Origin: Paraburkholderia flava
GTDB taxonomy: Bacteria; Pseudomonadota; Gammaproteobacteria; Burkholderiales; Burkholderiaceae
Length of the DNA: 64,000 nt
Direction of reading: 5' to 3'
Assembly: GCF_004359985.1 (NCBI RefSeq)
Contig: NZ_SMRO01000001.1
Span: 372,001 to 436,000 of the forward strand
Below the pieces are notes generated by a model. It saw nothing but the letters and a program-made list of their open reading frames with translations. It was not told where the DNA came from and did not search any database. The translations under genes were made by a program, and so were the position numbers. Below, piece after piece: positions 1 to 64,000 of this stretch; position 1 is the stretch's first letter; every line of letters starts with the position of its first letter.

Positions 1-1338
1 GTTGGCGACTGCTGCGGCAAGACCGGTCGAGCCGGCCAGCTCCGGCTTGCCGAACTGCTCCGCGAGCGTGCTCGCCGGCACGCGCGTGGCCTGCGACCAC
101 ACCAGTTCTTCGGCATTCGACTCGGAGGTCAGCCGGCTATTGGGTGTCCACTCGTAGTCGATAACAGTCACGCGGTCGCCGACCTTAGCCTGCCAGTTGA
201 ACGCACCGGCCGCGTAGACGATTTCCGACTGATACGGCTCACCCTTGCGATAGTTCCTGCCGCGGAAGCGGACATGCAATGCATCGGGTGTCGACGGCCA
301 TTCGTTGAGCACCTGCACGCGATCCCAGCCTTCGTCGCTATGCACGAGCCAGAGCAGTCCGTGTACCGCGTGATACAGCAGATACTCGTCCCATGTCCAG
401 CCGTGTCCACTGTCGCGGCAGCGTGTCAGACCCAACACGGTGTATTTGACGGAGTCGAACGTGGCCGTATCGCCGAGCGCAAGCGCGGTCTTGACGCTGT
501 CCACCTGGCGTTGCTTCGCGAACACCGCGGCCTCTTTACCCGAGCAATCGATGCCGGTGTGGCAGGTGCCGCACGTCACGTAGTCGGCCATACCCGCGAC
601 GAACGAGATCGACGCGCCGCAACCCGGACACGTGAACGGTACGGCGTCGCCGCGATATCGTCCCGCCGCTTCGCGAATTTCCGACTCGCTGCGCAGCCCC
701 TGGCACGCAAGCTCTTCCAGTTCGATAGCCAAACCGCGATAGACGACAGGACGGCCTGCGCTGCCCACGTCGCTCACATCGCCCACGTCGGAATAATCGA
801 GCGTCGCGAACGCATCGTTGAGCCGGCAGTCCGCGACTTTCGCGGTCCAGCCGTCGCCGACCCTGAACGGCAATTCCCCTTCGCCGCCGTTGCATTGCGC
901 GGTGCGAATGTCCGATGCCTGGTACGTCAACTCGCCGAGGCGGACCGGCATGCCGGGCGTGAGTGCGCCGAACTCAGGAATCGTCGCCTGCGACGATAGC
1001 GCGTCGTCGCGCATCGTGACGACGTACTGGCCCGACGCATCGGACAGCCATGCGTCGGTGCCGTCGTGGCGGGACACGTACCACTCGTTCCAGTATCCGG
1101 CGCGGTAGCGCAACTGGATGCGGCCGATGACCGTGAACCCGACGCCCTGGTAAAGGCCGGTGACGCCGAGGCGGATCGGCGAGTAGTCTTCGAGCGCTTC
1201 GGTCATCGTGCCGATGCGCTCGAGTGCGTCCCCGTTCTTCAGAACTGTGCTGCGGCAGAACGAACACACCGCCATCACAGCCGCGGCGGACTTGAATTCG
1301 ACGTCCGCGCCGCATTGCGGACAGGAGAATCGAAACAT
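1..1338 (-). CDS. DUF4178 zinc-ribbon protein (3' end outside window)
   Basis: This reading frame opens with ATG at 1338 and runs off the left edge, so at least 446 codons are present without a stop. The N-terminus carries a CPxC zinc ribbon (C6/C9) with a second CxxC at C25/C28; a second CPxC...CxxC ribbon begins near C237. The layout is zinc ribbon, DUF4178-like beta-rich domain, zinc ribbon, DUF4178-like domain. The family has no established biochemical activity. The gene lies 7 nt after the SPFH gene and appears to be the last visible gene of the DUF350-SPFH-DUF4178 operon, so a role at the membrane with SPFH and DUF350 proteins is inferred. Family assignment is from recalled sequence features; the domain boundaries are approximate. 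Confidence 0.8.
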   Translation of the reverse strand, partial: MFRFSCPQCGADVEFKSAAAVMAVCSFCRSTVLKNGDALERIGTMTEALEDYSPIRLGVTGLYQGVGFTVIGRIQLRYRAGYWNEWYVSRHDGTDAWLSDASGQYVVTMRDDALSSQATIPEFGALTPGMPVRLGELTYQASDIRTAQCNGGEGELPFRVGDGWTAKVADCRLNDAFATLDYSDVGDVSDVGSAGRPVVYRGLAIELEELACQGLRSESEIREAAGRYRGDAVPFTCPGCGASISFVAGMADYVTCGTCHTGIDCSGKEAAVFAKQRQVDSVKTALALGDTATFDSVKYTVLGLTRCRDSGHGWTWDEYLLYHAVHGLLWLVHSDEGWDRVQVLNEWPSTPDALHVRFRGRNYRKGEPYQSEIVYAAGAFNWQAKVGDRVTVIDYEWTPNSRLTSESNAEELVWSQATRVPASTLAEQFGKPELAGSTGLAAAVAN

Positions 1339-1345
1339 GAAGTAA

Positions 1346-2398
1346 TCAGCCCGTCAGCTTCTTCAGGATTTCTGCTTTTGCCGCGTCGTATTCGTGCGGC
1401 TCGATCAGGTGCTGATCCAGCAGCGCCTTCAGCTGCGTGAGGCGCTGCGCGAAATCGACCGGGTCGCGCTCGACTGGGGCGGCTTCGGCCGGCGTGCTTG
1501 CCGGTGCTTGCGACTGTGTCGGCGCAGGCGTGGCAGCCGGAGAAGGATTCAGGCTTTGTGCCATCGTCTGCCCAAGGGCCGCACCTGCCGCCAGGCCCGC
1601 ACCGACACCGGCAATCCCGCCTTCGTTCTGTGCGGCGAGCGGAATGGCCTGCGCGGTCTGGTACTTCGTGTAGTTGTTCAGATCGCCAACCATGCCCATC
1701 GAGATCCGCGTATCAAGCGTGCGTTGCAGTTCTTCGGGCAGCGACACGTTCTCGACGGCGAAGCGGTCGAGTGCGACGCCGTAGCGATCGAACGTCGGCG
1801 TGAGTTCAGCCACCATGCTTTCAGACAGCTTCATCTGGTTCGCCGCCATGTCGACGAACGGCACATCCGAATTGCCGAATGCCGCGCTCATCGACGCGAC
1901 GACCAGATCGCGCAACTGCGCTTCGAGATCGTCGACGGTGAAGACGTCGCGCGTGCCGCTGATCTCGCGATAGAACTTGCCCGCATCGGCCAGCCGGTAC
2001 GAGTAAATCCCGAACGCGCGCATGCGGACCATGCCGAAGTCCTTGTCGCGAATCGTGACCGGCTGCGGCGTGCCCCAGCGCCGGCCAAGCTGCAGCCGCG
2101 TGCTGAAAAAGTACACGTCCGACTTGAAAGGCGATTCGAAAAGTTTGTCCCAGTTTTTCAGGTAGGTGAGTACCGGGAGCGTGCGGGTGGTCAGTTGATA
2201 AAGTCCGGGGCCGAATACGTCCGCGACTTTGCCTTCATTCACGAAAACCGCCATCTGCGATTCGCGCACGGTGAGCTGCGCGCCGTAACGGATTTCGGCG
2301 TCGAGCATCGGATAACGCCAGGCGAGTACGCCTTCCGTATCTTCCGTCCACTGCAGAATATCGACGAACTGTTTGCGTAAAAACGATCCGAGACTCAT
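1346..2398 (-). CDS. SPFH-domain protein with C-terminal SHOCT domain
   Basis: A 350-aa protein of the COG4260 / 'virion core protein-like' SPFH branch. The body (about residues 20-230) is an SPFH/Band-7 domain, recognisable by ESQMAVFVNEGK, FGPGLYQLTT and the later region around FAVENVSLPEEL. A Gly/Ala/Met-rich and then Pro/Ala/Gln-rich linker (about 255-310) leads to a terminal SHOCT helix pair (DFAQRLTQLKALLDQ...EYDAAKAEILKKL). SPFH proteins oligomerise on membranes; SHOCT modules are common in bacterial membrane-stress proteins. It sits between DUF350 and DUF4178 genes on the same strand with short gaps. The start ATG at 2398 is followed by the conserved start of the family. Confidence 0.88.
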   Translation of the reverse strand: MSLGSFLRKQFVDILQWTEDTEGVLAWRYPMLDAEIRYGAQLTVRESQMAVFVNEGKVADVFGPGLYQLTTRTLPVLTYLKNWDKLFESPFKSDVYFFSTRLQLGRRWGTPQPVTIRDKDFGMVRMRAFGIYSYRLADAGKFYREISGTRDVFTVDDLEAQLRDLVVASMSAAFGNSDVPFVDMAANQMKLSESMVAELTPTFDRYGVALDRFAVENVSLPEELQRTLDTRISMGMVGDLNNYTKYQTAQAIPLAAQNEGGIAGVGAGLAAGAALGQTMAQSLNPSPAATPAPTQSQAPASTPAEAAPVERDPVDFAQRLTQLKALLDQHLIEPHEYDAAKAEILKKLTG

Positions 2399-2440
2399 CG
2401 CGATTCACCTTTTAAATAGCCGCCTACCTGTCCAATCGAT

Positions 2441-2827
2441 TCAGCTCAGACACGCGGCATTCAGCACGCCGACCGTCAGCGATACTGCGCCCATCAATCC
2501 ACCCATTGCGACATTGTTTTCTTCGATCGAGTGGTCCATACCGGGGAGGATACGAGTTAATACCGCGTGCGCGACCAGCTGCACGATCAGCGCGCCCACG
2601 GCCCATGCAACGACGATGGGTAAGGTGGAGTAGTGAACGATGCTGGAGGCCAGCGTGAGACTGAAGCCGAGCAGCGCACCGCCCAGCGATAACACCGCAG
2701 CGGTATTGCCCGCGCGGATCAATGCCAGTTCGTCGAAAGGCGTGACCTTGAGGTAAACTCCGGCGAATCCCGCGAGCAGAATAAAAGCCGAAATCAGATG
2801 GATTGCGTAAGAAAAAGCCTGGTCCAT
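2441..2827 (-). CDS. DUF350 (YjfL-like) inner-membrane protein
   Basis: A 128-aa hydrophobic protein with about four membrane segments (near residues 8-27, 45-65, 72-93 and 107-127) and few charged residues, matching the length and pattern of DUF350 proteins such as E. coli YjfL. The function is unknown. It is the first gene of the minus-strand operon DUF350-SPFH-DUF4178 and is divergent from the aminopropyltransferase gene. Known DUF350 proteins often occur next to PspA-like or SPFH membrane-stress genes and polyamine enzymes, so an envelope-homeostasis role is inferred. Confidence 0.85.
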   Translation of the reverse strand: MDQAFSYAIHLISAFILLAGFAGVYLKVTPFDELALIRAGNTAAVLSLGGALLGFSLTLASSIVHYSTLPIVVAWAVGALIVQLVAHAVLTRILPGMDHSIEENNVAMGGLMGAVSLTVGVLNAACLS

Positions 2828-2951
2828 ATGCGCCTCTCGTCCGCCTTATTAAAATTGACATCCCTTCGCGAATCCACCGCAATAATCGCCGGGCTGCCGC
2901 GATTTGCGCACAGTATATCCAGTGCGATGGTTTTCGCCCATCGGAGATTCG
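2828..2951. promoter_or_regulatory. Divergent promoter region, DUF350 operon / aminopropyltransferase
   Basis: A 124-bp gap between two divergent operons that must hold both promoters. It is AT-richer around 2845-2860. No clear operator palindrome was found. A GGAG at 2943-2946 is the ribosome binding site that favours the GTG start at 2952. Confidence 0.4.
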
Positions 2952-4463
2952 GTGCATAAACGCGCGCTGGTTCTATCCACTCTGGTCGTCGCATCCTGCG
3001 GGCTGGGTTACGAACTGATTAGCGGTGCACTGTCGAGTTATCTGCTCGGCGATTCGATCCTGCAGTTCTCGTCGGTGATCGGTTGTTATCTGTTCGCGAT
3101 GGGGATCGGCTCGTGGCTGTCCCGATACATTGAAGACGAAGATGTGCTCGATCGTTTTGTCGATATCGAGCTGCTGGTCGGATTGCTGGGTGGTATTTCG
3201 GCGGCCGTGCTGTTTGCGGTGTTCGCGTGGGTGTCGGCGCCGTTCCGCGCGGCGCTCTACGCGTTCGTGCTCGCGCTCGGCATTCTGGTCGGGATGGAAA
3301 TCCCGCTCGTGATGCGCGCGTTCCAGCAGCGTCACGAGGCGTTTCGCGACACCGTCAGCAACGTGCTGACGTTCGACTATCTCGGCTCGCTTGCGGTGTC
3401 GCTGATCTTTCCGCTCGTGCTGGCGCCGCGTCTCGGATTGCTGCGCACCGGTTTTCTGTTCGGTATTCTGAATGCGCTCGTCGCGCTCGGCACGACCTGG
3501 GTGTTCCGCGCGCAACTGAGCGCGGTCCCGCAGAAGGTGCTGCGCGCGACGCTGGTGATCGGTCTGCTCGCGTCGGGCTTCGTCACGTCGGAGCAACTGA
3601 CGCACTGGGCCGAGCACGGCATCTTCGGCGACGAGATCGTTCACGCCGAGACCACGCCTTATCAGCGCATCGTCATCACACAGTGGCACGACGATATGCG
3701 GCTCTATCTGAACGGCAACCTGCAATTCTCGTCGCGCGACGAGCATCGCTACCACGAGGCGCTCATCCATCCGACTTTCGAAGCGCTGCCATGGGCGCGC
3801 AACGTGCTGGTGCTCGGCGGCGGCGATGGTCTCGCGGTGCGCGAAATTCTCAAGCACAAGAACATCGAGCACATCACGCTGGTCGATCTCGATCCGGCGA
3901 TGACGAAGCTGTTCTCGACCTCCGCGCCGCTCGTCAAACTGAACCAGGGTTCGCTAAAAGACCCGCATGTCACCGTAATCAACGACGACGCGGTGCGCTG
4001 GCTCGAATCGAATGCGCAGGTGTTCGACGCGATCGTCGTCGATTTCCCCGATCCGACCAACTTCGGGCTCGGGCGTCTGTATTCGGTCCCGGTCTTCCGG
4101 CTGCTTGCGCGGCATCTGGCGGAACAGGGCTATGTCGTGATCCAGTCGACGTCGCCATACTTCGCGCCGCACGCGTTCTGGACGATCGCCGCGACGCTGC
4201 GCGAAGCCGGGCTCAATACGTGGCCGTATCACTGCTACGTGCCGTCGTTCGGCGACTGGGGTTTCCTGATCGCCGGCAAGCGTGCGGATTTCACGGTACC
4301 GACGCATTACTCGGTGCCGACCCGCTGGCTCGATCCGCAGACTGCCGCCGACATGTTCCACTTTCCGGCGGACATGCCCGCGTTGTCGATGCCGCCGAAC
4401 CATCTCAACGACCAGCCGCTCGTCCGTTATTTCGACGACGACTGGAAGCACGTGTTGCGCTGA
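2952..4463 (+). CDS. speE: Membrane-anchored polyamine aminopropyltransferase (spermidine synthase family)
   Basis: A 503-aa protein with an N-terminal block of about six to seven membrane helices (residues 5-210) fused to a spermidine-synthase domain (about 215-500). The SAM-binding signature LVLGGGDG is at 287-293, followed by VDLDPAM, and the polyamine-site region DFPDPTNFGLGRLYS is present. It is expected to transfer aminopropyl from decarboxylated SAM to putrescine or a related amine at the inner membrane. GTG 2952 is chosen because GGAG lies 5 nt upstream; an in-frame TTG at 2904 lacks a comparable site. The downstream FAD oxidase overlaps the stop by one base (TGATG), implying coupled translation. 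The symbol denotes the enzyme family only. Confidence 0.85.
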   Translation: MHKRALVLSTLVVASCGLGYELISGALSSYLLGDSILQFSSVIGCYLFAMGIGSWLSRYIEDEDVLDRFVDIELLVGLLGGISAAVLFAVFAWVSAPFRAALYAFVLALGILVGMEIPLVMRAFQQRHEAFRDTVSNVLTFDYLGSLAVSLIFPLVLAPRLGLLRTGFLFGILNALVALGTTWVFRAQLSAVPQKVLRATLVIGLLASGFVTSEQLTHWAEHGIFGDEIVHAETTPYQRIVITQWHDDMRLYLNGNLQFSSRDEHRYHEALIHPTFEALPWARNVLVLGGGDGLAVREILKHKNIEHITLVDLDPAMTKLFSTSAPLVKLNQGSLKDPHVTVINDDAVRWLESNAQVFDAIVVDFPDPTNFGLGRLYSVPVFRLLARHLAEQGYVVIQSTSPYFAPHAFWTIAATLREAGLNTWPYHCYVPSFGDWGFLIAGKRADFTVPTHYSVPTRWLDPQTAADMFHFPADMPALSMPPNHLNDQPLVRYFDDDWKHVLR

Positions 4464-6076
4464 TGGATCGCCGGACCTTTCTGCTGGCTTCTGCTTCGGT
4501 ATCGCTGGCCGCGTGCGGCCGCAGCGGCTGGATCGAGACGACGCCGACCGTCAACTATCCGGGGATGCGCGAAGGACACGCGCTGCGCGATCACGCGACA
4601 CTGCCGCCGCCAACGGCCACGCGCACGGTCGACGTCGCGATCGTCGGCGCGGGCGCTGCGGGTTTATCGTGCGCCTGGCAGCTCGCGCGGGCAGGGCATC
4701 GCGATTTCGTCGTGCTGTCCGGGCCGGAGTATGGCGGCAACGCGGCGGGCGGTACGTTCGGCGATCTCGGGTATCCGAAGGGCGCGCATTATCTGCCGCT
4801 GCCGTCGATGGAGTCGACGCATCTTCGCGACATGCTGGCCGACCTCGGCGTGATCGAGAGCGGTGCGTTTTCCGATCGTCCGACGTTCGACGAGCGCATC
4901 CTGATGCACGCGCCCGACGAACGGCTGTTCGTCAACGGCCGGTGGCAAGACGGCCTCGTTCCGTCCGCCGGCATCGCACATGCCGAAGTCGAGCAGCAGG
5001 CCCGCTTCTTCGCCTATACCGACGCGTTGCGTCAAGCGCACGGCAACGACGGCCGCAAGGTGTTCTGCATCCCGCTCGCGGAGAGTTCGATCGATCCGCA
5101 GTGGCGGGCACTCGACGCAATCAGCTTCCAGCGCTGGCTCGGCGATCACGGTTACACGGCGCCGTCATTGCTCTGGTATCTGAACTACTGCTGTCGCGAC
5201 GACTACGGCGCGGGTTTCGATCGCGTGTCCGCTTGGGCCGGGCTGCATTATTTCGCCGCGCGTGGCGGACACGCGCGCAATGCAGCCGATGGCGCCGTGC
5301 TGACCTGGCCGGACGGATTGCATTCGATGGTGACGAAGCTCGGCGATTCGATCGGCGCACGCGTTGGACATGCGCAGTGGGCGCTCGACGGCTTCGCGAC
5401 GCGCATCGAGGAGCGGGGCAACGGCGTCGACGTGACCTGCGCGCAATACGATGGCGCGAACCTGAAAACCTTCACTCTGCGCGCACGACGTGTGGTCTGC
5501 GCGATGCCGCTCTTCGTCGCCGCGCACGTGATGCCGCGCATCACCGACTACGGATTCGATGCCGCACGCGATCTGCAACCGCGCGCACCGTGGCTGGTAT
5601 CGAACTTTCTGATGGACGGCATGCCGCGTGAACACGACGGTGTGCCGCTCGCGTGGGATAACGTCGTCTATCGAGGTCCGGGACTGGGCTACGTGGTGTC
5701 GACCCATCAGTTGATCCGGATGAGTCCGCCGCAGCGGTCGGTGTTTTCGGCGTACCAGGCGCTCGACACGAAATCGCCCGAGGACACGCGCCGCTGGCTC
5801 GCGCAGGCAGCCGCAAGCGATCTGCGCGAGCAGGCGGCGATCGATCTGCGGGAAGTCTACGGTCTGGACTTGTGGCGCCACGCGTCAGCACTCGAGATCA
5901 CCGTGCGCGGACACGCGATGGCCACGCCGGCCCCTGGTTTCCTGTCGCACAAGGGCACGCTCGCGCTGCGCGACGTCGATGGGCCGGTGCGTTTTGCGCA
6001 CGCGGACCTGTCGGGGATTTCGCTGTTTGAGGAAGCGTCGTACTGGGGGATGCGGGCAGCGGACGGGGTGGTGTAG
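4463..6076 (+). CDS. FAD-dependent amine-oxidase-like lipoprotein
   Basis: A 537-aa protein. The N-terminus has an RR pair (R3-R4) and a lipobox L15-A-A-C18, suggesting export (possibly by Tat, with cofactor bound) and lipid anchoring. The FAD Rossmann motif VAIVGAGAAGLS is near residues 57-68, followed by a flavin amine oxidase-type fold that ends with the usual C-terminal FAD contact (YWGMRAADG). It is translationally coupled to the aminopropyltransferase through TGATG, which suggests that it oxidises a polyamine or related amine; the substrate is not known. An in-frame open stretch extends far upstream, but that part is the shadow of the previous gene. Confidence 0.8.
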   Translation: MDRRTFLLASASVSLAACGRSGWIETTPTVNYPGMREGHALRDHATLPPPTATRTVDVAIVGAGAAGLSCAWQLARAGHRDFVVLSGPEYGGNAAGGTFGDLGYPKGAHYLPLPSMESTHLRDMLADLGVIESGAFSDRPTFDERILMHAPDERLFVNGRWQDGLVPSAGIAHAEVEQQARFFAYTDALRQAHGNDGRKVFCIPLAESSIDPQWRALDAISFQRWLGDHGYTAPSLLWYLNYCCRDDYGAGFDRVSAWAGLHYFAARGGHARNAADGAVLTWPDGLHSMVTKLGDSIGARVGHAQWALDGFATRIEERGNGVDVTCAQYDGANLKTFTLRARRVVCAMPLFVAAHVMPRITDYGFDAARDLQPRAPWLVSNFLMDGMPREHDGVPLAWDNVVYRGPGLGYVVSTHQLIRMSPPQRSVFSAYQALDTKSPEDTRRWLAQAAASDLREQAAIDLREVYGLDLWRHASALEITVRGHAMATPAPGFLSHKGTLALRDVDGPVRFAHADLSGISLFEEASYWGMRAADGVV

Positions 6077-6092
6077 TTAGCGGCCCGCGTCA

Positions 6093-6944
6093 TCACGCAC
6101 TAGCATCAACCTCCACCGCATCGCCCACACACAACGCCCGAATCTGCCGCGCGACCTCCTCATCGACCGGGTTGTAAACGATCATCCCAAGATCCGGCCG
6201 CCCGTCGACAGAAAACGCCGAGTACTCCAGCTCGATCGCCCCCAGCTTCGGATGCTGCAGACGCTTGACACCGTCTCCGTCGCGATGGTTCGGTATGTCG
6301 TTGTTGCGCCATAACGCGTCGAACTCCGGACTGGCCGCGGAGAGTTCGTTGACCAGTTCTCCCGCTTCCGACATCAGCCCCGCGCGCGCGACATCCGCTC
6401 TGAACGAGCCCACCACGAAACGCGCGATGTTGTCCCAGTCGTGCTGCTTCGCGCGAATCGCCGGGTCGAGAAACAGGAAGCGGAGGATGTTGCGCTGACC
6501 CGGCGGCAGCGCGCCGTAGTCGGTCAGCACGACAGCCGCCGCGCGATTCCACGCGACGACGTCCCAGGTCGCGGTCTTGATGATCGCGGCACTTGCACCG
6601 AGCGAGTCGAGCAGCCGTTGCAGACGAGGACTGACGCTGTCAGCCGGTCGCGAGCGAACCTCGGGAGGGCGCCCGAGCCCCAGCATGAACAGATGCTCGC
6701 GCTCCGCATCGGTCAGCATCAACGCGCCGCAGATCCGGTCCAGCACTTCCGCCGACGGCGCACCGCCGCGTCCCTGTTCGAGCCACGTGTACCAGGTCGG
6801 GCTGATGTTCGCACGCTGCGCGACCTCTTCGCGGCGCAATCCGGGCGTGCGTCTGCGACCGGAAAATCCAAAGCTCGCGGGATCGAGCCGCGTGCGGCGG
6901 CTTCTCAGAAAATCGCCAAGCGATCGGACGCTATCTACCGGCAT
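6093..6944 (-). CDS. XRE-family transcriptional regulator with MmyB-like ligand domain
   Basis: A 283-aa regulator. Residues about 8-75 form a helix-turn-helix of the kind seen in MmyB-type regulators (LGDFLRSRRTRLDP, GLRREEVAQRA, TWYTWLEQGRG). The remaining ~200 residues match the MmyB-like ligand-binding domain (TWDVVAWNRAA and the closing GMIVYNP). It is divergent from the SDR gene at 7045, a common arrangement in which the regulator controls the neighbouring oxidoreductase. The ligand is unknown. Confidence 0.88.
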   Translation of the reverse strand: MPVDSVRSLGDFLRSRRTRLDPASFGFSGRRRTPGLRREEVAQRANISPTWYTWLEQGRGGAPSAEVLDRICGALMLTDAEREHLFMLGLGRPPEVRSRPADSVSPRLQRLLDSLGASAAIIKTATWDVVAWNRAAAVVLTDYGALPPGQRNILRFLFLDPAIRAKQHDWDNIARFVVGSFRADVARAGLMSEAGELVNELSAASPEFDALWRNNDIPNHRDGDGVKRLQHPKLGAIELEYSAFSVDGRPDLGMIVYNPVDEEVARQIRALCVGDAVEVDASA

Positions 6945-7044
6945 GATGACCCTGTTAGTCGCTTTACCATGATGAACTCACTACTTTAACTGGATAACAA
7001 ATCAACGGATAGTGAGCCCGTGACGATCACGGAGAGACTTCACC
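6945..7044. promoter_or_regulatory. Divergent XRE/SDR promoter with inverted repeats
   Basis: The intergenic region has a perfect 7-bp inverted repeat CTCACTA (6977-6983) / TAGTGAG (7010-7016) with a 26-nt spacer, and a perfect 6-bp inverted repeat CCGTGA-cga-TCACGG at 7018-7032 just before the SDR gene's GGAGAG ribosome site. Either could be an operator for the XRE regulator. Binding is inferred only. Confidence 0.45.
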
Positions 7045-7935
7045 ATGCGTATTTTTCTGACGGGCGCGACCGGCTTCATCGGCTCGGCCCTTGTTCCTGA
7101 ACTCATCGCTGCCGGCCATCAGGTCGTCGGTATGACGCGGTCCGACGCGGGCGCGCAGGCGCTCGCCGATGCCGGCGCCGAAGTGCATCGCGGCACGCTC
7201 GAAGACCTGGACAGCGTGCGCAGCGGCGCCGCGAAAGCCGACGCGGTTATCCATGCGGCCTTCGATCACGACTTCACGAGATTCGTCGAGAACTGCGAGA
7301 AGGACCGGCGCGTGATCGGCGCGCTCGGTTCCGTGCTCACGGGTTCCGATCGACCGCTCGTCATCACGTCGGGCACCGGAATGGGCAGCGGCCAGCACGG
7401 CGAACCGGCGCGCGAGGACGTGTTCAATACGAGCCATCCGAATCCGCGCATCGCGTCCGAACTGGCCGGACGTGAGCTGCTGGACACGGGCATCAACGTG
7501 TCGGTGGTGCGGCTGCCGCAGGTTCACAATCCATTCAGGCAAGGGCTCATCTCGCCGCTGATCGATATCGCGCGTGCAAAGGGCGTCGTGGCCTACGTCG
7601 GCGACGGACAGAACCGCTGGCCCGCAGGGCATCTTTCCGACGCTGCGCGCCTGTACCGGCTCGCAGTGGAAGCAGGCGAGCGGGGCGCGCGTTTTCATGC
7701 GGTCGGCGAGGAAGGCATCAGCAGTCGCGAGATCAGCGAGTCGCTGGGCCGGGGGCTGAAATTGCCGGTGGTTTCGATCGCGCCGGAGCAGGCGGCCGAG
7801 CATTTCGGGTGGATGGGGATGTTCGTCAGTCTGGACATGCTGGCTTCGAGTGCGTGGACGCAGGAGCGACTGGGCTGGCATCCGACCGGGCCGACGTTGA
7901 TTGCCGATCTCGATGAGGCGCGCTACGCCGGTTAG
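7045..7935 (+). CDS. SDR / NAD-dependent epimerase-family oxidoreductase
   Basis: A 296-aa extended SDR. The nucleotide-binding motif TGATGFIG begins at residue 6, with VIHAAFDHDF and the TSGTGMG strand further on. The usual YxxxK catalytic pair is not obvious, so this may be an atypical (NmrA/YwnB-like) member acting as a reductase or redox sensor. Its ATG is preceded by GGAGAG. It is divergent from the XRE regulator. The substrate is unknown. Confidence 0.85.
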   Translation: MRIFLTGATGFIGSALVPELIAAGHQVVGMTRSDAGAQALADAGAEVHRGTLEDLDSVRSGAAKADAVIHAAFDHDFTRFVENCEKDRRVIGALGSVLTGSDRPLVITSGTGMGSGQHGEPAREDVFNTSHPNPRIASELAGRELLDTGINVSVVRLPQVHNPFRQGLISPLIDIARAKGVVAYVGDGQNRWPAGHLSDAARLYRLAVEAGERGARFHAVGEEGISSREISESLGRGLKLPVVSIAPEQAAEHFGWMGMFVSLDMLASSAWTQERLGWHPTGPTLIADLDEARYAG

Positions 7936-7942
7936 CGTTAGC

Positions 7943-7976
7943 GGTCGCTGCATCCGATGCGATGGATGCAGCGACC
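7943..7976. terminator. Perfect 13-bp hairpin after the SDR gene
   Basis: The arms GGTCGCTGCATCC (7943-7955) and GGATGCAGCGACC (7964-7976) are exact inverse complements around an 8-nt loop, starting 8 nt after the SDR stop. No T tract follows, so it is either a U-poor terminator or an mRNA 3'-end stabiliser. Confidence 0.6.
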
Positions 7977-8138
7977 GGGACGACTCCATACTGCGTCCGA
8001 TGTGACGACGATGACGTCCCCACCATTTACTGCGCGACGTCGCGATAGACAACAGATGCGAGCGCGCTGCGATCACGCTCCGCATGCCCCACCTTCCTTG
8101 ACGCCATCATGCCGCACGCCTACACTCGCACGCACTCT
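7977..8138. other. Gene-free stretch before the cobalamin riboswitch
   Basis: This 162-bp stretch lies between the SDR hairpin and the riboswitch aptamer. It must hold the promoter of the cobW operon. No convincing ORF, repeat or box was recognised. Confidence 0.3.
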
Positions 8139-8372
8139 GGTGCTCGCGTGCGCGCCTCCCGCGCACGCAGTTAAACGGGAAACAGGGGGCTTTGCCGACA
8201 CGGCGAGGCCAACCTGTGCTGCCCCCGCAACGGTAAGCGAAGGCATCGCGCAAGCGATGCAAAGCCGGCTTCGCTGCAAGCGCATCGCGCGCCTGCAGTC
8301 GACCACTGTGCGAACGGAATGCGTTCGCGCGGGAAGGTGAAGCGGCGTTTTCGTCAGCCCGGATACCGGCCA
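8139..8372 (+). ncRNA. Cobalamin (adenosylcobalamin) riboswitch upstream of cobW
   Basis: The conserved blocks of the B12 aptamer occur in order on the plus strand: P1-side GGTGCTCGCGTG (8139-8150), TTAAACGGGAAAC (8171-8183), CTGCCCCCGCAACGGTAAG (about 8219-8237), a B12-box region with ACCACTG (8302-8308) and GGGAAGGTGA (8331-8340), and the closing GTCAGCCCGGATACCGGCC (8353-8371). The variable arm between 8240 and 8300 is long. Known members bind adenosylcobalamin and shut down translation or transcription of B12 genes. It lies 259 nt upstream of cobW and so is expected to repress cobW-cobN-chlID when B12 is plentiful. Confidence 0.92.
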
Positions 8373-8630
8373 GACATGATGGGTTCGCGCCGCGGGGATG
8401 CGGTGCTTGCCACGCCTGCAACGCGCTTTTTACACGCATTAGTGTGCTTTCGCGAGCCATAGTCGCGCCGTATCGTCCCCGTCCGCTGTGTTCAACGCAT
8501 CGCATCGTCGCGTCGCTGTCTGTTCGCGACGGGTGCTGCATGGCACATGCGACACGCGCGATCGTTACGCCGTGAAATCATGCGATGCATACACGTTGCC
8601 GGCGCCCTCACATGCACGAACGGAGCAGCA
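8373..8630 (+). promoter_or_regulatory. Riboswitch expression platform / cobW leader
   Basis: 258 nt between the aptamer and cobW with no convincing gene. It includes a CGCGCTTTTTACACGC run near 8424-8440. The cobW start is preceded by CGGAGCAGCA. Sequestration of that site is the most likely control, but no pairing was proven. Confidence 0.4.
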
Positions 8631-9719
8631 ATGCAGACACAGATGCGCAAGATCCCCGTCACGATCGTCACGGGCTTTCTCGGTAGCGGCAAGACGACGC
8701 TGTTGCGGCACATTCTTCAGCACGCGGACGGTCTGCGCATCGCAGTGATCGTCAACGAGTTCGGCGAACTCGGCATCGACGGCGAGATCCTGAAAGGCTG
8801 CGGCATCGGCTGCGACGAAGAGGGCCGCGAAACGGAAGGCCAGCTCTACGAACTCGCGAACGGTTGCCTGTGCTGCACCGTGCAGGAAGAATTTTTCCCG
8901 GTGATGGAGCGGCTCGTCGAGCGACGCGACCAGATCGATCACGTGCTGATCGAAACGTCGGGCCTCGCACTGCCGAAGCCGCTCGTGCAGGCGTTCAACT
9001 GGCCCGCGATCAAGAACAGCTTCACCGTCGACGCAGTCGTCACCGTGGTCGACGGTCCCGCCGCGGCGAGCGGCCAGTTCGCCGACAATCCGGTCGCCGT
9101 TGATGCACAGCGTCGCGACGACCCGAACCTCGATCACGAATCGCCGCTGCATGAACTGTTCGAAGACCAGTTGTCGTCGGCCGATCTGGTGATTCTCAAC
9201 AAGACCGATCTGCTCGACGACGCGCAACTCGCTGCCGTCGAAGCGCTCGTGCGCGAAGAAATTCCGCCGCAGGTGAAAGTGGTGCGTGCGCAGAACGGTC
9301 GGCTGGATCTGCATGCGCTGCTGGGTCTCGAAGCCGCGTCGGAGACGACGATTCATCTGCGGCACGATCATCACGGGTCGGCTGAAGACGCCGATCATCA
9401 CCACGACGAATTCGATTCGGTCGTCGTCGAATGCACGGTGTCGTCGCGCGAAGCGGCGATCGCCGCGCTGCAACGGCTCGTCGAAACACACACGATCTAT
9501 CGCGTGAAGGGTTTCGCCGCGCTGCCGGGTGCGCCGATGCGGCTCGTTGTGCAGGGTGTCGGGCGTCGCTTCGACAGCTACTTCGATCGCCGCTGGAAGC
9601 CGGAAGAAAACGCGAACGCAAAGAGCCGTTTCGTGCTGATCGGCGAAGACCTCGACCAGCCGACGTTGCAACGCGCGTTCGACGACGCGCTTGCCCGCAC
9701 GCACGCGCACGAGGCCTGA
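8631..9719 (+). CDS. cobW: Cobalamin biosynthesis GTPase CobW
   Basis: A 362-aa G3E-family GTPase/metallochaperone. The Walker A motif GFLGSGKT is at residues 15-22, the metal-binding CxCC motif is C79-L-C81-C82, NKTD (guanine specificity) lies at about residue 189, and a His-rich loop (HDHH...DHHHDEF) precedes the C-terminal CobW domain. CobW proteins are thought to deliver Co(II) to the cobaltochelatase. ATG 8631 is chosen because GGAG lies just upstream and the family begins here; an upstream in-frame extension to 8547 has no support. cobN follows after 6 nt, so the two are probably co-transcribed under the riboswitch. Confidence 0.95.
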   Translation: MQTQMRKIPVTIVTGFLGSGKTTLLRHILQHADGLRIAVIVNEFGELGIDGEILKGCGIGCDEEGRETEGQLYELANGCLCCTVQEEFFPVMERLVERRDQIDHVLIETSGLALPKPLVQAFNWPAIKNSFTVDAVVTVVDGPAAASGQFADNPVAVDAQRRDDPNLDHESPLHELFEDQLSSADLVILNKTDLLDDAQLAAVEALVREEIPPQVKVVRAQNGRLDLHALLGLEAASETTIHLRHDHHGSAEDADHHHDEFDSVVVECTVSSREAAIAALQRLVETHTIYRVKGFAALPGAPMRLVVQGVGRRFDSYFDRRWKPEENANAKSRFVLIGEDLDQPTLQRAFDDALARTHAHEA

Positions 9720-9725
9720 CCCGCG

Positions 9726-12700
9726 ATGCATCTGCTGCGCACCACGCCGGGCGGTTTCGTCGACGATACAGCAGGCGTCGTCCGGATCGACCAGAAGCCC
9801 GCGGACATCGTGGTGCTCAGTTCCGCCGACACGACGTTATCGCTGCTCGCGAGCGTCGTCACGCGACTCGAACCCGGTTTCCCGAGCGTGCGGCTCGCGA
9901 ACGTCACGTGGCTGCGGCAACCGGCGTCGGTCGATTTCTATCTCGACGACGTGCTGCAGCATGCGCGCGTGGTCGTCGTCGATCATCTCGGCGGCGAAGC
10001 GTACTGGCCGTACGGAATCGAGCAGGTCGTCGCGCTCGCGGCGCGTCGCAACCAGGTGCTCGCGATGTTTTCCGGCGATCTGCAGGAAGACCCGAACCTG
10101 CTCGCGAAAAGCACCGCCGACGCGGCGTTATGCGAGCACCTGTGGCGCTATCTGCGCGAAGGTGGTCCGGGCAACGCCGAGTCGTTCATGCGTAGGATCG
10201 CGTGGCAGGTGTTCGGTTGGGGCCGCGAGCCGGCGCCGCCGCAGCCGTTGCCTGCCGCCGCGCTGTATCACCCGCAACGCGACACGCCCACACTCGACGA
10301 CTGGCAAACCCGCTGGCGTGCGAACGCGCCCGTCACGGCGATCCTGTTCTACCGCGCGCATCTGCAGGCCGCGAACACGGCAGTATTCGACGCGCTGATC
10401 GATGCGCTCGAAGCACGCGGAATGAATCCGCTGCCGATCGCAATCACGTCGCTGAAAGACGCGGTCAGCCGCGACGTCGTGCAGCGGCTGTGCGAGCAGC
10501 ACAACGTATCGCTGGTGCTGAACACGACCGCATTCGCCGCGAGCGCAATCGACGATCCCGAACCGCTCGCGCTGGCCGGCGACGCGCCGGTGCTGCAGGT
10601 GATCCTGAGCGGCGGCAATCGCGAAGACTGGGTGAAGGACAACCAGGGCCTGCATTCGCGCGACATCGCGATGCATGTCGCGTTGCCCGAAGTAGACGGC
10701 CGCATCATCACGCGTGCGATCAGTTTCAAGGGGCTCGCGTACCGCTGTCCGCATACCGAAGTCGACGTGGTCCGCTATCAGCCGGATCTGGAGCGCGTCG
10801 CGTTCGTCGCGGAACTGAGCCGTCGCTGGTGCCGGCTGCGTCAGTTGCCGAACGCGGACAAACGGCTCGCGCTGATCCTCGCGAACTATCCGCAAAGCGA
10901 AGGACGCATCGGCAACGGTGTCGGGCTGGACACGCCGGCGTCCGTCGTGGGCATCCTCGCGATGCTGCGCGCCGAGGGCTATCGCATCGACGACGTGCCC
11001 GCCGACGGTGCCGAACTGATGCAGCGGCTCGTGCAGGGCGTGACCAACGATCCCGCCGTGCGCGATCTGCGGCCCGCGCTGCAAAGTCTCGCGCTCTCAG
11101 ACTACCTTGAATATTTCACGCGCCTGCCCGAGCCGGCGCGTAGCGCGCTGAATGCACGTTGGGGGCCGCCCGAGCAAGACCCGACGCTGCGACGCAGCCG
11201 CTTCATGATCGCGGGCTGGCGCTGCGGCAACGTGTTCGTCGGCATCCAGCCATCGCGTTCGCGCGACGACAACAACTACGCGAGCTACCACGACGCCGAT
11301 CTCGTACCGCCGCATGCGTACCTCGCGTTCTATGTGTGGCTGCGCGAGCGTTTCGGCATCGACGCGGTTGTGCACGTCGGCAAGCACGGCAATCTGGAAT
11401 GGCTGCCGGGCAAGAGCGTTGCGTTGAGCGACGCATGCTGGCCCGATCTCGTGCTCGGACCGCTGCCGCATCTATACCCGTTCATCGTCAACGATCCGGG
11501 CGAGGGCAGTCAGGCGAAGCGGCGCGCGCAGGCGGTGATCATCGATCATCTGATGCCGCCGCTCACGCGCGCAGAAAACTATGGTCCGTTGCAGGATCTC
11601 GAACGACAGGTCGACGAATACTACGACGCGTTGATGGTCGACTCGCGCCGCGCGAAGCTGCTGCGCAAAACGATTCTCGCGACGATTGTCGAGCATCGGT
11701 TGCACGAAGAACTGAGTCTCGCGGAGCCGGTCGGTCAGGACGCGGAAGACGCGGTGTTGACGCGTGTCGATGCATGGCTGTGCGAGTTGAAGGAAGCGCA
11801 GATCCGCGATGGGCTGCATACGTTCGGCCATTCGCCGGAGGGCGTGCAGCGCCGCGACACGCTGCTCGCGCTGGGACGTTTTCCAGTCGGCGATGGGCAG
11901 GGCGCGAATGCAGGGCTGATCGATGCAATCGCGAAGGATCTCGGGATCGATCATCTGTTCGATCCGCTGACGGTGGACTGGTCCGCGCTGTGGGAAGGAC
12001 CGCGTCCTGCATTGCTTGAGGCAGTCGATACCGCACCGTGGCGTCATGTCGGCGATGCGCGCGAACGTCTGGAAATGCTCGCGGCGAAGCTCGTCGAACC
12101 GCTGTGCGTGGAGGGAATGCCCGCACCGGCTGAAGGCATCGCTTTGTCGCACGCGGAACGCGTACTCGCGCGACTGCGCGACCAGGTGCTGCCCGCACTC
12201 GACGCATGCGGCCGCGAAGAAATGCGTCAGTTGCGACGCGGACTCGAAGGACGTTTCGTGCCGCCGGGTCCGAGCGGTTCGCCGTCGCGTGGCCGACCGG
12301 ACGTACTACCGACCGGTCGCAATTTCTATTCGGTCGATACGCGCGCGGTGCCGACGCAGGCCGCGTGGGCGCTCGGCCTGAAGTCCGCGCAGCAGTTGAT
12401 CGAACGACATCTGCAGGAGCATGGTGACTACCCGCGCGCGATCGGCCTGTCCGTATGGGGCACCGCAACGATGCGCACCGGCGGCGACGATATCGCACAA
12501 GCGCTTGCGTTGATCGGCGTGCGGCCGAAATGGGCACCGGGCAGTCATCGCGTGACCGACTTCGAGATCATGCCGATCGAGGCCTTCGACCGGCCACGCA
12601 TCGACGTGACGCTGCGCGTGTCGGGCTTTTTCCGCGATGCGTTCGCGAACGTGATGCATCTGTTCGACGCAGCCGTGCAGGCAGTCGCCGAACTCGACGA

Positions 12701-13523
12701 GCCGCCCGAACTGAATCCGATCCGCGCGCGCGTGCAGGCGGATCGCGATGCAATGATCGAGCGCGGCATCGCACCCGACGAAGCGCGTCGGCGTGCAGGC
12801 TGGCGCGTGTTCAGTTCGCGACCCGGTTCGTATGGAGCAGGGTTGCAGCAGATGATCGATTCGCGTCAATGGCAAACCGATGCCGACCTCGCTGGCGCCT
12901 ATCACGCGTGGGGCAGTTACGCGTATGCGCAGAAAAGCGCCGGCGACGAAGCACGCGATGCATTCGGCACACGCCTCGCGGCGCTCGACGTCGTATTGCA
13001 GAACCAGGACAACCGCGAACACGACGTGCTCGATTCGAACGACTACTACCAGTTCCAGGGCGGCATGACCGCAGCGGTCCGGCATCTGTCGGGCACGCAG
13101 CCCCATGTCTATCACGCGGATCACAGCAACCCCGCCGCGCCGCGCATCCGCACGCTGCACGAGGAGATCGCGCGCGTGATCCGTTCGCGTGTCGTGAATC
13201 CGAAGTGGCTCGACGGCGTGAAGCGGCACGGCTACAAAGGTGCGGCGGAAATCGCCGCAACCGTCGACTATCTGTACGGCTACGACGCGACCGCGCGGGT
13301 CGTCGCGGACCATCAGTACGCGCTCGTCGCCGATGCTTACGTGAACGATGCCGGCACCCGCGAATTCATGCAGCAGCACAACCCGCATGCGCTGCACGCG
13401 ATCTGCGAGCGGCTGCTCGAAGCGATGCAGCGCGGTCTATGGCAAACGCCGGGCGACTATCGCGAACAGATCGAAACGCATCTGCTCGCGAGCGAACAGC
13501 ATATCGAAGGAACACGGTCATGA
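9726..13523 (+). CDS. cobN: Cobaltochelatase large subunit CobN
   Basis: A 1265-aa protein of the CobN/BchH family, the usual length for this subunit. It binds hydrogenobyrinic acid a,c-diamide and inserts Co(II) with energy from AAA+ partners. Characteristic segments include VVHVGKHGNLEWLPGK (about residues 549-564), GRNFYSVDTRAVPT in the C-terminal half, and SVWGTATMRTGGDDIAQALALIG. The stop overlaps the start of the ChlI/ChlD gene (ATGA), so chelatase subunits are translationally coupled. This marks a late-cobalt-insertion (aerobic-type) corrin pathway. Confidence 0.96.
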   Translation: MHLLRTTPGGFVDDTAGVVRIDQKPADIVVLSSADTTLSLLASVVTRLEPGFPSVRLANVTWLRQPASVDFYLDDVLQHARVVVVDHLGGEAYWPYGIEQVVALAARRNQVLAMFSGDLQEDPNLLAKSTADAALCEHLWRYLREGGPGNAESFMRRIAWQVFGWGREPAPPQPLPAAALYHPQRDTPTLDDWQTRWRANAPVTAILFYRAHLQAANTAVFDALIDALEARGMNPLPIAITSLKDAVSRDVVQRLCEQHNVSLVLNTTAFAASAIDDPEPLALAGDAPVLQVILSGGNREDWVKDNQGLHSRDIAMHVALPEVDGRIITRAISFKGLAYRCPHTEVDVVRYQPDLERVAFVAELSRRWCRLRQLPNADKRLALILANYPQSEGRIGNGVGLDTPASVVGILAMLRAEGYRIDDVPADGAELMQRLVQGVTNDPAVRDLRPALQSLALSDYLEYFTRLPEPARSALNARWGPPEQDPTLRRSRFMIAGWRCGNVFVGIQPSRSRDDNNYASYHDADLVPPHAYLAFYVWLRERFGIDAVVHVGKHGNLEWLPGKSVALSDACWPDLVLGPLPHLYPFIVNDPGEGSQAKRRAQAVIIDHLMPPLTRAENYGPLQDLERQVDEYYDALMVDSRRAKLLRKTILATIVEHRLHEELSLAEPVGQDAEDAVLTRVDAWLCELKEAQIRDGLHTFGHSPEGVQRRDTLLALGRFPVGDGQGANAGLIDAIAKDLGIDHLFDPLTVDWSALWEGPRPALLEAVDTAPWRHVGDARERLEMLAAKLVEPLCVEGMPAPAEGIALSHAERVLARLRDQVLPALDACGREEMRQLRRGLEGRFVPPGPSGSPSRGRPDVLPTGRNFYSVDTRAVPTQAAWALGLKSAQQLIERHLQEHGDYPRAIGLSVWGTATMRTGGDDIAQALALIGVRPKWAPGSHRVTDFEIMPIEAFDRPRIDVTLRVSGFFRDAFANVMHLFDAAVQAVAELDEPPELNPIRARVQADRDAMIERGIAPDEARRRAGWRVFSSRPGSYGAGLQQMIDSRQWQTDADLAGAYHAWGSYAYAQKSAGDEARDAFGTRLAALDVVLQNQDNREHDVLDSNDYYQFQGGMTAAVRHLSGTQPHVYHADHSNPAAPRIRTLHEEIARVIRSRVVNPKWLDGVKRHGYKGAAEIAATVDYLYGYDATARVVADHQYALVADAYVNDAGTREFMQQHNPHALHAICERLLEAMQRGLWQTPGDYREQIETHLLASEQHIEGTRS

Positions 13524-14560
13524 ATGCGTCTTTTCCGGCTTTTCCATTCAGTGCGTTGATCGGTCAGGAAGCGTTGCAACAGGCGTTGCTGATTGCGGCA
13601 GTCGATCCGGGCATCGGTGGTGTGTTGATCAGCGGACCGCGCGGCACCGCGAAAACGACCGCTGCACGCGCGCTCGCCGAGCTGTTGCCAGAAGGCCGAT
13701 TCGTCACGCTGCCGCTCGGCGCAAGCGAGGAACGCCTGATCGGTACGCTCGATCTCGAGAGCGTGCTGCGCGACGGCGCGGTGAAGTTTTCACCGGGGCT
13801 GCTCGCGCTTGCGCATCGCGGCGTGCTGTATGTCGATGAAATTAATCTCTTGCCCGACACGCTCGTCGACGCGCTGCTCGATGCAGCCGCGAGCGGCACG
13901 AACACGGTCGAGCGCGATGGCGTGTCGCACAGTCACGATGCGCGTTTCGTGCTGGTCGGCACGATGAATCCGGAAGAGGGCGAATTAAGGCCGCAACTGC
14001 TCGACCGTTTCGGTCTGATGGTGGCGCTCGAAAACTGTTTCGACGCGACGCAGCGGCAGCGGATCGTCAAGGCGCGGCTCGCGTTCGATGCGAACCCCGA
14101 CGCATTTCGTCGTGACCACGCGGCGCAGCAGGCTGCACTCGCGCAGCGCATTCGTGCGGCACGCGATGTGTTGCCCACGCTCGTGTTCGACGATGCAGTG
14201 CACGAGCAGGTCAGCGCGTGCTGTATCGAAGCAGCGGTTGATGGTTTGCGCGCAGACCTCGTGATGCTGCGTGCAGCACGTGCGCTCGCGGCGCTCGAAG
14301 CAGCGGAAGCGGTGACGCTTGCGCACGTCGAGCGTGTCGCGGATGCGGTGCTGCTGCATCGACGTCATGCGCACGATGAACACATGCAGTCCGCTTCGGA
14401 GCGTTCGTCTCGCGACGACGGCCAGAGCCACGCACCGTCGTCTTCAGGTCAGAACAACATGCAGTCGCAAAACGACAGCGACTGGGGCTACCTGCCAGCC
14501 GAGCCCACAGGCCTCGCGCACGTCAAAAGCGTCGTCCCGCTCGCCGTAAAAAAAACCTGA
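13520..14560 (+). CDS. chlI: ChlI-type AAA+ subunit of cobaltochelatase (zero-frame product)
   Basis: A 346-aa AAA+ ATPase of the magnesium/cobalt chelatase I family (CobS-like role). The Walker A motif GPRGTAKT is at residues 39-46, Walker B VLYVDEINLL is near 108-117, and the sensor region GTMNPEEGELRPQLLDRFG follows. After a charged/Gln-rich linker the frame ends at TGA 14558-14560, immediately after eight A residues (14548-14555). The ATG overlaps the cobN stop (ATGA). Ribosomes that slip -1 on the A tract continue into the VWA domain, so this is probably the short product of a dual-coding chlD gene. Confidence 0.92.
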   Translation: MNASFPAFPFSALIGQEALQQALLIAAVDPGIGGVLISGPRGTAKTTAARALAELLPEGRFVTLPLGASEERLIGTLDLESVLRDGAVKFSPGLLALAHRGVLYVDEINLLPDTLVDALLDAAASGTNTVERDGVSHSHDARFVLVGTMNPEEGELRPQLLDRFGLMVALENCFDATQRQRIVKARLAFDANPDAFRRDHAAQQAALAQRIRAARDVLPTLVFDDAVHEQVSACCIEAAVDGLRADLVMLRAARALAALEAAEAVTLAHVERVADAVLLHRRHAHDEHMQSASERSSRDDGQSHAPSSSGQNNMQSQNDSDWGYLPAEPTGLAHVKSVVPLAVKKT

Positions 14561-15225
14561 GCCATCGGAACGGCGCTGCCGCTGACGGACCCAGCGGCTT
14601 CCGATGGCTGCAACGCGCACGCACAGCGACACGCGATGGCGCGCCGGGAACGCGCATCGCATGGCCCGCGACGCTCATCGCAAAACGGCACACGCCGCTG
14701 CGCGCCGAACATCTGCGCTTCGTCTCGGCCGCATCGCAAGGCGGCGAACTGCATTGCTTCGCACTCGACTGCTCGGCATCGATGCTGGCCGGCGAACAGC
14801 TTGCGCTCGCGAAGGGCTTGCTCGTTGCGCTGTTCGATCGTGTCGCACGCGAACGAGGTGAGGCCGCGCTCGTATGCTTCGGCGGAATGGGAGCGGATGT
14901 CCGCTTTGGGCCGGCTACGCCTCGGTGGTGGAACGAGCGCTGGTTGCGCCCGGTCGGCGGTGCGGGCGGTACACCGCTCGCGTTGGGTGTGCAGCGTGCG
15001 GCGACCTTGCTCGAACGTGCCGCACGGCGCAGACCTGCGCAGCAACGCTGGCTGTGGGTGCTGTCGGATGGACGCAGCCGCGACCGGCCGCAGCGGCCTG
15101 CGGGAGCGGATCGCGTCGTGTTCGTCGATTTCGAACGGGCGGCGGTGCGGCTTGGGCGGTGTGCGCTGCTGGCTCGGGAGTGGAGTGCCGAGTATTGCGT
15201 GCCGGACGACTTGATCGGGGCTTGA
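13520..15225 (+). CDS. chlD: ChlD-type AAA+/VWA cobaltochelatase subunit made by -1 frameshift
   Basis: The predicted long product reads 13520-14554 in the zero frame and resumes at 14554 (AAC) in the -1 frame, giving about 568 aa. The -1 part holds a VWA domain: the MIDAS motif D417-C-S-A-S421 is encoded at 14767-14781, followed by GGAGGTPLALGVQ and WLWVLSDGRSRD. No ATG, GTG or TTG exists in this frame between the upstream stop (near 14384) and ATG 14782. That ATG lies after the MIDAS, so independent translation would lose the metal site. This argues strongly for frameshift expression. The product would act as the CobT-like partner of ChlI and CobN. Co-ordinates span the joint; there is no intron. 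Confidence 0.8.
14548..14608 (+). promoter_or_regulatory. Programmed -1 ribosomal frameshift signal (A8 slip site plus stem-loop)
   Basis: The slip site is GTA-AAA-AAA-ACC-TGA: eight A residues at 14548-14555 give an A-AAA-AAA heptamer in the right phase. Six nucleotides later a stem begins: GCCATCGGAA (14561-14570) pairs perfectly with TTCCGATGGC (14599-14608). An inner stem GCCGCTG (14578-14584) pairs with CAGCGGC (14592-14598) around a 7-nt loop, leaving a 7-nt bulge on the 5' side. The zero-frame stop lies in the spacer, between slip site and stem. This is the canonical geometry of -1 frameshift signals. Programmed frameshifting in chlD genes is described in the literature; here it is inferred from sequence. 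Confidence 0.82.
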
Positions 15226-15690
15226 GCAATGGCCTCAAAGAAGGAAGCCTAAGCACAACGCATCTCGCCAACGGCTGCGCGATGCAAAAAACGCCTTCCC
15301 GATACTCCATCGATTATCTGCGACATGCCCGCAACGGGCATACCGTTTAAAGCCTCAGCCTGCCCTGTGTTTTCTCGGGGTGGGCTTTTTTGTTTCGGAA
15401 GGGCGCGGGCATCGAACAGAGGCGGGCTGCGATGAAATCGCACGTCAACCTGGCCGAAATGAACCATGTAAATGGCCGGATCGGCTCCGGCATACATGAA
15501 TTTGTCCCTCTACATTTTGCAGCAACACTGCGGCATCGCGCTGCGCCGACTCGCTCGCGCAGGCACGCCTGAACAAAAACGAACCGGAGGAGGAGACGTG
15601 AAGTGATCTTCTAGCCGACGTCACGCGACAGCCGGTGGGTGCCCTGGCAGCCCACGATCCGCCCATTACTACTCGACAGGCGACCGCAAA
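15226..15690. other. Intergenic region chlD-porin
   Basis: 465 bp with a terminator (15358-15391) and the porin leader. A strong GGAGGAGGAG (15586-15595) is followed by GTG-AAG-TGA (15598-15606), a two-codon ORF, 85 nt before the porin start. No other gene is supported; a 22-codon ATG frame at 15282-15350 lacks a ribosome site. Confidence 0.4.
15358..15391 (+). terminator. Rho-independent terminator after the cobW-cobN-chlID operon
   Basis: GCCTGCCC (15358-15365) pairs with GGGGTGGGC (15377-15385) through an 8-bp stem with two G-T wobbles, followed by six T residues (15386-15391). Confidence 0.75.
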
Positions 15691-16875
15691 ATGAAGAAGA
15701 ACATAGCGCTTTGTGCAGCACTCTCCACGTTGTGCAGTTCGGGATGGGCACAAACCAGCGTCACACTCTATGGTGTGATCGACGCGGGCATTCGCTACGA
15801 AACCCACGGAGTGAACTACGGCCCGGATGGAACGCCCACAGCGGTGGGCCGCAAGCTCGCGATGACGACCGGAGGCGGACTCACGGAAAGCTACTGGGGC
15901 GTAAAAGGTCAGGAAGACCTCGGCGGCGGCCTGCAGGCGTTGTTTCAGCTGGAAAGCCATTTCTCACCGGGCGACGGCAGCATTACCCCACAGGGCTCGC
16001 CGAACTTCTTCCAGATATCGTATGTGGCGCTGCAGTCGTCCACGTTAGGCGAGCTGTCGTTTGGGCGGCAGTACAACGTGGCGTTCGAAGGCGTGTCGCT
16101 CGCATACGGCTCGAATCTGTGGACCGGCGATCAGGATCCCTACACCAATCAATTCAAGCCGGAGCAGACGTTGATTGCGGGTTCGCGTACCAGCAACATG
16201 ATTCAGTACGGCGCGCAGATCGGCGGTATGTATTTTCTCGCGCAGTACGCGCCCGGCGGTCACGCCGGTGGCGGCGGTGCGGGCAGTCAGTTGGGCGCGT
16301 CGGTTGCGTACGCGCCGGACAAGGGACTGGTCAAGGCCAGCGCGTCGTTCCTGCGTACCCGCGACGACGTGACGAATGCGAAGTTCGACATTTACACCGG
16401 CGGCGGCTCGGTCAACATCGGCAACTTCAGTGTCAACGCAGGCTACTTCGAAAACAGCCGCGACAACGACTTTACTCAATTCGCGAACGGTCCGTTTAGC
16501 GCGCCCGACCTGGCGGGCCTTGGAATCATCTCGCCGGAACAGACCGTCGATCCCACGATTCCCGGCGGCTTCCGTAAGCGCAAGATGATTCTCGCGGGCC
16601 TCACGTACCGTTTTACGCCGGCGTTCACGGTCGCGGTCAACGGCTGGTGGACAAAGCAGACCGGCTACACGGACGACTTCAACGGTAACGCCCATCAGTA
16701 CCAGGTCGTCGCGGGCTACAGTCTGTCGAAGCGCAGCATGCTGTATGCGGAAGCCGACTACTCGATCTATCGCGGTGGTCTCACCGGCGCGCAACTGGTG
16801 GGGATCAACGGTCAGGCGCCATCGGTCAGTACGACCCAGACCGGCATCATGGTCGGCCTGCGCCACTACTTCTGA
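15691..16875 (+). CDS. Gram-negative general porin (Burkholderia OmpC-like)
   Basis: A 394-aa outer-membrane trimeric beta-barrel porin. It has a signal peptide (about residues 1-20, ...SSGWA) and the conserved start of the mature protein (SVTLYGVIDAGIRYET), the ESYWGVKGQEDLGGGLQALFQLE block, the GELSFGRQY strand, and the terminal VGLRHYF ending in Phe needed for barrel insertion. It allows diffusion of small hydrophilic solutes. It precedes an AraC regulator on the same strand, but there is a 133-bp gap, so it may be monocistronic. The preferred substrate cannot be told. Confidence 0.93.
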   Translation: MKKNIALCAALSTLCSSGWAQTSVTLYGVIDAGIRYETHGVNYGPDGTPTAVGRKLAMTTGGGLTESYWGVKGQEDLGGGLQALFQLESHFSPGDGSITPQGSPNFFQISYVALQSSTLGELSFGRQYNVAFEGVSLAYGSNLWTGDQDPYTNQFKPEQTLIAGSRTSNMIQYGAQIGGMYFLAQYAPGGHAGGGGAGSQLGASVAYAPDKGLVKASASFLRTRDDVTNAKFDIYTGGGSVNIGNFSVNAGYFENSRDNDFTQFANGPFSAPDLAGLGIISPEQTVDPTIPGGFRKRKMILAGLTYRFTPAFTVAVNGWWTKQTGYTDDFNGNAHQYQVVAGYSLSKRSMLYAEADYSIYRGGLTGAQLVGINGQAPSVSTTQTGIMVGLRHYF

Positions 16876-17008
16876 CGGGTTTTCTACACATTCGATCACG
16901 CCATACTTCACCAGCCTCCCTTCCTGTGCCTGTTTAGAGTGGTTCGCCGAGCGGTGTCCGCGGTTGCGGGTGTCGCTCTACAATCCGGTCCAGAGAGAGG
17001 GGAGACAC

Positions 17009-18019
17009 ATGGACGGAACGGAGCGCTATACGGCCGCGAATCTGCAGGTCTACATGTTGCGATGCATTGCCGAGATGAGCACCGGGTCAGGCATCGACCC
17101 AAAGCGTCTGTGCATGGGTCTCGGATTCGACGCGGCCGATCTGTCGAATCCCGAGTGCCGGCTGTCGTTCCGCCAGGCCAGTGCGATGATCCGGCGTGCT
17201 ATCGAAATGGTGCCGTCGCGGGCGCTTGGACTCGAGATCGGTACGAGCGAAACCATCGCTTCGATCGGCATGGTGGGCTACGCGATGCTCACGAGCCCGA
17301 CGCTCGGCGAAGCCGTCGCACTCGGCATCAAGATGCAGCATCTCGCGGGCGGCATGATGAATTTCGATCTCGTGCACAGCGATACGGCGATGTCGATCCA
17401 CGCGACCAACCGCTTCTACGAGCCCGACATCCAGATGTTTCTGGTGGAGGAGGCGTTCGGTAGTTTCATGAAAGTCGGTCAGGCGCTGGTCGGCGAGCAG
17501 TTCAAACCGACGTCGATCGATCTGATCTACCCGCAGCCTGAGTACGCGAGCGAATACACGCGCGTGTTCAAATGTCCGATCCGTTTTGGGCAACGGGACA
17601 ATGTGTTTGCATGCGACGCGGTATGGGCCAGCAAGCCGATCGCGACCTACGATCCGCTCAGCCATCGGCAGGCGCTCGAATTCCTGCATTTGATGGAGGC
17701 TCAGGAGAACCCCGAAGTCGAATTGCTGGAGTCGATCGAGCGGATCGTGCGACGCGATATGCGCACGGTGCTGACGCTCCAGCAAGTCGCCGCGCAACTG
17801 TGCATGAGCGAGCGCACGTTACGCCGCCGTCTCGCGGACAGCGGCGTGTCGTATCAGACGATGCTCGACAACATTCGACGCACACGTTCGCTCGCGTTGC
17901 TGGGCAACCCGCGCCTGTCGATCGAAGAGGTCGCGTATGAGGTGGGGTTCAGCGATTCGCACAACTTCCGCCGCGCGTTCAGGCGATGGACCGGACGCGG
18001 CCCGCGCGAATCGGCTTAG
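17009..18019 (+). CDS. AraC-family transcriptional regulator (OruR/ArgR-like)
   Basis: A 336-aa regulator with an N-terminal arabinose-binding-like AraC domain (about residues 20-205; DLSNPECRLSFRQASAMIRRA, MVGYAMLTSPTLGEAV) and a C-terminal two-HTH AraC/XylS domain (about 235-335; LTLQQVAAQLCMSERTLRRRL, IEEVAYEVGFSDSHNFRRAFRRWTG). The ATG at 17009 follows a strong GAGAGGGGAG site; the longer in-frame extension back to 16745 overlaps the porin and is rejected. Its stop overlaps the stop of the convergent MFS gene by 4 nt. It could control the porin or the neighbouring 18016-21829 operon; the inducer is unknown. Confidence 0.9.
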   Translation: MDGTERYTAANLQVYMLRCIAEMSTGSGIDPKRLCMGLGFDAADLSNPECRLSFRQASAMIRRAIEMVPSRALGLEIGTSETIASIGMVGYAMLTSPTLGEAVALGIKMQHLAGGMMNFDLVHSDTAMSIHATNRFYEPDIQMFLVEEAFGSFMKVGQALVGEQFKPTSIDLIYPQPEYASEYTRVFKCPIRFGQRDNVFACDAVWASKPIATYDPLSHRQALEFLHLMEAQENPEVELLESIERIVRRDMRTVLTLQQVAAQLCMSERTLRRRLADSGVSYQTMLDNIRRTRSLALLGNPRLSIEEVAYEVGFSDSHNFRRAFRRWTGRGPRESA

Positions 18020-19236
18020 TTCCTGTGTGATCGCGCGCTGCTCAGCGCGAGCCACACGAACGGCATGGCCGCAGCGATGCCGATACACAGCAGCGTAGCG
18101 AAGCGGATGCCGCCATACGTGTCGAGCAGACCGCCTGCGACCGCGGTGCCGATGCCCCCGCCGATGAACGTCACGACGACCGTGCGCGCGACCAGTGAGC
18201 CGTCCGGATCGATTTCGGACAGGAGCCCAGTCAGAAACGGAATGATGACGAAGAACGCGCAGTTCAATACGAGCTGGCTCACGAAATACGATGTGCCGCC
18301 GTTCGAACCGAAGAAAGCGATCAGCGAGCCGATCATCGCGACTTGAGCAAGCAGGATGATTTTCAACCGGTGCGGTTGGCTTGCGCGTTGAGAAGGAATG
18401 ATCGCACCAGCAAAACCGAGCAACGACGACAGCGACAACAGAATACCGATCGTCGACGTCGACAGTCCTGCTCTCGTGCCGACAATTCCGGCTACCGCCC
18501 ATTGCGATGCCTGCACGCCGTAAATCAGCACGGTGACGGCCCAGATGCTCGACACGAGCTTTTTGGACATCGGCCGATGTGTGCGCACGGTGGCGGCTCG
18601 ATGTGTGTACGCGTCGATGCCGAAGATGACCGGCGACATCAACACAATGGTCGCGACGAGCAGCAGAAAAATCCCGTGTGCAAGCCATGCCTCTGGCAGA
18701 TAGGCGATGACGACGAGCAGGCCGCCGTTGATGATCCCCGCGATCAGATTGATTTGCCCCCACAGGCGGTCCGCCGACTCGCGTTGCGAGATCGCGGATG
18801 CAACGACGACGAAGAGCATGCCTTCGAATATGCCCGACACGCCGCGTGCGATGGCAATGGAGACGACTGTCGGGACCAGCACGCTCGCGGCCTGTCCCGC
18901 GAGCGTACCGAAGAGACCCGCAAGCGTGAAGATGCGTGGTGCGCTTGCGATCCAGCGCGGCAATAACGCGCAACTCAGCGCGATGCCGAGAATCTCCACG
19001 CCTGCGATCTGCGTCGCGATGCCTTCGTCGAGATGGAACCGCAGCATCACGGCGGCGACGATGAACGGTGTGAGGATCATGCCGTTCGTCGCGATCGCGT
19101 ACGCGAGCGACAGCTGCGACACCGCACGACGGCCCAGCTCGGGCCGGAGCGTCGACGGAGCAGCGGGGGCGGACGGGTTCGTCATATCGAAGTGTGCGCC
19201 TTGAGAAGGATCCGTCGAAGTGGAGGGTGCCGTCAT
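18016..19236 (-). CDS. MFS transporter
   Basis: A 406-aa major facilitator with about 12 membrane helices and a polar Ser/Pro/Thr-rich N-terminus of ~40 residues before the first helix (SLAYAIATNGMILTPFIVAAV). It is the last gene of a three-gene minus-strand set with a lactone-oxidase-like FAD enzyme (19266) and an amino-acid deaminase/aldolase (20603). It may import or export the metabolite these enzymes handle. An in-frame ATG at residue 18 (MTNPSAPA) is an alternative start. Confidence 0.85.
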   Translation of the reverse strand: MTAPSTSTDPSQGAHFDMTNPSAPAAPSTLRPELGRRAVSQLSLAYAIATNGMILTPFIVAAVMLRFHLDEGIATQIAGVEILGIALSCALLPRWIASAPRIFTLAGLFGTLAGQAASVLVPTVVSIAIARGVSGIFEGMLFVVVASAISQRESADRLWGQINLIAGIINGGLLVVIAYLPEAWLAHGIFLLLVATIVLMSPVIFGIDAYTHRAATVRTHRPMSKKLVSSIWAVTVLIYGVQASQWAVAGIVGTRAGLSTSTIGILLSLSSLLGFAGAIIPSQRASQPHRLKIILLAQVAMIGSLIAFFGSNGGTSYFVSQLVLNCAFFVIIPFLTGLLSEIDPDGSLVARTVVVTFIGGGIGTAVAGGLLDTYGGIRFATLLCIGIAAAMPFVWLALSSARSHRN

Positions 19237-19265
19237 TTTCGCCTGGTGATCCGGATAGACGTGGG

Positions 19266-20555
19266 CTAGAGACCGAACAGGGTCCGCAGATACGGTGTGA
19301 TGAAATTGCGTTGCGGGTCCATGCGTTCACGCAGTGCGAGAAAGTCGTTCCAGCGCGGATAAAGCGCGGCGAAGTCGCGGCCCTTAAGCGAATGCATTTT
19401 GCCCCAGTGCGGCCGGCCGCCGTGATTCATGCAGATTGCCTGCACGCCGTCGAAATACTGTTCGAACGGCATGCCTCGATACTGGTGGACCGAAATGCGG
19501 ACGCTGTCGCGGCCGTAGTCTGGGCTAAGCCAGATGTCGTCACCCCGGACCCAGCGGTATTCCAGCGGGAACATCAATGGGAATGTCTTGCGCGAAATGA
19601 ACGCGCGAATCTCGCGCAATGCATCGGCGCCACGATCAGCCGGCAGCGACCATTCCATTTCGTTGAAGCGGATGCGGCGCACGGTCGACAGCAGCGAATG
19701 GCTTGCGTCGACCCGTTCGGCAGGCGACGACACGAGCGCCGCGCAGAGCCGGCTGATCGACGGACACAGCGACGGCAGATGTTTGCTCACGCCGCACAGC
19801 AAACCGAATACGCCGTTTTCGAGCACTTCGTCGGTGACGTAGTGCGTCCAGTTCCGGGTGTCGACAGGTTCGTCGGTCAGGTTCCAGATCTTCGTCAGCA
19901 TCGTGTCGGTGTGGGGCAGCCAGTAGAACTCGAACGAACGGTTCTGCCGCGTCATCGCATCCGCCTGCGCGAGGCACGTTTCGAAGTCCATCTTGCCGCG
20001 TGTGAGCTTGAGCCGGTACGACGGGACGAGGCGCAGGCTGATTTCGGTGAGCACACCCAGCACGCCCAGCCCGATCCGGCCGCCTTCGAACAGGTCGGCG
20101 TTTTCGTCGCGCGATGCGACCACATCGCGGCCGTCGGCGGTCGTGAAGCGCAGGCTCGCGATCTGCGTCGCCAGATTGCCGAGCTCGATGCCGGTGCCGT
20201 GCGTGCCGGTACTGGTCGCGCCCGCGATCGATTGCACGTTGATGTCGCCGAGGTTCTCCATCGCGAGTCCATGTGCGGCGAGTTCGCTGCCGAGCGTATA
20301 GAGTCGCGTGCCGGCTCGTACGCGTGCGATGCGCCTGGTGCTATCGACGTCCACGACACCTTGCAGTTTATCCAGCGACACGATTACGCCGTCGGTTTGC
20401 GCGAGCGGTGCGAACGAATGTCCGGCACCCACCACACGCACCGGCATAAGCTTTTGGGCCGCGTCGCGCAGCACATCGACAAGCTCGTCTCGCGACGCAG
20501 GCGTCGCCAGCGTTGCCTGAGGACAACTCACGTAGCCGGACCAGTTACGCCACAT
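19266..20555 (-). CDS. D-arabinono-1,4-lactone oxidase-family FAD enzyme
   Basis: A 429-aa VAO/PCMH-fold flavoprotein. The N-terminal FAD-binding domain (about residues 10-180) contains VRVVGAGHSFAPLAQTDGVIVSLDKL and the GATSTGTHGTG loop. The C-terminal ALO domain ends with HWGKMHSL, the HxxK-type active-site region of aldonolactone oxidases, and NFITPYL. These enzymes oxidise aldono-1,4-lactones such as L-gulono- or D-arabinonolactone with O2 or another acceptor. No signal peptide is visible. It sits between an aldolase-like enzyme and an MFS transporter on the same strand; its true substrate is not known. Confidence 0.85.
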   Translation of the reverse strand: MWRNWSGYVSCPQATLATPASRDELVDVLRDAAQKLMPVRVVGAGHSFAPLAQTDGVIVSLDKLQGVVDVDSTRRIARVRAGTRLYTLGSELAAHGLAMENLGDINVQSIAGATSTGTHGTGIELGNLATQIASLRFTTADGRDVVASRDENADLFEGGRIGLGVLGVLTEISLRLVPSYRLKLTRGKMDFETCLAQADAMTRQNRSFEFYWLPHTDTMLTKIWNLTDEPVDTRNWTHYVTDEVLENGVFGLLCGVSKHLPSLCPSISRLCAALVSSPAERVDASHSLLSTVRRIRFNEMEWSLPADRGADALREIRAFISRKTFPLMFPLEYRWVRGDDIWLSPDYGRDSVRISVHQYRGMPFEQYFDGVQAICMNHGGRPHWGKMHSLKGRDFAALYPRWNDFLALRERMDPQRNFITPYLRTLFGL

Positions 20556-20602
20556 AGCGTTGTTTTTCCATATCGGGTGGGTGGGCTGGAAAGCGTGAGC
20601 GG

Positions 20603-21829
20603 TCAGAAGAAATTCTGTCCCTCTCCGCGATAGGTCGGAATGCAGTCGACGACATGCCCATTCCGGATGAGCAGCAGTTCGTTGAAGCGCTCGCAGAGTT
20701 CGCCCGCTTTTGCATGCCGGAACAGCAGCGGATCGCCGATCTCAATGGAGACCGAACGTGGATGGCACACGGGCGTTTGCACTTCGCCCGCCCCTTCGTT
20801 CACGATCAGGGTGCAGCCTTCAGGCAGCCACGGCTGCGGCAGGCGATTCGTGCCGGCGGGCCCCGATGCGATGTAGCCACCGCCCGAGCACGTGACGATG
20901 CCGTCGCGAGGCCGGCGCGTGACCGGCAACGCGAACCCTGCGGCGGGCTGCGTGCGAAAGGCGGTGTAGTGATCGAACAGTGTGGGCGTATAAAGACCCG
21001 AGCCCATCGCGAGTTCGGTGACCGACGCGTCGCTGCGCGTACTTTCGATGCTGCCGGTGCCGCCGCCGTTGACGAAGCGCAGCGAATGGCCAGCAGCGGC
21101 CAGCGCGTGCACGACGTTGCTGCGTCGCCCATTGGTCTCGCGAATCGATCGGCGTTTCAGATACCGGATGACGCTATTTTTTAACGACTGGCCCGGTACG
21201 CTGTCCATCAGCCCGGCGATCTGACCTTCGTAGCCCATCAACCCGTCAAGCCGCACGTTGGGCCGGCGGGCGATGTCGTTCGCCAATGCGATTGCGCTTG
21301 CGACGTCGCGCACCGGCGATCGATACACACCAAAGTAAATGCCCGGGAACGATGAAGACATGTCGAGATCGATCGACAGCGGCATTGCGACGCCCTCGCG
21401 GCGAGCAAGCACATCGATGCATTCGACCTGCTGCGGACAGTCGACCATCAGCGTGATCGAACGGCCGGCGCGTAACTGTTCGGCGACCGCTCGAAGCGCA
21501 GACGGCTCGACCGACGGATACGCGACCACGAGGTCGTCGAAGCCCTGGGTCGCCAGCCACGCCGCTTCCATCGGCGAATAGCACAGCAGGCCGCGCATGA
21601 GCGGACTACTCGCGAGCGCGAGCCGGATGATGCCGACCGCTCGCACGGACTTCGTGACGAGACGGAGCGGTAGATTGGCCGCGCGTCGACGGATATCGGC
21701 GAGATTCGCCGCCAGGCTATCGAGATCGACGAATGCAGCCGGCAGACGATGGCCGCGTAGCGCGTCACGGTAGTACGCGTAGTCGCGTGCCGGTTGTTCC
21801 TCTGCAGGAAAAGGCGAAACGCCGCTCAT
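20603..21829 (-). CDS. Amino-acid deaminase/aldolase (alanine-racemase-N fold, PLP)
   Basis: A 408-aa protein with an alanine-racemase-like TIM barrel. The PLP lysine lies in PLRLVTKSVRA (near residue 60), followed by GLLCYSPMEAAWLA and LDGLMGYEGQIAG; the C-terminal domain resembles D-threonine aldolase/D-serine dehydratase proteins (LPEGCTLIVNEGAGEVQTPVC). ATG 21829 matches the family start; an in-frame extension to 21907 is not supported. It is likely the first gene of the operon with the lactone oxidase and MFS transporter. Members of this family are annotated as amino acid deaminase/aldolase, but few have been assayed. Confidence 0.8.
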   Translation of the reverse strand: MSGVSPFPAEEQPARDYAYYRDALRGHRLPAAFVDLDSLAANLADIRRRAANLPLRLVTKSVRAVGIIRLALASSPLMRGLLCYSPMEAAWLATQGFDDLVVAYPSVEPSALRAVAEQLRAGRSITLMVDCPQQVECIDVLARREGVAMPLSIDLDMSSSFPGIYFGVYRSPVRDVASAIALANDIARRPNVRLDGLMGYEGQIAGLMDSVPGQSLKNSVIRYLKRRSIRETNGRRSNVVHALAAAGHSLRFVNGGGTGSIESTRSDASVTELAMGSGLYTPTLFDHYTAFRTQPAAGFALPVTRRPRDGIVTCSGGGYIASGPAGTNRLPQPWLPEGCTLIVNEGAGEVQTPVCHPRSVSIEIGDPLLFRHAKAGELCERFNELLLIRNGHVVDCIPTYRGEGQNFF

Positions 21830-22238
21830 GAGGGTTTCTGTTTGTCGTGGATTAGCCGGTGACGCTGCGATTCGATGCCGCTTTAAGGCGGGATCGCCCT
21901 GTCTCACTGTGGGGTGAGCGCAGTGTGAGAGTAGCCATCGTCAAAATGACGACCAAGGGTAGAGGCGGCCTTTGGATGGGTCTAATCCGGCCAGCGGCGG
22001 TGGGTGTGGGGCGATCGTCACGGTGACGCCCGGTGCCTGTCTGCCGACGCTTGCGGTCGGTGAATGGAGGATGTGCCGCCGGCGTCGGCATGCGGCGCTA
22101 CCGGGGGGCGACGGCGCCGTCGCCTTCGTGTTCAAGGGAGGGACAGAGGATACGGCACCGGACACGATGCCGGATTCAACGCAGGCGTGTGTCAAACGCA
22201 GAAAGCTGTGTCAGGCGCCAGGCGCCAGGCGCCAGGCG
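21830..22238. other. Gene-free region with palindromes and a short tandem repeat
   Basis: 409 bp between the aldolase start and the end of cobJ, holding the promoter of the 21829-18016 operon. It contains a perfect 18-bp palindrome (GGCGACGGCGCCGTCGCC, 22107-22124), a perfect CGTCAC-g-GTGACG inverted repeat (22016-22028) and a GTGAG-containing imperfect repeat near 21903-21929. A 7-bp tandem repeat (CAGGCGC x3 plus CAGGCGT) at 22212-22239 abuts the cobJ stop. ORFs here are short, overlap one another and show no family features. Confidence 0.5.
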
Positions 22239-22239
22239 T
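22212..22239. repeat. 7-bp tandem repeat at the 3' end of cbiG/cobJ
   Basis: Four tandem copies of CAGGCGC, the last ending in T, at 22212-22239. The last base of the array is the last base of the cobJ stop codon. Such arrays change copy number easily but here lie outside the reading frame. Confidence 0.7.
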
Positions 22240-23930
22240 CACGGGTACGAACGCGGCGTATACACCCACTCGCCACCATCGCCGCGCGCAAACCCTCTCG
22301 TCGTCGTCGACCCGACGATCACCATCGTCCGCATATCGACGTCGCTGCTGCGCAGCTCGCCGAGCGTGGTCGTCGTGAGCGTGCCACCCGGCCTGCCGAT
22401 ATCGCGTCCCAGCACGACACGCGTCGCGGGCGTCCGGTACTCGCGGACGATATCGAGCGCGGTATCCAGTTGCCACGGCCGCGCACGCGACACCGGGTTG
22501 TAGAACGCCATCACCAGATCGGCCTGCGCTGCGTGTCTAAGCCGCGTCTCGATGATCGACCACGGCTTCAGATTGTCCGACAGCGACAGCACGCAGAAAT
22601 CGTGGCCTAGCGGCGCACCGGCTTGCGCAGCGGTCGCCATGGCAGCCGATACGCCCGGCACCATGCGCAACTCGACTTGTGCCCAACGGGGATCGTCGGA
22701 TGTATCGAGCGCTTCGAGCACCGCCGCCGCCATCGCAAACACGCCAGGGTCGCCCGACGATACGACGACCGCCGCGCGTCCTTCCGTCGCGAGTTCGAAA
22801 GCGTGGCGTGCGCGCTGCAATTCCTCGCGATTGTCGGTCGCGTGTACGCGCTGGTTGTCGCGGAACGGGCCAGCCATGTTCACGTACGTCGCGTAGCCGA
22901 GGATATCGGTGGCGTCTATGAGTGCGTCGCGCGCGGCGGGCACGAGTAGATCGGCGGAGCCTGGGCCCAGGCCGATCACGGTCACGCTGCCGCGTGGGCG
23001 GCCGATCGTCGCGATGTCTAACGGCGCGTCGGCGATCGCGAGCGTGACCGACGAGGTTGCCTCGTGCAGTACGTTGTGCGGAACAGTCAGCGCGGCTGCA
23101 AGCAATTGGTCCGCGTCGGCATCGAGGTCGATAAAACGCAGCGGCACGGCGAGTGCCTGTGCGGCATCGGCAAGCGCCGTATCGGTGCAACGTGCAGCGG
23201 GCGCGAGCAGAGCGGCGAGCGCAGCATGCGCAACGTGGTGTGCTTGCAGTGCATCGAGCACCAGCTGTTCGACGTCGTCTCTAATACCACCGATCGCCGC
23301 AACCACACTCCGCGGATGAATCAACAAAGTATCCGCCGACGCATCGACGAACGGCGTCACGCGAATCGCCCGCTGCGCAGAAGCATCGCGCGGCAGCGCC
23401 GCATCGTCGAGCCACGGCGCGTCGCCTTCGATGCGCGTCGTCTCGCCTGCCAGCAGATCGGAGACGAAGCGCTTGCCGTGCGCGAGATCCGCGAGTGCAT
23501 AACCTTCCGGCGGATTCAGCACACAGGTGCCGAAACGCAGTTCGCCGCTCGTCGTGATCGCGGGTGCGATGCCGAGCGCGGCCGCGATATCGCGTGCGAG
23601 CACGTTGACACCCGCGAGCCCGCCGAGCAGCGGCACGACCGCGCTGCCGTCTTCCGCGACCGCGAGCACCGGCGGCTCCGCGCCCTTGTTCGCGAGCAGC
23701 GGCGCGACGCAGCGGATCACGATGCCGGCCGCGCACAACGCGACGATCGGCGTGCCGCGCGCGTACAGCTCGCGCAGATGCGCGGCGAGTTCCGTGTAGC
23801 CGACGTCCGCTTCGACACGGCCCGCGAGTCCATGCACCTGCGAACCCGGACAGCATGCCTGCACACGACGCGCGACATCGAGCGCACCGACGCCGAGAAT
23901 CACGATCGCCGGCGGCATCATCCCTGCCAT
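22239..23930 (-). CDS. cobJ: CbiG-like/CobJ fusion: precorrin-3B C17-methyltransferase
   Basis: A 563-aa two-part protein. Residues about 1-310 resemble CbiG: the N-terminal half ([19 protein letters not shown]...ITTSGE) and a CobE/CbiG-C-like half ([11 protein letters not shown]...). The usual SGHxGGAN block reads GGLAGVN and the CobE Cys is absent, so the hydrolase part may be degenerate. Residues about 315-563 are a tetrapyrrole methylase of the CobJ/CbiH type ([42 protein letters not shown]) that methylates C17 and drives ring contraction. It is the last gene of cobG-cobH-cobI-cobJ and overlaps cobI by 13 nt. Confidence 0.93.
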
Positions 23931-24652
23931 TTTTGCCCCGGCACGACGAGTAGCGAGAAGTAGGGCGACGCCATCGGATCGACGTCCGCGAGCGGCACGA
24001 TGCGCTGGTTTGCCATCGTCGCGCGCTCGACGTACAGCGCGCGTTTCGCGAGCCCGAGTTCGTCGAGTACGCGTCTTACCTTGTCGAAATTGCGACCGAG
24101 CTTCATCACGACGGCTGCGTCCGCATCCGCGAGACGGCGCCGCAATTCGGCTTCGGGCAATACACCCGACAGCACTGCAAGCGACTGGTTGCGATAAACG
24201 AGCGGCGCGCCGAGTACGGCGGCGCCGCCGAGCATCGAGCAGACGCCGGGCACGACTTCGGTTTCGAAACGCGCGGCGAGCCGGTCGTGCAGATACATAT
24301 ACGAGCCATAGAAAAACGGATCGCCTTCGCAGATCACCGCGACGTCGCGACCCGCGTCGAGATGCCCGGCGACGATCGCGGCAGCAGTGTCGTAGAAGTC
24401 GGCGATGATCGCTTCATACGATAGCGGCGGTTCGAGCGCTTCGGTCGTCACCGGATAGACGAGCGGCAGGTGCGTCTGTGCATCGTCGAGATGCGCCTCG
24501 ACGATCCCGAACGCGTTACCTTTTTTGCCCTTCGCGACGAAATACGCGACGACAGGTGCCGCTTTCAGCAGTCGCACGGCTTTGAGCGTCAGCAGTTCGG
24601 GGTCGCCTGGACCAACGCCGATGCCGAACAGGCGTCCCTTACCCGTACTCAT
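23918..24652 (-). CDS. cobI: Precorrin-2 C20-methyltransferase CobI
   Basis: A 244-aa tetrapyrrole methylase. The N-terminal [20 protein letters not shown] and the [19 protein letters not shown] and VVPGVCSML segments are typical of CobI/CbiL. It transfers methyl from SAM to C20 of precorrin-2. ATG 24652 overlaps the cobH stop by 4 nt (ATGA); longer in-frame extensions overlap cobH and are rejected. The 3' end overlaps cobJ by 13 nt, so translation is coupled on both sides. Confidence 0.95.
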
Positions 24653-25275
24653 TCGACCTCCGACGCAAGCGCGTTCACCGCTGCGGCAACCATCGCGCTG
24701 CCGCCGCGTCGTCCCGCGACGATCACCCACGGCACGTCATAACCACCTGACGCGAGCAGCGCCTTCGATTCCGCCGCACCGACGAAGCCGACCGCAAAAC
24801 CAAGAATCAACGCGGGTCGCGGTGCGCCCGCATCGAGCAGATCGAGCAGATGGAACAGCGCGGTCGGCGCATTGCCGATCGCGACGACGCTGCCTTCGAG
24901 ATGCGGTCGCCACAGCTCGACCGCCACAGCCGAGCGCGTGTTGCCGAACTGCTTCGCAAGGTCGGGCACGGTTGCATCGCCGAGCGTGCACAGCACCGGG
25001 TTATTCGCCGGCAGTCGCGCACGCGTGATGCCTTCGGCGACCATTCGCGCATCGCAGAGAATCGGCGCGCCGGACGCAAGCGCATTGCGGCCCGCGTGTC
25101 CTGCGCCCTCGGAAAAACGCAGATCGTCGACGATGTCGATCATGCCGCACGCGTGGATCACGCGGACCGCGAGCTTTTCGAGGTCGGGCGGCACGCGCGA
25201 CAGATCGGCTTCCGCGCGGATCGTCGCAAACGACTGGCGATAGATCTGCTGGCCGTCGCGAAGGTAGTCATGCAT
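24649..25275 (-). CDS. cobH: Precorrin-8X methylmutase CobH
   Basis: A 208-aa CobH/CbiC protein that moves the methyl group from C11 to C12, giving hydrogenobyrinate. Diagnostic segments are [18 protein letters not shown] (with the catalytic His), [21 protein letters not shown] and the C-terminal [18 protein letters not shown]...[20 protein letters not shown] region. It overlaps cobG by 8 nt upstream and cobI by 4 nt downstream. Confidence 0.96.
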
Positions 25276-26662
25276 CGGTGTGGCTCCGGGACGGTCGCGC
25301 GAGTAGCGCGGCGGCCTGTTCGATAGTCAGGTGGTGCGCGATGGGGATGCCGAAGCGGTCGGCGCCGCCCACGCTCGCGCGTTGATACAGGTCATAGCAG
25401 CCGGGCGCGGTTGCGAGCAGCGTGTGCGGTGCGCAATGCGCGGCCGCGCAGGAGCGCGGGCAGCCGCTTAGGTGGACGGCATCGTCTGCGCTCGTGTCGG
25501 GAAGAAGGGTGGCGAGATGCAATGCGTCGGCTTTTGTGTCGGCGGCGCTTTTCGTGCAACCGGTCGAACCGGCGCATGCGATCAGCCGCACGTAGGGATG
25601 CGACGGCTCGCACGCGAGGCCGAGTGCGCGCAGGCTATCGAGTACGGCGGGCACTGCATCGTCGGCGACGTCGGGGATGAGCACGCTTTGCCACGGTGTG
25701 ACATGTAGCGTTCCGTTGCCGTGTTCTGATACGAGCGCGGCCAGCTTAACCAGCGTGCACGTATCGAGCCGCCCGAGCGCCGGCTGCCCGCCGACGTGAG
25801 ACAGCTTTGAATCGCGTTGCCGATGAGCGCCGACGCGCAACGACGGCGATGCTGGTGCACGGGTCCATGCGGCGACAGCGGGATCGTCGTGCAAAGCAAT
25901 GTCTGCTCGTTCGGCCGCGCGTTGCAATAACGCGGAGGCGTCGTAGCTGGCGAGCACGTCGCGCATTCGCGTGTCGTCAGAGCCGCTGACGTCCAGGAAC
26001 GTATGCAGCAACGCTTCGACGAAAACGGGTAGATCGGCAGCGGCCACTGACGCAAGTGCGCTGCCCGGCACCGACAACGGACAGCCCGCAAGACCCACCG
26101 CGTACCGCGCACGATCCGCATCGCCGACTGCCGAATCCATTGCCGAAAACCACACATCGTGCGGATGATCGACCGCCATCAAGCGTTCACCGCCGTCGAG
26201 CATCAGCGCGAATTTCGGCGACAACGCCGCGAAGCGCGGCTCGCGTTGCAGTCGCGAAAGCAACGCAGCGGCGAGTGGCCGCGTGTCGTCGAGCGCCTGC
26301 GGATCGCGGCCTGCGAGCGGGCTCGTCATCACGTTGCGACGTTCATCGGCGTGCGCGTTGTTCGGATCCTGCGTACCGGGGCCGGTCTGCATCAGCGCCG
26401 CAACGAGCGAGGTCTCGTGACCCGCCCGCACGCCGCGCAACTGCAGGTTCGCGCGATTGGTCAACTCGACGATACCAGCCGTGTGCAGATCGGCGGCCTG
26501 TGCGACCGCGACCGCATCGCGCGCATGCAGTTCGCCGCCCGGCAGCTTGATCCGGCAGAGCCCGCCGTCGCGTGCGGCAACGATGCGCGCAAGCGACGGA
26601 CACGCCGACGCGCGCGGCGCAGACCGTGCATCGACAGCAGCAGGGGACAAAACTCGATTCAA
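25268..26662 (-). CDS. cobG: Precorrin-3B synthase CobG
   Basis: A 464-aa protein of the sulfite/nitrite reductase-like superfamily. N-terminal ferredoxin-like half (DGGLCRIKLPGG, ELTNRANLQLRGV) and a C-terminal half with the Fe4S4 cysteines in IACAGSTGCTK and LSGCPRSCAAAHC. In known pathways CobG uses O2 to hydroxylate C20 and form the ring-A lactone, so this is a marker of the aerobic route. It is the first gene of the minus-strand cob operon, directly behind the second cobalamin riboswitch. Confidence 0.94.
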   Translation of the reverse strand: MNRVLSPAAVDARSAPRASACPSLARIVAARDGGLCRIKLPGGELHARDAVAVAQAADLHTAGIVELTNRANLQLRGVRAGHETSLVAALMQTGPGTQDPNNAHADERRNVMTSPLAGRDPQALDDTRPLAAALLSRLQREPRFAALSPKFALMLDGGERLMAVDHPHDVWFSAMDSAVGDADRARYAVGLAGCPLSVPGSALASVAAADLPVFVEALLHTFLDVSGSDDTRMRDVLASYDASALLQRAAERADIALHDDPAVAAWTRAPASPSLRVGAHRQRDSKLSHVGGQPALGRLDTCTLVKLAALVSEHGNGTLHVTPWQSVLIPDVADDAVPAVLDSLRALGLACEPSHPYVRLIACAGSTGCTKSAADTKADALHLATLLPDTSADDAVHLSGCPRSCAAAHCAPHTLLATAPGCYDLYQRASVGGADRFGIPIAHHLTIEQAAALLARPSRSHTDA

Positions 26663-26763
26663 GCGATTACCGGTTTAGCGTCGCGCGACGGCCCGGTGTT
26701 GCCTCGACAGGAAGCAACGCGGCATCGGTACACCCCGCCCGATGATGGCTGGCACGAACAGTG
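26663..26763 (-). promoter_or_regulatory. Riboswitch expression platform / cobG leader
   Basis: About 100 nt between the aptamer and cobG. On the minus strand it includes GTGTACCGATGCCGCG and a GAGGCAACACCGGGCC segment able to pair with nearby GC-rich sequence. No clear T-tract terminator is seen, so translational control of cobG is more likely. Confidence 0.4.
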
Positions 26764-26917
26764 TTGCCGGCAGGTTTCCTGGCTTGCAGGTCGTGGTCCG
26801 CGCGTGCCTTCCCGAATGAATCAGTGGCGTGTGGAGCGCGGACTCGCTGCATACAGTTGCGGGGGCAGCCACAGTGTCGCTGTGTTCCCTTTTAGGCCCC
26901 GAAGGGCACCGGCGAGG
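26764..26917 (-). ncRNA. Cobalamin riboswitch upstream of cobG
   Basis: Read on the minus strand, the blocks occur in order: GGTGCCCTTCGGGGCC, TAAAAGGGAACAC (26882-26894), CTGCCCCCGCAAC (26856-26868), GCCACTGATTCATTCGGGAAGG (as separate GCCACTG and GGGAAGG boxes, 26807-26828), and AAGCCAGGAAACCTGCCGGC (26766-26784 region). This is a close match to the B12 aptamer, closer than the copy at 8139. It should repress cobG-cobH-cobI-cobJ in response to adenosylcobalamin. Confidence 0.95.
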
Positions 26918-27015
26918 CTGTATTATGCCTTCTTTCTCCGGCGCTTCGATCGCATGCGCAGCACGCATGCGTCGGCACGCAGCCGGAACTGAAACGACAT
27001 GATGAGGATGGCGGG

Positions 27016-28260
27016 ATGCCTGCGTGGCTGACCATAGTAGGCATCGGCGAAGATGGCTTCGCGGGATTGGGCCGCACCGCGCGGCGCGCGCTGCTCGATG
27101 CGTCGGTGGTAATCGGCGGCGAACGGCATCTTGCGATGCTGCCCGCACGCTTGCACGCACGACGTGAACCGTGGCCGCATCCGTTCGATCTTGCACCGCT
27201 GCTCGCGCGGCGTCCCGAACCGGTCTGCGTGCTGGCGAGCGGCGACCCGATGCTGTTCGGCGTCGGCGCGACGCTTGCCCGCGCGCTGCCCGCCGACGAA
27301 CTGCACGTGCTGCCCGCGCCGTCGTCGCTGTCGCTCGCGGCGGCCCGCGCGGGCTGGCCGCTGCAGGACGTGACGATGCTGTCGCTGGTGGGCCGGCCGA
27401 TTGCGGCGCTGCATGCGCATCTGCACGACGGTGCACGTCTGCTGGTGCTCGGTGGCGATGCGACGGCGCCGTCGGCGCTCGCTACGCTGCTCGTCGAACG
27501 CGGCTTCGGCGCGACGCGGATGATCGTCTTCGAACATCTGGGCGGACCGCTCGAACACCGCATCGATACGCGTGCTGACGCATGGCACGCCGATCCTTCG
27601 GCATGGTCCCCGGCCGCGCTGAATCTCGTCGCACTCGACTGCCGCGCGGGTCTCGACGCGCAACCGCTGCCGCTCACACCCGGACTCCCCGACGAAGCGT
27701 TCGCCAACGACGGCCAGTTGACGAAGCGCGATGTCCGCGCCATTGCGCTCGCGCATCTCGCGCCGCTTCCTGGCGAACTGCTGTGGGACGTCGGTGCGGG
27801 CGCGGGCTCGATCGGTATCGAATGGATGCGATCGCATCGCACGTGTCGCGCGATTGCGATCGAAGCGCATCCGCAGCGTCAGGCGTTCATCGCGCAGAAC
27901 CGCGATGCGCTCGGTGTACCTGGTTTGCAACTGGTCGCCGGCACCGCGCCCGATGCGCTCGCTTCACTGCCGGTGCCTGACGCGATTTTTATCGGCGGTG
28001 GCGTGACCGCGTCCGGTGTGCTCGACACATGCTGGACCGCGCTGCGTCCCGGCGGCCGGCTCGTTGCGAACGCGGTGACGGTGCAGGGCGAAGCGAAGCT
28101 GGTCGCGTGGCGCGAACGCCATGGCGGCACGTTGACGCGCATCGCGCTGTCGACCGCACAACCGCTCGGCGGCTTCGACGCATGGCGTCCCGCGTTGCCG
28201 GTCACGTTGCTCGATTGCCGCAAGCCTGTCGACACGGCAGCACCGTCAGGCGATCGATGA
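27016..28260 (+). CDS. cobL: Precorrin-6Y C5,15-methyltransferase (decarboxylating) CobL
   Basis: A 414-aa fusion of CbiE (about residues 1-210; [32 protein letters not shown]) and CbiT (about 230-405; [35 protein letters not shown] as SAM-binding motif I). It methylates C5 and C15 and decarboxylates the ring-C acetate. The gene is first in the plus-strand set cobL-cobK-cobM and is divergent from the cobG riboswitch. No separate riboswitch is visible in the 98 bp upstream. The stop overlaps the cobK ATG. Confidence 0.95.
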
Positions 28261-28979
28261 TGCGCATCCTGCTGCTCGGCGGCACCGGCGACGCGCTGCG
28301 GATCGCGCGCACTCTGAAGACACCGCACGTGTACAGCCTCGCAGGACTCGGCAAGGTGCCGGACGACCTTGCATGCACGGTGCGTGTAGGCGGCTTCGGT
28401 GGTGTCGACGGTCTCGCTCGCTATCTGGTCGACGAGCGGATCGGTCTGCTGGTCGACGCGACGCATCCTTACGCCGCGCGCATCAGCGCTAACGCGGCCG
28501 CAGCGAGCCGCATCGCGAATGTGCGGTACTGGGCGCTGCATCGCGCCGCATGGCAACCGCAACCCGGCGACGACTGGCGTTTCGCCGACGACTGGCAAGG
28601 CCTCGTCGCGTTGCTCGCACCGTTTTCCCGACCACTCTTCACGCTGGGCCGCGAACCGCTCGCGCATCTCGGCGACATTCCGTCGCATCAGCAGTGGCTG
28701 GTCCGCTGTCTCGATGCACATCCGGGCACGCAACGTGCTCATGTACTCGACGCTCGCGGTCCTTTCACGCACGACGGCGAACGCGCATTGTTCGACGCGC
28801 ATGCAATCGATGTCGTTATCAGCAAGAATAGCGGCGGCAGCGCGACCGTTGCAAAGCTCGACGTCGCGCGCGAGCGGGGTGTGCCGGTGTTGATGCTGCG
28901 GCGTCCCTCACTCCCCGCCGCGGACCGTGCATTCGACAACGACGCCGCGCTGCTGCACGCATTGCACGATTCCGGTTGA
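28257..28979 (+). CDS. cobK: Precorrin-6A reductase CobK
   Basis: A 240-aa (239 if the second of two tandem ATG codons is used) NADPH-dependent reductase. N-terminal [17 protein letters not shown], central [18 protein letters not shown] and [34 protein letters not shown] are typical of CobK/CbiJ. The tandem ATGATG overlaps the cobL TGA, so translation is coupled. It is followed by a 70-nt gap before cobM. Confidence 0.94.
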
Positions 28980-29049
28980 CGCGCGTTCGCGCGCGTCGTC
29001 GTCCGGGCTGCCTGCGTGTCCATTCATCCTTCTCATTACGGAGCATGGC

Positions 29050-29802
29050 ATGACGGTGTTTTTTGTCGGCGCGGGGCCGGGCGACCCCGAACTGATCACG
29101 GTGAAAGGGCAGCGTCTGGTACGACGCTGTCCGGTGATTCTCTATGCAGGGTCGCTGGTGCCGGCCGAGGTACTCGAAGGCAACACGGCTGAACGCATCG
29201 TGAACACCGCCGACCTCGATCTCGACGAGATCATCGCGCTGCTCGCGCAGGCGGACCGCGACGGACACGACGTCGCGCGCGTCCATTCGGGCGATCCGTC
29301 GTTGTATGGAGCGATCGGCGAACAGATGCGGCGGCTTGCCGAACTCGGCATCGCATACGAGATCGTGCCGGGCGTCACCGCGACCGCGGCGTGCGCCGCC
29401 GCACTCGGCTGCGAACTGACGTTGCCGGACATTTCGCAGACGGTGATCCTCACGCGTTTCGCCAGCAAGACGACGATGCCTCCGGGCGAACAGCTCGGCG
29501 ATCTCGCGCGGCATCGTGCGACGATGGCGATTCACCTCGGCGTGCGCCATCTTGCGACGATCGTCGATGAATTGATGCCGCACTACGGTGCAACGTGCCC
29601 CGTGGCGATCGTGTATCGCGCGAGCTGGCCCGACGAGGCGCGCGTGATGGGCACGCTCGCGGACATCGTCGCGAAGGTGCGTGCGACCGACATCGAACGG
29701 ACTGCGCTGATTCTGGTGGGACGCGTGCTGGGTGCGGAGACGTTTGGCGAATCGACGCTGTACGCGAAGGAGGGCACGCGCGGAGGCGACACGCGGCACT
29801 AG
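29050..29802 (+). CDS. cobM: Precorrin-4 C11-methyltransferase CobM
   Basis: A 250-aa tetrapyrrole methylase of the CobM/CbiF type: VFFVGAGPGDPELITVKGQRL at the N-terminus, VILYAGSLVP, RVHSGDPSLYGAIGEQM, and TRFASKTTMPPGE. It methylates C11 of precorrin-4. ATG 29050 is preceded by GGAG; an upstream in-frame extension to 28927 lies within cobK and is rejected. It ends the plus-strand cob operon before a strong hairpin. Confidence 0.95.
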   Translation: MTVFFVGAGPGDPELITVKGQRLVRRCPVILYAGSLVPAEVLEGNTAERIVNTADLDLDEIIALLAQADRDGHDVARVHSGDPSLYGAIGEQMRRLAELGIAYEIVPGVTATAACAAALGCELTLPDISQTVILTRFASKTTMPPGEQLGDLARHRATMAIHLGVRHLATIVDELMPHYGATCPVAIVYRASWPDEARVMGTLADIVAKVRATDIERTALILVGRVLGAETFGESTLYAKEGTRGGDTRH

Positions 29803-29826
29803 CCGCGAGAGAGCTAAAAGCAGAAG

Positions 29827-29851
29827 CGGAAGCGGCAACATGCCGCTTCCG
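29827..29851. terminator. Hairpin between convergent cobM and SSS transporter genes
   Basis: CGGAAGCGGCA (29827-29837) and TGCCGCTTCCG (29841-29851) are perfect inverse complements around ACA, with a further GAAGC/GCTTC pairing outside. It lies between two converging genes and has no long T run on either side, so it is likely a bidirectional, U-poor terminator. Confidence 0.6.
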
Positions 29852-29876
29852 TTCGCTTCACACCATCACACGTCGT

Positions 29877-31361
29877 TCAACGCACCGGTGTCTGCGCCGA
29901 CGTTTCACCGGGCTGCACATGCGGCTGCGTCATCGCACTCACCACAACGAACACGATCACGTTCAACGCGAGCGCGAGAAAGCCGATGTTCACGTCCTTC
30001 AACGCGTCGGGCAGGAACGGCATCAATTGCGCGACGCTCAGGTGCATCAGCGTGGTCGCCGCGACCACCGCCACCCCGACGATGATGCCGCAGAACGCCC
30101 CCTGTTTCGTCGCGCGATTGCGTTGCGCGAGACTGCAGACCAGCGCGGGAAACAGCTGCGTGACGAAGTTGTAGCCCATCAGCAGCAGCGCGACGATCGT
30201 GTCGCCACCATGCAGCGTGAACGCGACCGCAACCAGCGCGACGACCGGCACCAGCAGACGCGCGAGCTTCGTCACGGCCGCATCGGACGCCTGCCGTTGT
30301 ATCCCGCCGCGGTAGATGTCGTTCGCGATCAGCGTCGACGCTGCCGTGAGAATCATCGAGCCGGGCACGAGCGCCGTGAGCACACCGGCCGCGCCGATCA
30401 CGCCGACGAACCACGGGTCGAAAGTCTGGATCGACAGACGGAACAGCGACAGGTCGATGTCGCCGCCCTTCAGGCCGGGCACCTTCAGCGTCGCGGCGAA
30501 GCCGACGAAAAACACGAACAGCAGGATCAACTGGTACAGCGGCAGCATCGCCGCGTTGCGCCGGAACACGCGTTCGCTCTTCGCGGTGAAAATCGAGCCG
30601 AACGTATGCGGCCACATGAAGAAGCCGAGCGCGGTGAGCAGCACCGTCGACTGGAACCAGACCACGCTCGAGCCCTTCGCGGGGAAGGTCAGGAAGTCGG
30701 GCCGCGCGACCTCGATTGCGCGGAACATGTCGGACACGCCGCCGTAATAGTGGATCGGCAGATAGATGCCGAGGAACAGCACGATCGCGAGAATCAGCGT
30801 GTCCTTCACCACGGAGTTCCACGCCGAGCCGCGCACGCCCGACACGATCACGTAGATCGTGACGACGACCGCGCCGATCCAGATCGCAGCACTCGACGAA
30901 ATCGCGCCGTACGAAGCGGTCGCGACGATGATGCCGAGTCCCTTCAGCTGCAGCACGAGGTACGGAATCAGCGCGGCGACGCCGACCACCGCGACCAGCA
31001 CGCCGAGCGCAGGGCTGTCGTACTTGCGCATGAAGAAGTGCGACTGCGACACGAGCCGCTGCGCTTTTGCGTAGCGCCACACCGGTGGCAGCATCCAGTA
31101 CGACAGGATGTACGCGAGCGTGCCGTACGCGAGGATGTAGTAGACCGGCGCACCCTTGCCGTACGCAAAGCCGCTGCCGCCGAGGAACGTGAAGGTCGTA
31201 TAGATTTCGCCGGCCATCAGCAGGAACACGAACGCGGTGCCGAAGCTGCGGCCGCCGACTGCCCATTGCTCCAGGTTCATGTCATGACCCCGGCGCGCCC
31301 GTATGCCGAGGTACAGCGCGAACAGCGTGACGGCGGCGATCAGAACGAGAGCGCTGCTCAT
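29877..31361 (-). CDS. mctP: Sodium:solute symporter (MctP-like monocarboxylate permease)
   Basis: A 494-aa SSS-family transporter with about 13 membrane helices. The early segment NLEQWAVGGRSFGTAFVFLLMAGE...TFLGGSGFAYGKG and the HTFGSIFTAKSERVFRRN loop are typical of the MctP-like group that imports lactate, pyruvate, acetate or some amino acids with Na+. Its start overlaps the DUF3311 stop by 4 nt, the usual arrangement for this transporter pair. The exact substrate is not shown; the symbol marks family resemblance. Confidence 0.85.
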   Translation of the reverse strand: MSSALVLIAAVTLFALYLGIRARRGHDMNLEQWAVGGRSFGTAFVFLLMAGEIYTTFTFLGGSGFAYGKGAPVYYILAYGTLAYILSYWMLPPVWRYAKAQRLVSQSHFFMRKYDSPALGVLVAVVGVAALIPYLVLQLKGLGIIVATASYGAISSSAAIWIGAVVVTIYVIVSGVRGSAWNSVVKDTLILAIVLFLGIYLPIHYYGGVSDMFRAIEVARPDFLTFPAKGSSVVWFQSTVLLTALGFFMWPHTFGSIFTAKSERVFRRNAAMLPLYQLILLFVFFVGFAATLKVPGLKGGDIDLSLFRLSIQTFDPWFVGVIGAAGVLTALVPGSMILTAASTLIANDIYRGGIQRQASDAAVTKLARLLVPVVALVAVAFTLHGGDTIVALLLMGYNFVTQLFPALVCSLAQRNRATKQGAFCGIIVGVAVVAATTLMHLSVAQLMPFLPDALKDVNIGFLALALNVIVFVVVSAMTQPHVQPGETSAQTPVR

Positions 31362-31570
31362 GATCGGACCTCCGTCTCGTCAGCGGGCGCGCGGTTCACC
31401 GGATCGAGCCGGAACACGACCGTCATGATCACCGCGCTCAGCACGACCCACAGAACGATCCATGCAAGCACCAGCGGCATGCCGAGCACCAGCGGCTCGA
31501 CACGGTTGACGAACGGGACGCCGAGCAGGATGCCGATGAACGGCAGCGCGGCGAGCACACGAAGGAACAT
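31358..31570 (-). CDS. DUF3311 small membrane protein
   Basis: A 70-aa protein with two membrane segments (about residues 5-24 and 30-52) and a short polar tail with RLDPVNRAP. It matches DUF3311, which is nearly always found immediately upstream of an SSS permease and may be an accessory subunit. It overlaps the downstream transporter gene by 4 nt. Confidence 0.85.
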   Translation of the reverse strand: MFLRVLAALPFIGILLGVPFVNRVEPLVLGMPLVLAWIVLWVVLSAVIMTVVFRLDPVNRAPADETEVRS

Positions 31571-31867
31571 GGGACGACTCCTCTAACCGGGGTTGAACGT
31601 CGTGTGGAACAGCGGAGCTTCGGCTCCGACTGTATGCCGGATAGCTCGACGCCGTAAAGGTCGTCAAAAATAAGCAGGCCGGTTGAAAGACGATGCAACG
31701 ATGTGCGCGTGCGGCATGCGTTGCTGCGCGCACGTAGGTGATCTTCGCGGTGCGTTGCGGTTACACTGATCGCCGGTCGCGCTGCGCGTCGTGCTGCGGC
31801 GCAAGAAAAATCCGGGCCACTCGCATCGAGCACGCGACGGCTAGCCTGAATAAAACCCGACACCGCC
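31571..31867. promoter_or_regulatory. Divergent region DUF3311 operon / marC
   Basis: 297 bp with both promoters. A UUCG-tetraloop hairpin, CGGAGC-ttcg-GCTCCG (31613-31628), lies about 45 nt upstream of the DUF3311 start within the likely 5' leader; such hairpins are very stable. No ORF or other element is supported. Confidence 0.45.
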
Positions 31868-32539
31868 ATGATCGACAGTCTCGTTTCCGACATCCTGTTC
31901 GGCTTCACCGGGCTCATCAGCATCATCAATCCGGTCGGCGTCGCATTCGTTTTTCTCGACCGCACCGAATCGCTCGACAGCGCGGAGCGCACCGCGCTCG
32001 CGAAGCGCGTGTCGATCAACGCGTTTTTTGTGCTGCTCGTGGCGTTCTTCGTCGGGACGCCGATCCTGCATTTCTTCGGGATTTCGATGGAGGCGCTGCG
32101 GATCGGCGGCGGTCTCGCGGTGGCGGTCAGCGGCTGGAACATGCTCAATGCACCCGATCGTCGGCCCAACGAAGAAGCGGTGAAGCAGGTCAGCCCCGAC
32201 GAAGCGAAATCGCGTGCATTTTTTCCGCTGACCATTCCGCTTACCACTGGCCCCGGCACGATCGCGACCGCGATCGCGCTGAACGCGAACCGCACGCACA
32301 AGCTGTCCGAGTTTCTGATGTCGGCGATCGCGTCGGTGACGATCAGCGTGCTGGTGGTGATCGCGATCTATCTGACGTACAGCCGCGCGGAGGTTTTTGC
32401 GCGCTATCTCGGCACCGAAGGGACCAAGGTCGCGTTGCGCGTGTCGGCGTTCCTGCTGCTGTGCATCGGCGTGCAGATTATCCTGACCGGCGTGTCGCAG
32501 TTTCTCGCGCCGCTCGCGGGTGTGCATGCTGCCAACTGA
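31868..32539 (+). CDS. MarC-family integral membrane protein
   Basis: A 223-aa protein with six predicted membrane helices and the MarC family pattern: GFTGLISIINPVGVAFVFL at the N-terminus, FGISMEALRIGGGLAVAVSGWNML, and FFPLTIPLTTGPGTIATAIAL. The function of the family is unknown; it is not a proven antibiotic-resistance factor. It is followed after 51 bp by a glutamine amidotransferase on the same strand. Confidence 0.9.
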   Translation: MIDSLVSDILFGFTGLISIINPVGVAFVFLDRTESLDSAERTALAKRVSINAFFVLLVAFFVGTPILHFFGISMEALRIGGGLAVAVSGWNMLNAPDRRPNEEAVKQVSPDEAKSRAFFPLTIPLTTGPGTIATAIALNANRTHKLSEFLMSAIASVTISVLVVIAIYLTYSRAEVFARYLGTEGTKVALRVSAFLLLCIGVQIILTGVSQFLAPLAGVHAAN

Positions 32540-32590
32540 AATTGCCACCGCGCATTTTCAACGCGCAGTGGGACTGAACGGAGACCGACC

Positions 32591-33424
32591 ATGTGCCGCT
32601 GGCTTGCCTACACAGGGAACCCGATCCAGCTCGAAACGGTACTGTTTCGCGCGCAGCATTCGCTGATCGACCAGAGCCTGCACGCGCGCCTCGGCGCGAC
32701 GACGACCAATGGCGATGGCTTCGGCGTCGGCTGGTACGGTCATCCGACCGATCCGCCGTTCCGCTATCGCTGCGTGCAGCCTGCGTGGAGCGACCGCAAT
32801 CTGCGCGAAGCGGCCCGCGCGGTGCGCGCGGGCCGCTTCGTCGCGCACATCCGCGCGGCCACCGATACGCCGGTGCAGGAAACCAACTGCCATCCGTTCC
32901 GTTACGGCCACTGGATGTTCGTGCACAACGGTTCGATCCGCAATTTTCCGGCGGTGCGACGCGATCTGATGATGGCGGTCGCGCCGGATCTGTTCATGGG
33001 CATGGAAGGGTCGACCGATTCGGAACTGATGTTCTTTCTCGCGCTGACGTTCGGGCTCGAACGCGATCCGGTTGCCGCGCTTGAACGGATGGTCGGACTC
33101 GTCGAGGAAACGGGGCGACGTTACGGCGTCGAGCATCCGCTGAACATGACCGTGTGCGCGATGAACGGCGAGCAGATCGTCGCGGTCCGCTATTCGAGCG
33201 AACGCGATTCGCGCTCGCTGTTTCACAGCACGTCGTTCAAGCATCTGCACGAGCTTTATCCGGACGATCCACGTATCAAGGCGGTCGGCGACGATGCTTA
33301 CCTGGTGCTGTCGGAACCGCTGGTCGATCTGCCGGGCGTGTGGGAGGAGGTGCCCGAAGCGACGGCGATCGTCGCGCGTGGTACCGATATTCGGCAGAGT
33401 GTGTTTGTGCCGCAGGCGGGGTGA
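32591..33424 (+). CDS. Class II glutamine amidotransferase (YafJ/EgtC-like)
   Basis: A 277-aa Ntn-type amidotransferase. The catalytic cysteine follows the initiator Met (M-C2-R-W-L-A-Y), and the glutamine-site pattern NGDGFGVGWYG, HIRAAT, NCHPFRYGHWMFVHNGSIRNF and GSTDSELMF is complete. No second (synthase) domain is attached. E. coli YafJ and EgtC are relatives; the acceptor substrate here is unknown. The start is preceded by GGAGACCGACC. Confidence 0.9.
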   Translation: MCRWLAYTGNPIQLETVLFRAQHSLIDQSLHARLGATTTNGDGFGVGWYGHPTDPPFRYRCVQPAWSDRNLREAARAVRAGRFVAHIRAATDTPVQETNCHPFRYGHWMFVHNGSIRNFPAVRRDLMMAVAPDLFMGMEGSTDSELMFFLALTFGLERDPVAALERMVGLVEETGRRYGVEHPLNMTVCAMNGEQIVAVRYSSERDSRSLFHSTSFKHLHELYPDDPRIKAVGDDAYLVLSEPLVDLPGVWEEVPEATAIVARGTDIRQSVFVPQAG

Positions 33425-33956
33425 CGGGTTTTCGCGTGCTGTCTGCGCGGCCGGTCGCGATCAGCCGACCATGGGCGGAATTCGTCATGGTTCGCTGCTG
33501 TGGCGAACCGCCTGTGTCAAACCCAGACACCCTCTCCACCGCACTCCAGCACCGCACACTTGTGCGAATCCGCCGCAATGCCAGTGCCGGTTTCTGAGCA
33601 ATCTGCTCTTCTGCGAGCGGCTTACCCCAATCCGCCAACGTGACAGCACCGCTTGCCGTCAAAGATGGCTTTATTTCGTACAGCGATACAGCGCTGCTAC
33701 GCAAACGAAGCCAGATCTTCGGATGTAAGAGGCGCTCTCCCGCGCAGCGCCGCTAAGCTGGGTGAATTCCAGTCGATGAATCCGCGCGATCGCGAGATCA
33801 GCGACACAGGCTGCATGTCACGTCTCCGCTCGATGCGACAGGCTAGCCCACAGCTATCTCGCGGTCGCCTCGCTTGCCTGCTCGCTGGGGCTGCACGCAA
33901 ATGCGAGCACCCCCCGGTTACTTCATTGCAAAGCACACCCAACAGGAATCACGTAC
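33425..33956. other. Gene-free stretch before putative effector genes
   Basis: 532 bp of lower GC than the flanks. It contains a perfect 7-bp hairpin GGTTCGC-tgctgtg-GCGAACC at 33489-33509. I looked for a paired TTCG (hrpII-like) box and did not find one with the right spacing. No ORF with a ribosome site or family signature is present. Confidence 0.4.
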
Positions 33957-35660
33957 ATGCGACTAACCGACTCCGCGCCGACGCCTCCCTCCATCGGTGA
34001 TTCCTCTCCTTTGCCAGGTGACACCGCGCCGCGTGGCACAGATGAGTCGCGCGCGCCCAAGCGCGGAGCCGTCAGTACCGCTGAAAACGCGTTTCCTGGA
34101 TTGACCGGCAAGCGCCGCCGTACTGAGAGCGGCAATGGGGTTGCCGGCAACGCCGCCGAAGGATCAACCCCGCGTCAACAGACTCGCGTGGCCTTGATGC
34201 CGGCGAGCGCAAACTTCGCGCCTCATTCCGCGCGTGGCCTCGATCTTCACATCGTCGGGCGGACTGGTTCAGCGGGCATTCAGGCGCCTGACCTCGATCA
34301 TGCACCGCTTCGTCTCGGTGGCCTCGTGCGCACGATAGCGGATTTCACCGAGGATCCCGAGTTCAAGCGCAGCGAAGGCGCTTCGACGCAGCCGGCCCGC
34401 TACCTGAGGGATAACGCGACGCAGACGCTGTATCGCTGCAAGCTTAACGAGAACCGCCCGCGGAATACGTTCAGCGACGTGGTGATGCCGCAGATGATGG
34501 TGCATGCATACGGATTCGACGATGTGCCGCAGCCGGTCTTCCTCGTCGACAACGACAATCGCCTCGGGAAGGGGAGTGATGCAGTATGGGTCGCGTCACC
34601 GATGGTCTCCGGCTTCAAGGACTGGGGACCGTTTCTCGTCGAGTCAGGTGCCCGCCACGTCGAGCCTCACAATCGCGATGCTTACGCCGCGCATCTTCGC
34701 GATCATGCCGACGCGTCCCGTAGCGCACAGGAACTGCGCAAGACGCCGGACATCGCCGGGCTGATGACGCGTTTTCCGAAAGGCGGATTCGACAAGCTGG
34801 ATCAATCCGGGCACGAGACCTTGCAGCCGCTGCGCGATCGATCGCGTGACGCACTGCAGAGACAGGACCGGATGCTCGAACTGCTGCCGGACGAATTCAA
34901 TCGCGCGCTCGCCTCTGCTTTCTACCTGGGCGAGGTCCCCGGCAACTGGGACCTCGCCAACCACGAGCGCGCGAACACCGGATTCGTGATCGACGATGAG
35001 GGTGTCCACGCGCCGACCGTCGACTGGGGTAACACGGCGCCGGTTGCGGGCTTCGGCGGCAACCTCAAGCGCGACAGCCAGCGCGCGGCGAACCAGCCGG
35101 CGCGCGTTGATGAGCCCTATGCACGAGTTCCCGACGCGCTGACGCCCAGCGGCTACATGCAGGATTTCCTGCGCGACGACGATCTGAAATACGAAAACCC
35201 ATCGAAGACTTTCGGCGCTATTGGCGGAATACCGCGTGCCGCTGTGCTGGGCGGACTTCAACGACCTGTGATCGAGTCCGAACGGGAGTTCGAACCCGCA
35301 TCCAGAACTCGCCATGACGCGCCTGACGCCGCGCTTGCGGTCGCGTGGCAACTGTCCCGTGCGCCGGGCACCCGCGTCGAGCGCGTTGTCGAGCAAATCT
35401 TCGCGCTGGCGACGGGCGAGAATCTTCCGGCATCCGTCACGCAACTTTTCTCGGAGAAAACGACGGGCTACGCGAATGCCGGGGCATTCGCGAAAGCACA
35501 GAACGATCGGACAAAGGCGCTTATCGCACGCGCGAAGGAAGGGCGTCAGCTGGAACGATGGGTCGAGAAAAACCCCGAACGCGCTGCGGAAATCTCCCAG
35601 CGTGTTGCCCGTGCACTGCGTGGCGAACCGAAAGATCCTCGCGACGCGCTGCGTGCGTGA
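33957..35660 (+). CDS. Unrecognised 567-aa protein, candidate secreted effector with kinase-like motifs
   Basis: Not recognised with certainty. The first ~75 residues are disordered, rich in Ser, Thr, Pro, Gly and Arg (with GKRRRTES), like type III secretion leaders. The middle has TLYRCKLNE, which could be a nucleotide-binding Lys strand. Next come G329-N-W-D332-L-A-N-H-E-R-A-N340-T-G-F and V355-D356-W-G-N, spaced like the catalytic loop and metal-binding Asp of protein/PI-kinase-like folds. The C-terminal ~120 residues look helical and charged. There is no signal peptide or membrane helix. GC and codon use are more mixed than the neighbours, suggesting acquisition. No secretion genes are nearby. 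The kinase idea is inference. Confidence 0.55.
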   Translation: MRLTDSAPTPPSIGDSSPLPGDTAPRGTDESRAPKRGAVSTAENAFPGLTGKRRRTESGNGVAGNAAEGSTPRQQTRVALMPASANFAPHSARGLDLHIVGRTGSAGIQAPDLDHAPLRLGGLVRTIADFTEDPEFKRSEGASTQPARYLRDNATQTLYRCKLNENRPRNTFSDVVMPQMMVHAYGFDDVPQPVFLVDNDNRLGKGSDAVWVASPMVSGFKDWGPFLVESGARHVEPHNRDAYAAHLRDHADASRSAQELRKTPDIAGLMTRFPKGGFDKLDQSGHETLQPLRDRSRDALQRQDRMLELLPDEFNRALASAFYLGEVPGNWDLANHERANTGFVIDDEGVHAPTVDWGNTAPVAGFGGNLKRDSQRAANQPARVDEPYARVPDALTPSGYMQDFLRDDDLKYENPSKTFGAIGGIPRAAVLGGLQRPVIESEREFEPASRTRHDAPDAALAVAWQLSRAPGTRVERVVEQIFALATGENLPASVTQLFSEKTTGYANAGAFAKAQNDRTKALIARAKEGRQLERWVEKNPERAAEISQRVARALRGEPKDPRDALRA

Positions 35661-35753
35661 ACCGGCGGTGGCAATGTCAAGTCAGGTGCGGCACCCCTGT
35701 TAGCGGAGCTATTCGGGCAAATCTTCGCCTGAAAGAAATCGGGAGATTTAAAA

Positions 35754-36680
35754 ATGGCGGGGCAACGCATCGGCAGTGATTATTCCAGCGGATGGAGCGA
35801 CGTCCGACCGGAAACGGGTACCTCTAACAGGGATAGAAACGACATTCGCCGCCGCTCGACGACGACGGAAACATCGCCATACTTGACAGAAGAAAGCGCG
35901 TGGCGCCAGGACCTCCCGGCGTTGCCGAGGCTGCGCCGCCCGACATCGACGCAGACACGGCAGGCTTACCCGTCAATTCATAACAGACCCGCGCGTGCCG
36001 AAGGAGCCGGACCCACCCGCCGGACAAGTGCGATGGGCGCCCCCGCGGCCCCCACTGTTTTTCAGCTGCTCAGCGACAATGCGATTCCGGCTCATACGCG
36101 AGCAGAAGCAACGTTGGAGGGTTTCTCCAGTTTGGAAACAGCCGCATTGACGAAACTTGTAGACGAAATCATCGATGCTCTCGGCCCGATTTTCCCGCCT
36201 GGGCACAACGACCTTTTGATCACCCGGAAATCTCTTCCGCGGGCTTTGGCGCAAACCGTCTGCTACGGAAAAGAAGCGACTATCGAACTGAATCTGGACG
36301 CGCATCTCGCCCCCGGGAGAACAACGCTCGACGCGCACGCCTGCGCCAGGATTGCACAGACGTTGACGCATGAGATCGTTCTTCATACGCGCAAGGAATT
36401 TCAGGAATATTTTTCAGCAAAGAGAATTTCGCGGATCGGCGGCGGAGTGGAGGGCCATAGAGATGCATGCACCCCTCACACACGCGACGAATATTTCGAG
36501 GCGAGCTACCTCGTATCCAGGCGTTTGCCCGCAGAATCCAGACCGGTTTTTGCGTCGGAATGGCGTGATGAAATTAACGGGCTTGCGCGCGACCCGGAAA
36601 CAAAACTGTCGTTGTCACATGCGGAGTCGGCAGAGCTTGAGCAATGGATCGTGGCACGCCACCGTCAGTTGGAGAAATAG
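35754..36680 (+). CDS. Unrecognised 308-aa protein, candidate effector with HExxxH motif
   Basis: Not recognised. Residues 1-100 are low-complexity (Ser, Thr, Arg, Pro), then a folded domain of ~205 residues. It contains H206-E-I-V-L-H211 within a helix and, about 25 residues on, GGVEGHRD...TRDEYFEAS, which could complete a metal site; the spacing is HExxxH, not the canonical zincin HExxH. The start follows GGGAGATTTAAAA. It lies 93 bp after the 567-aa protein on the same strand, and both share a disordered leader and lower GC, so they may be co-acquired effectors. A function is not assigned. Confidence 0.55.
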   Translation: MAGQRIGSDYSSGWSDVRPETGTSNRDRNDIRRRSTTTETSPYLTEESAWRQDLPALPRLRRPTSTQTRQAYPSIHNRPARAEGAGPTRRTSAMGAPAAPTVFQLLSDNAIPAHTRAEATLEGFSSLETAALTKLVDEIIDALGPIFPPGHNDLLITRKSLPRALAQTVCYGKEATIELNLDAHLAPGRTTLDAHACARIAQTLTHEIVLHTRKEFQEYFSAKRISRIGGGVEGHRDACTPHTRDEYFEASYLVSRRLPAESRPVFASEWRDEINGLARDPETKLSLSHAESAELEQWIVARHRQLEK

Positions 36681-36774
36681 CACTGTGTCGATCGTGGGCG
36701 GGATTCGTCGTTGTCCGTCGCTTCGGTGAATAACGAATCCGCGGCCACTCGTCAGGAGCGCCGCGTTCGCCGTG

Positions 36775-38112
36775 CTACAGCGCTGCACGACTTTGCGGGT
36801 CGGTCGCTATCCCGGCAGTCTTCGCCTGATCCGCGCGAACGTGCGCCGCAACACCACGACGACGTCTCGACGCGCTGCGTGCCACACCCGCCAGCGCGAC
36901 AAGACTCACCGTCGCCGTGAACATCAGATAGAAACCGGGCGCACTGCGATTGCCGGTCGCGCTCAACAGCCAGACGGTGATCGCCGGCGTGAAGCCGCCG
37001 AAGACAGTCACGCCGATGTTGTAGCCGATCGACATGCCCGTCGCGCGCGTCGCGACCGGAAAGAGTTCGGCCATCAGCGCAGGCAACGCACCGAAATAGA
37101 TCGACTTCAGCAACGCAAGCCAGCCGACGAGCGCGAACAGCGAGACGATCGACACATGGTTGACCGCATATGAAAACGCCGGGTAGGCGGTGACGAGACA
37201 CAGCACCGCGGTAATCGCCATCTGCTTGAGCCGACCGATACGGTCGGACAGATGACCGGCGAGCGGCGTCACGAGCGTCAGCACGAGACCGGCGAACGTA
37301 CTCGCAGCGAAGCCGGTCGATGCATCGAGATGCAGTTCGCGGATCGAATAGGTCGGTACGTATTGCAGCAGATAGTTCACCGACGTCGACACCGTCAGCG
37401 CGCCGATCGCCGCGAGCACCATCCATTTCTGCGTCGCGAACACGTCGCGGATCGGCGTCGCGGTGCGGGTCGCTTCGTTGAAATCGGGCGCGTCTTCGAG
37501 GAAGCGACGCAGATACAGGCCGGCGGGCCCGATCAGCAAGCCGAAGAAAAACGGAATGCGCCAGCCCCACGCAGCCAGTTCATGCGGCGACAGCAGCTTC
37601 GCGAGCGCATAGCCCGACCCCGATGCGAGCAGCGTCGCGCAGCCTTGCGTCGCGAACTGCCAGCTCGCGATAAAGCCGCGCCGGTGCGGCGCATGTTCGA
37701 TCAGCATCGCTGTGGACGCGCCGAACTCACCACCCGCCGAGAACCCCTGGATCAGTCGCGCGGCAAACACGCCGAGTGGCGCCGCGAGACCGATCGTCGC
37801 GTAGGTCGGAATCACCGCGATGATCGCGGTGCCGACCATCATCAGCGTGACGCTCAGCACGAGCGCGGCCTTGCGCCCACGCCGGTCCGCATAGGCGCCG
37901 AGCACCATCCCGCCGAGCGGTCGCACCAGGTACGACGCGCCGAACGAGCCGAACGTGAGCAGCATCGATGCGGTGTCGTTGGCGGCCGGGAAGAAATTCT
38001 TCGCGATGTAGATCGCGAAGAACCCGTAGATCGCGATATCGAACCATTCGAGCGCGTTACCGATCGACGTCGCGAAGACAATTCGGGTGAGGCTGGGCGG
38101 GCTTGTTTTCAT
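36775..38112 (-). CDS. MHS-family MFS transporter (metabolite:H+ symporter)
   Basis: A 445-aa transporter with 12 membrane helices. The N-terminal GNALEWFDIAIYGFFA, the GAYADRRGRKAALV loop and ARLIQGFSAGGEFGASTAM are signatures of the alpha-ketoglutarate/proline/citrate-type MHS group. ATG 38112 is favoured because it overlaps the M20 peptidase stop (ATGA) and matches the family start; a longer frame in the upstream gene is a shadow. Coupled to an M20 peptidase, it may import a small peptide or acyl-amino acid. Confidence 0.9.
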   Translation of the reverse strand: MKTSPPSLTRIVFATSIGNALEWFDIAIYGFFAIYIAKNFFPAANDTASMLLTFGSFGASYLVRPLGGMVLGAYADRRGRKAALVLSVTLMMVGTAIIAVIPTYATIGLAAPLGVFAARLIQGFSAGGEFGASTAMLIEHAPHRRGFIASWQFATQGCATLLASGSGYALAKLLSPHELAAWGWRIPFFFGLLIGPAGLYLRRFLEDAPDFNEATRTATPIRDVFATQKWMVLAAIGALTVSTSVNYLLQYVPTYSIRELHLDASTGFAASTFAGLVLTLVTPLAGHLSDRIGRLKQMAITAVLCLVTAYPAFSYAVNHVSIVSLFALVGWLALLKSIYFGALPALMAELFPVATRATGMSIGYNIGVTVFGGFTPAITVWLLSATGNRSAPGFYLMFTATVSLVALAGVARSASRRRRGVAAHVRADQAKTAGIATDPQSRAAL

Positions 38113-39551
38113 GACGCCTCCGATGCATTCGCGACTACACGACGTGTCGCGACGATGCCCGCCGCTGCATCGCCGAGGTCCCACCACAGACCCGCCATTA
38201 CCCCGAGCGCCTCGCGTGCGACCGAGCCGAGCAGGTGCTCGTTCGGTGCATGCTGCGCACACGCGGGGTACGAATGCGGCACCCACAGCGTGGGCAGATT
38301 CAGCGTGCCGGCGAACGCGTCGTTCGGCACGGTGCCGCCGAGATTCGGCAGCAGCGCCGGCTCCTTGCCGGTCGTCGCGCGCATCGACGCGAGCGCCCAG
38401 GTCACCCACGGATCGTCGAGATCGAGCCGCGTCGCCGCGCTGCCCGCCGACACCGTGACGCGCACGTCGTCGAATCCGAGTCGCGCGAAGTGCGCTTCGA
38501 GGTGATGCGCGGTCTGTTCCCAATCGGTCCCGACGACGAAGCGCAACTGACACACCGCTTTCGCCGACGGCGGAATCGCATTGACCGGTGCGTCCGCATT
38601 GCCCGACTTGAACGCGAGCACTTCGAGCGCGTTCCATGCGATCACGCGCTCGGTCGGCGTCAGACCGGGTTCGCCCCACGTGGGATCGATCGCGGGCGAC
38701 TGCTCGTCGCGGCCGAGTTCGATATCGGCCAGTGCACGCCTTACCGCAGCGGAAACGGGAGGCGGCCGCAAGCCATCGACGACGATGCGCCCGTTACGAT
38801 CGACGAGGCTCGAGATCGCATGCGCCAGCACGACGGCTGGATTGCGCAGCACGCCGCCCCAGTTGCCGGAGTGATGGCCGCCGTCACGCAGATTGATCGA
38901 CAGTTCGAACAGCACCGCGCCGCGCGAACCGAGGAACAGCGTCGGTCGTTCGGCGGATACGCGCGGCCCGTCGCTGGCGAGAAACAGATCGGCGGCGAGC
39001 GCATCGCTTTCCGTTTCGCACAGCGCATGCAGACCCGGCGAGCTGACTTCCTCGCTGGTTTCGAACAGCACTTTCACGTTGTAGCCGAGCCGGCCGTCGC
39101 GCGCGTGCAGCACGGCGGCGAGCGCGGCGAAGTTGATCGAGTGCTGGCCTTTGTTGTCGGCGGTGCCGCGACCGTACCAGCGATCGCCTTCGACGACGAT
39201 CTCCCATGGCTTTAGTCCCGCGCGCCACTGGTCGTCGTAGCCGCGCACGACGTCGCCGTGGCCATAGGTAAGAACCGTCGGCAGATCCGCGCCTTCATGG
39301 CGTTCCGCGAACAGCAGCGGGCCGCCTTTCGGATCGGGATTTGCGACGAGCCGCGTTGTGAAGCCGAGCGGCCGTAGTGCCGGCGCGATTTCGTCGGTCA
39401 GATACGCGTGCAGCGCGTCCGCGCGGGATGGATTCTGACTCTCGGTCTTGCACGCGACGCGGCGCTTGAGTTGTTCGAGCAGCGCGCCCGAATCGAAAAC
39501 GTCAAACGCCGCATCGATGGCTGCGGCACGGGTGCTCGGGCTTGCGGTCAA
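38109..39551 (-). CDS. M20-family metallopeptidase (dipeptidase-like)
   Basis: A 480-aa di-zinc peptidase. The first metal-site region is LTYGHGDVVRGYDDQW (His and the bridging-Asp partner region), GRGTADNKGQHSINF carries the bridging Asp, LFETSEEVSSPG has the catalytic Glu pair, and later DGGHHSGNWGG and VPHSYPACAQHAPNEH supply remaining ligands. A dimerisation domain lies between. TTG 39551 is preferred: GGAGAG lies 6-11 nt upstream and the family begins here, whereas the ATG at 39611 adds 20 residues unlike the family. It is first in an operon with the MHS transporter and divergent from a LysR gene. Confidence 0.88.
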   Translation of the reverse strand: MTASPSTRAAAIDAAFDVFDSGALLEQLKRRVACKTESQNPSRADALHAYLTDEIAPALRPLGFTTRLVANPDPKGGPLLFAERHEGADLPTVLTYGHGDVVRGYDDQWRAGLKPWEIVVEGDRWYGRGTADNKGQHSINFAALAAVLHARDGRLGYNVKVLFETSEEVSSPGLHALCETESDALAADLFLASDGPRVSAERPTLFLGSRGAVLFELSINLRDGGHHSGNWGGVLRNPAVVLAHAISSLVDRNGRIVVDGLRPPPVSAAVRRALADIELGRDEQSPAIDPTWGEPGLTPTERVIAWNALEVLAFKSGNADAPVNAIPPSAKAVCQLRFVVGTDWEQTAHHLEAHFARLGFDDVRVTVSAGSAATRLDLDDPWVTWALASMRATTGKEPALLPNLGGTVPNDAFAGTLNLPTLWVPHSYPACAQHAPNEHLLGSVAREALGVMAGLWWDLGDAAAGIVATRRVVANASEAS

Positions 39552-39690
39552 GGCGATCTCTCCAGACTGCTTGCGGGGATGCAAGGTTGCGAAGCAGTCT
39601 AGAAAGGCCAATAATTCGCGACAATTTCAATCTTTGCGGATCGCGTTGCCGAAATGGCAAAGCGGCAACGCATCGTCGACGAGACAATTC

Positions 39691-40590
39691 ATGTTGCACG
39701 GCATCGCGTTGCGCTATTTCGTCGAAGTCGCCCGGACGGGCTCGCTGGCGGCGGCGTCGGAGAATCTGCACGTCGCTGTGTCTGCCCTTAGCCGGCAGAT
39801 CGCGAAGCTCGAACAGGAGGTCGGCACGCCGCTGTTCGAACGTCTGCCGCGCGGCATGGTGCTGACCGAATCCGGCGAGCTGCTCGCGCAGCATGCGCGG
39901 CGTGCGCTGATGGATGCCGATACCGTGCTCGCCGACATTTCGGCGGCGCATGCGCTAGGCGGCGGCATGGTGCGGATCGGTTGTACCGAGGGCTTCACGC
40001 GTTATTTTCTGCCGGCTCTGCTTGCCGCGTTTCATACAGAGAATCCACTGACACGCTTCGTGTTGCGTTCGGGCACACCCGCTCAGGTCGAGCACTGGGT
40101 GGAGATCGGCGACGTCGATCTCGGTCTTTCGTTTTCCACGGCGACGTCGACGTCCGTCAGCGTCGAGTTCACCGATAGCGCGCCGGTCTGTGCGCTGCTG
40201 CGTCCCAATCATCCGCTAGCGGATAAGGCGCGCTTGACGCTCGATGATCTGCTCGCTTATCCGCTCGCGGTACTCGAACGCGGGACGACGGTGCGTCAGT
40301 TGATCGACTGGTGCTGTTCGGCGCGCGGCCGTCATTTCGAACCGATATTGACGAGCAACAACTCCAGCGCGATGCATCACTTCGCTGCACTCACCGGCAC
40401 GATCACGCTCGGGAGCCGTATTGCACTGAAGGGCATGCAGAACGAGTCTTCGCTGCTCGCGAAAGAGATCGACGAGCCGTTGTTACAGCAGCGGCAGTTG
40501 CAGGTGACGACGATGAAGGATCGGCGGTTGCCGACTATTGTCGAGCGGTTTTTGGTGAAGCTGAAGGAGGCGTTGAGCGAGACGGGGTGA
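39691..40590 (+). CDS. LysR-family transcriptional regulator
   Basis: A 299-aa LTTR. Winged HTH at residues 1-60 (ALRYFVEVARTGSLAAASENLHVAVSALSRQIAKLE) and a periplasmic-binding-protein-like effector domain from ~90. ATG 39691 is preceded by a short spacer without a strong site; the long upstream in-frame extension overlaps the divergent peptidase and is rejected. It lies divergent from the M20 peptidase / MHS operon with a 139-bp gap and probably regulates it. Confidence 0.9.
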   Translation: MLHGIALRYFVEVARTGSLAAASENLHVAVSALSRQIAKLEQEVGTPLFERLPRGMVLTESGELLAQHARRALMDADTVLADISAAHALGGGMVRIGCTEGFTRYFLPALLAAFHTENPLTRFVLRSGTPAQVEHWVEIGDVDLGLSFSTATSTSVSVEFTDSAPVCALLRPNHPLADKARLTLDDLLAYPLAVLERGTTVRQLIDWCCSARGRHFEPILTSNNSSAMHHFAALTGTITLGSRIALKGMQNESSLLAKEIDEPLLQQRQLQVTTMKDRRLPTIVERFLVKLKEALSETG

Positions 40591-40918
40591 CGAGTGTGGC
40601 TGTCCTGGCGGCCGCTGATAGAGGGTTGCGGGTAGACCGGCACATGGCAGCGCTAGCGGTCCGTCTCATGACATGTTTTGCAAACCGGCAGTGTGTGGAA
40701 CAGGGCGCTACCCTATTGCCAGGAACAGATAACGATAGAAGCGCGCTTTGCAAGCGCGTCAATTTTTCGGGGATTCAGTCCGTCAGCGGGATCAGCCCGC
40801 CAGGTAGATCCTGGGCCGACGAATCTCAACGAGTCGTCAGATTCAGATTTGTCTTATAGACCGCGCGGCGGTCATGCTGTCATGGTGGCGAGCTCCTGTA
40901 ATCCACTCTTGCCATTTA
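40591..40918. other. Intergenic region LysR - DUF3304
   Basis: 328 bp that hold the LysR terminator (40742-40765) and, after it, the promoter region of the immunity/effector genes. An AT-richer stretch at about 40842-40860 may be the promoter. ORFs in this stretch overlap one another and have no recognisable features. Confidence 0.4.
40742..40765 (+). terminator. Rho-independent terminator downstream of the LysR gene
   Basis: CGCGCTT (40742-40748), loop TGC, AAGCGCG (40752-40758), then TCAATTTTT. A perfect 7-bp stem followed by a T run, about 150 nt after the LysR stop. Confidence 0.7.
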
Positions 40919-41443
40919 ATGTTCGCGCCGCATTCGAAACCGTCCGGAAAGACGTTCGCCCGATACATTGCGCTGACAGTCTGCTCACGATTCGCCTCGA
41001 CTCGGACAACTGCGCTTGCCGCGTGCGTGCTGTTCGCGCTGTCTGCTTGCGCGGGCAGTTCGCTACTACCCGACGATCCGCTCGCGAGCGACCATCCGCT
41101 GTGGATGGTCCCGATCGACAAGACCGACCGCGGGGCCGTCAACATGGCCGTCGAGAAGTACGGGATGGGTGGCGCCTATCCACATAGCGGCGGTGGCGCC
41201 GCAGCCTGCTGCTACCCCGGCCCCAGGGACTGGAGCAAGCCTGTCACGGTTCACTGGGAGTGGGACACGGTGGTCGATCTAAGGACCACGGTGGCGCCTC
41301 CAACCGAACCGCATTCAATTGTTGTGCACTTCCCGCCAGGTGGACCCGCGAAGGATGACCGCTACCTGTGCCTCATCCTGCGCGACCGCAATACGGCTGA
41401 ACTTGCGTTCTCACGTGTCGCCTCTCACTGCGCCACCAAATAA
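40919..41443 (+). CDS. DUF3304 lipoprotein, probable Tle1 immunity protein (copy 1)
   Basis: A 174-aa protein with a signal sequence ending in the lipobox L41-S-A-C44, followed by the DUF3304 domain (SLLPDDPLASDHPLWMVP, GGGAAACCYPGPRDWSKPV, VHWEWDTVVDL). It is predicted to be a periplasm-facing lipoprotein. In Burkholderia, DUF3304 lipoproteins next to DUF2235 (Tle1) phospholipases act as immunity proteins against that T6SS effector. The start is uncertain: ATG 40919 has a long N-region and no good ribosome site, and ATG 40874 is also in frame. It is a tandem paralogue of the next gene. Confidence 0.85.
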   Translation: MFAPHSKPSGKTFARYIALTVCSRFASTRTTALAACVLFALSACAGSSLLPDDPLASDHPLWMVPIDKTDRGAVNMAVEKYGMGGAYPHSGGGAAACCYPGPRDWSKPVTVHWEWDTVVDLRTTVAPPTEPHSIVVHFPPGGPAKDDRYLCLILRDRNTAELAFSRVASHCATK

Positions 41444-41949
41444 CCCGCTACGATAAGGAATTCGGCATGACCGCCTCGCTTCGTACCGTTGCTCTTGCTG
41501 CGTACGCGTTACTCGTGCTGTCCGCCTGCGAGGGCCGTTCGTTACTGCCCGACGATTCGCTCGCGAGCGACCATCCCTTGTGGATGGTTCCCGTCAATCA
41601 TATCGACCGCTGGGCGGTCAACATGGCGGTTGACCGATACGGGATGGGAGGGGCGCCTCCAAACGGTGGTGGCGGCGCCGCAGCGTGCTGCTACCCCGGC
41701 CCCAGGGACTGGAGCAAGCCTGTCACGGTTCACTGGGAGTGGGACACGGTGGTCGATCTCAGGACAAAGGTGGCGCCTCCAACCGAACCGCATTCAATGG
41801 TGACGCATTTCCCGCCGGGTGGACCCGCGAAGGATGAGGACTACCTGTGCCTGATCCTGCGCGATAACGATACGGCAGAGCTGGCGTTCGCGCGAAGCCG
41901 CACTCGCTGCGCAAACAAATAACCCGCAACGATAAGGAATCCAGCATGA
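41437..41949 (+). repeat. Tandem duplication unit carrying the DUF3304 gene
   Basis: The leader AAATAACCCGC-ACGATAAGGAAT followed by ATGAC occurs before copy 2 (41438-41471) and again before the effector gene (41919-41951), and the core of both DUF3304 genes is identical over the block around 41201-41280 and 41681-41760. The spacing (~480 bp) matches the gene length. This shows duplication of gene plus intergenic leader, with the two ends later diverging. Confidence 0.8.
41467..41922 (+). CDS. DUF3304 lipoprotein, probable Tle1 immunity protein (copy 2)
   Basis: A 151-aa paralogue of the previous protein with a compact signal peptide (lipobox L18-S-A-C21) and the same DUF3304 core. The central segment is identical in both copies at the DNA level over more than 80 bp, whereas the residues just before it differ (for example IDKTDRGAVNMAVEK versus VNHIDRWAVNMAVDR). 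It lies 23 bp upstream of the Tle1-like gene and carries the same leader (ACCCGC...ACGATAAGGAAT) before its start, so it is probably co-transcribed with the effector. Confidence 0.88.
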   Translation: MTASLRTVALAAYALLVLSACEGRSLLPDDSLASDHPLWMVPVNHIDRWAVNMAVDRYGMGGAPPNGGGGAAACCYPGPRDWSKPVTVHWEWDTVVDLRTKVAPPTEPHSMVTHFPPGGPAKDEDYLCLILRDNDTAELAFARSRTRCANK

Positions 41950-43565
41950 CTGTACGTCAGGCTGACGCGCCCGTGAGCGATGCCGAACTGGACCGCGCCG
42001 CTGCACGCGGAATGAGCCGGCGGTTTGCCGACGAATGGCCCAGCGATCCCAAGGTCCGCATGCAGTGCCGCCTTTACCCGAAGCTCAGCTTCTTCTTCGA
42101 CGGCACAGGCAACAACCTGTACCAGGAACTGGAGAAACCGGAACATGAGCAGGCGCTGTCGAACGTGGCGAAGCTCTATCTGGCCGCGATCGACGATCGT
42201 GTTGGACAAGGCGCCACGCCAACCTACATCTCCGGGGTCGGCACGCCGTTCCGGGTTCCGAGGCGTGCACCCGGATACTTCACCGAACTGCTGCGCGATG
42301 ATCGCGGCGGGAACACGGGGTTGGGCCTGGGCGTCGGAGGACAGACCCGGATCGACGCGGCCATCGCCGCATTCGAAATAATCCTCGGCGAGGACTGGAG
42401 CCCGGAAGCGCGGCAGCACATGCCGTTCATCAGCCTCTCGGTGTTGGGGTTCTCGCGCGGCGCGACCGAGGCCCGCGCGTTCGTGCGGAAACTGCTCTCG
42501 CGGTGCGTCGACAAGGACGGGCAACGGTGCTGGATCGGGAAAGATCTGCGGCGCATTCCGCTGCGCATCACGTTCATGGGTCTGTTCGATACGGTGGCGT
42601 CGGTGGGCGGACCCACCCTCCATCTGGACTGGGGGGCCGAACTGGCGATTCCGCCCGAGGTCGAGCAGTGCGTGCATTACGTTGCCGCGCACGAGGTTCG
42701 TGAGGCCTTTCCGCTGGATTCGGTGCGCGTGGACCGGAGCTATCTGGCCAACTGCGAGGAAGTCGTCTATCCCGGCGTGCACGCCGATGTGGGCGGCGGC
42801 TATGCGCCGGACGAACAGGGGCGCAGCAACCTCCTGTCGCGAATTCCGTTGCGTGACATGTATGCGGAAGCGCTTGCGGCCGGTGTGCCGCTGCTGTCGC
42901 TGGATCGATTGCCTGCACAGTGGCACCGCCACTTCCTCCTCGCAGACGACGAGCCCATAGTGAAGCAATACCAGGACTACATGGCCAGCCTGCCTCTCGC
43001 GGAGCCCACAGTCGAAGCGCTGATCCAGGCCCACCGGCGCCTGCTATTCCAGTGGCGAGGCGGCCTTGCCCGACGGGGCGCCGACAGCCGCGTCCTCGGA
43101 CAGCTATACGGCATGCGTGGCGTGTCCGCGGCAGCCTGCCAGGTCGTGGCGGCGGCCACCACCCGGGATCATCCTGAGTGTGACCCGGCGGAGTGGACGT
43201 ATGCCGTCCCGCCGAGCCCCGAGAAGCAGGCGGTCCAGTTACTCGGTGAGCAGCGCAGACTGGAGCAACGTATTGCTTTCCTGCGCAATCCCGTCGAAGG
43301 CCGGCAGGGCAATCGCGACTGGCCGCCTCCGGAGCCGCGCAAGCGCACAGCGTATGAAGATCTCATCCTGTCGGCGTGGGACGTGCCCACTGCGGTGCCG
43401 CCTGCGGTCGATGGGCTGCTGGCCGGCAATGTGCATGACTCGGTCGCCCACTTCACGTCGTGGCCGTGCGCCCTGTACGACCCACGTGGTATCTATTGCG
43501 ATCAGGTTCGGTACTACGCTGCGAGGCCGTGGCTCGGACCTCGCCCGGAAGTCATGACCGGATGA
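41946..43565 (+). CDS. DUF2235 / Tle1-family phospholipase, putative T6SS effector
   Basis: A 539-aa alpha/beta hydrolase of the DUF2235 family. The N-terminal LSFFFDGTGNNLYQE is diagnostic; the nucleophile elbow is G168-F-S170-R-G172, followed by GLFDTVASVGG and the catalytic-His region YPGVHADVGGGYAPDE. Known Tle1 proteins are phospholipase A enzymes delivered by the type VI system into rival cells' periplasm. There is no signal peptide. The two upstream DUF3304 lipoproteins match the expected immunity arrangement. No VgrG, Hcp or other T6SS gene is in the window, so delivery depends on apparatus encoded elsewhere. Confidence 0.88.
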   Translation: MTVRQADAPVSDAELDRAAARGMSRRFADEWPSDPKVRMQCRLYPKLSFFFDGTGNNLYQELEKPEHEQALSNVAKLYLAAIDDRVGQGATPTYISGVGTPFRVPRRAPGYFTELLRDDRGGNTGLGLGVGGQTRIDAAIAAFEIILGEDWSPEARQHMPFISLSVLGFSRGATEARAFVRKLLSRCVDKDGQRCWIGKDLRRIPLRITFMGLFDTVASVGGPTLHLDWGAELAIPPEVEQCVHYVAAHEVREAFPLDSVRVDRSYLANCEEVVYPGVHADVGGGYAPDEQGRSNLLSRIPLRDMYAEALAAGVPLLSLDRLPAQWHRHFLLADDEPIVKQYQDYMASLPLAEPTVEALIQAHRRLLFQWRGGLARRGADSRVLGQLYGMRGVSAAACQVVAAATTRDHPECDPAEWTYAVPPSPEKQAVQLLGEQRRLEQRIAFLRNPVEGRQGNRDWPPPEPRKRTAYEDLILSAWDVPTAVPPAVDGLLAGNVHDSVAHFTSWPCALYDPRGIYCDQVRYYAARPWLGPRPEVMTG

Positions 43566-43726
43566 GCAGGGTTCGCAGAACGATCCCTCAAGACCTCTTG
43601 CTCGATGCGTCGACATGCGCAAAAACTGCGAGTGGCAAGTGGCCGCGGCATCTTCTGCAGCCTCGGAACATCGCGCAAAAGAGGGCGGATGAACGCGGCA
43701 TTCACCGCGCGGGCAGCGCGGAAAAT

Positions 43727-44872
43727 TCACGTCGAGATATGGCGGACTTTTACCGCGTCCCGCCAACCCTCGCGACGACCCGTAACGCGCTTGCGCAACG
43801 CCATGATCGGTGATTCGAGAAACCGCCACGACAATCCCGCAGCGAGCACGGATAGCGCGAAATCGAGCAACACGCCGAGCGTTTCGACAAGCACCGGCGC
43901 AACATGCAGTCCACCATAAATCGCAAGCGCCGGCCCAAGCGGATTCGGAATGAAGTTGTGCATCAGATAGAAGCCGTAGCTGATCGTACCGAAGTACGCG
44001 AGTGGCCGAAGCTCCAGCGCAGCGACAAAGTAGCTCGACTGGTTGTGCACGATCCACAGCACGACGAGCGCGACCGAGAACGTGAGCGCGAAATCGAACC
44101 ACGCGTTGCGGCCGGGATCGTTTGCGCCGAGCCATTGCGCGCTTGCCGCGAAGAACACGATGCCTGCAATGCCGACGAGCAGCATCGGTGCGCCATTCAG
44201 CATCCGCCGCAATGCGACCGACGAGGGCATCGTCGACAGCATGTAGCCCAAGCCGCCGATCGCCAGGATCGAGAAATTCCACGGCGACAGCACGTAGATC
44301 GTGATGTCGTCGACATGCGTCGCGTACATCGCGACATGTGCGATGCCGCCCGCGACGATCGCTCCAATGCAGACGAACGGATGCCAGCGCGACGGCGTCA
44401 GCAGAAACACGAACGGCGCGACCAGATAGAACTGCTGCTCGACGGCCAGCGACCAGAACACGCCGAACGGTCCGACCCAATGCCCGGTGACGAGCCCGAT
44501 CCACACGTTCGACAGATACGTGAAGTGATACGCGAACCCGAGATCCGGGCCCGCGTGCCGATAGAAATGCTGCAGCACGAGCAGCAAGCAGAGCACCGCG
44601 TAGTAGACCGGAAAGATACGCAATGCGCGTTTCGTGAAGAACACGCGCATCTGTTCGCGTACGGTCGTGGTCTCGCCGGACGCTTCGATCCTGCGACGCT
44701 GCCGGTGCAATTCGCCGATGATCAGATACCCGCTCAGCACGAAGAACATCCACACGCCGAGATCGGACAGATTGAATGCGTGGATGCGCGCCTTGTGGTC
44801 GAGGAAAACCAGCGTCACGGCCAGCGCGCGCAATCCGTTGAAGCCTTTGATGTGGGCGGAGGACGAAGACAT
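43727..44872 (-). CDS. OafA/YrhL-type acyltransferase (acyltransferase_3)
   Basis: A 381-aa integral membrane acyltransferase with about 10 helices. The N-terminus IKGFNGLRALAVTLVFLDH carries the conserved Arg and His, followed by LGVWMFFVLSGYLIIGEL, KRALRIFPVYY, FGVFWSLAVEQQFYL, and ISYGFYLMHNFI. Members add acetyl or other acyl groups to lipopolysaccharide, exopolysaccharide or small molecules. ATG 44872 fits the family; the frame is open further upstream but lacks conservation. It faces the Tle1 gene tail to tail. Confidence 0.88.
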   Translation of the reverse strand: MSSSSAHIKGFNGLRALAVTLVFLDHKARIHAFNLSDLGVWMFFVLSGYLIIGELHRQRRRIEASGETTTVREQMRVFFTKRALRIFPVYYAVLCLLLVLQHFYRHAGPDLGFAYHFTYLSNVWIGLVTGHWVGPFGVFWSLAVEQQFYLVAPFVFLLTPSRWHPFVCIGAIVAGGIAHVAMYATHVDDITIYVLSPWNFSILAIGGLGYMLSTMPSSVALRRMLNGAPMLLVGIAGIVFFAASAQWLGANDPGRNAWFDFALTFSVALVVLWIVHNQSSYFVAALELRPLAYFGTISYGFYLMHNFIPNPLGPALAIYGGLHVAPVLVETLGVLLDFALSVLAAGLSWRFLESPIMALRKRVTGRREGWRDAVKVRHIST

Positions 44873-45020
44873 CTCGATGACAGCGGTCCTGGTCGGCGCG
44901 GGACGACCCGCAATAAGCGGCGCCGCATGGACGCCGTTGCATACTGTACGGCGGGCAGGGACGTTCGGACTGTGCGGTGGCGCGCAGTGACGCGAGGGTG
45001 GCGAAGGAAGGGCAGCAGAC

Positions 45021-45058
45021 AAAAAAAGCGGGCGGTGTCGCTCGACACGTACACCCGC
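45021..45058 (-). terminator. Rho-independent terminator after the beta-hydroxyacid dehydrogenase gene
   Basis: On the minus strand GCGGGTGT...ACACCGCCCGC forms a stem with a 2-nt bulge, followed by seven T residues (the A run at 45021-45027 on plus). It lies 37 nt after the stop at 45095. Confidence 0.75.
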
Positions 45059-45094
45059 CAATGCTTCGAGGGAATCTGTGAGTGCGTTCCGGCG

Positions 45095-46006
45095 CTAGCG
45101 CGTTGCTTCGCTTGCCGGTAACGCAGCGGTCCGCGCCTCGATCGCAGTCAACACTGCGGCCATGTCCCCGGCACCATGACCGAGTGCAAGCGTCTCGCCA
45201 TACAACGCATGGCAAACGTCGAGCAGTGGTGAAGCGATGCCCGCTTCGCGCGCGGCCTCTGCGATCAATCGATTGTTCTTGAGCACGTCGGCGATCGAGG
45301 CCTGCATCGAGAAATCGCGACCGGTCAGCTTCGATGCCTTCACGCGCGATACGTCGCTTGCCATCGGACCGGCATTGAGTACTGCGACCAGCTGCGTCGC
45401 GTCGACGCCGTTGCGCTGCGCGAAATGCACTGCCTCCGCGAGGCCTGTGACCATGGAGATCAAAAACAGATTTACCGAGAGCTTCATCAGCAGCGCATTC
45501 GGTACGGCACCGCAGAAGGTCGTCTGTCGACACATTGGGGCGAAGACGGGGGCAACGCGTTCGACGGTCGCTGGATCGCCGGCGAGCATCGCGACCAGTT
45601 GACCCGCTTCGGCCGGTTTGCGCGAGCCGGACACCGGCGCTTCGACATAGTGTCCGCCGGCTGCGCGGATGTCGGCTTCGAGCGCATGCGAATACGTCGG
45701 CGATGTCGTACCCATATGCACGACGATGCGGTTCTCGACGCGCGCAGCAAAAGCGGGACCATTGCGGTCGAGCACTGCGTCGATCGCGGCGCCGTCCGCG
45801 AGCATCAGGATCACGATGTCGGCCTGACGGAACACGTCGGCTGCACTGTCGGCGACGCGTGCGCCGACTGCCGCGAGCGATGCTGTTTTATCGCGCGAGC
45901 GGTTCCACACGAGCAGCGGTGTGCCCGCTTTAGCAAGGTTCAGTGCCATCGCTTCGCCCATCGAGCCGAGCCCGATGAAACCGATGGGGCGTGCAGTGCC
46001 GGTCAT
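45095..46006 (-). CDS. NAD(P)-dependent beta-hydroxyacid dehydrogenase (3-hydroxyisobutyrate dehydrogenase family)
   Basis: A 303-aa protein. The Rossmann motif [21 protein letters not shown] is at residues 8-28, the substrate-site signature [18 protein letters not shown] near 118, and the catalytic-Lys region [13 protein letters not shown] near 170 (K at ~174). Family members reduce or oxidise 3-hydroxyisobutyrate, tartronate semialdehyde, glyoxylate/succinic semialdehyde or similar. It is 19 nt downstream of an MFS transporter on the same strand and probably in its operon. Confidence 0.9.
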
Positions 46007-46025
46007 CTACGCTGTCCTCCTTTGT

Positions 46026-47279
46026 TCAAGCGGGCGCACCGCGCAGCGCAGGCGTGCCGGCGGATGTATCGTCGATCGGGAAGTGCATCAGGGCTGCGAG
46101 CAGCCCGGCCGCCGCCGTCGCGCCCCACAGCAGCGAATACGAGCCGGTCGTATCGAACACGAAGCCGCCGAGCCACGCACCGAGAAACGAACCGATCTGA
46201 TGACTCAGAAAGCACACGCCGAACAGCGTGCCCAGGTGGCGCGTGCCGAACACCTTCGCGACGAAGCCGCTCGTCAGCGGCACGGTGCCGAGCCATGTGA
46301 GTCCCATCACGGCCGCGAACACGACGACCGACACCGACGTCTTCGGCAGCAGGAAGAACGCACCGATCGTCACGCCCCGAATCAGATACAGCCAGCCGAG
46401 CACGTGCTGCTGACGGTAGCGTCCGCCGAGCCAGCCGCATGCCCAGCTACCCGCCATGTTGAAGAGCCCGATCAGCATCAGTGCCGTCGCGCCGAGTCCT
46501 GTCGGCATGTGGCACAGGTACAGATAGCCGGGCAGGTAGGTCGCGATGAACGCGAGCTGGAAGCCGCAGGTGAAGAAGCCGATCGTGAGCAGTCGGTAGC
46601 CTCGATGGCGCAGCGCGAGTTGCAATGTGCGGCGCAACGGAATCGCCAGTTCGGTTGCAACGGGTGAATGTTTTTCATCGTTTGGTTTGCGCCGCTCGAG
46701 CGCGACGCCGAACGGCGCAATCGCGAGCATCAGCACCGCGAATACCAGCAGCGCTGCGGCAATGCCCCACGTGAGCCGGATGCTCTGCGACAGCGGAATC
46801 ATCAGCACCTGACCAAGCGATCCGCCCGCGCTCGCGATCCCCATCGCCATGCTGCGCTTTTCAGGTGAAGCCGCGCGTCCGACTGCGGTCAGCACGACGC
46901 CAAAGCTCGTGCAGCTGATGCCGATGCCGACCAGCACCCCCAGCCCGACGACGAGCATCGCGCCCGACGGTGCGAGCGCTGCCAGCGCGAGGCCCGCCGC
47001 AAACGCGACCGCGCCGAATGCAACGACACGTGCGCAGCCGTAGCGATCCGCTGCCGCGCCGGCGAACGGTTGCGCGAAGCCCCACACGAGGTTGTGCATC
47101 GCGATCGCAAGCGCGATCAGCGTAACGGGAATGCCGCGGTCGTACGAGAACGGACCGACGAACAGTCCGAAGGTCTGCCGGATTCCCATCGCGGCGCTCA
47201 GGATGAGGGCTGCAGCCGCGACGCAGAGTGCGGTCCGGTGTTGCGCGGACATCGTGTGCCCGCCGGTTGCTGTCGCCAT
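46026..47279 (-). CDS. MFS transporter
   Basis: A 417-aa transporter with 12 membrane helices: SAAMGIRQTFGLFVGP in helix 1-2, the FAGAAADRYGCARVV loop between helices 2 and 3, and GFQLAFIATYLPGYL in the second half. The pattern resembles the OFA/monocarboxylate-like MFS group. The start may be the internal ATG at residue 10 (MSAQHRTAL). It is first in a two-gene operon with the 3-hydroxyisobutyrate dehydrogenase-like enzyme; a short organic acid is a plausible substrate by inference. Confidence 0.87.
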   Translation of the reverse strand: MATATGGHTMSAQHRTALCVAAAALILSAAMGIRQTFGLFVGPFSYDRGIPVTLIALAIAMHNLVWGFAQPFAGAAADRYGCARVVAFGAVAFAAGLALAALAPSGAMLVVGLGVLVGIGISCTSFGVVLTAVGRAASPEKRSMAMGIASAGGSLGQVLMIPLSQSIRLTWGIAAALLVFAVLMLAIAPFGVALERRKPNDEKHSPVATELAIPLRRTLQLALRHRGYRLLTIGFFTCGFQLAFIATYLPGYLYLCHMPTGLGATALMLIGLFNMAGSWACGWLGGRYRQQHVLGWLYLIRGVTIGAFFLLPKTSVSVVVFAAVMGLTWLGTVPLTSGFVAKVFGTRHLGTLFGVCFLSHQIGSFLGAWLGGFVFDTTGSYSLLWGATAAAGLLAALMHFPIDDTSAGTPALRGAPA

Positions 47280-47396
47280 CGTTCGATCCTCCTTAATCGA
47301 TGGTGGCAGCGGTCCGGCGGTGCGGCAACGGAAAAGTTTTCGTGGGCAGGTGAGCGTGGCTCATCTGTCCGGCTTACGCATCGACGCGACCGGTTA

Positions 47397-48455
47397 TCAC
47401 TGAATCGCGTCGGGCTTCACGACGATCCAGTTGCGGTTCGCAGTCACCGGCAGGCCAAGTGCCTTCTGGCGAGCCGCCGATTCATCGGACCACGTACGGA
47501 TTTGCGTCATCTGACGGTCTTTCTTGTCGACCCATACGCGCACGCCGCCGTGCTCGACATCGGTCGCGTTGAGCAGCATGTAGCCGTCCGACGTCGGCGT
47601 ATCGCCGGCAACGAGCACCGGCTTTTTCCACTGATCGATCCAGCCGACGATCGAACCGAGTTTGCCTTCATACCAGGTCATCGGATTCATCAGGAACGGG
47701 GTAATCACGAGCGACCGGTTTGCCGCCTCGTCGTAGATTCCCTTCTTGATCTGCAGCCGCGATGTCGTGAGCGCGCCTGTCGTGGGGTTGCGCAATAACG
47801 TGGTCACACCGATCACGTTCTGCGGCTTCACGTTATAGCCATACTTCGGATCCGACAGCACCATCCGCGTCAGTTCCTCATGCGCGGCCGTCATCACGTA
47901 CACGGCGATGCCGTTCTCCTGCAAGCGGGCGTACAGCTCCTGCATTCCCTTGAAGAAGCGCGGCGGATTGACGGTCCCGTCGACGACCTTGTCGCCGCTC
48001 CAGTAGCGGATCGGAATCGGTTTGCCGGCAGCCAGCATCGCGTCGATCTGCGTCTTCAGGTTCGCAAGCGACAGGCCAGCGAAGGCCTGCGCGATCCACG
48101 GATAGCAAACCAGATCGTCGATTTCGCAGAGCCGGTAGTAGTAGCTCGTCAGCGATTCCCGATAGTCCGGCGAGTCCTTGAACGGAATCAGCTTCAACGA
48201 CGGGTCGAGCGTGTCGCGCGTGAGCAGTCCCTTCGCCTCGAGGTACGGCAGCAACGCTTCCTCGAGATCGTTGCGATAGGTGGTGTTGTCCGCGTCGAAC
48301 ACCGCGTAGTCGCCGCGATTCGCGTGCGCGGCGATCATCGCATCGATGGCCTTAGCTGCCTCGGGCGGCCAGTGCGCGAGATCTGTAGCGTGGGCCGATA
48401 CGGTCAACGCACAGACGGTCAATGCAGCAGCAATGCCTCGAAAGAGTGTCAGCAT
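47397..48455 (-). CDS. Exported HAD-superfamily phosphatase (phosphorylcholine phosphatase-like)
   Basis: A 352-aa protein with a signal peptide (about residues 1-23, ...VSAHA). HAD motif I is YAVFDADNTTYRND, motif II lies in VYVMTAAHEELTRMV, and the late Asp region VLVAGDTPTSDGYML is motif IV. The length and sequence resemble the periplasmic phosphorylcholine phosphatase PchP of Pseudomonas, which dephosphorylates phosphorylcholine. It stands alone between an MFS operon and a LysR gene, all on minus. Substrate identity is inferred from similarity. Confidence 0.82.
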   Translation of the reverse strand: MLTLFRGIAAALTVCALTVSAHATDLAHWPPEAAKAIDAMIAAHANRGDYAVFDADNTTYRNDLEEALLPYLEAKGLLTRDTLDPSLKLIPFKDSPDYRESLTSYYYRLCEIDDLVCYPWIAQAFAGLSLANLKTQIDAMLAAGKPIPIRYWSGDKVVDGTVNPPRFFKGMQELYARLQENGIAVYVMTAAHEELTRMVLSDPKYGYNVKPQNVIGVTTLLRNPTTGALTTSRLQIKKGIYDEAANRSLVITPFLMNPMTWYEGKLGSIVGWIDQWKKPVLVAGDTPTSDGYMLLNATDVEHGGVRVWVDKKDRQMTQIRTWSDESAARQKALGLPVTANRNWIVVKPDAIQ

Positions 48456-48617
48456 GGAATCGCTCCGGAACAGGGTGAGTGCACAAATGTGGATATGCGC
48501 GAAAAATTGCAGGATGCAAGATTTCAGCGCTCACGAGATGTGCTCAAGCGACATCGATCCAGGCTGGGGCGACATCGAACGACCGTCTCGCCGACGATCG
48601 TTCGGGTAATACCCTGT

Positions 48618-49580
48618 TCAGTCCTTGCCGTTCTGGGTGCTTTGCGAAGCGGAACCGGCTACGTCGGTGGAGGGTGTTGCGGGGTCGTCCTCGAAGCGCT
48701 CGGCTTCTTCGAGCAGCCATTGCCGGAAGCCGAGCAGATCGGGACGCTGCGCGGTGTGATCGGCGCTGACGAGCCAGTAGACCGTCGCGGCTGCGAGCGT
48801 GTGCTGGCTGGCTTCGACGAGCGCGTCCGTCGCGAGATCGCGGTCGACCAGTGGTCGTCGGCCGAGCGCGACGCCGAGGCCCATCACGGCGGCTTCGAGT
48901 GCGAGCTGGATCGTGTCGAAGCGCAGGCCGCCCGTCACGTCGACGCCTTCGATGCCGGTCCGTTCGAGCCACGCCTGCCAGTCTTCGCTCGCGGTGTTCA
49001 CGTGAATCAGCGTTGCGCGTCGCAGGTCGATGGCACCGGTGTCGTCCGCGAGCGCGTCGCGATACACGGGGCTGCATACGGGAACGAGCCGTTCGCCGAA
49101 CAACCGCGTCCACGCATTGCCCGCGACCGGCACGCGACTCAACCGGATCGCGAAATCGAAACCGTCGACTGGAAAACCGACCTGACGACGTGACGTGTCG
49201 ATCGTCACGTCGACGTCGGGCCAGCGGCTGCGAAAACGCGGCAAACGAGGCAGCAGCCAGCGCGATGCGAGCGTCGGCGCGCAGCTGAGTGCGATGGCGC
49301 TACGCGTGTGATGGGTAGGCAAGCGTTGCGTGCCGGTCGCGATCAGCGAGAACGCTTCCGACACGTAGACGAGATAGTCGGTGCCCGCTTGCGTCAGCGA
49401 CAGCCCGCGCGTTTCGCGGACGAACAGTTCGACGCCGAGCGCCTGTTCGAGTCCGACGATGCCGTGACTGACCGCACTCGGCGTGACGTTCAGTTCGGCT
49501 GCGGCGAGCTTGAAACTGCGGTGCCTTCCCGCCGCCTCGAACAGACGCAGCGACGAAAGGGGCGGCAGGCGAAGCGGCAT
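48618..49580 (-). CDS. LysR-family transcriptional regulator (GcvA-like)
   Basis: A 320-aa LTTR. HTH at residues 6-66 (LSSLRLFEAAGRHRSFKLAAAELNVTPSAVSHGIVGLE) and a GcvA-type effector domain (SCAPTLASRWLLPRLPRF, GFDFAIRLSR). The ~20-residue C-terminal tail is Ser/Thr/Gln-rich. It lies upstream of the phosphatase gene on the same strand with a 162-bp gap, so control of that gene is possible but not shown. Confidence 0.88.
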   Translation of the reverse strand: MPLRLPPLSSLRLFEAAGRHRSFKLAAAELNVTPSAVSHGIVGLEQALGVELFVRETRGLSLTQAGTDYLVYVSEAFSLIATGTQRLPTHHTRSAIALSCAPTLASRWLLPRLPRFRSRWPDVDVTIDTSRRQVGFPVDGFDFAIRLSRVPVAGNAWTRLFGERLVPVCSPVYRDALADDTGAIDLRRATLIHVNTASEDWQAWLERTGIEGVDVTGGLRFDTIQLALEAAVMGLGVALGRRPLVDRDLATDALVEASQHTLAAATVYWLVSADHTAQRPDLLGFRQWLLEEAERFEDDPATPSTDVAGSASQSTQNGKD

Positions 49581-49676
49581 GGCGGGTCCTCGGCGACGGG
49601 CAGGGAGTGGATCGCACGAGCATACCCGATGCGCGGACCCGTGAAATCCGTCGCGAGTTGCGCAACCGCGTATTGC

Positions 49677-50054
49677 TTAGGTTCGCTCCTCGATCGAGTC
49701 GACGCGGTTCGGATAGAACGCGACATGTCCCGCGATTGCGGCCACCGCTTCGTACGGCGTCTCGTACGACCACACCGCGTTGACGCCGCGCTCGCCCGCG
49801 GCCGTGATGCTGTAGTACACGCAGTCGCCCTTGTACGGGCAATACGTCGAGTGATCGGTGCGCACGAGTTGCGCCATGTCGACATCTTCGCGCGGGATGT
49901 ATTGCGCGGCCGGGTACGTCGATTCGCGCAGCGTCAGCGCGCGCGTCGAATCGGCGACGACTTTTCCGCCGACCGATACCACGACGCGCGCGGGATTGCG
50001 CCCGACCGTGATCGGATGGTCGGGGCCGGGTTGCTTGACTGGTTTGCCGTTCAT
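49677..50054 (-). CDS. DUF427 protein
   Basis: A 125-aa soluble protein with the DUF427 pattern: RVVVSVGGKVVADSTRALTLRESTYP, YIPREDVDMAQLVRTDHSTYCPYKGDCVYYSI and AVWSYETPYEAVAAIAGHVAFYPNRVD. The Cys-containing CPYKGDC block is the hallmark. The function is unknown. It is a single gene between a LysR gene and the IclR gene, all on minus. Confidence 0.9.
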   Translation of the reverse strand: MNGKPVKQPGPDHPITVGRNPARVVVSVGGKVVADSTRALTLRESTYPAAQYIPREDVDMAQLVRTDHSTYCPYKGDCVYYSITAAGERGVNAVWSYETPYEAVAAIAGHVAFYPNRVDSIEERT

Positions 50055-50160
50055 GGTGGGGTTCCTTTGACTTCAGACCGCTCGATAAGCGAGTGACGGG
50101 AACAACGCCCGGCCAGTGTGACAGGTCCGCCCGGATCGTGCTGCCGATAGCTCCGTGGGG

Positions 50161-51066
50161 TTATTCCGCTTCGCTACCTTTACCGCTTTCCCAGTACACG
50201 TTGAGTCCCATCAACGACGTCAGCGTGTCCGCCGCCTCTTTCATTCGAGCGCCGACCTCCGCGATCGACGGCACCGGCGCGTTGTCGATGCGCTCGATGT
50301 ACGGCGTGGTCAGCGTCGCGATCGCGTGGCCGTCGCGGCCGAACACCGGGTACGCGAGATTGCGCACGCCCTTGACCTGGCGGCTCTGCATCCGCGCGAA
50401 ACCGCGCTGGCGGATCTGCGCGAGATCGTGTGCGAGCGATGCTTCGTCGATGGCTTCCTCGCCGTCGACGGGTACATGCAGCGCAAGCATCCGCGTGCGC
50501 TCGGCGTCCTCCTGGAAGGCCATCAGCACCTGGCCGGAAGCGGTGTCGGTCATCCCGATCAGCGTGCCGACCTTCAGTGAAAAGCCCCAGCGTTCCGGGC
50601 TCTCGACCCCCGCGACGATCAGCACACGACCCGCCTGATAGACGCACAGATGGAACGACTGCTTCACGTCGTTAGCGAGCTGCGTCAGCAGCGGCAGCGC
50701 AGTCGACACGAGCGAGCGCACCGGTTGATGCCGATGCGCAAGCTGAAACAACAGCAGTGACAGCGCATAGCGTTCGCCGAGCGCGACCAGATAGCCGCGC
50801 GTCTGCAACACGACGACCATCCGGAAGATTTCGGCGGTCGTGCGGCCGAGCGCACGCGCGAGTTCGACGAGCGACAGACCTTCCGGATGCCCCGCCAGCA
50901 GTTCGATGATGTCGAGCCCTTTCTCGAGCGCGGGTGCCGAATAGCGCGTGGTGTCCAACGTGACTCCCTTGACGGTGGCTGCGTGCGACGCAGCGATGCC
51001 GAGATTGTAGAGCGCGGCGCGCTCCACGCGGGCCGATCGGCTCAGTGGGGAAAACACCGACGTCAT
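50161..51066 (-). CDS. IclR-family transcriptional regulator
   Basis: A 301-aa regulator with an N-terminal winged HTH (about residues 45-100; ALEKGLDIIELLAGHPEGLSLVELARALGRTTAEIFRMV) and an IclR effector domain (GTLIGMTDTASGQVLMAF, RQVKGVRNLAYPVFG). The N-terminal ~40 residues are not typical and ATG 51066 has no clear ribosome site, so a later start (for example TTG giving LDTTRYSAPALEKG) is possible. It is divergent from the ABC transporter operon at 51145 and likely represses it. Confidence 0.88.
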   Translation of the reverse strand: MTSVFSPLSRSARVERAALYNLGIAASHAATVKGVTLDTTRYSAPALEKGLDIIELLAGHPEGLSLVELARALGRTTAEIFRMVVVLQTRGYLVALGERYALSLLLFQLAHRHQPVRSLVSTALPLLTQLANDVKQSFHLCVYQAGRVLIVAGVESPERWGFSLKVGTLIGMTDTASGQVLMAFQEDAERTRMLALHVPVDGEEAIDEASLAHDLAQIRQRGFARMQSRQVKGVRNLAYPVFGRDGHAIATLTTPYIERIDNAPVPSIAEVGARMKEAADTLTSLMGLNVYWESGKGSEAE

Positions 51067-51144
51067 TTCAAATATAAAAATAGTTTTTATGTATAAAATT
51101 ACCATCCATACACATCAACGCTACACAAGCGGAGGAGACACCGG
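51067..51144. promoter_or_regulatory. AT-rich divergent promoter with operator-like palindrome (IclR / ABC operon)
   Basis: 78 bp with an unusually AT-rich core in a GC-rich genome. ATAAAAA (51074-51080) and TTTTTAT (51084-51090) form a perfect 7-bp inverted repeat around TAG, flanked by further TATA sequence. It is placed between the two start codons, so an IclR protein bound there would block both promoters. The ABC gene's GGAGGAG site is at about 51131-51137. Confidence 0.6.
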
Positions 51145-52218
51145 ATGGCCGAGGTTGCATTCGAGCAGGTGCAGAAGTCGTTCGGCGCCGTCCATGTGTT
51201 GAAGCAGATCGACCTGACCGTGCGCGACGGCGAGTTCCTTGTGCTGGTCGGTCCAAGCGGTTGCGGCAAGTCGACGCTGCTGCGCGCGCTCGCCGGGCTC
51301 GAAGGCGTGACGCGTGGACGCATCCTGATCGACGGTCGCGTGGTGAACAGCCTGCCGCCGAAAGATCGCGACATCGCGATGGTGTTTCAGAACTACGCGC
51401 TGTATCCGCACATGAGCGTGCTGGAGAACCTGACGTTCGCACTGAAGCTGCGTGAGCTGAAGCCCGCTGAGATCGATGCACGGGCCCGCGAGGCCGCGTC
51501 GATTCTTGGGCTGAACGATCTGCTCGACCGTTATCCGCGGCATCTGTCGGGCGGGCAGCGGCAGCGCGTCGCGATGGGCCGCGCGATCGTGCGCGACCCG
51601 AAGGTGTTTCTGTTCGACGAACCGCTGTCGAATCTCGATGCGAAGCTGCGCGTGCAGATGCGTGCGGAAATCCGCGTGCTGCATCAGCGGCTGAAAGCGA
51701 CCACCGTGTACGTCACGCACGACCAGATCGAAGCGATGACGATGGCCGACCGCATCGTCGTGCTGAACGGCGGCACGATCGAGCAGATTGGCGCGCCGCT
51801 CGATCTGTACGACGATCCCGACAACCTGTTCGTCGCGAGCTTTATCGGCTCGCCGGCGATGAATTTCTTCACCGGCCACTACGCGCAGACGACGGATGCG
51901 GCACGCGTGCGCATCGGCGACACGATGCTGCCCGCGCCGCGCGTGCATGCGGCCGACGGCCAGCCAGTCACGATCGGCATGCGCCCCGAGCATCTCGAAC
52001 TCTGCGCGGCTTCTGACACCGACGGCTTCGCATTCACGGTGAACGTCGTCGAACCGACCGGCGCCGCGACCGAACTGTTCGGCACCGTCGCGGGTACGCC
52101 GTGCTGCGTGACCGTCAACGGGCGTCCGGATCTGCGGCCGGGCGTGCAGGCGCGGCTGCGTGCGAAGGTCGAAAACATTCGTCTGTTCGATCCGGACAGC
52201 GGGCGCCGGCTGCGCTAA
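51145..52218 (+). CDS. Sugar ABC transporter ATPase (MalK/UgpC type)
   Basis: A 357-aa ABC ATPase. Walker A GPSGCGKST (about residues 36-44), Q-loop QNYALYPHMSV, signature LSGGQRQR, Walker B VFLFDEP, switch His in THDQIEAM, then a MalK-like regulatory/TOBE C-terminal domain (IGMRPEHLEL). It energises the importer formed with the permeases at 53633 and 54609 and the binding protein at 52281. First gene of the operon. Confidence 0.94.
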   Translation: MAEVAFEQVQKSFGAVHVLKQIDLTVRDGEFLVLVGPSGCGKSTLLRALAGLEGVTRGRILIDGRVVNSLPPKDRDIAMVFQNYALYPHMSVLENLTFALKLRELKPAEIDARAREAASILGLNDLLDRYPRHLSGGQRQRVAMGRAIVRDPKVFLFDEPLSNLDAKLRVQMRAEIRVLHQRLKATTVYVTHDQIEAMTMADRIVVLNGGTIEQIGAPLDLYDDPDNLFVASFIGSPAMNFFTGHYAQTTDAARVRIGDTMLPAPRVHAADGQPVTIGMRPEHLELCAASDTDGFAFTVNVVEPTGAATELFGTVAGTPCCVTVNGRPDLRPGVQARLRAKVENIRLFDPDSGRRLR

Positions 52219-52280
52219 CGCTCGCATCACAACGCCCGCCGCAACGACGGCGGCGTTCAATAAACATCAGGAGACGCGCG

Positions 52281-53633
52281 ATGCAGGACCGCAAACGGCA
52301 GCAGATCAAAGGGAAGGGCGCACTTGTGCGCGCGGTGGTATCGATGCTGGCGCTCGCCGGTATCGTCGCGGCGGGCACGGCTCGCGCGGACAACGAATAC
52401 AAGGGCTACACGCTGCGCGTGAAGCTGATCGGCGGCGTGCAGTATGAAGCGCTGTACACGCGCATTCCGCTGTGGGAAAAGCAGACCGGCGCGAAGGTCG
52501 AGATCGTGTCGCGCAAGAGTCACTTCGAACTCGACCGTGAATTGAAGCAGGACATCGCGTCGAATCACATCGACTACTGCGTGTCGTCGAACCATACGAA
52601 TTTCGCCGCCCAGTACCCGATTTTCCGCGACCTGAAGGGTCTTTTCCCCGCCGACTATCTCGCGCAGTTCGCACCGAATCTGCTGAAGCAGTCGGAAGTG
52701 AAGGGGCATCTCGTGCAGATTCCACGCTCGACCGACGTCGAGGCGCTGTACTACAACAAGACTGCCTTCGACGATCCCGCGAATCAGGCCGCGTACCGCA
52801 AGCAGTTCGGCAAGCCGCTTGCCCCGCCCACCACGTACGCCGAATTCACGCAGCAGGCGAAGTTCTTCACGAAGGCGCCGAACTTCTACGGCACGCAGTT
52901 TCCCGGCAAGGACGAAGCGCTGACCGGCACGTTCTATTCGCTGCTGGTCGCGAACGGTGGCCAGTTGCTCGATGCGAAGATGCGGCCGACGTTCAATTCG
53001 CCGATCGGTGTGAAGACGCTCGACTGGTTCATCGATCTGTACAAGACCGGTGCGGTGCCGAAGGGCGCGCCGAGCTACGTGTGGGACGACCTCGGCAACA
53101 ACTTCGCGTCGGGCAAGGTCGCGCTCGACATGGACTGGCCCGGCTTCGCGTCGTTCTACAACGATCCGAAGACGTCGAAGCTCGCGGGTAATGTCGGCGT
53201 GGTGCGTGCGCCGCTCGGTGCCGGCAACCGGCGACCGGGATGGTCCGGCTCGCACAGCTTCTCGATCACGAAGACCTGCGATCGCCCCGAGGTCGCCGCG
53301 AGCTTCATCCAGTTCCTGACGAGCCACGATTCGCAGATGGTCGAAGCGCGCCTCGGCACGATCCCGTCGCGGCTCGATGCGCAACGCGATGCGGTGAAGG
53401 AATTCGAAGCGAAGCACGAGACGTTCATGGCGAACGCGATCGGTGTGTTCAGCACGGCCGCGAAGGAAGATTCGTTCACGCCGCCGCGCATCGCGCAGTG
53501 GAACGAGATTTCGAACGCGCTGTGGCCTGAACTGCAAAAGGCGATCATTGGCGACAAGACCTCGGCGCAGGCACTGAACGATGCGGCGAAGAAGGTCTCC
53601 GACATCATGCAGGACGCAGCCGACAACGATTGA
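52281..53633 (+). CDS. Extracellular solute-binding protein of the sugar ABC importer
   Basis: A 450-aa family-1 binding protein with a signal peptide (about residues 1-37, ...AAGTARA|DNEYKG). Segments such as YTLRVKLIGG, LVQIPRSTDVEALYYNK, and SYVWDDLGNNFASGKVALDMDWPGF are typical. It captures the carbohydrate in the periplasm and hands it to the permeases. ATG 52281 follows AGGAG; a longer frame reaching into the ATPase gene is rejected. The ligand cannot be told. Confidence 0.92.
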   Translation: MQDRKRQQIKGKGALVRAVVSMLALAGIVAAGTARADNEYKGYTLRVKLIGGVQYEALYTRIPLWEKQTGAKVEIVSRKSHFELDRELKQDIASNHIDYCVSSNHTNFAAQYPIFRDLKGLFPADYLAQFAPNLLKQSEVKGHLVQIPRSTDVEALYYNKTAFDDPANQAAYRKQFGKPLAPPTTYAEFTQQAKFFTKAPNFYGTQFPGKDEALTGTFYSLLVANGGQLLDAKMRPTFNSPIGVKTLDWFIDLYKTGAVPKGAPSYVWDDLGNNFASGKVALDMDWPGFASFYNDPKTSKLAGNVGVVRAPLGAGNRRPGWSGSHSFSITKTCDRPEVAASFIQFLTSHDSQMVEARLGTIPSRLDAQRDAVKEFEAKHETFMANAIGVFSTAAKEDSFTPPRIAQWNEISNALWPELQKAIIGDKTSAQALNDAAKKVSDIMQDAADND

Positions 53634-54604
53634 TGATGAACGTCGACAACCGTCGCGGCGACATGCTGCCGTCTTCCTCTCGCGATGCAGCGGGCTCTCG
53701 CGTGCTGCATGCGCTCGCTGCCCGTCTGTCGCTGCCCGCGCGGCTGCTGTTGCCTGCGTTTCTGTCGGTCGCGATCGTCGTCGTGCTGCCGCTGCTGTTT
53801 TCGCTGTACACGAGCTTCACGTCGTACCGCCTAACCGATCCGGAAACGCTGTCGCACGTGATCGGCTGGCGTAATTATCTGCGCGCGTTTTCGAACGGCG
53901 ACTTCTGGGCCGCGTTCGGGCGCACCGTGCTGTTTCTGACCGTCGCGCTGAATCTCGAACTGCTGTTCGGGCTCGGTATTGCGTTGTTGTTGAATCGCGT
54001 GACGGTCGGGCAGCGCGCGCTGCGCACGGTGATGATGTTCCCGATGATGTTTTCGCCGGTACTGGTCGGCTTCCAGTTCAAGTTCATGCTGAACGACAGC
54101 ACGGGTGTGATCAACAGCCTGCTGCAGACGGTGTTTGGTGTGAAGACCGCGATTCCGTTTCTCGTCGATGCGAATACGGCGCTCGCATCGCTGATTGCCG
54201 CCGAGGTCTGGAACTCGACGCCGGTGTTCGCGGTGATCCTGCTGGCCGGTCTGATGGCGTTGCCGAAAGATCCGATCGAAGCGTCGAAGGTCGACGGCTG
54301 CACGTCATGGCAAACCTTCCGCTACGTGACGCTACCGTACCTGATGCCGTTCATCTACATCGCGATGACGATCCGTTCACTCGACGTCGGCCGTGCGTAC
54401 GACATCGTGCGGATCATGACGAACGGTGGACCAGGCGGCCGCACCGAACTGCTGTGGACGATGGTCGGTCGCATCGCGTACGACGATTCGCACATGGGTT
54501 ATGCGAACGCGATTGCGTACGTTTCGGTGCTCGTGTCGATTTTCTTCACGCTGTACTTCTTCCGCAAACTGAACGCCGCGCGCCGGCATATGGGACCGGC
54601 CTGA
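53633..54604 (+). CDS. Sugar ABC transporter permease (MalF type)
   Basis: A 323-aa permease with six membrane helices and the EAA loop (DPIEASKVDGCTSWQTFRYVTLPYL) that contacts the ATPase. The start ATG at 53633 overlaps the binding-protein stop (TGATG); a second ATG follows directly. It pairs with the MalG-type permease 5 nt downstream. Confidence 0.92.
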   Translation: MMNVDNRRGDMLPSSSRDAAGSRVLHALAARLSLPARLLLPAFLSVAIVVVLPLLFSLYTSFTSYRLTDPETLSHVIGWRNYLRAFSNGDFWAAFGRTVLFLTVALNLELLFGLGIALLLNRVTVGQRALRTVMMFPMMFSPVLVGFQFKFMLNDSTGVINSLLQTVFGVKTAIPFLVDANTALASLIAAEVWNSTPVFAVILLAGLMALPKDPIEASKVDGCTSWQTFRYVTLPYLMPFIYIAMTIRSLDVGRAYDIVRIMTNGGPGGRTELLWTMVGRIAYDDSHMGYANAIAYVSVLVSIFFTLYFFRKLNAARRHMGPA

Positions 54605-54608
54605 CATC

Positions 54609-55496
54609 ATGAGCGAACTCTCTCTCGCCGCGGACGATGCACCGGGCCGTACCCCCGCGCAGTGGCTGAAAACCTTCGGACTGTGGTTCGGCGTGTTCGT
54701 CGTGATGGCGGTGATCTGTCTGCCGGGGTTGTGGGTCGTGCTCAATGCGTTCCGTTCGAACGTCGCGATCCTGTCGAACCAGACGCCGTTTTCCGCGAGC
54801 GGCTACACGCTCGACAACTTCCGCAGCATGTTTGGTTTCGGGCAGATGGCGTCGCTGCCGATCCGCCAGTACTTCGTCAACTCGGTGATCATCTCGTGCG
54901 TGAGCACGGCGGCCGCGCTTGTCGTCGGAGTACTCGGCGGCTATGCGTTCGCCCGTTTCGAGTTTCGCCGCAAGAACGTGCTCTTCGTGCTGCTGATGCT
55001 GACTCGCGCGATTCCCGGCATCGCGCTGTCGCTACCGATCTTCATGCTGTGGGCGTGGACCGGTCTGCTCGATACGCGCGTCGGCGTGATCATCGTGTAC
55101 CTCGCGATGAACGTGCCGTTCACCGTGTGGCTGATCGACGGTTTCTTTCGCGAGGTGCCGATCGAACTGTCGCAGGCTGCGCAGATCGACGGCTGCAATC
55201 GATGGCAGGCGTTCTGGCGGATCGAGTTGCCGCTTGCGCGTTCGGGTATCGCGTCGGCCGGCATCTTCGCGTTCCTGACGAGCTGGAACGAGTTCGCGCT
55301 CGCGACGCAGCTCTGCCGCAGCCCCGACACGAAGACGCTGCCGGTCGGCCTGATGGACTTCACCGCACAGTTTTCAGTCGACTGGGCCGGTATGTGCGCG
55401 ATGGCCGTCGTGATCATCGTGCCGGCCATCATCCTCACATTCATCGTGCAGAAGCATCTGATCGCCGGGCTGACGCTCGGCGGCGTCAAGGGCTAG
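54609..55496 (+). CDS. Sugar ABC transporter permease (MalG type)
   Basis: A 295-aa permease with six membrane helices and an EAA loop (PIELSQAAQIDGCNRWQAFWRIELPLA). It forms the heterodimeric channel with the MalF-type permease. It is followed after 42 bp by the enolase-superfamily enzyme, so uptake and catabolism are probably co-transcribed. Confidence 0.92.
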   Translation: MSELSLAADDAPGRTPAQWLKTFGLWFGVFVVMAVICLPGLWVVLNAFRSNVAILSNQTPFSASGYTLDNFRSMFGFGQMASLPIRQYFVNSVIISCVSTAAALVVGVLGGYAFARFEFRRKNVLFVLLMLTRAIPGIALSLPIFMLWAWTGLLDTRVGVIIVYLAMNVPFTVWLIDGFFREVPIELSQAAQIDGCNRWQAFWRIELPLARSGIASAGIFAFLTSWNEFALATQLCRSPDTKTLPVGLMDFTAQFSVDWAGMCAMAVVIIVPAIILTFIVQKHLIAGLTLGGVKG

Positions 55497-55538
55497 AAGC
55501 CGTAAAGCAAGACACATGCAACACGCAAGGGAGCATGC

Positions 55539-56657
55539 ATGACAACAATCGATGCGGTCGAGATCCGCCAGGTCGATCTCCAGCCGAAGGTCAAACGCAC
55601 CGACGCGATCCAGTCGTTCGTCGTGCAGGAAACCGTGCTGCTGACGATCCGCTGCAGCGACGGCAGCAGTGGCACCGGCTATACGTACACGATCGGCACG
55701 GGTGGTTCGTCGATCGTCGCGCTGCTGCGCGATCATCTCGCGCCGCGCCTGATCGGCCGCCACCCGGCCGAATACGAAGCGATCTGGCGCGACCTGTTCT
55801 TTCATACGCACGCGACCGCGGTCGGCGCGATCACGAGCCTCGCGCTCGCCGCCGTCGATACCGCGCTGTGGGACCGCAACACGCGCGTCGCGGGGCTGCC
55901 GCTGTGGGTCGCGGCGGGCGGTGCGAAAGAGCGCATCCGCACCTATACGACCGAGGGCGGGTGGCTGCATCTGTCGGAACGCGAACTCGTCGAGCAGACG
56001 GTGCAAGCACAGGCCGACGGTTTTCGCGGCGCGAAGCTGAAAGTGGGGCGTCCGCATCTGTCGGAAGATGTGCGCCGTCTCGAAGCGGTTCGTGCTGCAG
56101 TCGGCGACGGCTTCGAACTGATGACCGACGCGAACCAGGGCTTCACGTTCGCCGAAGCGCTGCGCCGCGCGCGCGCGTTCGAGCCGTTTCGCCTCGCGTG
56201 GCTCGAGGAGCCGATGCCGGCGGAAAGCGTCGATGCACACCGGCGGTTGTGTCTGTCGACGTCGGTGCCGGTTGCGATCGGCGAATCGCTGTATCACCCA
56301 GGACAGTTCGGCGAATACCTGAAGGCCGATGCGTGCGCGATCGTGCAGGCCGACGTCGCGCGGGTCGGCGGTATTACGCCTTGGTTGAAGATCGCGCACG
56401 TCGCCGAAGCGCTGAACGTCGAGATTTGCCCGCATTTTCTCATGGAGCTGCACGTGAGCCTGTGCGCGGCAGTGCCGAACGCGACGTGGGTCGAGTACAT
56501 TCCGCAACTCGATTCGCTGACCGGACGGCGCGTGCAGATCGAAGAGGGCTTCGCGGTCGCGCCACGGGAGCCGGGGCTGGGGATCGACTGGGACTGGGAT
56601 GCGATCACGGCTGCGCAGCATGTGCATCTGTCGATCGATGCGAAGGCTGCAGCGTGA
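55539..56657 (+). CDS. Mandelate racemase / muconate lactonizing enzyme-family protein
   Basis: A 372-aa enolase-superfamily enzyme. N-terminal capping domain (residues 1-120) and barrel domain. The KxK catalytic lysines are in FRGAKLKVGRP, Mg2+ ligands are the Asp in LMTDANQGF, the Glu in AWLEEPMP and the Glu in AIGESLYHP, and a likely His base is in CPHFLMELH. These features are complete, so it is likely active as an acid-sugar dehydratase, racemase or cycloisomerase. The substrate is presumably what the upstream ABC importer brings in or a product of it. Confidence 0.9.
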   Translation: MTTIDAVEIRQVDLQPKVKRTDAIQSFVVQETVLLTIRCSDGSSGTGYTYTIGTGGSSIVALLRDHLAPRLIGRHPAEYEAIWRDLFFHTHATAVGAITSLALAAVDTALWDRNTRVAGLPLWVAAGGAKERIRTYTTEGGWLHLSERELVEQTVQAQADGFRGAKLKVGRPHLSEDVRRLEAVRAAVGDGFELMTDANQGFTFAEALRRARAFEPFRLAWLEEPMPAESVDAHRRLCLSTSVPVAIGESLYHPGQFGEYLKADACAIVQADVARVGGITPWLKIAHVAEALNVEICPHFLMELHVSLCAAVPNATWVEYIPQLDSLTGRRVQIEEGFAVAPREPGLGIDWDWDAITAAQHVHLSIDAKAAA

Positions 56658-56673
56658 CCGTGGGAGCCATGCA

Positions 56674-57024
56674 ATGACGCGCCATTGCCTGACGCTGGAT
56701 CTGCGCGACGATCCCGCTGCGATTGCCGAATACGATCGTTACCATCGCGACGTCTGGCCCGAGGTGCTCGCGCATCTGCGGCAATCGGGCATCGACGATA
56801 TGACGATCTGGCGACGCGGCAATCGGTTGACGATGCTGATCGAAACCGCGCCTTCGTTCGATCTTGCGCAGCTCGCGGTCGGGCCTGAGAGCCCGCCGCG
56901 TGTGCAGGAATGGGGGCGGTTGATGGGGACGCTCCAGCAGCGACTCACGGATTCGGCCGGTGACGGTCTGTGGCAGCCGATGGATGAGGTGTTCAACCTG
57001 TGCGAGCAACTTGCGCGCGATTGA
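56674..57024 (+). CDS. L-rhamnose mutarotase-like protein
   Basis: A 116-aa protein of the RhaM/DUF718 family: TLDLRDDPAAIAEYDRYHRDVWPEVLAHLRQSGI at the N-terminus (with the conserved HxxVWPE) and the MTIWRRGNRLTMLIE strand. These proteins interconvert sugar anomers (L-rhamnose or L-fucose). It ends the ABC/enolase operon, which supports a deoxy-sugar or related sugar acid as the pathway substrate. ATG 56674 is preceded by GGGAGCC. Confidence 0.88.
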   Translation: MTRHCLTLDLRDDPAAIAEYDRYHRDVWPEVLAHLRQSGIDDMTIWRRGNRLTMLIETAPSFDLAQLAVGPESPPRVQEWGRLMGTLQQRLTDSAGDGLWQPMDEVFNLCEQLARD

Positions 57025-57038
57025 TGTGCCTGCAGGTG

Positions 57039-57071
57039 GAATCGCGCGTTGCTTTACGTTACGCGCGATTC
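57039..57071. terminator. Hairpin between convergent mutarotase and MHS transporter genes
   Basis: GAATCGCGCGT (57039-57049) and ACGCGCGATTC (57061-57071) are perfect inverse complements around an 11-nt loop. It lies in the 50-bp gap between two converging genes, so it probably works in both directions; no T tract follows. Confidence 0.6.
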
Positions 57072-57074
57072 ATC

Positions 57075-58475
57075 TCACGGCCGCTGCGACGCATTCGCGG
57101 CTCGCTCCATTGAGTCATCGTTATGCGTGGCTCGCCCGACGTGCCGTTCAGCACGATCGGCAGCCAACGCTGCCTGGCCAGTCCGCGTGAAGCGCACCAG
57201 CGCAAGCGAGATCAACGCCGCAGCGATCACGTAGAACGCGGGCACAAAGCTGCTGCCGGTGGCTTGCGTGAGAAGCGTCACCGTCAACGGCGCGAGACCA
57301 CCGAACAGCGTGACCGCGAGGTTGTACGAGATCGCGACGCCGGTCGTACGTGCTCGCGCAGGAAACAACGCCGACAACATCCCGGGATGCGGTCCCGCGA
57401 TCGCAGCCTGAAACAGCGACGCGACGATCTGCGCAGCGAGCAGCCTGCCGATCGAAGGCGCTGACACGATGAACCAGAACAGCGGCAACGTACACAACGC
57501 CCACGCGATCACGAACGGATAGAACAGACGGTACGCGCCGAAGCGATCCGCGAGCTTGCCCGAAAACGGAAACAGCACGACGTTCAGGCTCGCCGCGATA
57601 AACGTGCCGAACAGCGCCGACTTCAACGGCAGATGCAACTGATGCTCGACGTACAGCGGCAGGTACGCGTTCCACAGATAGTTCGACGCGGTGCCGATCA
57701 CCATGACGCCCATTGCACACAGCGCTGCATCGCCTTGCTGCGAGACAAAATCGCGGACACGGCGCAGCATGCTCACGCGGGCTTGCGTCGCAGATCGCGC
57801 GCGCGACGCTTCGAATTCCTTCGATTCACCCACACGGTGACGGATATAGAAACCCAGCGGCCCGACCAGCGAACCGATCAGAAACGGCACCCGCCAGCCC
57901 CACGCGTTGAGCGAGGCCGTGGACAGATGGCTCGTCAGCAGGAAGCTGAGGCCGGAGGACAGCAGCATCGCCAGCGCCTGCGCCGACATGTTGAAGCTGC
58001 CGTAGAACATCTTTTTACCGGGCGGCGCATTCTCGACGACGATCACCGACGACATGCTGAACTGCCCGCCGATCGCGAGGCCCTGGATCAATCGAGCGAG
58101 CACGACCAGCAGCGGCGCCGCGATGCCGATCGTCGCGTAGCCGGGCGCGAGGCCAAGCAATAACGTGCCGACGCACATCATCAGCATCAGCAGCGAAAAC
58201 GCGCGGGCGCGGCCTACACGGTCTGCGTAGATGCCGAGCAACGCGCCGCCGATCGGCCGCACGATGAAGCCGAGCGCGAACGTCGCGAGTGCCAGCGACA
58301 GCGATGCAACGCTGCTGGTGCCCGGGAAGAACACCTGGCCGATCACCTTCGAGAAATACGCGTACGCAAGGAAGTCGAACCATTCGAAACCGTTGCCGAT
58401 CACCGACGTCGCGATCGCGCGACGTACCTGACGCGGCGACGCGTGTTCGAAATTCGTGGCGGAGGATGAAGACAT
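57075..58475 (-). CDS. MHS-family MFS transporter
   Basis: A 466-aa transporter with 12 helices. GNGFEWFDFLAYAYFSKVIG, the GIYADRVGRARAFS loop and ARLIQGLAIGGQFSMSSV are MHS-group signatures (alpha-ketoglutarate, shikimate, proline/betaine types). ATG 58475 fits the family; the longer frame to 58517 adds unrelated residues. It is 63 bp downstream of the alpha/beta hydrolase gene on the same strand, so the two may form an operon controlled by the divergent LysR gene at 59564. Confidence 0.9.
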   Translation of the reverse strand: MSSSSATNFEHASPRQVRRAIATSVIGNGFEWFDFLAYAYFSKVIGQVFFPGTSSVASLSLALATFALGFIVRPIGGALLGIYADRVGRARAFSLLMLMMCVGTLLLGLAPGYATIGIAAPLLVVLARLIQGLAIGGQFSMSSVIVVENAPPGKKMFYGSFNMSAQALAMLLSSGLSFLLTSHLSTASLNAWGWRVPFLIGSLVGPLGFYIRHRVGESKEFEASRARSATQARVSMLRRVRDFVSQQGDAALCAMGVMVIGTASNYLWNAYLPLYVEHQLHLPLKSALFGTFIAASLNVVLFPFSGKLADRFGAYRLFYPFVIAWALCTLPLFWFIVSAPSIGRLLAAQIVASLFQAAIAGPHPGMLSALFPARARTTGVAISYNLAVTLFGGLAPLTVTLLTQATGSSFVPAFYVIAAALISLALVRFTRTGQAALAADRAERHVGRATHNDDSMERAANASQRP

Positions 58476-58538
58476 GTCGGCTCCAGTCGGATGCGCGTGT
58501 TCGCGCGGGGCGTGCATGGTGTCGTGGGCCTGTTGTGC

Positions 58539-59420
58539 TTATCGCGCGCGGCCGGAGCGGCGGCTACGCAGCACATCGGCGAAAAACGTCTCGACCGCTT
58601 CGACCGCCTGCATGCCGTTGTGCGGCACGTTCGGCAGCAGATCGAAGCGAACCGAAACGCCCGCGGCCTCGAAGCTTTGCTTCAACGCATCGAGCCGTTC
58701 GGGACGCGTGTTGCCCGCCGAGTTCGCGCCAGGCATGTAGTGCTTGCCGCCTTCGCGATGCGTGATCTCCCATGTTTCCAGATCGGCCTTGCCGACGACC
58801 ATCTGCACCGGCACGCGACGCAACGCGTCGAGATCGAAGCGCTTGCCGAAGCGCTGTTCGAAACCGCGCAAGCCAACCCACCAGTCGCGATCGACGTCGA
58901 GCAGCGTGACCGAACCCGGCGCGCCGATCGATGCAGCCCACAGACGTTCCGGATGCAGGTACGCGAAGCGGTTCACGAACTGGCCGCCGCCGGAGAAACC
59001 GAACAGCGCGAACGTATCGAACCGCTTGCCGTAGCGTTCGCCGACGTCGGCAACCATGTCGAGCAGCACGCGATCGTAGTGAATGTCGCCTTCGACGAGA
59101 TGCTTGAAGCCGTCGCGATTACCGTCGCCGAGTACGCCGACCGGAAACAGCGGACACAGCACGATGCAGTCGTTCCAGCGGCCGAACGGCGCGAATTTGT
59201 CGCGGTATTGCGTGAACTGACGACCCGTGCCGTGCATCACGACGACGAGTTCGACATCGTTTGACGCTTCGCGCACGGTGGGCGGCACGTACAACGTGTA
59301 CGCGAAACGCGGATCGGCGCGATGCGAGAAAACCGTGGTCGAACCGAGGTCGTACAGTGCGGCGCCGCGATCGACGGCTTCGGTGGAGGATGAGTCGGCA
59401 ATGGAAGCGGGTGAGGACAT
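58539..59420 (-). CDS. Alpha/beta hydrolase (esterase-like)
   Basis: A 293-aa hydrolase. The oxyanion region is LVVVMHGTGR, the nucleophile elbow is ALFGFSGGGQFVNR (G-F-S-G-G), and the catalytic His is in PNVPHNGM. It lacks a signal peptide. The ATG at 59420 is preceded by a short AC-rich spacer; ATG 59456 is an alternative 12 codons upstream. Paired with an MHS transporter and divergent from a LysR regulator, it may hydrolyse the imported ester or lactone. The substrate is unknown. Confidence 0.85.
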   Translation of the reverse strand: MSSPASIADSSSTEAVDRGAALYDLGSTTVFSHRADPRFAYTLYVPPTVREASNDVELVVVMHGTGRQFTQYRDKFAPFGRWNDCIVLCPLFPVGVLGDGNRDGFKHLVEGDIHYDRVLLDMVADVGERYGKRFDTFALFGFSGGGQFVNRFAYLHPERLWAASIGAPGSVTLLDVDRDWWVGLRGFEQRFGKRFDLDALRRVPVQMVVGKADLETWEITHREGGKHYMPGANSAGNTRPERLDALKQSFEAAGVSVRFDLLPNVPHNGMQAVEAVETFFADVLRSRRSGRAR

Positions 59421-59456
59421 GGCGGTGTGCACGAAAAAGTGACGGGGTGTCCGCAT

Positions 59457-59563
59457 TCTGCGATCGCCAATTCAAAAACCCTAATTGATTTATCTTTACT
59501 CAAGATAAACTTAAGCTTTAGTTTAAAGAGGCTTGGTTCGTATCCGCCCCAAGCTCGATCACG
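59457..59563. promoter_or_regulatory. Divergent hydrolase/LysR promoter with LysR-type box
   Basis: TTTATCTT (59489-59496) and AAGATAAA (59502-59509) form a perfect 8-bp inverted repeat around TACTC. Within it ATC-N9-GAT matches the classical LysR-type recognition site (also T-N11-A). A second AT-rich element (TTAAGCTTTAGTTTAA, about 59511-59526) follows. The box lies midway between the divergent hydrolase and LysR genes. Confidence 0.7.
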
Positions 59564-60439
59564 ATGAGCACGATCCGTTTTTTACGTACATTTCTCGCGG
59601 TCGAAAAGCACGGCTCGCTGGCTGCCGCTGCGGATCGCGTGGCGTTGACGCAAGCGGCCGTCGGCCAGCAGATGCGCGCACTCGAGGACGAACTGCGGCG
59701 TCCACTGTTCGATCGTTCGCGACGTGTCGTCACGCTGACGCCGGCCGGACGCGCGCTGATCCCGCACGCACGACGCGTGGTCGCGGCGTACGAAGCAATG
59801 CTGGCCGAAACCGACGCACCCGAAGCGATCGCGGGCACGATCACCGTCGGCGCAATCGTATCGGCGATGGGTTTCCTGTCCGAGAACGTCATCGCGTTGA
59901 AGGCACACCATCCGGCACTCGAGGTGCGGCTCGAACTCGCGCCGTCCGGACGGCTCGCAGAGCGCGTGTACGCAGGCGAGCTCGACGCCGCGCTCGTCGT
60001 CAAGCCGCACGACGCGGTGCCGGTCCGCGCGCAATGGACGCCGCTCTACGAAGAACCGCTGATGCTGCTCGCCAGCACGCGCGTCGCGTCGCCGCACGCG
60101 GATGTCGCGGCGCTACTGAAAAGCTGTCCGTTCATCCGCTTCGACCGGCAATCGGAAACGGGTACAAAGATCGAGCAGACACTGCGGCGGATGCGCGTGA
60201 AGCCGAACGACGTGCTCGAAGTGAATTCCGTTGCAGCCATCGTCGATCTCGTGCGGCAGAACGTCGGCATCGCGATCGTGCCGCTGCTGAAGCATGTCGC
60301 GTGGGCGCGCGACCGCTCGGTCGTGCCGCTCGCGCTGCCGCACCGGCCGCCGGCGCGGATCGTCGGGATGGTCGAGAGCGGGAGTCATCCGGCAATCACG
60401 GGGGCAGTGCGTCAGCAACTGCTGCAGGCGATCGGCTGA
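59564..60439 (+). CDS. LysR-family transcriptional regulator
   Basis: A 291-aa LTTR with HTH at residues 1-60 (IRFLRTFLAVEKHGSLAAAADRVALTQAAVGQQMRALE) and an effector domain (GTITVGAIVSAMGFL, NSVAAIVDLVRQNVGIAIVPLL). It is divergent from the hydrolase/MHS operon and 101 bp upstream of the prpF-like gene on the same strand. Either or both may be its targets; the box at 59489-59509 is a good candidate site. Confidence 0.92.
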   Translation: MSTIRFLRTFLAVEKHGSLAAAADRVALTQAAVGQQMRALEDELRRPLFDRSRRVVTLTPAGRALIPHARRVVAAYEAMLAETDAPEAIAGTITVGAIVSAMGFLSENVIALKAHHPALEVRLELAPSGRLAERVYAGELDAALVVKPHDAVPVRAQWTPLYEEPLMLLASTRVASPHADVAALLKSCPFIRFDRQSETGTKIEQTLRRMRVKPNDVLEVNSVAAIVDLVRQNVGIAIVPLLKHVAWARDRSVVPLALPHRPPARIVGMVESGSHPAITGAVRQQLLQAIG

Positions 60440-60540
60440 ACGCGACGCGTCGCTTGCGCGTGCGAGAACACCGAATCGCCGCACGCAGTACAGTTCCCGT
60501 CATTGCACACGCACAGAACCGGATTTCTTCAGGAGCAGCA

Positions 60541-61719
60541 GTGAATCAAACCAGAATCGCGGCCGTCTACATGCGCGGCGGCACCAGCAAAGGCGTGTTC
60601 TTCCGGGCCGACAGCCTGCCCACCGACCCGGCATTGCGCGACCGGATCCTGCTGCGCGTGATCGGCAGCCCGGACCCGTACGGCAAGCAGATCGACGGCA
60701 TGGGCGGCGGCACGTCGAGCACCAGCAAGCTCGTGCTGATCGGTCCGTCGTCGCGGCCCGACTGCGACGTCGACTATCTGTTCGGCGCGGCGTCGATCGA
60801 CACGCCGGTTATCGACTGGTCGGGCAACTGCGGCAACCTGACGTCCGCGGTCGGACCGTTCGCGATTTCGCAGGGCCTGGTCGACGCGCCGCGCGATGGC
60901 CTCGTAACCGTCCGTATCTGGCAGGCGAACCTCGGCGCGAAAATCATTGCGCACGTGCCGGTGAAGGACGGCGAGGTCGTCGAGGACGGCGACTTCGAAC
61001 TCGATGGCGTGACATTCCCGGCCGCCGAAATCCGTTTGGAATTCCTCGATCCGGGCGGCGCCGAAGACGGTAATGCCGCAGCAGGCGCGATGTTTCCCAC
61101 TGGCCACGTAGTCGATTCACTCGACGTCCCGGGCTACGGCACGTTCCCCGTCACGCTGATCAACGCAGGCAACCCGACGATCTTCATGCACGCCCGCGAT
61201 CTCGGCCTGCACGGCAACGAACTGCAACCCGACGTCAACGAAAACGCCGCGCTGCTGAAGAAATGCGAGGCGATCCGCGCGCACGCGGCGGTCCGCATGG
61301 GGCTCGGCGCGAGCGCGGAAGAGGTGAGCGCGTCGCGGCCGGCCACGCCGAAACTGTCGTTCGTATCGGAGCCGGCAGGCTACGTCGCATCGAGCGGCAA
61401 GCGCATCGAGCCCACCGACGTCGATCTGAACGCGCGCATTCTGTCGATGGGCAAGCTGCATCACGCGATGACCGGCACCGGCGCAGTCGCGATTGCGGTT
61501 GCCGCGGCGATCCCGGGGACGATCGTGAACCAGCTCACCGCCGATGCAAAGAACGGTCGCGTGCGCTTCGGGCATCCGTCCGGCGCGATGACGGTCGGCG
61601 CGGAAGCCGTGCAGCGCGACGGCGACTGGGTGGTCACGAAGGCCGTGATGAGCCGCAGTGCGCGGCGCCTGATGGAAGGTCAGGTGCTCGTGCCGTCGGC
61701 GCTGTGGACAGCCCGCTAA
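60541..61719 (+). CDS. prpF: PrpF-family isomerase (aconitate isomerase / oxalomesaconate tautomerase-like)
   Basis: A 392-aa protein of the PrpF family (diaminopimelate-epimerase fold). The start is RIAAVYMRGGTSKGVFF, followed by VIGSPDPYGKQIDGMGGGTSSTSK, DVDYLFGAASID, SGNCGNLTSAVGPFAIS and the late GHPSGAMTVGAE. Members isomerise 2-methyl-trans-aconitate with AcnD in the methylcitrate cycle or tautomerise oxalomesaconate in gallate breakdown. GTG 60541 has AGGAG upstream and matches the family start. prpBCD and acnD are not next to it, so its role is open. Confidence 0.9.
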   Translation: MNQTRIAAVYMRGGTSKGVFFRADSLPTDPALRDRILLRVIGSPDPYGKQIDGMGGGTSSTSKLVLIGPSSRPDCDVDYLFGAASIDTPVIDWSGNCGNLTSAVGPFAISQGLVDAPRDGLVTVRIWQANLGAKIIAHVPVKDGEVVEDGDFELDGVTFPAAEIRLEFLDPGGAEDGNAAAGAMFPTGHVVDSLDVPGYGTFPVTLINAGNPTIFMHARDLGLHGNELQPDVNENAALLKKCEAIRAHAAVRMGLGASAEEVSASRPATPKLSFVSEPAGYVASSGKRIEPTDVDLNARILSMGKLHHAMTGTGAVAIAVAAAIPGTIVNQLTADAKNGRVRFGHPSGAMTVGAEAVQRDGDWVVTKAVMSRSARRLMEGQVLVPSALWTAR

Positions 61720-61843
61720 TCCTTACCCGGCGGGGTTCATAGGTTTTCGCAATGACGTGAATCGGATCAATCAATTTTTCTAAAACACCGGTAGTCGGCA
61801 TACTTCGTCCACGTTGTAACCACTTACCAAAAAGGACCTCGTA
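61720..61843 (+). promoter_or_regulatory. ahpC promoter region
   Basis: 124 bp. An AT-rich stretch around 61766-61786 (ATCAATCAATTTTTCTAAAA) probably includes the promoter, and AAAAAGGACCTC precedes the ATG as the ribosome site. An OxyR site is expected from known ahpC genes but was not identified by eye. Confidence 0.45.
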
Positions 61844-62407
61844 ATGCCGATCATCAACAGCCAGATCAAGCCCTTCAAGGCAACCGCGTATCACCACGGC
61901 GAATTCGTGCCGGTCACCGAAGAAAGCCTGAAAGGCAAGTGGTCGGTTGTCGTGTTCTACCCGGCCGACTTCACGTTCGTGTGCCCGACCGAGCTTGGCG
62001 ACCTGGCTGACCGTTACGCCGAATTCAAGAAGATCGGCGTCGAAATCTACGGTGTGTCGACCGACACGCACTTCACGCACAAGGCGTGGCACGACACGTC
62101 GGACACGATCGCGAAGATCCAGTACCCGATGATCGGCGACCCGACGCTGACGCTGTCGCGCAACTTCGACGTGCTGATCGAAGAAGAAGGGATGGCCCTG
62201 CGCGGCACGTTCGTGATCAACCCGGAAGGCGAGATCAAGCTGTGCGAAATCCACGACAACGGCATCGGCCGTGACGCCGGCGAACTGCTGCGCAAGGTGC
62301 AGGCAGCGCAATACATCGCCGCGCATCCGGGCGAAGTCTGCCCCGCCAAGTGGACGCCGGGCGCTGAAACGCTGACGCCGTCGCTGGACCTCGTCGGCAA
62401 GATCTGA
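61844..62407 (+). CDS. ahpC: Alkyl hydroperoxide reductase AhpC (typical 2-Cys peroxiredoxin)
   Basis: A 187-aa peroxiredoxin, the normal length. The peroxidatic Cys47 is in [10 protein letters not shown] and the resolving Cys166 in [10 protein letters not shown], so it is the AhpF-dependent typical 2-Cys type. It reduces H2O2 and organic hydroperoxides in the cytoplasm with electrons from AhpF. ahpF follows after 207 bp on the same strand. Confidence 0.97.
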
Positions 62408-62426
62408 GCGCGCTGCGCCGGATCGG

Positions 62427-62453
62427 GTACGGCGCGCAATAGCCGCGCCGTAC
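62427..62453 (+). terminator. Hairpin in the ahpC-ahpF gap
   Basis: GTACGGCGCG (62427-62436) and CGCGCCGTAC (62444-62453) are perfect inverse complements around CAATAGC, 20 nt after the ahpC stop. No T run follows. It could partly terminate or protect the 3' end of a separate ahpC transcript, giving more AhpC than AhpF. Confidence 0.6.
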
Positions 62454-62614
62454 TCTGAACCGATCTCGGCGGCCCGCACGCTTTAGTCGCGGTGTCCGCC
62501 GATCCAAACCACTCCATATTCCTGTCGCTCCGAGACTGCGGTCGTCCCGCCGTCATGGGGACACGCACGCCACGAACGCCACAAGCGCCACTCACGCCAC
62601 GAATCGGAATCGCC

Positions 62615-64000
62615 ATGCTCGACGCCAATCTCAAGACTCAGTTGAAAACGTACCTGGAAAAAGTCACCCGGCCGATCGAGCTGGTGGCATCCGTCGACGA
62701 CAGCGCGAAATCGCAGGAACTGCTCGCGCTGCTGAATGACATCGCGACGCTGTCGACGCGCGTGACGGTCATCGAGCGTCGCGGCGACGCCGAGCGCAAG
62801 CCGTCGTTCACGATCGGCGAACCGGGCAAGGACACCGGCATCCGCTTCGCCGGCATTCCGATGGGCCATGAATTCACGTCGCTGGTGCTGGCGCTGCTGC
62901 AGGTCGGCGGCCACCCGATAAAACTCGACGACGCCGTGATCGACCAGATCCGCGCGCTCGACGGCGACTATCGTTTCGAAACCTACATCTCGCTGTCGTG
63001 CCAGAACTGCCCGGAAGTCGTGCAGGCGCTGAACGTGATGGCGCTGATCAACCCGCGTATCCGTCAGATAACGATCGACGGCGCGCTGTTCCAGGACGAA
63101 GTCGAGACGCGTCAGATCATGGCCGTGCCGACTGTCTATATGAACGGCGACGTGTTCGGCCAGGGTCGTACCGGCGTAAAGGAAATTCTCGCGAAGCTCG
63201 ACAGCGGTGCGGAAGCGCGCGCGGCGAAGGCATTGGAGAGCAAGCCGGTGTTCGACATGCTGATCGTCGGCGGTGGGCCCGCCGGTGCGGCTGCGGCAAT
63301 CTACTCTGCACGCAAGGGCATCGCGACAGGCGTCGTCGCCGAGCGCTTTGGCGGTCAGGTGCTCGACACGCTCGCGATCGAGAACTTCGTGTCGGTGCAG
63401 GAAACCGAAGGACCGAAGTTCGCGACCGCGCTCGAACAGCACGTGAAGAGCTACGAAGTCGACATCATGGACGTGCAGCGCGCGGAAGCGCTGATCCCCG
63501 GCCGCGTGCACGAAGTGCGGCTCGCGAGCGGCGCGGTGCTCAAGGCGAAAACGATTGTCCTCGCGACCGGCGCGCGCTGGCGCGAAATCGGCGTGCCGGG
63601 CGAGCGCGAATACCGCAATCGCGGTGTCGCGTACTGCCCTCACTGCGACGGTCCGCTGTTCAAGGGCAAGCGCGTCGCGGTGATCGGCGGCGGCAACTCG
63701 GGCGTCGAAGCGGCGATCGATCTGGCCGGCATCGTGAGTCATGTGACGCTGTTCGAGTACAACGCTCAACTGCGCGCCGACGAAGTGCTGCAACGCAAGC
63801 TGCGCAGCCTGTCGAACGTGACGGTCGTCACGCAATCGCAGACCGTTGAAATCACCGGTGACGGCAAGAAGGTCAACGGGCTGGTGTTCGAAGACCGCGT
63901 GTCGGGCCACGGGAAGCGCGTCGAACTCGAAGGCGTGTTCGTGCAGATCGGCCTCGTGCCGAACACCGAATGGCTGAAGGGCACAGTCGCGCTGTCGAAG
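62615..64000 (+). CDS. ahpF: Alkyl hydroperoxide reductase subunit F (3' end outside window)
   Basis: 462 codons are present of the usual ~520-530. N-terminal tandem thioredoxin-like domain with the redox pair C129-Q-N-C132, FAD-binding [14 protein letters not shown], a thioredoxin-reductase-type redox pair C341-P-H-C344 (YCPHCDG) and NAD(P)H-binding [14 protein letters not shown]. It passes electrons from NADH to AhpC. ATG 62615 follows CGGAAT. The frame runs to the last base of the window. The upstream spacer has CGCCAC repeated four times (62569-62600). Confidence 0.96.

Follow-up and report, generated by a model that had tools for sequence, protein, structure and literature searches.

Does the chlD gene of Paraburkholderia flava yield two proteins from one mRNA? 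In the window, that is, the whole stretch of 64,000 nucleotides that was analysed, the chlD frame for a ChlI-like AAA+ protein ends at a TGA codon, and a VWA domain lies in the -1 frame (Table 1). It had been predicted that programmed -1 frameshifting joins the two frames under a B12 riboswitch. The riboswitch is found over the cluster as claimed. The chlD gene is the last one of the riboswitch-cobW-cobN cluster, its ATG overlaps the cobN stop codon (ATGA), and it adjoins aerobic B12 genes. We consider it highly probable that chlD is decoded in two ways by -1 frameshifting on A_AAA_AAA, with a short ChlI-like and a long ChlD-like product.

Table 1. Coordinates of the cluster and of the predicted recoding site in the window.
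Feature	Position	Strand	Basis
Cobalamin riboswitch, 5' of the cobW-cobN-chlD genes	8121..8388	+	Rfam RF00174, 57.9 bits vs gathering score 31.5
cobW, predicted cobalt chaperone GTPase	8547..9719	+	TIGR02475, 489.3 bits, cut-off 332.1
cobN, large cobaltochelatase subunit	9726..13523	+	TIGR02257, 1612 bits, cut-off 822
chlD 0-frame ORF, AAA+, ChlI-like, predicted 346-aa short product	13520..14560	+	ATG 13520, TGA 14558-14560
A_AAA_AAA slip heptamer, inside A8 14548-14555	14548..14554	+	sequence; kept in relatives
0-frame TGA, one codon 3' of the heptamer	14558..14560	+	sequence
Predicted stimulatory hairpin	14561..14608	+	fold, compensatory changes, RNA model
Linker and VWA domain of the predicted long product, encoded in the -1 frame	14554..15225	+	frame open from 14380
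MIDAS motif DCSAS, straight after predicted VWA strand 1	14767..14781	+	sequence, predicted fold
Earliest ATG/GTG/TTG of the open -1 frame (-1-part residue 77)	14782..14784	+	3' of strand 1 and MIDAS

As in fs-chlD genes, an AAA+ ChlI-like frame and a VWA ChlD-like frame overlap in a -1 relation. For the 0-frame part the matches are to ChlI, the 38-kDa magnesium chelatase subunit, with E-values from 9.6e-81 to 2e-78 (PDB 2x31, 1g8p, 8osf), and for the -1 part the sequence profile gives the 60-kDa subunit (2x31, E = 5.8e-16); the 38- and 60-kDa chains are also called BchI and BchD. The Pfam VWA_2 score of the -1 part, 26.2 bits, is just below the curated cut-off of 27, and the 50 matches listed in the PDB fold search are general VWA folds. 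Despite the sub-threshold score, the 2x31 match and the predicted fold support a VWA domain in the -1 part. The top NCBIfam family of both halves is TIGR02442 (Cob-chelat-sub, putative cobaltochelatase, 641 positions), with 392.1 and 61.5 bits for the halves scanned apart and a curated score of 779.45 bits for the whole protein. Likewise scanned apart, the 0-frame part misses the equivalog scores of TIGR02030 (329.6 of 466.95) and TIGR02031 (230.1 of 499.55), and the -1 part alone gives 45.1 bits with TIGR02031, below the equivalog score of 499.55. The CobS and CobT families, TIGR01650 and TIGR01651, do not appear among the matches of either half at E 0.001. Residues 39-47 and 102-109 of the 0-frame ORF, which we take to be Walker A and Walker B, are present in 154 and 155, respectively, of the 155 distinct loci defined below, and both motifs occur in all six fused or near-fused relatives.

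The comparison covers 203 loci, of which 197 are classifiable (the other six are L093-L097 and L106) and 190 have the -1 arrangement. The relatives used were the best 80 of 120; in one set of 29 loci the 16 best (L091-L106) were taken for classification, and in another set of 29 new loci eight (L121-L128), the remainder being weak matches. The 190 loci are not independent, because some genomes occur in both the named and the unnamed collection; once loci that do not differ over a 150-nt stretch and loci with N near the site are removed, 155 distinct ones remain. In the one family that was sampled, 207 of 398 genomes have a match to the VWA part, and loci were read from 103 of them.

The original prediction described an A8 run in A-AAA-AAA phase followed by the TGA. 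Its positions and phase are correct, but the eighth A lies outside the heptamer, which sits in X_XXY_YYZ phase: it opens the following codon, which is ACC in the window, CGC in 108 and GCC in 31 of the 155 distinct loci. The A8 run is the longest run of A or T in the 64 kb, where there is one further run of seven. The alignment of homologues, proposed earlier as a check, bears out the reading, since every one of the 190 loci retains the heptamer and the -1 phase, always one codon before the stop (A_AAA_AAA in 186, A_AAA_AAG in four), and the stem is kept with compensatory changes. As in fs-chlD genes, the in-phase A_AAA_AAR lies within the overlap and is under purifying selection. In the 155 distinct loci the first A of the heptamer is invariant as the third base of nine different codons, whereas A makes up 8.2% of third positions in the 0 frame overall; the first Lys codon of the heptamer is invariably AAA, which makes up only 43% of the Lys codons of that frame. 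A -1-frame stop leaves at most 12 nt open upstream of the heptamer in 14 of the 155 loci and 3 nt in 11, so that in these 11 the shift is pinned to about 13 nt. A single family locus, L188, deviates in having C_AAA_AAA together with a frame break upstream. The substitutions just past the junction, which also peak at third positions, were not accepted as independent evidence of coding and are given little weight, because the stop codon and the stem constrain the same bases. An SD-like 4-mer upstream is seen in just 16 of the 155 loci, and a conserved stimulator of this kind was rejected.

A 10-bp stem starting 6 nt past the heptamer, with a 7-bp inner stem, had also been predicted, and the coordinates agree: the spacer (14555-14560) is followed by a perfect outer stem of 10 bp (14561-14570/14599-14608) and an inner stem of 7 bp (14578-14584/14592-14598). 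The minimum-energy fold of the window pairs the inner part otherwise (-33.2 vs -29.4 kcal/mol for the drawn structure); the inner stem as drawn nevertheless corresponds to the consensus one. As expected for an fs-chlD gene, the region downstream of the slip site is structured: the fold of 14555-14613 has z = -4.84, with none of 200 shuffles equally stable, and the perfect stem averages 10.2 in the relatives against 5.9 in shuffles. With a structure that derives from the window itself, cells changed on both sides of the stem number 205 in 134 sequences (shuffled mean 66), and 98 against 37, with 0 of 500 shuffles, in an alignment of 54 sequences that omits near-duplicates, L099, L102-L104 and L204. 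A weaker measure, the number of pairs changed on both sides, gives 12 against 9.6 in these 54 sequences (31 of 500 shuffles). The RNA model R1, formed by the heptamer and the stem, matches all 207 genomes with the VWA part among the 398 of the family, plus two others; the Rfam scan of the window gave no family above threshold at the hairpin site. The chlD frameshift arrangement is kept wherever the VWA part is found among these genomes, and the compact covarying signal marks chlD genes that annotation would likely split.

Because the heptamer is kept one codon before the stop in all 190 loci and is followed by a stem with compensatory changes, ribosomal -1 frameshifting in chlD is very likely, as judged from sequence comparison. 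Ribosomes reading straight on would end at the TGA and release a 346-residue ChlI-like AAA+ subunit. A fraction of ribosomes would move back one base on the heptamer, likely aided by the hairpin as a predicted stimulator, and continue to 15225, yielding a ChlD-like AAA+/VWA subunit. The short and long chains would then assemble together and drive CobN in cobalt insertion in the aerobic B12 pathway. The claim of short and long subunits from one mRNA is thus upheld by the conservation of the heptamer, phase and stem and by the ChlI and 60-kDa matches beside CobN, while the need for both is something that we infer.

The frames could also be joined by RNA polymerase adding one A at the A8 run, the nine-A transcripts encoding the long protein directly. 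However, polymerase slippage is not expected to need a downstream stem, and a covarying one is conserved 6 nt downstream; moreover, ribosomes are known to slip on in-phase A_AAA_AAG, which is a poor site for polymerase slippage. The run that begins with the first A is exactly seven long in 150 of the 155 distinct loci, A6G in four and eight in the window alone (in three it reaches further upstream). A run of more than seven As kept across relatives, the mark of a transcriptional-slippage gene, is thus not observed, and the run of seven or A6G in 154 of 155 loci speaks against this explanation, which we regard as improbable. PMC3711429 cites runs of more than seven As as sites of transcriptional slippage, and the A8 run of the window could add some slippage of this type. 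A homopolymer beside a frame change is also a classic site of sequencing error, and with nine As the gene would be continuous; but the same arrangement and conserved VWA residues are seen in 155 distinct loci, and none of the family loci read is fused in frame at the junction, so an error or a pseudogene is hardly credible. A separate VWA protein, made by internal initiation or stop-start coupling, might begin at CTG 14557, which overlaps the TGA, or, in relatives, at starts preceding the MIDAS. Indeed, 152 of the 155 distinct loci have at least one ATG/GTG/TTG between the heptamer and the MIDAS, and in 21 of the 155 an SD-like 4-mer precedes such a codon. The claim that no start precedes the MIDAS is true in the window and in no other of the 155 loci, and it was dropped as a general argument. 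Still, these codons are at scattered positions, 427 of 577 lying past W37, a residue conserved in all 155 loci; in the window, where the -1 frame is open over 14380-15225, the start at 14782 would lose predicted VWA strand 1 and the MIDAS; and the heptamer and the stem would be left unexplained. We hold such initiation to be very improbable. The window offers a clean natural test, since its -1 frame has no ATG/GTG/TTG from which the VWA domain could be made.

Finally, frameshifting may be real and the long product alone the working subunit, the short one being a by-product or a regulator. Five of the six fused or near-fused relatives, which have no in-phase A-type heptamers in their linkers, keep CobN and have no separate ChlI or CobS, and Walker A and B are both present in the shared AAA+ part. 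The expectation that fused relatives would carry a separate ChlI or CobS was rejected, such a gene being clear in G051 only; another of the six, G026, has a 49-position ChlI fragment. Open frames of 600-700 aa at some -1 parts were not accepted as fusions, since they are open by chance where read (L127, L128 and others). On the other hand, all 207 genomes of the family that have the VWA part retain the signal, and PMC7689651 describes class I chelatases as assemblies of separate chains, I and D or S and T. On balance we find the long-product explanation unlikely.

Returning to the two-product reading, frameshift genomes do carry separate small subunits in some cases, and the opposite assumption was rejected: among 13 such genomes, two have a CobS-like gene besides the frameshift chlD (G429 and G404, 530 and 502 bits, cut-off 558.55), and three have a weak CobS-like match (G000, G526 and G390). 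The P. flava genome has one CobN and one ChlI-type locus, the latter in two pieces; elsewhere it has a weak CobS/CobT-like pair whose scores fall well short of the cut-offs (127.5 of 558.55 and 102.6 of 759.05). Since five of the six fused relatives have no small-subunit gene and two of the 13 frameshift genomes have one, a requirement for two separate subunits is not proven, and one long chain may suffice in the fused relatives that have neither ChlI nor CobS. The contrast with these relatives makes it testable whether cobaltochelatase needs separate small and medium subunits. Tentatively, and as a possibility rather than an expectation, the class I cobaltochelatase motor of this family might consist of two chains sharing one active AAA+ domain, with the ribosome alone setting the share of chains that carry the VWA arm, by way of the covarying RNA element retained in each sampled genome with the VWA part. 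Frameshifting would then tune the composition and supply no missing part, and an AAA+/VWA protein with CobN could be the whole enzyme.

Programmed frameshifting in chlD was, as the original prediction stated, already known: it was reported by Antonov et al. in 2013 (PMC3711429) and described again in the review of Atkins et al. 2016 (PMC5009743) and by Kuznetsov et al. 2022 (PMC9227772); Antonov 2020 is known to us as cited by others. In the 2013 paper, Burkholderia is among the six genera of the fs-chlD cluster, and frameshifting of 10, 40 and 63% is given for fs-chlD cassettes in E. coli (PMC3711429). The shared features are the -1 overlap of the small-subunit frame and a second frame, A_AAA_AAR, the downstream structure and the proposed cobaltochelatase role. 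However, the 2016 review describes the sequence of the structure as not strongly conserved (PMC5009743), whereas here the stem is strongly conserved within one family; the window also differs in having A8 and no -1-frame ATG/GTG/TTG before the MIDAS. The presence of cobN with no separate small-subunit gene is stage 8 of Kuznetsov et al. (PMC9227772). The literature searched contains no RNA, protein or reporter measurement for the source species. The chlD gene studied here is another case of an already reported frameshifted family.

In dnaX, shifting gives the short product, whereas the shifted product of chlD would be the long one. Both have an A-rich slip heptamer and a downstream hairpin (for dnaX, PMC3711429), but dnaX has an SD-like stimulator and chlD has no conserved upstream element of this kind. 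In magnesium chelatase, I and D are two genes, and the D subunit is described as having no ATPase activity (PMC7689651); here there is one gene, its two predicted products have a common AAA+ part in which the Walker motifs are intact, and the partner is CobN. As in the CobN-CobS-CobT system, CobN, CobW and the aerobic-pathway CobG are found in the same 64-kb window, together with the riboswitch, but the chelatase gene of the window is of the ChlI/ChlD type.

The chlD gene of the window spans two overlapping frames. The product of the 0 frame matches ChlI (E 9.6e-81, PDB sequence search). The -1 part matches the 60-kDa subunit of magnesium chelatase in 2x31 (E 5.8e-16, profile of 19 sequences) and is predicted with moderate confidence to adopt the VWA fold (mean pLDDT 74.3); by this fold and the sequence, strand 1 occupies residues 65-71, the MIDAS motif residues 72-76, and the first ATG is residue 77. 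The 0 frame ends with GTA AAA AAA ACC TGA, the eighth A opening the codon after the heptamer.

Features of the window (G000:C1:372001-436000, within a 6.97-Mb genome) and of two places outside it
Feature	Position	Strand	Remark
Cobalamin riboswitch	8121-8388	+	57.9 bits
cobW	8547-9719	+	
cobN	9726-13523	+	stop overlaps start of the chlD gene via ATGA
chlD gene	13520-15225	+	last after riboswitch, cobW and cobN
0 frame	ATG 13520 to TGA 14558-14560	+	346 aa
-1 frame	open 14380-15225	+	223 aa encoded from 14554
Slip heptamer A_AAA_AAA	14548-14554	+	run of eight As, 14548-14555
CTG in -1 frame	14557-14560	+	overlaps 0-frame stop (CTGA)
CobG (aerobic-pathway enzyme), CobH, CobI, CobJ with CbiG-like N-terminal part	within 22239-29802	-	family matches, under second riboswitch
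CobL (CbiE and CbiT parts), CobK, CobM	within 22239-29802	+	family matches
Second cobalamin riboswitch	26752-26928	-	106.5 bits
CobS-like AAA+ gene and CobT-like VWA gene (L085, L086)	G000:C1:1540219-1542826		outside window, close together
Truncated locus L260	G1032:C382:19200-21900	-	

The assignment of this gene to the already known frameshifted chlD kind is sound. Antonov et al. (2013) group frameshifted genes for magnesium chelatase, 23 in number and drawn from six genera including Burkholderia, in one -1 cluster (PMC3711429). Atkins et al. (2016) describe A_AAA_AAR as under purifying selection and the sequence of the structure as not strongly conserved (PMC5009743), and Kuznetsov et al. 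(2022) place fs-chlD across phyla as the proposed source of both cobaltochelatase subunits (PMC9227772). Added here are the covariation of the signal, its retention in all family genomes of the sample that have the VWA part, and relatives at odds with a strict need for two subunits; a literature search by title and abstract, covering few subscription papers, yielded none on covariation of the signal in this family.

We classified 203 loci: the window, the best 80 of 120 relatives from named genomes, chosen on the VWA part alone (the closest named ones being Paraburkholderia species), the best 16 of a class-wide profile search, eight from an order-wide search, 58 from family searches and 40 stretches fetched from family genomes. 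Six were unclassifiable. The VWA part lies in the -1 frame in 190 of the remaining 197, in genera including Paraburkholderia, Burkholderia, Trinickia, Andreprevotia and Silvimonas. All 190 have the heptamer in phase (A_AAA_AAA in 186, A_AAA_AAG in L102, L103, L104 and L170) and a stop exactly one codon after it, as expected from the A run and -1 phase of the original prediction. Five loci (L091, L092, L098, L101, L105) are continuous in frame, and L100 is in frame through the MIDAS motif with a break further on. L188 (genome G923), which has C_AAA_AAA rather than A_AAA_AAR and a frame break upstream, may stem from misassembly or from a signal in decay; it is the sole family locus among those read outside the pattern. 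The MIDAS motif is DGSAS, not DCSAS or DCSGS, in L199, L200, L201 and L203 (genus g226), and DCSHS in L064 and L176.

The predicted stem is also borne out by the homologues. In 155 loci distinct over 150 nt and without N near the site, whose source sets have genomes in common, the longest perfect stem, with the 5' arm allowed to start 12 to 18 nt from the heptamer's first base, averages 10.2 bp and begins at 14 in 111 loci; dinucleotide shuffles give 5.9 bp and other parts of these genes 6.4 bp. When 134 distinct sequences are aligned with no fitting to the structure, columns 11 and 71 form UA in 96, CG in 27 and UG in 11 of them and pair in every one. In this alignment 205 cells carry a change on both sides (shuffled mean 66, maximum 89); because the sequences are related, neither this nor the following covariation counts represent independent events. 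In 54 diverse sequences the number is 98 against 37, reached in 0/500 shuffles, and sliding by 1 to 3 columns lowers it to 14-43; 88.3% of outer-stem and 71.5% of inner-stem cells are paired. Counting pairs instead of cells gives the weakest contrast: 12 pairs are changed on both sides, against 9.6 (31/500 shuffles).

An RNA model of the heptamer and hairpin (66 positions; stricter filters, E 0.01) matches 209 of the 398 family genomes, that is, all 207 with a VWA protein match (E 1e-12), G1032 and G304. The sensitivity is partly built in, because many training sequences stem from the searched genomes; this does not apply to the scarcity of further hits. At 20 places inspected by eye the RNA match begins 9 nt ahead of the protein match. 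The G304 match (E 0.007) is probably due to chance. L260, from G1032, keeps an intact AAA+ part, heptamer and stem, but its VWA match ends after about 49 residues; here the long product may have lost its function in nature. This genome is fragmented, with 6% contamination. Further ORFs, AbrB-like and YhaV-like by eye, follow the VWA remnant.

The heptamer's first base, the third base of GCA, GTA, CCA, CTA, TCA, ACA, ATA, GAA or AAA, is A in 155/155 distinct loci, against 8.2% A at third positions of that frame. From this base the run is seven As in 150 loci, six followed by G in four, and eight in the window alone; As reach further upstream in three. Polymerase (transcriptional) slippage on the A run fits less well with this constrained length and with the A_AAA_AAG variants, and tandem ribosomal slippage, judged from sequence, fits them better. 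A -1-frame stop leaves at most 12 nt open upstream of the heptamer in 14 loci and just 3 nt in 11; in the latter, this stop and the 0-frame stop leave the shift about 13 nt in which to occur. For E. coli, PMC3711429 gives shifts of 63, 40 and 10% for runs of 11, 9 and 7 As; by analogy with these cassettes, the window's species, with its eight As, may make more long product.

Internal initiation would instead start the VWA part within the gene. The original prediction excluded it by the missing start before the MIDAS motif, and took such a start in related strains to count against frameshifting. The absence holds for the window and fails for the relatives, the window being the sole such locus of 155: ATG, GTG or TTG occurs between heptamer and MIDAS in 152, and solely upstream of the heptamer in two. 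Thus the sequence excludes initiation at these codons in the window only. Candidate positions are scattered among loci, with an SD-like 4-mer in front in 21/155, and internal initiation in the relatives is unlikely. Stop-start coupling at CTG 14557 is a weak candidate for a start of the VWA part. Ribosomal slippage remains our preferred reading.

CobN was found in 20/20 genomes checked. The window's genome has one ChlI-type locus, in two pieces; its chelatase may have another partner, because a CobS-like/CobT-like pair is present elsewhere, far below the cut-offs (CobS 127.5 of 558.55, CobT 102.6 of 759.05). CobS-like matches with similar scores occur in G526 and G390. Of the six relatives with a fused or near-fused gene, five showed no separate ChlI or CobS in a search at E 1e-15: G026 (a 49-position fragment only), G028 (genome 93% complete), G272, G193 and G056; the sixth, G051, has CobS above the cut-off. 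Among 13 frameshift genomes, the CobS-like match is strong in two (G429, 530 bits; G404, 502 bits; cut-off 558.55), weak in three and missing in eight. Hence the frameshift and the absence of a separate small subunit are not strictly coupled.

Walker A is present in 154/155 and Walker B in 155/155 loci, and all six fused or near-fused loci have both. As these motifs lie in the shared AAA+ part, the short and long chains, if frameshifting occurs, would each carry an active-looking ATPase, whereas PMC7689651 describes the chelatase D subunit as lacking ATPase activity.

The riboswitch, cobW, cobN and aerobic B12 genes lie nearby, and therefore cobalt is the metal that the chelatase would be expected to handle, as part of aerobic B12 synthesis. 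The aerobic genes form a block around the second riboswitch.
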